Origin: a virus
Length of the DNA: 22,236 nucleotides
Direction: 5' to 3' (one strand)
IMG/VR virus record: IMGVR_UViG_3300042398_000651
Coordinates: 1 to 22,236 of that record
Shown in pieces: positions 1 through 22,236 of the stretch. The stretch's first letter is position 1, and each line of letters opens with the position of its first letter. The position numbers and the translations under genes are program-made. The notes under the pieces were generated by a model. It did not search any database. It was given only the letters and a program-made list of their open reading frames with translations, and was not told where the DNA came from.

Positions 1-320
1 ATTATGGTATTAAACAAGATGAAAAGATATTCAATACCGATATAAGAAAAGTTGGGGTTATTATTAAACAAGCTTATACAACAAATAGATTATTACCAAA
101 AGTTAGTGCTTATTATCGTGTATATGTAAGAGAAGGTCAAACCGAAGTCCAAGTTCAAGATTGGACTCAAATTAATAGAACTCCTAATGAATACTATTTC
201 ATATTTGATACAAGAGATAAAATTCCAAATGAATATTATGTTGATATTAAAGTTGAAAGTAGTGGGGAGGTTAATACGTATAAAAGACAAATAAAGTTCC
301 AAATTGTGAACTATAAATAA
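1..320 (+). CDS. 3' end of an unidentified phage protein (5' truncated)
   Basis: An open frame enters from the left edge (codons in phase from base 3) and ends at TAA 318-320. About 105 residues are visible, ending KFQIVNYK. The sequence alternates hydrophobic and polar residues (for example VSAYYRVYVREGQ and EYYVDIKVES), as expected of a beta-sandwich domain, and has no Cys. It lies on the same strand as, and 27 nt before, the 60-aa and 926-aa proteins, so a virion role (tail, baseplate or fibre) is plausible but only by neighbourhood. I do not recognise the family. The frame starts outside the window, so full length is unknown. Confidence 0.75.
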   Translation, partial: YGIKQDEKIFNTDIRKVGVIIKQAYTTNRLLPKVSAYYRVYVREGQTEVQVQDWTQINRTPNEYYFIFDTRDKIPNEYYVDIKVESSGEVNTYKRQIKFQIVNYK

Positions 321-327
321 TAAGTTA

Positions 328-336
328 ATATTTATA
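328..336 (+). promoter_or_regulatory. Leader motif ATATTTATA upstream of the 60-aa gene
   Basis: ATATTTATA lies 11 nt before the ATG at 348 and runs into AATAAAAAATT. The core extends to the palindrome TATTTATAAATA (329-340), which contains the T4 late-promoter consensus TATAAATA at 333-340. The same motif precedes many minus-strand genes here at similar spacing, so a phage promoter or other leader signal is likely. Confidence 0.5.
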
Positions 337-347
337 AATAAAAAATT

Positions 348-530
348 ATGGCAGATTATTTTTATCCAACAGGTACTAGTGCCAACACTGAAGTTATCAT
401 ATGTGAAATTTGTAGTGGGTCAACACAAGAAATAATTCCCCCTCATCCAATTTGGACTGATGGACAAAATAATGTTGTCATCCAATTAAATGCTATAACA
501 TTGGGCGGAATAAATGGTTTAAATTCTTAA
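348..530 (+). CDS. 60-aa protein matching the C-terminal domain of the following 926-aa protein
   Basis: This is a short complete protein whose whole length resembles the last ~60 residues of the next gene. The shared segments are TExxICxxC (Cys19 and Cys22 here), PPHPxWTxG and the tail xxVxQLNAITLGGxNGLN, of which QLNAITLGG is identical. It reads as a stand-alone copy of that terminal domain. The leader motif lies 11 nt upstream, and the 926-aa gene begins 10 nt after this stop, so the two are probably co-transcribed. The CxxC could bind metal. A role as a small structural or capping subunit is inference. The near-identical tail and good start make a chance ORF unlikely. Confidence 0.85.
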   Translation: MADYFYPTGTSANTEVIICEICSGSTQEIIPPHPIWTDGQNNVVIQLNAITLGGINGLNS

Positions 531-540
531 AAAAATATAT

Positions 541-3321
541 ATGGCAGTTTATCAAGTAAGTATTGTTGATTGTGGTTGTAATCCAAATAGTGAAGGTTGT
601 AAGTCCCTTGGAATTGTAGTTGAAGATAACTCAAATCAACTTGTTGTTGGTAATGTTTATTCATTTAGCGGAAGAGTTGAATTTGGTTGTTATGTTGTTC
701 AAGGTTTAAAGTTAACGATTGAATCACCTAATACTATTATAATAAATTCATACGGACCAGAAAATCCATCTGGCTGTACAGATTGTATAACAGATATTAG
801 TGATTATTTAGAATTTATATCTTGTGATAGAAATTATGAATTTATAATACCTAAAACTCAAATTTCACCAATACCAGCAATAGATGATATTCTATTTATT
901 GATTTATACTTCTCAACTGAAAGTGGATTACAACAATTCAGTAGTTGTTTTACATTCATAGGGCTAACTTCAACGATTCCTGATAATGATGTATTTGTAT
1001 CTAGTGCTAGTACTGTTTTTGCGGATTGCGAAACTTGTACTCAAAATTCGCCATTAATATATTCAGTTAGTGAATGTATAGGGGGTAATATATATTATAT
1101 GATATTACAATCATCAGGACTTGAAAATCATTTAATAACATTTACTGATTTGGTCGGATTAACACAATATTGTGGAATTGTTCAAAGTTTAACATCCGTG
1201 CCAACAACTGGAGTTTTTATTAATGATTTAGGTGTTTATGATGAAGAACTAGGTATTGATTGTGATTATTGTAATGGACTTGTTAATGAAAAAAAGAAAC
1301 TTGTTAATTGTTTAGGTGGACTTGACCAAATTGTTTGGGCTTCAGTTTTATTTGAACCCGGTAACTCAACACATTTATCACTTGGTGATGGATGTTATGA
1401 AATTAGTCCAGATGTTGTTCCATCAGGAGAAACAATTACAATTAATGAACTTGCAAATTATGACCCACAAGAAGATTGTGAAGATTGTTTGGAATGTTAT
1501 GGTGTAATATATGATTATATCACTTGTGAACAATTTGAGACTTGTAGTCCTATCAATTTGATTGACACTTCCTCAAATAGTCTTTCTAGTGGTAGAAATT
1601 TTAAAATTGATAGTTTTGACTTCGCCTTTATTCCCTTTGCGGGTTCTAATCAAATTGCCAAAGTAGATTTAAATTCACAAACAATTGTTGAACAATCAGG
1701 CGCTGTTTTAACATCACCTTTAAGTTTAGATATTGATGATAATAATCTAGTGATTTGTGTTACGAACTCTGGTACATTTTTACCAACAATTTATGATGTT
1801 ACTTTTTTTGATTACAATAATTTGTCATTATCATCAAATTTAATCATAAGCGGTGCAGTTCCTAATAATGTATATTATAATACAAATGATGGGTATTTTT
1901 ATGTTACAACTTCAAGTATAGGTGGTGTTTCATCAATTTACGTATATAGTGGATTGTCTTACAACACAATGGGGTTAGTCACTAGTTTTGGTTCAATTAG
2001 TCAAAATTATGGTGAAATTATTCAAATTGGTAGTTTAATTTATGTTATAAATCAAAATGCAAATAGTATTGATATTTATAATGATTTTAGCGGGGGTCTT
2101 GGATTAAATACTTCAGTCCCATTACCAACCACCCCTTATTCATTTACGTTTAACTCAAGTAATAATATTTTATACATCTCAACAAATACAAATTATTATA
2201 TTAAACTAGATGTTGCAACAAATTTATATAGTATAATAACTTATAATTCTTGTTCTAGTGTTAATTTAAAAATTAAATTTAATTCAAGTAATAATAGACT
2301 ATATATTACAGATCCAAATTGTGATTATATTTTTGAATTTAATACTACGACAGATACATTATTAAAAACATATAATAATTTAAATAGTAATGGTATAAAC
2401 CAAGTTTATGGAATTGATATTGATACTTCAGGGAATACTTGGTTTAGTTCTTACGATGATTTATTCCAATTAGGATGTAATAATGATTTTATAATAGGTC
2501 AAACAACATCAAATGAATATTTATCAGCTAGCACAGTATTTTTTAATTACCAATTAAGTGCCTGTTGTGTAATTACAACTGTTACAAGTATAACTAACAT
2601 TAGTTTTTTGAATATAACTGAAAATATCAGTATGTTACATTTTGAGGATTGTCAAACTTGTACAGGTTCAACTCAAGATGTATTCTATTGCGTAGAATGT
2701 GTAACAGGTGTTGAAGGAGTATTATTAGCCCCACAAGGTTCATATTCTGCCGGTCAATTTGTACGTTCACAATTTGGTAATTCTGATTGGTTATGTTTTG
2801 AAATTGTAGAACCCTATAGTGGTCAAACAAGTAATCCAATATCATTTGTTACATCAGGTTCAAGTTTTAATACTTGTGAACAATGTGAATCTGGAGCAAC
2901 ATTAGGTTTAACATTAGTCAATTGTGACACATTACAACCATCACGATTTAATGTTACCTTAAATGAATGGTTTGAAATCACTGGATTCCCATCACAATTA
3001 CCAAATTCAGTTGTTAGCGATATTAATGGAGTTTGTTATCAAGTTACAAACTCTTGTCCAATAGATAATGTACATCCATCATTTAACCCTCAAAATTTCT
3101 ACTTAAACCAACTATTTTGTAGAGTAGGTAATCGACCAAGTATATTACCAACTATTTCAGCAGGAACAGAAGCAACAATTTGTAGTGTTTGTTGGGATGG
3201 TACTGGATATACCGCAACAATAATTCACCCACCACATCCAACTTGGACTAATGGTAGTGGTCAAGCAGTAGTACAACTAAACGCAATAACATTAGGTGGT
3301 CCTAATGGTTTAAACAATTAA
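541..3321 (+). CDS. 926-aa Cys-rich repeat protein with central beta-propeller-like region; probable virion surface or tail protein
   Basis: The protein is built from roughly 75-residue modules, each ending in CxxC: C79/C82, C163/C166, C241/C244, C313/C316, then after a central insertion C704/C707, C779/C782 and C881/C884. Typical module ends are DCETC, DCDYC, DCEDC and DCQTC. Residues ~350-645 differ: they are Asn/Ser-rich with recurring NNxLYIS- or NNRLYIT-type strands (IYVINQNANSIDIYN, NSSNNILYIS, NSSNNRLYIT, GNTWFSS), the pattern of NHL/YVTN-type beta-propeller blades. The last ~60 residues match the 60-aa protein upstream. There is no signal peptide or membrane segment. Large size, Thr/Ser/Asn/Gly richness and repeats suggest an exposed virion part such as a fibre, whisker or decoration protein. 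This is inference; I do not recognise a T4 homologue. Confidence 0.88.
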   Translation: MAVYQVSIVDCGCNPNSEGCKSLGIVVEDNSNQLVVGNVYSFSGRVEFGCYVVQGLKLTIESPNTIIINSYGPENPSGCTDCITDISDYLEFISCDRNYEFIIPKTQISPIPAIDDILFIDLYFSTESGLQQFSSCFTFIGLTSTIPDNDVFVSSASTVFADCETCTQNSPLIYSVSECIGGNIYYMILQSSGLENHLITFTDLVGLTQYCGIVQSLTSVPTTGVFINDLGVYDEELGIDCDYCNGLVNEKKKLVNCLGGLDQIVWASVLFEPGNSTHLSLGDGCYEISPDVVPSGETITINELANYDPQEDCEDCLECYGVIYDYITCEQFETCSPINLIDTSSNSLSSGRNFKIDSFDFAFIPFAGSNQIAKVDLNSQTIVEQSGAVLTSPLSLDIDDNNLVICVTNSGTFLPTIYDVTFFDYNNLSLSSNLIISGAVPNNVYYNTNDGYFYVTTSSIGGVSSIYVYSGLSYNTMGLVTSFGSISQNYGEIIQIGSLIYVINQNANSIDIYNDFSGGLGLNTSVPLPTTPYSFTFNSSNNILYISTNTNYYIKLDVATNLYSIITYNSCSSVNLKIKFNSSNNRLYITDPNCDYIFEFNTTTDTLLKTYNNLNSNGINQVYGIDIDTSGNTWFSSYDDLFQLGCNNDFIIGQTTSNEYLSASTVFFNYQLSACCVITTVTSITNISFLNITENISMLHFEDCQTCTGSTQDVFYCVECVTGVEGVLLAPQGSYSAGQFVRSQFGNSDWLCFEIVEPYSGQTSNPISFVTSGSSFNTCEQCESGATLGLTLVNCDTLQPSRFNVTLNEWFEITGFPSQLPNSVVSDINGVCYQVTNSCPIDNVHPSFNPQNFYLNQLFCRVGNRPSILPTISAGTEATICSVCWDGTGYTATIIHPPHPTWTNGSGQAVVQLNAITLGGPNGLNN

Positions 3322-3326
3322 ATTAT

Positions 3327-3797
3327 ATGAGAATCACAGAATCACAACTTAACAATCTAGTTAAAAAAATAGTTAACGAAAAAGATTATGGAAAAGTACA
3401 AAACTATATGTTTTTTAGTAATCTTGAACAAATGATAAGACAAGCACAATTGTTATTAGAATTAGACCCAATGCAAGTTGAAAAAATACTTCAAGGTGGT
3501 CACGATTGGGCTGATGACCATATTGCAACGGCAAAAGAAAACTTAGACCAAGTATTTGACTTCCTAATGAACGAAACTCAATATGCTGATGAATTCTATG
3601 ATGAAGAAGAAGATATGGTTATGATGGAAGGAAAAAAGAAAACTGGTACAAAACTATGTTCAAGAGGTAAATCTGCAGCCAAATCAAAATTTAAAGTCTA
3701 TCCTAGTGCTTACGCGAATGCGTTTGCCGTACAAGTTTGCAAAGGAAGATTCAAAGGTTTAGATGGAAAAAAACGTTGTTCACCACCTTATTGTTAA
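3327..3797 (+). CDS. 156-aa protein with KLCSRGKxAAKxKFKVYPSAYAN-type basic C-terminal domain
   Basis: The gene starts 5 nt after the preceding stop and ends just before a strong terminator, so it closes the plus-strand unit. Residues 1-18 (MRITESQLNNLVKKIVNE) are helical and end in VNE, resembling the trimmed N-terminal segments of other proteins here. Residues ~20-100 are helical and acidic. The C-terminal ~50 residues are basic with paired Cys: KLCSRGKSAAKSKFKVYPSA, then YANAFAVQVCKG and a CSPPYC end. I recall similar KLCxRGKxAAKxKFKVYPSAYAN tails in marine T4-like phage proteins of unknown function. A nucleic-acid or metal-binding tail is possible. Packaging in the virion is inference. 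Confidence 0.85.
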   Translation: MRITESQLNNLVKKIVNEKDYGKVQNYMFFSNLEQMIRQAQLLLELDPMQVEKILQGGHDWADDHIATAKENLDQVFDFLMNETQYADEFYDEEEDMVMMEGKKKTGTKLCSRGKSAAKSKFKVYPSAYANAFAVQVCKGRFKGLDGKKRCSPPYC

Positions 3798-3815
3798 TCA
3801 CTATTTTTTTCATAT

Positions 3816-3848
3816 AAAAAAGGTAGAAAAATATTTCTACCTTTTTTT
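3816..3848 (+). terminator. Rho-independent terminator after the plus-strand structural unit
   Basis: A perfect 14-bp stem pairs 3816-3829 (core AAGGTAGAAA) with 3834-3847 (core TTTCTACCTT) around a 4-nt loop. The right arm ends in a run of T to 3848. It lies 18 nt after the stop at 3797. The T-run overlaps the -33 element of the next promoter. Confidence 0.88.
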
Positions 3849-3877
3849 GTTTTAATAAGAAAACCTTTTTATCTTTG
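3846..3877 (+). promoter_or_regulatory. Bacteroidota-type host promoter (TTTG, 20-nt gap, TATCTTTG)
   Basis: TTTG at 3846-3849 and TATCTTTG at 3870-3877 match the Bacteroidota housekeeping consensus (-33 TTTG, about 19-21 nt, -7 TAnnTTTG). The start codon follows at 3902, giving a leader of about 15-20 nt. Unlike its neighbours, this gene lacks the ATATTTATA leader motif. This suggests transcription by unmodified host RNA polymerase, possibly early in infection. Confidence 0.7.
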
Positions 3878-3901
3878 TGATGAATCAAAAAATAACATCT
3901 T

Positions 3902-4324
3902 ATGAAAAAATTTATAAAAAGGTTTTTAAAACGTAGTTACGTTAAGTGGGTTCTTTTCAATAGAAAAATGAATAACCCAGATTATAACAAAGTATCCGAG
4001 ACTCAGAAAAAATGTATGTCAATTGCACGACTATTGATTTTACATCCAGATTCTAGTTTTAGACTTAGTTTTTTGAGTAAAAAAAGATATATTAAAAATA
4101 AAACTTTGGGTTTATTTTTAATTTTGGATGGAAAACTATTGAGTATAACAAATCACGTTCATCATCATGATATTGTTATAAGTGATATGAATTATGATAG
4201 GTTTACCAAAATGTATGATGAAAAAGTGGAAGAAATACGTAAAAAAGATGAAGACGAAGTTATGTCTCAAATTGTTCACGGATTAGATATAATACTTGAT
4301 AAGATAAAAAATAAAATGGGGTAA
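3902..4324 (+). CDS. Hypothetical 140-aa basic protein with its own host-type promoter
   Basis: The protein begins with a Lys/Arg-rich helix (MKKFIKRFLKRSYVKW), has a hydrophobic strand pair around residues 66-85 (LGLFLILDGKLLSIT), a His cluster (HVHHHD), and a charged C-terminal helix (DEKVEEIRKKDEDEVMSQ). I do not recognise the family. It is isolated: the upstream terminator separates it from the structural genes, a Bacteroidota-type promoter precedes it, and a hairpin overlaps its stop. That arrangement suits a separately expressed, perhaps early or host-interaction gene; function unknown. Confidence 0.78.
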   Translation: MKKFIKRFLKRSYVKWVLFNRKMNNPDYNKVSETQKKCMSIARLLILHPDSSFRLSFLSKKRYIKNKTLGLFLILDGKLLSITNHVHHHDIVISDMNYDRFTKMYDEKVEEIRKKDEDEVMSQIVHGLDIILDKIKNKMG

Positions 4325-4339
4325 ATCCCCATTTTATTT
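4309..4339. terminator. Hairpin between convergent genes, probably a bidirectional terminator
   Basis: A 13-bp perfect stem (AAATAAAATGGGG, 4309-4321, with CCCCATTTTATTT, 4327-4339) has a 5-nt loop containing the TAA stop of the plus-strand gene. It lies between the plus-strand gene and the convergent minus-strand genes and is A/T-rich on both flanks. Confidence 0.75.
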
Positions 4340-4357
4340 GAGTAAATCTATTTATTT

Positions 4358-4429
4358 TTAATTAGGTGAATCATAGGTTTTTTTTCTACGTTTTTGGGTA
4401 TATACGGATTTCTTTTTAGAGTCACTCAT
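4358..4429 (-). CDS. 23-aa micro-ORF resembling the C-terminal motif of the 296-aa protein
   Basis: The ORF reads MSDSKKKSVYTQKRRKKTYD then SPN. Within residues 260-279 of the 296-aa protein the aligned sequence is MSDSEKKSACAQKRRAEKKD, so MSDS, KKS and QKRR are shared. It starts 4 nt after the stop of the 511-aa gene, in a different frame, and ends before the convergent hairpin. The similarity argues against chance, but it could be either a tiny translated protein or the remnant of a duplicated tail. Very basic; nucleic-acid contact is possible. Confidence 0.5.
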   Translation of the reverse strand: MSDSKKKSVYTQKRRKKTYDSPN

Positions 4430-4433
4430 ATTA

Positions 4434-5969
4434 TTATTTTTTATCTAAATACTGATAAACATCACTATCATAATCTCTTGTATAGTTGTCTCTCATTCTT
4501 GAAACTTTATTTTGTTTATTATTAAGTCTTCCAAGTTTAATAACATCCCAAACTCCACCTATAAAATACTTAATTGACCCCAATACTTTAGTAAAATAAC
4601 TTGGTTGACTAGTAACTGAACAATATTTTTTCTCAAGTAAAAATTCATCATCAAAATCAATTGCTGTTGTAATACCATTATCAAAAAATCTTAATGGTTT
4701 TTTTACTTCTTTTTGAACTGGTAACGCTGTTCTAGATTCATAACCACTAGTCCATACATATCCTAGCTTATTAAAGGCGTCTTTTCCTTCTTTTTCTAGT
4801 TTGTTTCGTAAATAATACATATATCTACCACCTAAAGTTTTACCCTTTTCACCCCAAGCACTAAATGATGGGGATGGTAATAAACCAGTATCATCAACTA
4901 CTAAATTCCAAACTTTAGATAAATCATATGTTGAGTCAGAAGAATCGGATGTTTTTACATTATATTTTTTACCTATTTCAGGATAGAATTCATAAATATA
5001 AGTTCTAAATCCATTAGCACTATAGGAAGTTTCAAAAGGTGGATAATCAACCCAATTATTTTTTATAAAATCATCGGTATTAGTCATTACCGATTGTATC
5101 CACCATTCCCTATTTTTTGAGTTTGAAACTTCCACTTCGTTTTCCCAATTAGGAAAATCTTTTTTTCTCCAATAAACACCATTCTTATCTTTAAAATAAT
5201 AAGAATCAAAATCTGTACTACTAACCTTTTTAGGGTCACAAACAAAATAATTACCAATATGACCACTACTACCAACTAATGTATTACTATATCCCATATC
5301 TTTCCCTCCATAAGTTTTAGCTCCAATTAACGAAGCAGCATCTTTTATCATTGATAAAAATTCAGCACCATAACATTCCGTAAAATGAACTTCACTTGAT
5401 GGGGATTCTACTAGGTCTTTTAAACCTTCAAGCCAATAAGTTTTAAATGCAAAATCACCGCCATTGGGTTCACTTCCAGTATATTCCACAGGATAAAATA
5501 AAACACCTGGACTTCCATGACTACCAACAACAATCTTTTTAAATTTTTTATTCATTGATTTTAAAATACTGATAACACCTTCAAATTCTTCATAATTTTT
5601 AACTATTGTTGTCATATAAGATGGTGCGAAATATACAGCAGTTTCGTACTCAGATTCACTTCCAGGAATTGAAATATATAGAGTATCCGTAAGTATTTGA
5701 AATACTTTTGGTGTTTTAATAAATTTTAATCCCCCATTTTCTGTTTCAATATAAGCACCTTTCAAAGTCACCATTCGTATATTTGAAGGTGTAGCTTCCT
5801 TAGTATTCCAATCATATTGGTATTTCATATTATTTGATGGTTCTTTTTTTTCAAATTCCCAATCAGCCCCAGGGTCATCTGTAATTTTTTGTTCAGTTAA
5901 TACACCATATAATCTTTTGATATACTCTTTTTCGTTTTCTAAAATAATTAATTTTTTTTTCATCTTCAT
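4434..5969 (-). CDS. 511-aa probable head-packaged protein with a His/Cys clan-CD-like motif
   Basis: Residues 1-26 form a charged helical leader (ENEKEYIKRLYG) ending in LTE (24-26), compatible with T4-type prohead protease cleavage. Residues ~85-240 hold alternating strands and helices. KKIVVGSHGSPG puts His151 after a hydrophobic strand, and VHFTECYGAEF puts Cys199 after another, followed by IGAKTYGG. Strand-H-G and strand-C-[YG] is the arrangement of clan CD (caspase-fold) domains and resembles DUF4347, which has SHGSPG and a later YGC. A peptidase or a degenerate caspase-fold domain is inferred, not shown. The C-terminal ~250 residues are unrecognised. The start overlaps the 296-aa gene's stop by 4 nt (ATGA), implying translational coupling. 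Confidence 0.82.
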   Translation of the reverse strand: MKMKKKLIILENEKEYIKRLYGVLTEQKITDDPGADWEFEKKEPSNNMKYQYDWNTKEATPSNIRMVTLKGAYIETENGGLKFIKTPKVFQILTDTLYISIPGSESEYETAVYFAPSYMTTIVKNYEEFEGVISILKSMNKKFKKIVVGSHGSPGVLFYPVEYTGSEPNGGDFAFKTYWLEGLKDLVESPSSEVHFTECYGAEFLSMIKDAASLIGAKTYGGKDMGYSNTLVGSSGHIGNYFVCDPKKVSSTDFDSYYFKDKNGVYWRKKDFPNWENEVEVSNSKNREWWIQSVMTNTDDFIKNNWVDYPPFETSYSANGFRTYIYEFYPEIGKKYNVKTSDSSDSTYDLSKVWNLVVDDTGLLPSPSFSAWGEKGKTLGGRYMYYLRNKLEKEGKDAFNKLGYVWTSGYESRTALPVQKEVKKPLRFFDNGITTAIDFDDEFLLEKKYCSVTSQPSYFTKVLGSIKYFIGGVWDVIKLGRLNNKQNKVSRMRDNYTRDYDSDVYQYLDKK

Positions 5970-6856
5970 TTAGGTTTATAAGAAGTCATTGTTGGTTTAT
6001 TTCCTGTCCCAATTTTGGGGTCTTTCTTTTCAGCCCTACGTTTCTGAGCGCAAGCCGATTTTTTCTCAGAATCTGACATCTTACCAGCAACACCTGCCGC
6101 CCTACATTTAGGGTAGCTCTTGGTATCAGCCTCACTCCTTCCACAAGGAGGATGTTTACCATCAACCTTTCTACAGATATTAACCCAAGGTCCTTTCGGT
6201 TGTGATGACCCCTTGGGTTTTTTCTTTGTCCCAAACCATACCGCCAAATCTTCAGTAATTATTGGAGCTTCTTCATACCCCCATTCATTAATAGTGTGAA
6301 CATAATGTTTATCTATTTTATAACTTCCATCCTTCCCTTTTTCCCACATTCCTACAGTTCTTCTTATATTATCTTTGGTTGTTGATTTAACTTTAATTTT
6401 ATTTGCTTCAGTATCAACAAAATCTGAAAATGGTTGCAATTCAGGGTTCTTCCATTTTTTCATTCCAATTTCAATTGGTGCATTATATACACCACCATAT
6501 CCAAATGTTGCCTCATTTATTTTTTTTGATTTACCCTTCGGATAGGGGTTAATTACGTCACCCTCGTCATCATTTTGTATTGGATGATTCTTGGCATAGA
6601 TTGAAGTTTTTTTTGCCTTAGATTCAATTTTTTTGATATCTTTCTTGGGTATATCCATTTTCCCATCATAACTATCTGTAGCCAATTGTTGACTATAATA
6701 CTTTGATACTGAGTCTTGATATGCTCCCAATTCTGATTTTTTAAATATTCTCTTTCCTGGTCTTAATGGAGCAACAAATGAACCTCTTGAACCTGATTCA
6801 CTTGTTGCTTCTTTTATTATTTCAGATTTGATTTTATCAACAATATACCTTATCAT
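5966..6856 (-). CDS. 296-aa probable head protein with two prohead-protease-like sites and a Cys/Lys C-terminal motif
   Basis: The N-terminus ends in IKE (14-16) followed by ATSESGSRGSF, closely echoing the capsid maturation site (INE, then ATSDGSSGSF). A second site INE (113-115) precedes ATFGYGG. Both are followed by similar sequence (APxxxG...ELxxFxDxV), so residues 14-50 and 113-148 look like a duplicated module. The C-terminal 75 residues carry WVNICRK, HPPCGRS, SYPKCR and MSDSEKKSACAQKRR, a Cys/basic motif I recall from other marine phage proteins of unknown function. The gene is coupled to the downstream 511-aa gene by ATGA and is divergent from the plus-strand 69-aa gene. Its role as an internal, processed head protein is inference. 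Confidence 0.85.
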   Translation of the reverse strand: MIRYIVDKIKSEIIKEATSESGSRGSFVAPLRPGKRIFKKSELGAYQDSVSKYYSQQLATDSYDGKMDIPKKDIKKIESKAKKTSIYAKNHPIQNDDEGDVINPYPKGKSKKINEATFGYGGVYNAPIEIGMKKWKNPELQPFSDFVDTEANKIKVKSTTKDNIRRTVGMWEKGKDGSYKIDKHYVHTINEWGYEEAPIITEDLAVWFGTKKKPKGSSQPKGPWVNICRKVDGKHPPCGRSEADTKSYPKCRAAGVAGKMSDSEKKSACAQKRRAEKKDPKIGTGNKPTMTSYKPK

Positions 6857-6876
6857 TATCTTATAAAATTAATATT

Positions 6877-7086
6877 ATGGAAGAAAAAGAATTATTTGGT
6901 AATTTATTTAATATAATACCTCTTCACAATGAAGAACATTTGGAAACTATTCTAACCACAATTGATAAAGAACAATCTCTTTTCTTTATCGTCCAAGCTG
7001 TTAAACACGCCTATCATCAAGGTGTTTATTCAATTGGTGAAGCCGAAGTAATCTCAAAATGTATTAGAGTTTTGAGTAAAGAGTAG
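6877..7086 (+). CDS. Hypothetical 69-aa helical protein
   Basis: A small plus-strand gene sits between two minus-strand genes. It starts 20 nt from the divergent start at 6856 and ends 4 nt before the convergent stop at 7091. It is mostly helical with no Cys-based motif: EEHLETILTTIDKEQSLFF, then VKHAYHQGVYSIGEAEVISK. The coherent amphipathic helices and the clean fit between neighbours support a real gene. No leader motif, promoter or terminator is visible around it. I do not assign a function. Confidence 0.72.
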   Translation: MEEKELFGNLFNIIPLHNEEHLETILTTIDKEQSLFFIVQAVKHAYHQGVYSIGEAEVISKCIRVLSKE

Positions 7087-7090
7087 TTTG

Positions 7091-8569
7091 TTATTCTTGT
7101 CTTTTAATCGTATTACCATCACAACTATATGGTTTTTTATCTTTTTCGTTGTGCGTTCCTACTTTATGATATTGCCAATCAACAAAATACCAAAAATCAT
7201 AAATTTGAATAAATCCTATCTCTCGTGATTTGTCGTTAAAAACTATACAATTTTTACCAGCTTTTATGCATTCTTCAAAAACACAATTATATTTTCCTGT
7301 ACCCCAATCAGGTGGATAATTTTTTTTCAAACATTCTATAGTTCCCGTTGTTGAGCAATCTACTACTGGTGTTGGCGTACCCGTACCTTTTGTATAATCT
7401 GGGTTTACAATTGGATTAACATCTTGGTTTTCTTTAAGTTTTTTTTCTATCATTTTTGCAACTTTATTAAATTTAGTTAAAATAGGATCAATGACATAAT
7501 GTTGATAATTGTCAAACTCCCATTCCCAAGGCGCATATCCACCTTTATAATGATAGTGCATAAGTAAAACAAAGTTATAACCAATATCCTTGTTCTTATT
7601 GGTTAATATAACTTGAGTTCTAGAATCCGCTGGAAATATTTTCATTGCAGTACAAAAAGTCTCAATATCAGGAGGTAAACCATTAATAGCCTGAGTAGTA
7701 GCATTTTTTAATGTATACCACGAAGAAGATGTTGCAGCTTTTATATTTGCATTAAATTCTCTAGCTTTTATCTCAATTTGATTACCAGATTGTACGAAAC
7801 TATTTAGTTCTTCTGGATTAAAAACACTGCAGAATTCTTTAATAGAATCTAACAAAAGTTCACTTTTACCTAAAGAAGTTTTTATTATTCTCGTATTTTC
7901 TAATAACTTAATTGCAGCTAATATTGTAGAATAACCTAAAATAGTTGCCCCAGTAACTTTTTTCCATTTAGGTAAATTACCAGCAGTATTTAACGCGCCG
8001 CCTAATATATTAGGTCCTTTAGGTAAGTTATTTTTCCACCATTTGTCATTTACATTACTCAATATTTGTTTTGTTAGCACGTTATCAAACACTATGTCGT
8101 TACCATTATTATTTTTTAAGTTAATTATAGGTAGTATCTGAGTTTTAAAATTATGTATTTCTTGTTGTGTTGGTACTTTATCAGGTTTAAAACTTTTTGC
8201 TATATCATTGGCTAACATATCAATAGTGTATAAATTGCCCGTGCTAGTCTGAAATCCAAAAAGGTCTTTATTAGTCTTACTACCACCAACAAACATACCA
8301 GTCGGAATATCTGCTAATATGTCATCAACACTTTTTAAAACTAAAGCATTGTGTGTTGTCGTATCAATATATGACTTCAATGAAGTACCTTTGTACTTAC
8401 CCCCCAATAGAAATTTTGATAATCCAGTTAATCTACTCAAATTTAAGTTTGGTATTGGTCCTTCATTCAAAATTTTCTTATTAACCAAATATTGTTGTTT
8501 TGTTGCTTCAGTATGGAGATTCAAGATACGTTCCTTTTCTTGTTCATCCAAAAAATATAGTTTTTTCAT
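7091..8569 (-). CDS. 492-aa probable head-packaged protein with processed N-terminal leader
   Basis: The N-terminus has DEQEKERILNLHTEATKQQY, then KKILNEGPIP. LNE (34-36) followed by G fits T4-type prohead protease cleavage, which would leave about 456 residues. The helix ExEKExIxxL[HY] is shared with the 511-aa protein. The middle is mixed, with a weakly hydrophobic stretch around TGATILGYSTILAAIKLL. The last ~85 residues are Cys-containing (VDCSTTGTIEC, YNCVFEEC, AGKNC, YSCDG) and aromatic-rich (YDFWYFVDWQYH), looking like a separate small domain. The family is unrecognised. A leader motif lies 18 nt upstream, and the 296-aa gene follows on the same strand beyond a plus-strand gene. Confidence 0.8.
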   Translation of the reverse strand: MKKLYFLDEQEKERILNLHTEATKQQYLVNKKILNEGPIPNLNLSRLTGLSKFLLGGKYKGTSLKSYIDTTTHNALVLKSVDDILADIPTGMFVGGSKTNKDLFGFQTSTGNLYTIDMLANDIAKSFKPDKVPTQQEIHNFKTQILPIINLKNNNGNDIVFDNVLTKQILSNVNDKWWKNNLPKGPNILGGALNTAGNLPKWKKVTGATILGYSTILAAIKLLENTRIIKTSLGKSELLLDSIKEFCSVFNPEELNSFVQSGNQIEIKAREFNANIKAATSSSWYTLKNATTQAINGLPPDIETFCTAMKIFPADSRTQVILTNKNKDIGYNFVLLMHYHYKGGYAPWEWEFDNYQHYVIDPILTKFNKVAKMIEKKLKENQDVNPIVNPDYTKGTGTPTPVVDCSTTGTIECLKKNYPPDWGTGKYNCVFEECIKAGKNCIVFNDKSREIGFIQIYDFWYFVDWQYHKVGTHNEKDKKPYSCDGNTIKRQE

Positions 8570-8587
8570 ATTTTAAAAAGTTTTTAT

Positions 8588-8596
8588 TATAAATAT
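8588..8596 (-). promoter_or_regulatory. Leader motif ATATTTATA upstream of the 492-aa gene
   Basis: On the minus strand GATATTTATAATAAAAA lies 18 nt before the ATG at 8569. The same 17-mer also occurs before the 238-aa gene. It lies between the HNH gene stop and this gene. Confidence 0.5.
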
Positions 8597-8615
8597 CAAT
8601 AAAGAATAAAAAAAA

Positions 8616-9296
8616 CTAAAAAATTCTATTTCCTTTCTTTATATTCTCAACACCCCACATTGGTTGTAAATTATCCAAAGACCAACACTCTTTAAACTCT
8701 TTATCATCCACACTTTCAAATACAAATGATGATATTGGTTTTATGTGGTCAATATGCCATTCACCATAATTCTCCCAACTCATATCATCAGTAAATTGTT
8801 TTTCTAAATGTTTTTTTAGTTGTTCTGCAGAATACCCAACCATATTGAAATAATTAGAATACTTATCCAACTTGTTTTCTTTAAGAACAATATAGATTGC
8901 TGTTCTAAAATTAGATATTAGTTTGTAAATTGGGTCAGTGTGTCTCTTATGTTTTTGGTAGGTACGTTTATTCTCTCTATGTTTGTCAATATTCTTTTCC
9001 CTCCACTCTTTATGGTATTCATTAAGTCGGTCTCTATTTTCTTTTGACCATTCTTTATGATACTCATTTTTTTTATCTTTATGTTTATGACAATTTCTTT
9101 TATATGAAGCATATTTCCCACCTTTAAACTTTTGACCAGGTACTCCAACCTTAATATTATTTTCTTTAAGTACTCGTAAAACAATATGTCTATTTATACC
9201 CAATTTTTCGGATATTGATGGACTACCCAACATTTCCTCGTTGTATAATCGTATAATCTCATCAATAACGTTTTTATCTAATTCTATTCTTTTCAT
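8616..9296 (-). CDS. Free-standing HNH homing endonuclease
   Basis: An HNH nuclease of ~226 aa. The C-terminus has WHIDHIKPI (His181, Asp183, His184), then NLQPMW (Asn209) and ENIKKGN (Asn218), the Asp-His...Asn...Asn pattern of phage HNH endonucleases. The N-terminal ~50 residues form a helix-turn-helix-like segment (IIRLYNEEMLGSPSISEKLG). The middle is a basic linker with a repeated EYHKEW unit. A longer frame opens at 9332, but its first 12 residues are encoded by the leader motif, so I chose the ATG at 9296. The gene lies just after the capsid terminator, a usual place for an intron-less homing endonuclease. It probably cuts related phages that lack it; the target is unknown. Confidence 0.92.
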   Translation of the reverse strand: MKRIELDKNVIDEIIRLYNEEMLGSPSISEKLGINRHIVLRVLKENNIKVGVPGQKFKGGKYASYKRNCHKHKDKKNEYHKEWSKENRDRLNEYHKEWREKNIDKHRENKRTYQKHKRHTDPIYKLISNFRTAIYIVLKENKLDKYSNYFNMVGYSAEQLKKHLEKQFTDDMSWENYGEWHIDHIKPISSFVFESVDDKEFKECWSLDNLQPMWGVENIKKGNRIF

Positions 9297-9300
9297 ATAA

Positions 9301-9309
9301 TATAAATAT
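9301..9309 (-). promoter_or_regulatory. Leader motif ATATTTATA next to the HNH gene start
   Basis: The motif lies only 4 nt before the preferred ATG at 9296, closer than at other genes, and inside the alternative longer reading frame. Confidence 0.35.
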
Positions 9310-9351
9310 ATGAAATAAGAACATAAAATCAATTATTTATGTTAAATTAAT

Positions 9352-9381
9352 AAAAAAAGAGGGACAAAAACTTGTCCCTCT
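9352..9381 (-). terminator. Rho-independent terminator after the major capsid gene
   Basis: A perfect 10-bp stem (AGAGGGACAA with TTGTCCCTCT, 4-nt loop, 9358-9381) is followed on the minus strand by a run of T (complement of 9352-9358). It lies 22 nt past the capsid stop and separates the capsid transcript from the HNH gene. Confidence 0.9.
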
Positions 9382-9403
9382 CGTCATTTTTTATTAAGAT
9401 TAA

Positions 9404-11272
9404 CTATCTCAATTCTTGTAAGTCAAATGTTCTAACACCATCAACTGTAATTCTGGCATAAAATCTGTTGTTCACCATTTTTTTGGCGTAACGTGTCATA
9501 ATACCCTTGATAGGAGTAAAGTTGAATGGATTATACATTGTTGGAGTTAATTGAAGTGGAACATACGGAGCGTAGATGTAACCAGTATCAAGAAGTGATG
9601 TACCTTTATGTCCGATTAACACTTGGTTAGGTGGGAAGTAAGGGTCACGATATACTTGGTATCTACCAGCTAATGTACCTACTCTTTCAATACCCATATT
9701 GTATTGGTCTTGCTCAGGAGAAGCATTTGATACGTGGAAGTATTCCAAGTCATCAAAGATTGCAGAAACCTCAGAAGAAACAACAATCCAGTTAGCACCA
9801 CCTCTAAGAGTTGATTTGTGGATTTGAGCTGAAAGTTGGTTGATAGCTGTGATAAGAGTTTGATTCCAATCTTTTTGAGTGTAAGAAGTTGTTTGAGAAA
9901 TTCTTCTCCATCCGTTGTAATCCCATCTTAAATTCCAAGCTGCACCTTTTCTAAGGTCACGTAGAATTTCTCTATCGATTTCAGCAGCAACTTGCTCAGA
10001 AAGAAGAGCAGTTAATTCAGCTTCAGCATCGATGTTATGGAATGCAGCAACGTCTTGAGCAAGTTCAGGAGACCATTGAGCTCTTAATTTTCTTTCAGTT
10101 ACAGAAACAGTTACTGATTCTAAATCGAAAGAAACTTCACCGATTTTATCTTCGAATTCAAGTTCTTCATATCTTCTGAATACTGCAGTAAATGCTGAAC
10201 CTGAAAGACCTGCTGTTAATGTAGTTCCTGTGTAACCATCTAAAGATGTTGCATCACACTCAACACAAACTGGACAAGACAAATCAACCTCTAATAAAAT
10301 ACAACCATTTTGATTACAAATGTCATTGTAAGTACCACCACCATTTGTTGGCCAAGTTGTTTTTGTATTAGTAGATGTTGGTTGAACAATACCTTTACCA
10401 TATTGTTGTGTAACTACACGGAAAAGAAGAGAATTTCTTACACCTGTAGAAGTATAAATTGAATTACAAGGAGTTGTTGCACTGAAGGGTGATTCTGCCT
10501 GAGCAGCTGTAGCATAAATTCTTAAATCTGATAAGAATGCTTCAGTATCTATTTCACTTCCATCAGGTGCGATTAATTTACCAACACCAGTATCTTGGAA
10601 ACCACACATTTGAACAAGAACTTTTCTAACATTAGTTGTTGCTGGGTATTGTGTAGAGGCAGAAACAACTGCACTATTACTCCATACCATAACAGTTGCG
10701 TTAGATGTAATAGCAGTCCAACGACCTTTTGAATAGTCGAATAAACCAGCAGGATCTAAACCAGCTTCGTTACCTTCGTAGAATAAATCATAAAGATTTT
10801 TAGTGTAAGCACCAGCACTTGTGCCATAACCCGCACTTGGGTCACCAGGGTAGTTACCAGGACTTCCTACAGGAGCGTAGTGTTGGCCACTATCACCATT
10901 AGGAATACCACTACCAGGATAAGTAGCACCAGTATAACCTTGGATTTTAGGTACGAAGTAGAACAATTTACCAATTGGTAAGTTCATAGCTTGTACAGAT
11001 ACGATGTCATTTGCTAATAATTTAGAGAATACACGTCTAACGATTGGAAATACAACTGTTTCAAATGAACCAGAACTTCCATCAGAAGTTGCTTCGTTGA
11101 TAAGGTGAGAAGCTTGATTTTCATATAACTGAGCAACGTTCTCTTTTAGGTGGCCTTTAAGACCTTCAAGGAATCCTAATCTATCCCATTTGTTAATAGT
11201 ATCTTCTTTGATAACTTTAAGGTGTTTCAAACCAATGTTACCAACAAGACCGCTTTCTAATAATGCTCCCAT
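9404..11272 (-). CDS. 23: Major capsid protein, T4 gp23-like
   Basis: The capsid precursor is 622 aa (T4 gp23 is about 521). T4-like landmarks in order: NKWDRLGFLEG near residue 27; the maturation site INE (58-60), then ATSDG; VRRVFSKLLANDIVSVQAMN (79-97), matching gp23 VRRAIPNLIAFDICGVQPMN; and LKAEY/ELAQDLKAIHGLDAEAEL-type sequence here as LRAQWSPELAQDVAAFHNID (396-415) then AEAEL. Removal of 60 residues would leave a shell protein of ~562 aa. The central region (~120-360) is longer than in T4 and contains a Cys cluster (C319, C324, C333, C336, C339), perhaps an insertion domain. It follows the scaffold gene by 36 nt and ends at a strong terminator. Confidence 0.97.
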   Translation of the reverse strand: MGALLESGLVGNIGLKHLKVIKEDTINKWDRLGFLEGLKGHLKENVAQLYENQASHLINEATSDGSSGSFETVVFPIVRRVFSKLLANDIVSVQAMNLPIGKLFYFVPKIQGYTGATYPGSGIPNGDSGQHYAPVGSPGNYPGDPSAGYGTSAGAYTKNLYDLFYEGNEAGLDPAGLFDYSKGRWTAITSNATVMVWSNSAVVSASTQYPATTNVRKVLVQMCGFQDTGVGKLIAPDGSEIDTEAFLSDLRIYATAAQAESPFSATTPCNSIYTSTGVRNSLLFRVVTQQYGKGIVQPTSTNTKTTWPTNGGGTYNDICNQNGCILLEVDLSCPVCVECDATSLDGYTGTTLTAGLSGSAFTAVFRRYEELEFEDKIGEVSFDLESVTVSVTERKLRAQWSPELAQDVAAFHNIDAEAELTALLSEQVAAEIDREILRDLRKGAAWNLRWDYNGWRRISQTTSYTQKDWNQTLITAINQLSAQIHKSTLRGGANWIVVSSEVSAIFDDLEYFHVSNASPEQDQYNMGIERVGTLAGRYQVYRDPYFPPNQVLIGHKGTSLLDTGYIYAPYVPLQLTPTMYNPFNFTPIKGIMTRYAKKMVNNRFYARITVDGVRTFDLQELR

Positions 11273-11308
11273 TTTGTATTTGATTTTTGTTTTAATTTTG
11301 TTTATTGT

Positions 11309-12814
11309 TTATTTTAATTTTGACATTAAATCCTTCATTCTCATAAATTGAGGATTTTCATAAGTTTTTGATTCAATTAAGTTAATTGCTGAACCATTAG
11401 TTGGAACTTTATTAATTGTTCTTTCAATTGATTCATTAACTTGATTTGGTTTAGATGATGTTAATTCATCTTTAATAATTTTGTACAAAGTCTTAGATTC
11501 TTTAAGAGATTCTACATCGTCAAATCTTTTAAGGATATTAATTTTTTCTTGTTTTGAAGTTGAATGTTCAGTAAACAATCTAGTTGCGTACGCTAAGTTT
11601 GAATTGAATACAGCTACTTCATTCAATTTATTTCTAAAAACATTAAGTGCCTTTCTGTATTCTTCGTTTTTCTCTCTTAAAATATCCATTTCTTGTAAAT
11701 CAATAGATTCTTTTCTTAGATGACGAGGTGCAGCTTTTGGTTTTGGAAGACCTTCTCTACCCCAATATTTACCATTTCCAAGTGTACGTGAAGCCTCTTT
11801 TGTTTCCATTTTTTTAACTGTATCACCTTTTTTGGTTTTAGGTTTTACTTTAAATTCGCCATCAAAACTTGGAGAATCAGATTTGTAGATATCTTTTTTA
11901 ACTTTACCCATACCTACACCTCTAGTACCTTGTTTCATATCTTCATTAAAACCACCTTCTTGATTTGGTTTTTTAGAATATTTGAATTTTGAAGCTGAAC
12001 CCATACCCATTCCTTTAGGTTTCATAGATTTTTTGGATTCAAATAAAGGTCTATCAAATTCTTCTTCTTCTTCTTCAGGGAAATCATCAAAACCAAAATC
12101 ATCTTCGTCCATTTCAACTTCGTAAATAGTACCTTCGTCAAATTTACTAAGAATATCTTCGTATTTATCTTTAGGTTCAAAGTATTCGTCCATTTCCTCA
12201 TACATTTCTTCATCCATTGATGAATAGTATTCGTCCATTTCTTCATCCATTGATGAATAGTATTCGTCCATTTCCTCATCCATTGATGAATAGTTTTCGT
12301 CCATTTCCTCATACATTTCTTCATCCATATGATAATCTTCTTTAACAATGATATATTCTGTTTCATTTTCATCATCAGTTAAATGAATATTACCAGCAGA
12401 ATCTTTTTCAACTTGGACTTTATCCTGTGGCCCCATTGATTTAAATACTTTGAAAAGGACATCACTTTGTTCTTCTTGACTCATACCAGTTTGGTCTAGA
12501 TGTCTTAAGTCAAGTACTTCCTCTTCATCTTCTTCGTCATCAGAATATTCTTCAGTATCATCCTCTTCTTCGTAGTCTTCTTCTTCTCCGTAATCAGGGA
12601 ATTCAACATCAGCGACATCTGAATCCATATCAATCTCTTCTTCGTCCTCGATTTCTTCTTCGTCATCTTGTTCGTTAAGAGATTCTTTTACCAATTGCTT
12701 GATTTCTTGTTTCATAGTTGAAGCAAGTATTCCTTTTGCATTTTCAGCAACCGCTTCTTCCAAATTTTTCATTTGGATGATTGCCTCTTCTAAAATATTA
12801 TTTTCTTTAGCCAT
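11309..12814 (-). CDS. Prohead core/scaffold protein, gp22-like by position and composition
   Basis: A 501-aa extremely acidic protein immediately upstream of the capsid gene, where T4 encodes scaffold gp22 (about 269 aa). The N-terminus is helical with LVKESLNEQDD, an LxE-type site. Residues ~50-260 are runs of Asp/Glu, including tandem YYSSMDEEMDE units. Residues ~265-345 are basic and Gly/Met-rich (MKPKGMGMGSASKFKYSKKP). The C-terminal ~130 residues are helical. T4 scaffold is degraded by the gp21 protease during maturation, and the same is likely here. Assignment is by synteny and composition, as no specific gp22 motif is readable. Its leader carries two ATATTTATA copies. Confidence 0.72.
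   Translation of the reverse strand: MAKENNILEEAIIQMKNLEEAVAENAKGILASTMKQEIKQLVKESLNEQDDEEEIEDEEEIDMDSDVADVEFPDYGEEEDYEEEDDTEEYSDDEEDEEEVLDLRHLDQTGMSQEEQSDVLFKVFKSMGPQDKVQVEKDSAGNIHLTDDENETEYIIVKEDYHMDEEMYEEMDENYSSMDEEMDEYYSSMDEEMDEYYSSMDEEMYEEMDEYFEPKDKYEDILSKFDEGTIYEVEMDEDDFGFDDFPEEEEEEFDRPLFESKKSMKPKGMGMGSASKFKYSKKPNQEGGFNEDMKQGTRGVGMGKVKKDIYKSDSPSFDGEFKVKPKTKKGDTVKKMETKEASRTLGNGKYWGREGLPKPKAAPRHLRKESIDLQEMDILREKNEEYRKALNVFRNKLNEVAVFNSNLAYATRLFTEHSTSKQEKINILKRFDDVESLKESKTLYKIIKDELTSSKPNQVNESIERTINKVPTNGSAINLIESKTYENPQFMRMKDLMSKLK
12180..12327 (-). repeat. Tandem 33-nt repeats inside the scaffold gene
   Basis: In-frame units encode YYSSMDEEMDE (11 residues). Two near-identical 33-nt copies lie at 12226-12258 and 12259-12291 (one base differs), flanked by diverged copies carrying an EEMYEEMDE variant. 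Copy-number variation between relatives is likely. Confidence 0.85.
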
Positions 12815-12841
12815 TTTCTTGGTTTTTTGTTTATTTTATTA

Positions 12842-12850
12842 TATAAATAT
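12842..12850 (-). promoter_or_regulatory. Leader motif ATATTTATA upstream of the scaffold gene (proximal)
   Basis: The motif lies 27 nt before the ATG at 12814, within ATATATTTATATAATAAAA on the minus strand. It probably serves the scaffold-capsid transcript, because the capsid gene lacks its own copy. Confidence 0.5.
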
Positions 12851-12906
12851 ATACGATGTTAAAAAAAGTTAGTTAAATGAATTTTTAACCAAATATTTTT
12901 AACAAT

Positions 12907-12915
12907 TATAAATAT
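12907..12915 (-). promoter_or_regulatory. Second ATATTTATA copy in the scaffold leader
   Basis: A second exact copy lies 92 nt upstream of the scaffold start, in the 158-nt gap between scaffold and the DUF4494-like gene. The gap otherwise holds the terminator and A/T-rich sequence. Two copies before the genes needed in the greatest amount may reflect strong expression. Confidence 0.35.
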
Positions 12916-12927
12916 TTGAATAATGAC

Positions 12928-12958
12928 AAAAAAAAAGGGAGACATATGTCTCCCAAAA
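12928..12958 (-). terminator. Rho-independent terminator upstream of the scaffold-capsid unit
   Basis: GGGAGACATATGTCTCCC (12937-12954) is a perfect 18-nt palindrome followed on the minus strand by nine T residues (complement of 12928-12936). It lies just past the stop of the 71-aa gene. Confidence 0.88.
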
Positions 12959-12972
12959 TAAATTGTGATTTT

Positions 12973-13188
12973 TTATTCAATCACTTCATCAATTTTACTT
13001 TCTACTATTGCGGTAATTCTCCAATCAAAAGTGTAGTGTTCATAAATTTTAGTTATTTTCGCTTCAACATCTGTTGGTGAGTAACCCATAACTAATTTTT
13101 CTAGTTTTAACTTCTTTTTCTTTCCAGTTTCTTCGTCAACAAACTCTTCAGAGATTTTTGCCACAAAATATTTTTGTCCTTCTTCCAT
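12973..13188 (-). CDS. 71-aa DUF4494-like protein
   Basis: The small protein begins EEGQKYFVAKISEEFVDEET, then GKKKKLKLEKLVMGYSPTDVEAKI and ends with a strand FDWRITAIVESKIDEVIE. The order (strand, charged turn with lysines, LVxxxSxTDVEAKI helix, IxAIxxSKI strand) resembles DUF4494, a small family of unknown function found mainly in Bacteroidota and their phages. The match is from memory and moderate. The gene lies between protease and scaffold with a terminator after it. In T4, core genes 67 and 68 lie near this position, but no similarity to them is visible. Confidence 0.8.
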   Translation of the reverse strand: MEEGQKYFVAKISEEFVDEETGKKKKLKLEKLVMGYSPTDVEAKITKIYEHYTFDWRITAIVESKIDEVIE

Positions 13189-13247
13189 TTTATTTAAATT
13201 TTTAAATTAATTAATTAAAAAAATAATAAGAAGATTAAATATAAAAA

Positions 13248-13967
13248 TCAATATCCGTATAAAGATAATTTTTTCATTAGTTCCAAAGATTTATTTCCAC
13301 TTTCTCCGACATTTCTTTCAATAGCCATTTTTTTATCGTCTTCTAAATTTTCTTCAAACATATGTTTATCTTCTTTGTTTAAGAAAAGATAAGCACCAGG
13401 TGTTGATGGTGATGATACCAAATCAAAACAAATTAATTCAAAATCATCTTGAACTTCATTTTGTTCCCCAACTTTTTTTAATGAACCAACTCCACGAGAG
13501 GAAATACCAAGAGTTACACCTTGTCTTAAATAATTTGCTGCCATATCACCTTTAGTTGATACAATCCCTCTTTCGTGAAATCCTGGTGATGTTAACAATT
13601 TAAGTTTACCCATTAAAACTGGTCCTTCCCACCAAACTTCATTTATAATATGAGATACTCTATCAAGGTCAATTAAAGATGATTCTGGGTGATTTAATTC
13701 AGATAAAGATGTTCCTTTTTGAATCATCTTTTTATAATTCTCAGCTTCTCTTTTTAATATCTTTTCTGGGTAGATTCTACCATTTCTATTTGGTGTATTG
13801 TATTTTTGTAATACAGCATAGAATTCAAATGGTTTGGAATAATCTAACATTTGTTTGGATTCTTGTAACATTTTTGCATTAAATCCATCTGTTGGGGAAA
13901 CCCACCCATCATTTTCAATTAAAATACCTCTACCTAACTCACCAGGGTTTAAAATTTTTAAGCTCAT
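13248..13967 (-). CDS. 21: Prohead maturation protease, T4 gp21-like
   Basis: A 239-aa serine protease of the phage prohead (herpesvirus-assemblin fold) family. Likely catalytic residues are His93 in SELNHPESS and Ser156 or Ser157 in VTLGISSRGVGS. Supporting motifs are NRNGRIYP near residue 61, a long strand GPVLMGKLKLL, and FDLVSSPSTPGA (181-192), which is typical of the family. It should cut at [LI]xE sites, including the capsid site after E60, and degrade scaffold. The gene lies between portal and capsid as in T4. The ATATTTATA leader motif lies 15 nt upstream. The C-terminal ~40 residues are charged and may be self-processed. Confidence 0.94.
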   Translation of the reverse strand: MSLKILNPGELGRGILIENDGWVSPTDGFNAKMLQESKQMLDYSKPFEFYAVLQKYNTPNRNGRIYPEKILKREAENYKKMIQKGTSLSELNHPESSLIDLDRVSHIINEVWWEGPVLMGKLKLLTSPGFHERGIVSTKGDMAANYLRQGVTLGISSRGVGSLKKVGEQNEVQDDFELICFDLVSSPSTPGAYLFLNKEDKHMFEENLEDDKKMAIERNVGESGNKSLELMKKLSLYGY

Positions 13968-13982
13968 TGTATGATTTTTTTA

Positions 13983-13991
13983 TATAAATAT
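13983..13991 (-). promoter_or_regulatory. Leader motif ATATTTATA upstream of the protease gene
   Basis: The motif lies 15 nt before the ATG at 13967 and is followed by TAAAAAAATC. It occupies the 38-nt gap after the 151-aa gene. Confidence 0.5.
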
Positions 13992-14005
13992 TTAAAAATA
14001 TATAT

Positions 14006-14461
14006 TTATATTTTAACATTAGTTTTTTTCTCTTTTTTTGTTAAAAAAAAACTAAAATGTTCATTCCTTAAAAAATTATAATGTAATATATTTTTGGTCA
14101 GTTCTTTGAGAGTTTCTTTTAATTTTGAAGATTTAAAATCTATTTGTGTGGTATTGAGATATAAATTTATTTCTAAATTTAGAAATGATTTTTTACCTAA
14201 GTTGATTCCACTTGAACGTAAATCCAAATCAGATATAAAATTTTCTTTAAAAGTAGTCTTATCTAAATTTTGATAAATTGTGTGTTTTATTGACCTAGAT
14301 AAGTTTAAAATAATACGATTCCAATTTTCTTCTTCCTCTTTTGGTTCGACCCAAGTTTGTATGTTTAAGTAAATTGATTTTAACTCAAATGAATCTGTTG
14401 TACCATATATTACTTTTATAGTTTTAAAACCTTGGATTTTAGAGGTTTTGCCTTTTTTCAT
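14006..14461 (-). CDS. Hypothetical 151-aa protein upstream of the protease
   Basis: Unrecognised. It begins with a basic segment (MKKGKTSKIQGFKTIKVIYG), then alternates strands and helices (ELKSIYLNIQTWVEP, NWNRIILNLSRSIKHTIYQN, KSFLNLEINLYLNTTQID) and ends Lys-rich. No Cys, signal peptide or membrane segment. The fold could be a compact alpha/beta virion or assembly protein; its place between portal and protease suggests head assembly. It diverges from the plus-strand bS21 gene over a 75-nt gap containing an inverted repeat. Confidence 0.75.
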   Translation of the reverse strand: MKKGKTSKIQGFKTIKVIYGTTDSFELKSIYLNIQTWVEPKEEEENWNRIILNLSRSIKHTIYQNLDKTTFKENFISDLDLRSSGINLGKKSFLNLEINLYLNTTQIDFKSSKLKETLKELTKNILHYNFLRNEHFSFFLTKKEKKTNVKI

Positions 14462-14475
14462 TAATTTTAATAGTT

Positions 14476-14508
14476 TATCAGTTTATTTTTTATAAAAAGT
14501 AACTGATA
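14476..14508. repeat. Inverted repeat between divergent hypothetical and bS21 genes
   Basis: TATCAGTT (14476-14483) and AACTGATA (14501-14508) form an 8-bp perfect inverted repeat around the A/T palindrome TTTTTATAAAAA. It lies 15 nt upstream of the minus-strand ATG at 14461 and 28 nt upstream of the bS21 ATG at 14537. A shared operator, a promoter pair or an RNA hairpin are all possible. Confidence 0.5.
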
Positions 14509-14536
14509 TTTTAATAAATGTCAAAAAAATAAAATT

Positions 14537-14728
14537 ATGTTGATTGTAAAAGTTAATCAAAACACAAACATTGAGAAAGCCTTAAAACTCTTTAAAAGTA
14601 AGGTAATTAAAACTAAACTAATGAGTGAATTACGAAATCGAAAACAATTCACAAAAAAATCGGTAACAAGACGAACTGAAATCAATAAAGCAAAATATGT
14701 ACAACAAATAAAATCAAAAGAAGATTAG
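14537..14728 (+). CDS. rpsU: Phage-encoded ribosomal protein bS21
   Basis: The 63-aa protein matches bacterial bS21 in length and pattern: MLIVKVNQNTNIEKALKLFK, then an ELRNRKQFTKKSVTRRTEIN core and KAKYVQQ end. Diagnostic features are the ALKxFKxK helix, ELRxRxxFxKxSVxRR and KAxYxQ. bS21 binds the 30S platform near the 16S rRNA 3' end. In Bacteroidota it helps hide the anti-Shine-Dalgarno; the Tyr I recall as important there (Tyr54) is Tyr54 here. Phage bS21 probably replaces or competes with the host protein on ribosomes. It is a single plus-strand gene in a minus-strand block and overlaps the convergent 238-aa gene by 4 nt at its end. Its leader is A-rich with no Shine-Dalgarno. Confidence 0.93.
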   Translation: MLIVKVNQNTNIEKALKLFKSKVIKTKLMSELRNRKQFTKKSVTRRTEINKAKYVQQIKSKED

Positions 14729-15441
14729 AGATTTTCTTTTAGATTTTTTAACTTGAAATAAGTTAATTTATCATATTTTTCTGTGGTTATTTTTTCAATT
14801 GATTCATCAATTCTTTTTGATGTTTCAATGTCAGATACTTTTTTAATTTCATTTAATTTTGAAATTATATCTATTTTCAATATATCAAACTCACTATTTA
14901 ATTTATTATCGTCTTCTTTTAATAAACTAATTAAACTTTTCTTATCCGATTCGTTTAACTCTGAGATATATTTGTTAATTGTTTGGTTTGCTATATTCAC
15001 CATAGTTGAAATAGGTAAATTAATAACATCGCTATTTTCATCTTTTGATTTTTTAATCAAAGATTCTGAAATTATTTTTCTACTTTTTATTTTGTTTTCT
15101 AATGTCAAAATATTTGTTGAAAATAAATTATCAATATCATCATATTGATTTTCACTCTTAACATCATCAACCCATAATTCTAACACTTTTAAATCTTTTG
15201 GATTTATTTTGTTAATAGTGTTTTCATATATTATAATACATTCATTTATAAATTGGTCAGCAATTTCTTTAGTATACCCTTTATTTGTGTTCAATTCATC
15301 GTATACAAAAAACAATTTCTTTAAAGTTTTATTTTCTAAAACAAGTTGTTTGAATACCTTTAACTCATCCTTAAATGAATTTTTACCATAGGATTCAAAC
15401 AAATGTTTTTCTATCTTTGATTTTAAATGTCCAAATTTCAT
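14725..15441 (-). CDS. 238-aa helical protein downstream of portal
   Basis: I chose the ATG at 15441 (MKFGHLKSKIEKHLFESYGK). The longer frame from 15465 would run through the leader motif, which lies 12 nt before 15441. The protein is Lys/Glu/Ile-rich and almost entirely helical, with segments such as ELKVFKQLVLENKTLKKLFF and SIEKITTEKYDKLTYFKLKN. No enzyme motif is visible. T4 has the prohead core genes 67 and 68 between portal and protease, so a core or assembly role is plausible by position only. The family is unrecognised. It converges on bS21 with a 4-nt overlap. Confidence 0.82.
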   Translation of the reverse strand: MKFGHLKSKIEKHLFESYGKNSFKDELKVFKQLVLENKTLKKLFFVYDELNTNKGYTKEIADQFINECIIIYENTINKINPKDLKVLELWVDDVKSENQYDDIDNLFSTNILTLENKIKSRKIISESLIKKSKDENSDVINLPISTMVNIANQTINKYISELNESDKKSLISLLKEDDNKLNSEFDILKIDIISKLNEIKKVSDIETSKRIDESIEKITTEKYDKLTYFKLKNLKENL

Positions 15442-15453
15442 AATTTTTTTTAT

Positions 15454-15462
15454 TATAAATAT
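15454..15462 (-). promoter_or_regulatory. Leader motif ATATTTATA upstream of the 238-aa gene
   Basis: GATATTTATAATAAAAA overlaps the portal stop codon and ends 12 nt before the ATG at 15441. Confidence 0.5.
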
Positions 15463-17264
15463 CAATCATCTAAAAGTTTTTTCAGATGCACTTCCATTTC
15501 ACCCAAATAATTTCTTACTTTTGACAAATCAATATAAGAATCATCCTCAGTTAATGAATCATTTTCCAATAGAATATTTAAATTATTTTTATTAATTGAT
15601 TCTGGTGCTAAACCCGAGGGCATTTCTCCACTTGGTGGTGGCGGTGGCATTCCTCCACCACCTTCATCATCTCCACCTGGTGGTGGTGGTGTTCCACCTT
15701 CAGTTGTACCTGATTTAGTTCCATAAAGTTTATCAATATTATCAAATAAACCAGTATGAGTTATAATTGTTGCCGTATTTGTTAATTCAGCCCCAACAGC
15801 CTTTTCAATTCTTTGTTGTTGTAAATCAAGTTTAATTTCTTCTTCAGAGAATCCCATAATATGTTTCTTAGCCCAAGTAACTGATGTTGGAGAAATACCC
15901 TCAATTGCAGTAACACATTCTTTATAAAGTGCAACTTTCTCTTTCCATATATCAATTCTAAGTAAATCGGCTTGACTTGATGGATTTGTTAATCCTAAAG
16001 TAAAATTACCTAACTCATCTTCAAAACCTAAAAGAAATAGATGTATAATTGCTATCTTATTTAATTCTGCAACCATACATTTTTGTATTCTATTTATCGT
16101 TCTAGCAAAACGTATGTCTATAAGTGATAAGTTTTTACCATCACCAACAGGTTCTTCAAATCCTAGAAAAGCTTTTGGTACACGTAATGCTGTTAATAAT
16201 TTCTTTTGAATATATTCAATATCTGCAATCTCACCTAAATTTTGTCCTCCAGCTAATGTTTCAATTGGATTTGTTGCAGCAGGGTCTCTAACAGGAATAA
16301 AATAATCTTGGTCAACCGCCATTTGATTAAATCTCATATCAACATTTCCGGTTTGAGAATCAACAACTTGACTACGTTTAAACTTATTTGCAACACGTTG
16401 TACATATGGTTCAACATCTTTATCATCCATATTTCCAACGAAGACTTTGAATACCCTTCTTTCAGGGGCTCTTGATGTTCTATATATCAACATTGCATCC
16501 TCAGATAATAATAGTTGTTTCCAAATACGTCTTGCTTTTTCTAACATTGATGTACCGTAAGGTAATTTTCTATCATCCCCAAACAAACGGAAGTGTGCAA
16601 TTTCCCAAGAATTGAATTCCATATCCTTTACCTTCCATTTGAATCTCAAACCTTTGTTCTCTGCGGGTTCTTCAACATTCTGTCTACTTGCTTGTGCGGG
16701 CATACCTCTTTCCAAACGTTCAATTTCAATATTTGGTAGTTGCATACAACCAACAATACCTTTTTCTGGATCAAGTTTTAAATAGACAAAATTATCACCA
16801 TACTTACAAGTGTTTCTAGTCCACATTGGTAAATTGGTATTAATATCCAAAACATTATTAAACAAATCAGCTAGAATTGATTTAATCCTTTTTGATTCTG
16901 AATATATTTGTAACATATTACCATTATGGTCAACTGTAGTTGATTCTTCACCATAAATGTCTAATGCTGCAGATATTTCTGGTGTATATTCCATAGATTC
17001 ATAATCGTAGAATGACGCTAATCTAGTTGGTTCGTAATATACCGCTTGGGTATAAAGATTACTTTCTATTTTAGTCCATTGATTTGCCAAGTAATATGTT
17101 TGTTGAGCTTGTAATAACTCTTTATCATATTCTTGTTTAGATGTAGTACGTAATAATTCTTTTCTATCAAACTTATATGTTGGATAGTCTTGATTTAAAA
17201 GTTCATTAGGACCGAAGGCTTGAGATAATCTTTGCCATACGGTATATTTGTTATTATTTTCCAT
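15462..17264 (-). CDS. 20: Portal protein, T4 gp20-like
   Basis: A 600-aa portal subunit that forms the dodecameric ring through which terminase loads DNA and to which the tail binds. The strongest match to T4 gp20 is LLSEDAMLIYRTSRAPERRV (252-271), compared with [20 protein letters not shown] in T4. It is followed by FVGNMDDKDVE, an YIQKKLLTALRVPKAFLGF segment like ALYMALRVPLSRI in T4, and FARTINRIQ, like FAKFIRELQ in T4. The C-terminus differs: a Pro/Gly-rich linker (~523-552, runs of PPPP and GGGG) and an ~50-residue tail with LTEDD and a helix. The tail is absent from T4 gp20 as far as I recall. The leader is A/T-rich without a clear ATATTTATA. Confidence 0.96.
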   Translation of the reverse strand: MENNNKYTVWQRLSQAFGPNELLNQDYPTYKFDRKELLRTTSKQEYDKELLQAQQTYYLANQWTKIESNLYTQAVYYEPTRLASFYDYESMEYTPEISAALDIYGEESTTVDHNGNMLQIYSESKRIKSILADLFNNVLDINTNLPMWTRNTCKYGDNFVYLKLDPEKGIVGCMQLPNIEIERLERGMPAQASRQNVEEPAENKGLRFKWKVKDMEFNSWEIAHFRLFGDDRKLPYGTSMLEKARRIWKQLLLSEDAMLIYRTSRAPERRVFKVFVGNMDDKDVEPYVQRVANKFKRSQVVDSQTGNVDMRFNQMAVDQDYFIPVRDPAATNPIETLAGGQNLGEIADIEYIQKKLLTALRVPKAFLGFEEPVGDGKNLSLIDIRFARTINRIQKCMVAELNKIAIIHLFLLGFEDELGNFTLGLTNPSSQADLLRIDIWKEKVALYKECVTAIEGISPTSVTWAKKHIMGFSEEEIKLDLQQQRIEKAVGAELTNTATIITHTGLFDNIDKLYGTKSGTTEGGTPPPPGGDDEGGGGMPPPPPSGEMPSGLAPESINKNNLNILLENDSLTEDDSYIDLSKVRNYLGEMEVHLKKLLDD

Positions 17265-17302
17265 AAATTAAATCTAAATTTATTTGATAAAAATTAAATA
17301 CT

Positions 17303-17452
17303 TTACTGTTTAGTACCACTATTAGTATTACCTTTTTTTTGATTAATATCAGTGTTTCCACCAGGATTAACCATTACTGCTTTTTGTCCAGGTACTACTA
17401 ATCTTCCATTAGCATTTATTTTACCAGATGTTTTTCTTTTTTCAAATCCCAT
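17303..17452 (-). CDS. 49-aa basic protein between terminase and portal
   Basis: The preferred start is the ATG at 17452 (MGFEKRKTSGKINANGRLVV, then PGQKAVMVNPGG). An in-frame codon at 17500 lies inside the terminase gene and would place the leader motif within the protein. The product is basic, Gly/Asn-rich and probably disordered at its end (GNTNSGTKQ). The family is unrecognised. The motif 12 nt upstream and its position between two essential head genes support expression. Confidence 0.72.
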   Translation of the reverse strand: MGFEKRKTSGKINANGRLVVPGQKAVMVNPGGNTDINQKKGNTNSGTKQ

Positions 17453-17464
17453 AATGTTTTTTTT

Positions 17465-17474
17465 AATAAATATT
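17465..17474 (-). promoter_or_regulatory. Variant leader motif AATATTTATT upstream of the 49-aa gene
   Basis: This is a one-base variant of the common motif. It ends 12 nt before the ATG at 17452 and overlaps the terminase stop. Confidence 0.4.
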
Positions 17475-19242
17475 ATCTCTTTTGGTTTCCAAATAACCAA
17501 GAGTATTTCATATAGTCATCCTTTGATATATTTTGATTTCTTTGTTGTAATCTATCGTGTCCAAATGGAATTACTGGATTGAATTCCAATTGTTTCCCCA
17601 TATTTTCATTGTTAGTTACTGCCCAAGATTCCAACATTGCTTTTGTTTGTTCTGTAACTTTTTCCAAACTACTAAATGACGATTCTGCCACATAGGTTGC
17701 CATCGCAATTGACATTATTAAGTCATCGTGTTGTCCTTTTTGGTGGTCAGGTCTTCCATTGACATAAACAAAGGTGTTCATCTCATCAAATAACCTTGAA
17801 CTATATATCTTAAATTCATGTCTCATTGCTTCCTCAAATGATGCAATTATCTGAACACGTTTATTATTAAAATTAAGTCCAGGGATTTTATCCAATGCCT
17901 TGGGGTCATACTTCCATTTGTTAGCCAAATCTACTCCATCAACATATAAATTTTTATAACCCAACTCTTGTAATTTTCTTGATGTTGAAACACCCATTCC
18001 ACCAGTTATATCTATTACAATAAAACAATTATACATATTACCCCACTTATAACATATTTCAGCCATTGTATCAGGTGGTAATTTCCCAACATATTCTGCA
18101 ACTTGTTCTCTTGTATCAAAATCAATAATTTGGAAAGAACTAAAGTCTTCACTATCCCCTCTACTAACATCCACACCCATAACGTATTTATGTCCCATAA
18201 TAGGTTCTTTCCATATCCATAAAGAATTACCCATCATTTTATTTTGAGGTTCTTTAATCATATTTTCTTTAACTCTCTGCATTAAAAGAGAATCAAATAC
18301 ATTATCACCTGACCCAAGAAAATTACACTCTAATTCTTGTGAAACTTTTCGTTTATCGTATTTAAGTTTCTTTACCATTCCCTCAAACCAAGATGAACAA
18401 GGTTTGTACCCTGAATCCATTATTAATTTAAGTTCATCATAATTTCTATCCTCAAATGATATATTTTCCCAACTGACAATATCCTCTTTTTGGTATTCAG
18501 TTTTATTTAATAGATAATGAATAATGTCTTTGGTTTTAACTAAATATAAATCTTTTGTATATCTTGGGTCTCTAAACCAAAACATCTCAGATATTTTGAA
18601 GTCATTCATTCCCCTATTCGCTTGATTATATATTTCATAATAAATTGGGTCATAACCATTTGGTGTTGACACTACAATAACTTTACCCCCAGTTGATAGT
18701 GAGGCCATACAAGCAGCCCAAAAGTCTGAATCTGCGTCAATAAATGCCGCCTCGTCAAACACTAGGATTGTTGGTGTAAAACCACGTAGAGCATCCTTTG
18801 AGGTTGCCACAGCTTTTACTTCACATCCATTGTTTGTCTTATAATGTTTTTGTGAATTTTTATCAACTGAGAAATCAATTCCAACCCAACTTGGCCATTG
18901 ACCAATAAACATTCTTATTTTATTGGCCATCTCTTGCGATGTATCCAATTTGTTGGCAATGATTAGAATTTTTTCAGGTTTTGTTTTTTTTGCAAAAGCA
19001 ATTTTTTTAGATACCCAAGCAGCAGTTACTGTTGATACCCCAGCTTGTCTGTATTTTAATGCAATGTTTTCATTAACCTCTTCATAGTCATTTAATAATG
19101 ATACTTGGTCTGGAAATAACTCTAATGGGACATATTTTGATACAGTATTGTCATAGGTTTCCAAATATGTCTTTAACGCGTATGGGGTATCTTTCATACA
19201 CTTAACATATTCAATCATTACTTGTTCTTTTGTTAAACTCAT
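17473..19242 (-). CDS. 17: Terminase large subunit, T4 gp17-like
   Basis: A 589-aa DNA-packaging motor. The ATPase part has a Walker A variant RQAGVST (65-71), Walker B ILVFDE (159-164, with catalytic Glu164) and the coupling motif VSTPNG (191-196). The RNase H-like nuclease has MGVDVSRGDSEDFSSF (Asp358), FIVIDITGGMG (Asp411) and KGQHDDLIMS (Asp506/Asp507), the three acidic positions expected for metal binding. It cuts concatemeric DNA and pumps it through the portal. It has its own leader motif 12 nt upstream and follows a terminator. In T4 tail sheath and tube genes 18 and 19 come between terminase and portal. Here only the 49-aa gene does. Confidence 0.97.
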   Translation of the reverse strand: MSLTKEQVMIEYVKCMKDTPYALKTYLETYDNTVSKYVPLELFPDQVSLLNDYEEVNENIALKYRQAGVSTVTAAWVSKKIAFAKKTKPEKILIIANKLDTSQEMANKIRMFIGQWPSWVGIDFSVDKNSQKHYKTNNGCEVKAVATSKDALRGFTPTILVFDEAAFIDADSDFWAACMASLSTGGKVIVVSTPNGYDPIYYEIYNQANRGMNDFKISEMFWFRDPRYTKDLYLVKTKDIIHYLLNKTEYQKEDIVSWENISFEDRNYDELKLIMDSGYKPCSSWFEGMVKKLKYDKRKVSQELECNFLGSGDNVFDSLLMQRVKENMIKEPQNKMMGNSLWIWKEPIMGHKYVMGVDVSRGDSEDFSSFQIIDFDTREQVAEYVGKLPPDTMAEICYKWGNMYNCFIVIDITGGMGVSTSRKLQELGYKNLYVDGVDLANKWKYDPKALDKIPGLNFNNKRVQIIASFEEAMRHEFKIYSSRLFDEMNTFVYVNGRPDHQKGQHDDLIMSIAMATYVAESSFSSLEKVTEQTKAMLESWAVTNNENMGKQLEFNPVIPFGHDRLQQRNQNISKDDYMKYSWLFGNQKR

Positions 19243-19254
19243 ATAATCTTTTTA

Positions 19255-19263
19255 TATAAATAT
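19255..19263 (-). promoter_or_regulatory. Leader motif ATATTTATA upstream of the terminase gene
   Basis: The motif lies 12 nt before the ATG at 19242, immediately after the terminator, so it is the first signal available to restart transcription for terminase. Confidence 0.55.
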
Positions 19264-19302
19264 AAAAACCCCCACTTATTTCTAAATGAGGGTTTTTATT
19301 TT
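19264..19302 (-). terminator. Rho-independent terminator between the 538-aa gene and terminase
   Basis: AAAAACCC (19264-19271) pairs with GGGTTTTT (19290-19297). The inner arms pair imperfectly (CACTTA with TAAATG) around a short loop. T-rich sequence follows the stem on both strands. It starts 4 nt past the stop of the 538-aa gene. Confidence 0.8.
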
Positions 19303-19305
19303 ATT

Positions 19306-20922
19306 TTAATCTTCATCTAACCAACTTAAATCATCTTCATCATCATCCTCTTGTTCAGGTTTTTGTATGTCATATTTTTTCTTTGAATAAGATGGGAAAT
19401 CCTTTTTTAAATTTGTTGTCATCTCTCTTGCCTTTTCAATTATTTCTTCAACAAATGACTCTGCGTATGGGTCTAAATCTTTACCAATAGTTAAAGATTG
19501 AACTAATTTTTTTAATTTACCTTTATTTGCAATATCTTCATCTTCTACTTCTGAGAAGTATTTTAAAACCCCTGGAATTAATTCTCTCTGTTCGTCTTCA
19601 TTAGGTACAATTTCATTAAATATTTCATAAAATCTTTTGAAGAAAACTTCAGAGAATACTAAATCATATGCTTCAATTTCAAGTGAAGTTGCCGCACGTT
19701 TAGCTAAAGCTCTTTGTTCGTCACTAGTAGTTCCTCCACCAGCGGCAGAAGTGAAAAACATTATTGTACCTTTAACTAATTCGTGTACTAAAAGAGGTAA
19801 AGTAGATGCTCTTGCTCTTACTGTGAATGCACCCCCAAAATCAAGTTCTTCTTCCTCTTCATAATCACCACCCATATCACCACCAGTTTCACCAGTTTCT
19901 TCAGGAGATAATACCTCAACTTGACCTATTTGTCCACCACCTGATGTACCTATTCCCCCAATGTCATCAAATAACCAATACATATGTAACATAATTGGTT
20001 GTATTACGTTAGAAATTTCTAATATTCTTTCACCTCCAGGTAATTCTTGTATTTTTCTCATACAAATTTTGTATGCGTCAGCGTAATACAATGCCATACC
20101 TCTTCTAAAATAATTTATTATCATTCTGTTTGTTACGGCATCAGAAAATTCTTCTTTTGCTTTTTCTAATGTTTCAGGTGAAATTTTGAATGTGGATTGT
20201 ATTGCTTCTTTGGCTTTTTCTTCATTAAACTCAATACCCATTGATTCAAAATCATTTTTTAAATCTTCTAATTTTTGAGTTTTTTCAGCATCAATATCAG
20301 CAAATTTGTCTAAAATTTCTTCATCACTTATTTTATCAGCTTTAGCTTTCATACTTGAAAGTTTTGGAAGGAATCCATAACTTAATTCCCCATCCAATTT
20401 TATCATTTTTGTGAAAAATTCGTTATCAATACCCATAGCTTTTTCAACAGATTCCATAGCTATTTGTTCTATTTCTTCTTTGTTTCCCATTTGTAGCCTT
20501 GTTAATTCACCCATAAGTTTTTGTACAATAGTCATAAGAGTCCTAAACGCGGTTACAGAATCAGATTTAAAATTAGGATTTGAAATATTCAAACGTCTTG
20601 CAATATCAGAATCACGACCAATTAATTCTTCTAGTCGTTGTATTGAAAACTTAAAAGCTTCTGAGGTAAAAAAATCAACTTGAGGTTGAGTAAGTCCAAA
20701 TTTATTCAAAGGTAATTCACCCCTTTCAATTTTTGATTGTAAAGTTCTACTTGGACGTGCACCTCCAACCTCTGATCCGAATGTCATTTCATCTTCTTTA
20801 ATTAAAGAATCAATTTCACTCAAAATTTGATTTTCTTTTTTTGTTAAACCTTCATTTAAAAGTTTATATTTTAAACTTTGTCTAGTTTCTTTTAAAAGAA
20901 ATATTTTATTTTTTAAGTCCAT
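19306..20922 (-). CDS. 538-aa acidic protein upstream of terminase; possible head protein
   Basis: Residues 1-24 (KNKIFLLKETRQSLKYKLLN, then E) end in LNE followed by G, a T4-type prohead protease site shared with several neighbours. The rest is largely helical and acidic: SIQRLEELIGRDSDIARRLN, a Gly-rich loop near residue 330 (GGIGTSGGGQIGQ), an EEEEELDFGG segment, VHELVKGTIMFFTSAAGGGT, and an Asp/Glu-rich end (EQEDDDEDDLSWLDED). I recognise no enzyme motif. It follows the 318-aa gene by 8 nt and precedes a terminator, so the three rightmost genes form a unit. A packaged or core-associated virion protein is inferred from the site and neighbourhood. Confidence 0.82.
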   Translation of the reverse strand: MDLKNKIFLLKETRQSLKYKLLNEGLTKKENQILSEIDSLIKEDEMTFGSEVGGARPSRTLQSKIERGELPLNKFGLTQPQVDFFTSEAFKFSIQRLEELIGRDSDIARRLNISNPNFKSDSVTAFRTLMTIVQKLMGELTRLQMGNKEEIEQIAMESVEKAMGIDNEFFTKMIKLDGELSYGFLPKLSSMKAKADKISDEEILDKFADIDAEKTQKLEDLKNDFESMGIEFNEEKAKEAIQSTFKISPETLEKAKEEFSDAVTNRMIINYFRRGMALYYADAYKICMRKIQELPGGERILEISNVIQPIMLHMYWLFDDIGGIGTSGGGQIGQVEVLSPEETGETGGDMGGDYEEEEELDFGGAFTVRARASTLPLLVHELVKGTIMFFTSAAGGGTTSDEQRALAKRAATSLEIEAYDLVFSEVFFKRFYEIFNEIVPNEDEQRELIPGVLKYFSEVEDEDIANKGKLKKLVQSLTIGKDLDPYAESFVEEIIEKAREMTTNLKKDFPSYSKKKYDIQKPEQEDDDEDDLSWLDED

Positions 20923-20930
20923 ATTTTTTT

Positions 20931-21887
20931 TTAGATTAAACGATGTTTTTTAACTTGTGACATAAAATAGTCTAAACCTTCTTTTTGTTCACCCTTAGCT
21001 TCAGGTGCATCTTTTTCTTTTGGTTTTCTAAATGGATTACCAGTTTTCTTTTTTTCTTCTTTTTCTGTTTCAGTTTCTTTTTCAGTTTCTGTTTCAGTAT
21101 TACTTCTATATTTTTTAAATCTTGCTTCAGGTGCATCTTTTTCTTTTGGTTTTCTAAATGGATTACCAGTTTTCTTTTTTTCTTCTTTTTCTGTTTCAGT
21201 TTCTTTTTCTTTAGTATCACCCATAGCGACCTCAATTAATCTTATTAAGTCACTTTTTTTCATAGTTGGTTTTAAATTTTTTTCGATTATATTTTCTAAA
21301 TGATTACGAAGTTTTGATTCATTAGTTGAAAACTTGGGATTTATTAAATTACTCATATTTGATTTCATTCCACCTACCATTGCGGCTGTAAGTGCTTCAT
21401 TATAATCAACAACTTCATTTGTCTCCTTCTTCTTATATTTTACAGTTTTTTTAGGATGTTTTTTTTCTGGCATTTTTTCATATTGTTTTTTTGATGTACT
21501 CTTTGAAAATTCTTTTGCCATTTTACACCATTTACAATCGTCATCTTTACACTTATTACATTTAGCCCAAAATAATCCTTGTTGAGCCTTAGACTCAAAT
21601 TTTTCAGTCATTTCACCCTCTGTTTTTGGTGCAGTCCCTGGTTTTTCTTGTGAAATAACTTCAACAGGACCTTGAGCTTTAACTACTGTATTTCCTATAG
21701 CTATTTCATCTCCAGCAGTGGCTTTAGTTTTATATCCTGTTTGTTGAACAGTTTGAATAGCCTCCTTAGTTTCCTTACTTGACATTTTTTCAAACAACAA
21801 ATTTATTTTACCCTCATTAAGGGTTGATATAAATTGGGGATTTAAACCTCTATCCAACAAAAATCCAATTTTTTTATTTAGATTCAT
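20931..21887 (-). CDS. 318-aa Lys/Glu-rich repeat protein with a four-Cys knuckle
   Basis: The N-terminus contains LNE (23-25) followed by GKIN, the same candidate prohead protease site as the next gene. A zinc-knuckle-like motif AKCNKCKDDDCKWCKMA (C-x2-C-x4-C-x2-C) lies near residues 110-120. After a Lys-rich middle comes a helix KSDLIRLIEVA, then two copies of a 42-residue unit (TETEKEEKKKTGNPFRKPKE, KDAPEA). These arise from an exact 86-nt DNA repeat. The tail GLDYFMSQVKKHRLI is helical. The charged, low-complexity composition resembles internal head or core proteins; no specific family recognised. The start overlaps the upstream gene's end by 14 nt. Confidence 0.8.
   Translation of the reverse strand: MNLNKKIGFLLDRGLNPQFISTLNEGKINLLFEKMSSKETKEAIQTVQQTGYKTKATAGDEIAIGNTVVKAQGPVEVISQEKPGTAPKTEGEMTEKFESKAQQGLFWAKCNKCKDDDCKWCKMAKEFSKSTSKKQYEKMPEKKHPKKTVKYKKKETNEVVDYNEALTAAMVGGMKSNMSNLINPKFSTNESKLRNHLENIIEKNLKPTMKKSDLIRLIEVAMGDTKEKETETEKEEKKKTGNPFRKPKEKDAPEARFKKYRSNTETETEKETETEKEEKKKTGNPFRKPKEKDAPEAKGEQKEGLDYFMSQVKKHRLI
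20998..21209 (-). repeat. Exact 86-nt direct repeat inside the 318-aa gene
   Basis: Bases 20998-21083 and 21124-21209 are identical by eye and offset by 126 nt, an in-frame 42-codon period. Identity at the DNA level indicates a recent duplication or ongoing homogenisation. Confidence 0.92.
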
Positions 21888-22236
21888 AACTTAACTTTTT
21901 TTCGTATTCAAGGACAACGTCCCTCGCGTATAACTTATTTTTTATAGATTCTTCACTCTCACCAAATCTAAATACCAATCTTTTAACCAAATCAAAATTT
22001 ATATATTCACTTTCATTCTCCCAAGCCAAAGCAATAACATCATCAATTGAATCTTGCATTGAAAAATAATCAGACTTTTGAATTACAGAAAAAGAAATTT
22101 CATCATTTTTCAAAACTCCAACTTTTTTTATATGTAAAATATCTGGGGGTAAAGGATAACCATTAGCTGGTTTTGATTCCCAATATTCCCCCCAAATATC
22201 ATCAACTTTATCTGAAAAAATAAATTCGTAAATATT
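21874..22236 (-). CDS. Conserved-looking hypothetical protein, 5' truncated at the window edge
   Basis: The frame is open from the last base to the stop at 21874, giving 120 residues. A TTG at 22113 could serve as a start, but the upstream 41 codons are open and protein-like (DDIWGEYWESKPANGYPLPP, DILHIKKVGVL), so the gene continues outside the window. Other segments are SVIQKSDYFSMQDSIDDVIA then LAWEN, and an end helix ESIKNKLYARDVVLEYEKKL. I recall similar VGVL...DSxDxVxALAWE proteins among phages but cannot name a function. It overlaps the 318-aa gene by 14 nt, so the two are probably translationally coupled. Confidence 0.82.
   Translation of the reverse strand, partial: NIYEFIFSDKVDDIWGEYWESKPANGYPLPPDILHIKKVGVLKNDEISFSVIQKSDYFSMQDSIDDVIALAWENESEYINFDLVKRLVFRFGESEESIKNKLYARDVVLEYEKKLSYESK

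Follow-up and report, generated by a model that had tools for sequence, protein, structure and literature searches.

The gene at positions 14537-14728 of the window, i.e., the complete virus record of 22,236 bases that was analyzed as a whole, encodes a bS21 ribosomal protein of the Bacteroidia type, and its leader lacks the extended Shine-Dalgarno (SD) sequence that Flavobacterium-type host rpsU leaders carry. Among ribosomal proteins, bS21 is the one that phages carry most often. The phage system itself is known from Chen et al. 2022 (PMC9723584), who divided bS21-encoding Bacteroidetes myoviruses into clades a-e and proposed that their bS21 leads to specialized ribosomes. What is new here is the comparative contrast between the leaders of host rpsU and those of phage bS21; in the available portions of PMC9723584 and PMC9976891, there is no report of a phage bS21 lacking the SD signal of its host, and Chen et al. 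omit there the leaders, SD sequences, and promoters of phage bS21.

The rpsU-like open reading frame lies on the + strand, runs from an ATG start to a TAG stop, and is translated as MLIVKVNQNTNIEKALKLFKSKVIKTKLMSELRNRKQFTKKSVTRRTEINKAKYVQQIKSKED, a product of 63 aa. The curated Pfam profile Ribosomal_S21 (PF01165) recognizes it with 50.1 bits (2.3e-13; cut-off 27), residues 4-55 aligning with positions 2-53 of the 55 in the profile, and PHROG 21469, "ribosomal protein S21", matches as well. The solved structures that match it best are both bS21 chains, 9i5v (8e-11) and, from the F. johnsoniae ribosome, 7jil (2e-10); the alignments are gapless and place Tyr54 on Tyr54. The AlphaFold2 model (pLDDT 88) has helices at residues 12-36 and 41-62, and the seven top Foldseek matches of this model are bacterial ribosome chains, all of them weak (E about 0.1-0.4, TM about 0.4, rmsd about 8). 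The first-pass annotation, which had read the gene as a 63-aa bS21 with Tyr54, is confirmed by the profile, PHROG, and the alignments with solved bS21 chains; the protein is of the Bacteroidia type and retains Tyr54 and the other positions shared with hosts.

The gene sits inside a T4-like head module whose members run on the opposite (-) strand, namely, the major capsid protein (MCP, gp23-like, 9404-11272), the prohead protease (gp21-like, Peptidase_S77, 13248-13967), the portal protein (gp20-like, 15462-17264), and the large terminase (TerL, 17473-19242). It is enclosed by two conserved hypothetical genes, also on the - strand, which belong to the pair of families that flank bS21 in Chen et al.: one (14006-14461) is divergent from bS21, from which it is separated by the A/T-rich leader region at 14462-14536 (+), devoid of an SD, and the other (14725-15465) is convergent, with its stop overlapping that of bS21 by 4 nt. 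This is the arrangement of the Chen et al. group, to which the window is also similar in Tyr54, in the divergence at positions 21, 23, 25/24, and 28, and in a GC content of about 30%; no real difference from that group as published was found. The host is probably a Flavobacterium-like bacterium, as judged from the bS21 type, the leaders, and the related published phages rather than from the contig itself.

Other features of the window were noted. Sites resembling TATTTATATAA occur on the - strand directly before the head genes for TerL (19243-19290), g11309 (12815-12870), and the protease (13968-14000), and look like late promoters; a terminator-like hairpin also precedes TerL. Several genes (3327, 4434-5969, 7091-8569, 19306-20922, and 20931-21887) share a short start segment that ends in (I/L)xE-like residues, e.g., MRITESQLNNLVKKIVNE, and these may be capsid-targeting segments cleaved by the gp21-like protease. 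Furthermore, the segment HPxWTxG...VVQLNAITLGGxNGLN, at the C terminus of a 926-aa protein, recurs in the adjoining 60-aa ORF (348-530 and 3190-3321). The Rfam search of the window gave no match.

As for relatives, a near-DNA search of the phage collection with the window returned no match, and cultured relatives were reached only through distant TerL matches, with Flavobacterium phage immuto at 27%, while the bS21 search also gave six matches in uncultured phages. Scans with bS21 and TerL yielded viral loci by the several hundred, with many overlaps among them. Wherever both portal and protease were present, bS21 was found between them on the opposite strand (217/217 loci, overlaps between searches counted). 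When regions were recovered by TerL alone, so that bS21 itself was not the bait, bS21 was present in 57/57 distinct portal-protease regions, at TerL identities down to 76%. The gene is fixed in this phage clade. In the tree, the 78 core-clade bS21 proteins form one clade (support 0.95), and this monophyly points to a single acquisition of bS21 followed by descent with the phage. Among these relatives the gene is under purifying selection, with a median pairwise dN/dS of 0.12 (54 pairs).

Other observations concern individual loci and genomes. Two loci (L047 and L071) are 98% and 97% identical to the window in TerL and MCP, respectively, and only 67% in bS21 and 54% in the neighbor at 14725-15465, a contrast that suggests recombination or rapid change around bS21. 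The nearest relative contig, L373 (G002, IMGVR_UViG_3300036770_003984), whose bS21 is 94% identical, carries a tmRNA at 16924-17305 (Rfam RF00023, 87.2 bits) and 24 tRNAs. Finally, some bS21 copies from Bacteroidota genomes (L446, L469, and L476) fall with the phage proteins in the tree and lack an SD, and two of these genomes have another bS21 copy (L470, L433) with a strong SD; the SD-less copies are possibly of phage origin.

Published work indicates that bS21 sequesters the anti-SD (PMC9976891) and that it is required for initiation on SD-less mRNAs (PMC9976891). When 91 distinct phage bS21 proteins were compared with 77 from hosts, the positions common to both were K17, K20, K22, K25, T26, R35, F38, K40, S42, R46, K51, A52, Y54, and Q56, and residue 54 was aromatic (Tyr, His, or Phe) in 91/91 phage proteins. 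Divergence clusters in the N-terminal half, at positions 21, 23, 24, 27, 28, and 30, and is nearly complete at 21/23/24/28, where phages have S/V/I/Q-L and hosts R-K/F/D-E/T-V. Chen et al. (PMC9723584) likewise reported an aromatic residue 54 in all of their proteins and divergence at Arg21, Phe23, Asp25, and Thr28, their Asp25 being probably D24 in the present numbering. The window displays their phage-specific residues (S21 V23 I24 K25 L28), and the pattern extends across the clade.

Retention of the aromatic residue 54 and of the host-shared positions points, as judged from residue conservation, to a phage bS21 that keeps the anti-SD hidden, its contacts with bS18 being putative. The first-pass annotation had named release or hiding of the anti-SD, or a favoring of phage leaders, and between the first two hiding emerges as the likelier state. 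Release would free the 16S tail for the translation of SD-led phage mRNAs, and F. johnsoniae bS21 deprived of Tyr54 or of its C-terminal part does have this effect (PMC9976891). Nonetheless, with residue 54 aromatic in every phage protein, phage genes devoid of SDs, and SD-like pairing depleted in their leaders, we regard release as most improbable.

The bS21 leaders were scored for pairing with GGAACACCUCCUUUCU, the 3' tail of a 16S rRNA found in a Bacteroidota genome, and the conclusions were the same with the assumed tail GGAUCACC... The depletion was seen in three relatives (129, 194, and 309 kb), where SD-like pairing below -8 kcal/mol occurred in the leaders of fewer genes than in an upstream control (3 against 10, 4 against 17, and 12 against 25, respectively); SD-like pairing is thus depleted, not enriched, in the phage leaders. 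Within the window, the strongest leader of a conventionally started gene reaches no more than -5.2 kcal/mol, and only one ORF, a doubtful one that has a TTG start and overlaps TerL, pairs more strongly, at -7.0. The A content is 54% in the leaders and 31% across the window, so that the A-rich, SD-less leaders described from the bare sequence were borne out by both pairing energies and composition.

Against this background, host rpsU stands apart. In Flavobacterium, as McNutt et al. 2023 (PMC9976891) showed, rpsU regulates its own expression by means of an extended SD, which is translated by ribosomes that lack bS21 and whose anti-SD is therefore free. In our comparison, all 80 Flavobacterium-type rpsU leaders paired with the tail at -19.2 to -24.7 kcal/mol, whereas the 78 distinct core-clade phage bS21 leaders centered on a median of -2.0, the strongest reaching -9.8 and none falling below the -13 kcal/mol used to define the extended SD of autoregulated Flavobacteriales rpsU. 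Across all 91 distinct phage leaders, none passed this threshold either (0/91), the closest being that of one huge phage at -12.1. The window bS21 is similar to Flavobacteriales rpsU (PMC9976891) in the protein, which is of the Bacteroidia type with Tyr54, and differs in the leader, which at -0.5 kcal/mol, compared with about -22, has no extended SD. The absence of the host signal, first noticed in this single leader, therefore holds across the clade.

Without an extended SD, the phage gene lacks the signal that controls host rpsU, and the comparison of leaders suggests that phage bS21 may escape the SD autoregulation of the host. The scope of this escape depends on the host. A phylum-wide host sample consisted mostly of Arg54 sequences, and only those with an aromatic residue 54 were used; in about 13/31 of these Bacteroidota bS21 genes, a strong canonical SD is also absent, although two of the 13 (L430 and L432) reach -11.9 with an assumed variant anti-SD. 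The escape would thus be relevant only in hosts that have that SD. Moreover, because Bacteroidota phages are generally devoid of SDs, the bS21 leader may lack one simply through the way in which the phage translates its genes, without any selection for escape.

The phage leaders possess a conserved element of their own. The motif [AT]GTCAAAA, present in the window as TGTCAAAA at 14519-14526 (+), occurs in 73/78 distinct core phage bS21 leaders compared with 1.3 expected from shuffles, a contrast inflated by shared ancestry, and the start codon follows the GTCAAA core at a distance of 17 to 39 nt. Among intergenic sites, both in the window and in three larger relatives, the element is almost confined to bS21. 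Pairing with 16S rRNA was rejected as its function, as the 16S that was read contains no TTTTGAC and the distance from the start codon varies over those 17 to 39 nt; its near uniqueness to bS21 among intergenic sites also excluded a general late promoter. A host-type -7 box (TAnnTTTG) was found in only 26/78 leaders (shuffled mean 5.8) and is absent from that of the window. The element may be part of a promoter, an operator, or an RNA site. A gene-specific leader element of this kind, together with the fixed position among the head genes, would also suit a role outside translation, such as being packaged in the virion head or controlling the neighboring late genes; this is very unlikely, as the positions shared with hosts are retained throughout the protein.

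The reading that we favor, with modest confidence, is that phage bS21 takes the place of the host protein, leaves the anti-SD hidden, and, being produced independently of the SD circuit of the host, should lower host rpsU. By analogy with the Pelagibacter phage HTVC008M, whose bS21 was shown to enter ribosomes of E. coli (Mizuno et al. 2019, PMC6375957), it would be built into the host 30S subunit instead of the host copy. HTVC008M is a myovirus too; unlike for the window phage, its host is an alphaproteobacterium and entry of its bS21 into ribosomes has been demonstrated. Once in place, phage bS21 would retain the 3' tail of the 16S rRNA within the bS21/bS18/bS6 pocket, hiding the anti-SD, and would display the altered N-terminal helix (S21, V23, I24, K27, L28) near the mRNA path. 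Its SD-less mRNA would be translated by ordinary replete ribosomes, while host rpsU depends on SD pairing by ribosomes that lack bS21. Since phage bS21 would fill these ribosomes, translation of host rpsU should fall and the pool would shift to the phage protein. We infer that the protein is incorporated and that the bS21 pool shifts, and likewise whatever preference there may be for phage mRNA. Entry need not be benign: E. coli ribosomes with the pelagiphage bS21 were almost inactive, at about 5% (PMC6375957), indicating that a bS21 swap could also be inhibitory.

In a second and more tentative explanation, phage bS21 mainly alters mRNA choice, its changed N-terminal helix favoring phage over host leaders, as in the specialized ribosomes of Chen et al. 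The concentration of changes at 21, 23, 24, 27, 28, and 30 while most shared positions are retained, the A-rich phage leaders, and the late transcription of bS21 with the structural genes in the Chen et al. phage group (PMC9723584) all agree with it. However, the host leaders of the phylum are also SD-less, and no leader difference was found for bS21 to read. Rather unlikely, in turn, is that phage bS21 only keeps the 30S subunit complete under host shut-off or loss of host bS21, with selectivity unchanged, because the S21/V23/I24 fixed in phages against R/K21, F23, and D/E24 in hosts would be left unexplained. Such a supply or repair role would nevertheless accord with the shared core, the purifying selection, the need for bS21 on SD-less mRNAs (PMC9976891), and an SD-less leader that is simply the phage norm.

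The rpsU circuit has been discussed as a possible host counter-defense against phage bS21 (PMC9976891). It is conceivable, though doubtful, that the phage instead turns this autoregulation against its host, an SD-less, anti-SD-hiding bS21 shutting off host bS21 while its own synthesis continues, with [AT]GTCAAAA as a phage-specific control site replacing the SD. A strong SD stands on every Flavobacterium-type rpsU leader examined and on none of the phage counterparts, and this contrast makes it directly testable whether phages take over the ribosome by circumventing the only host gene under SD control.
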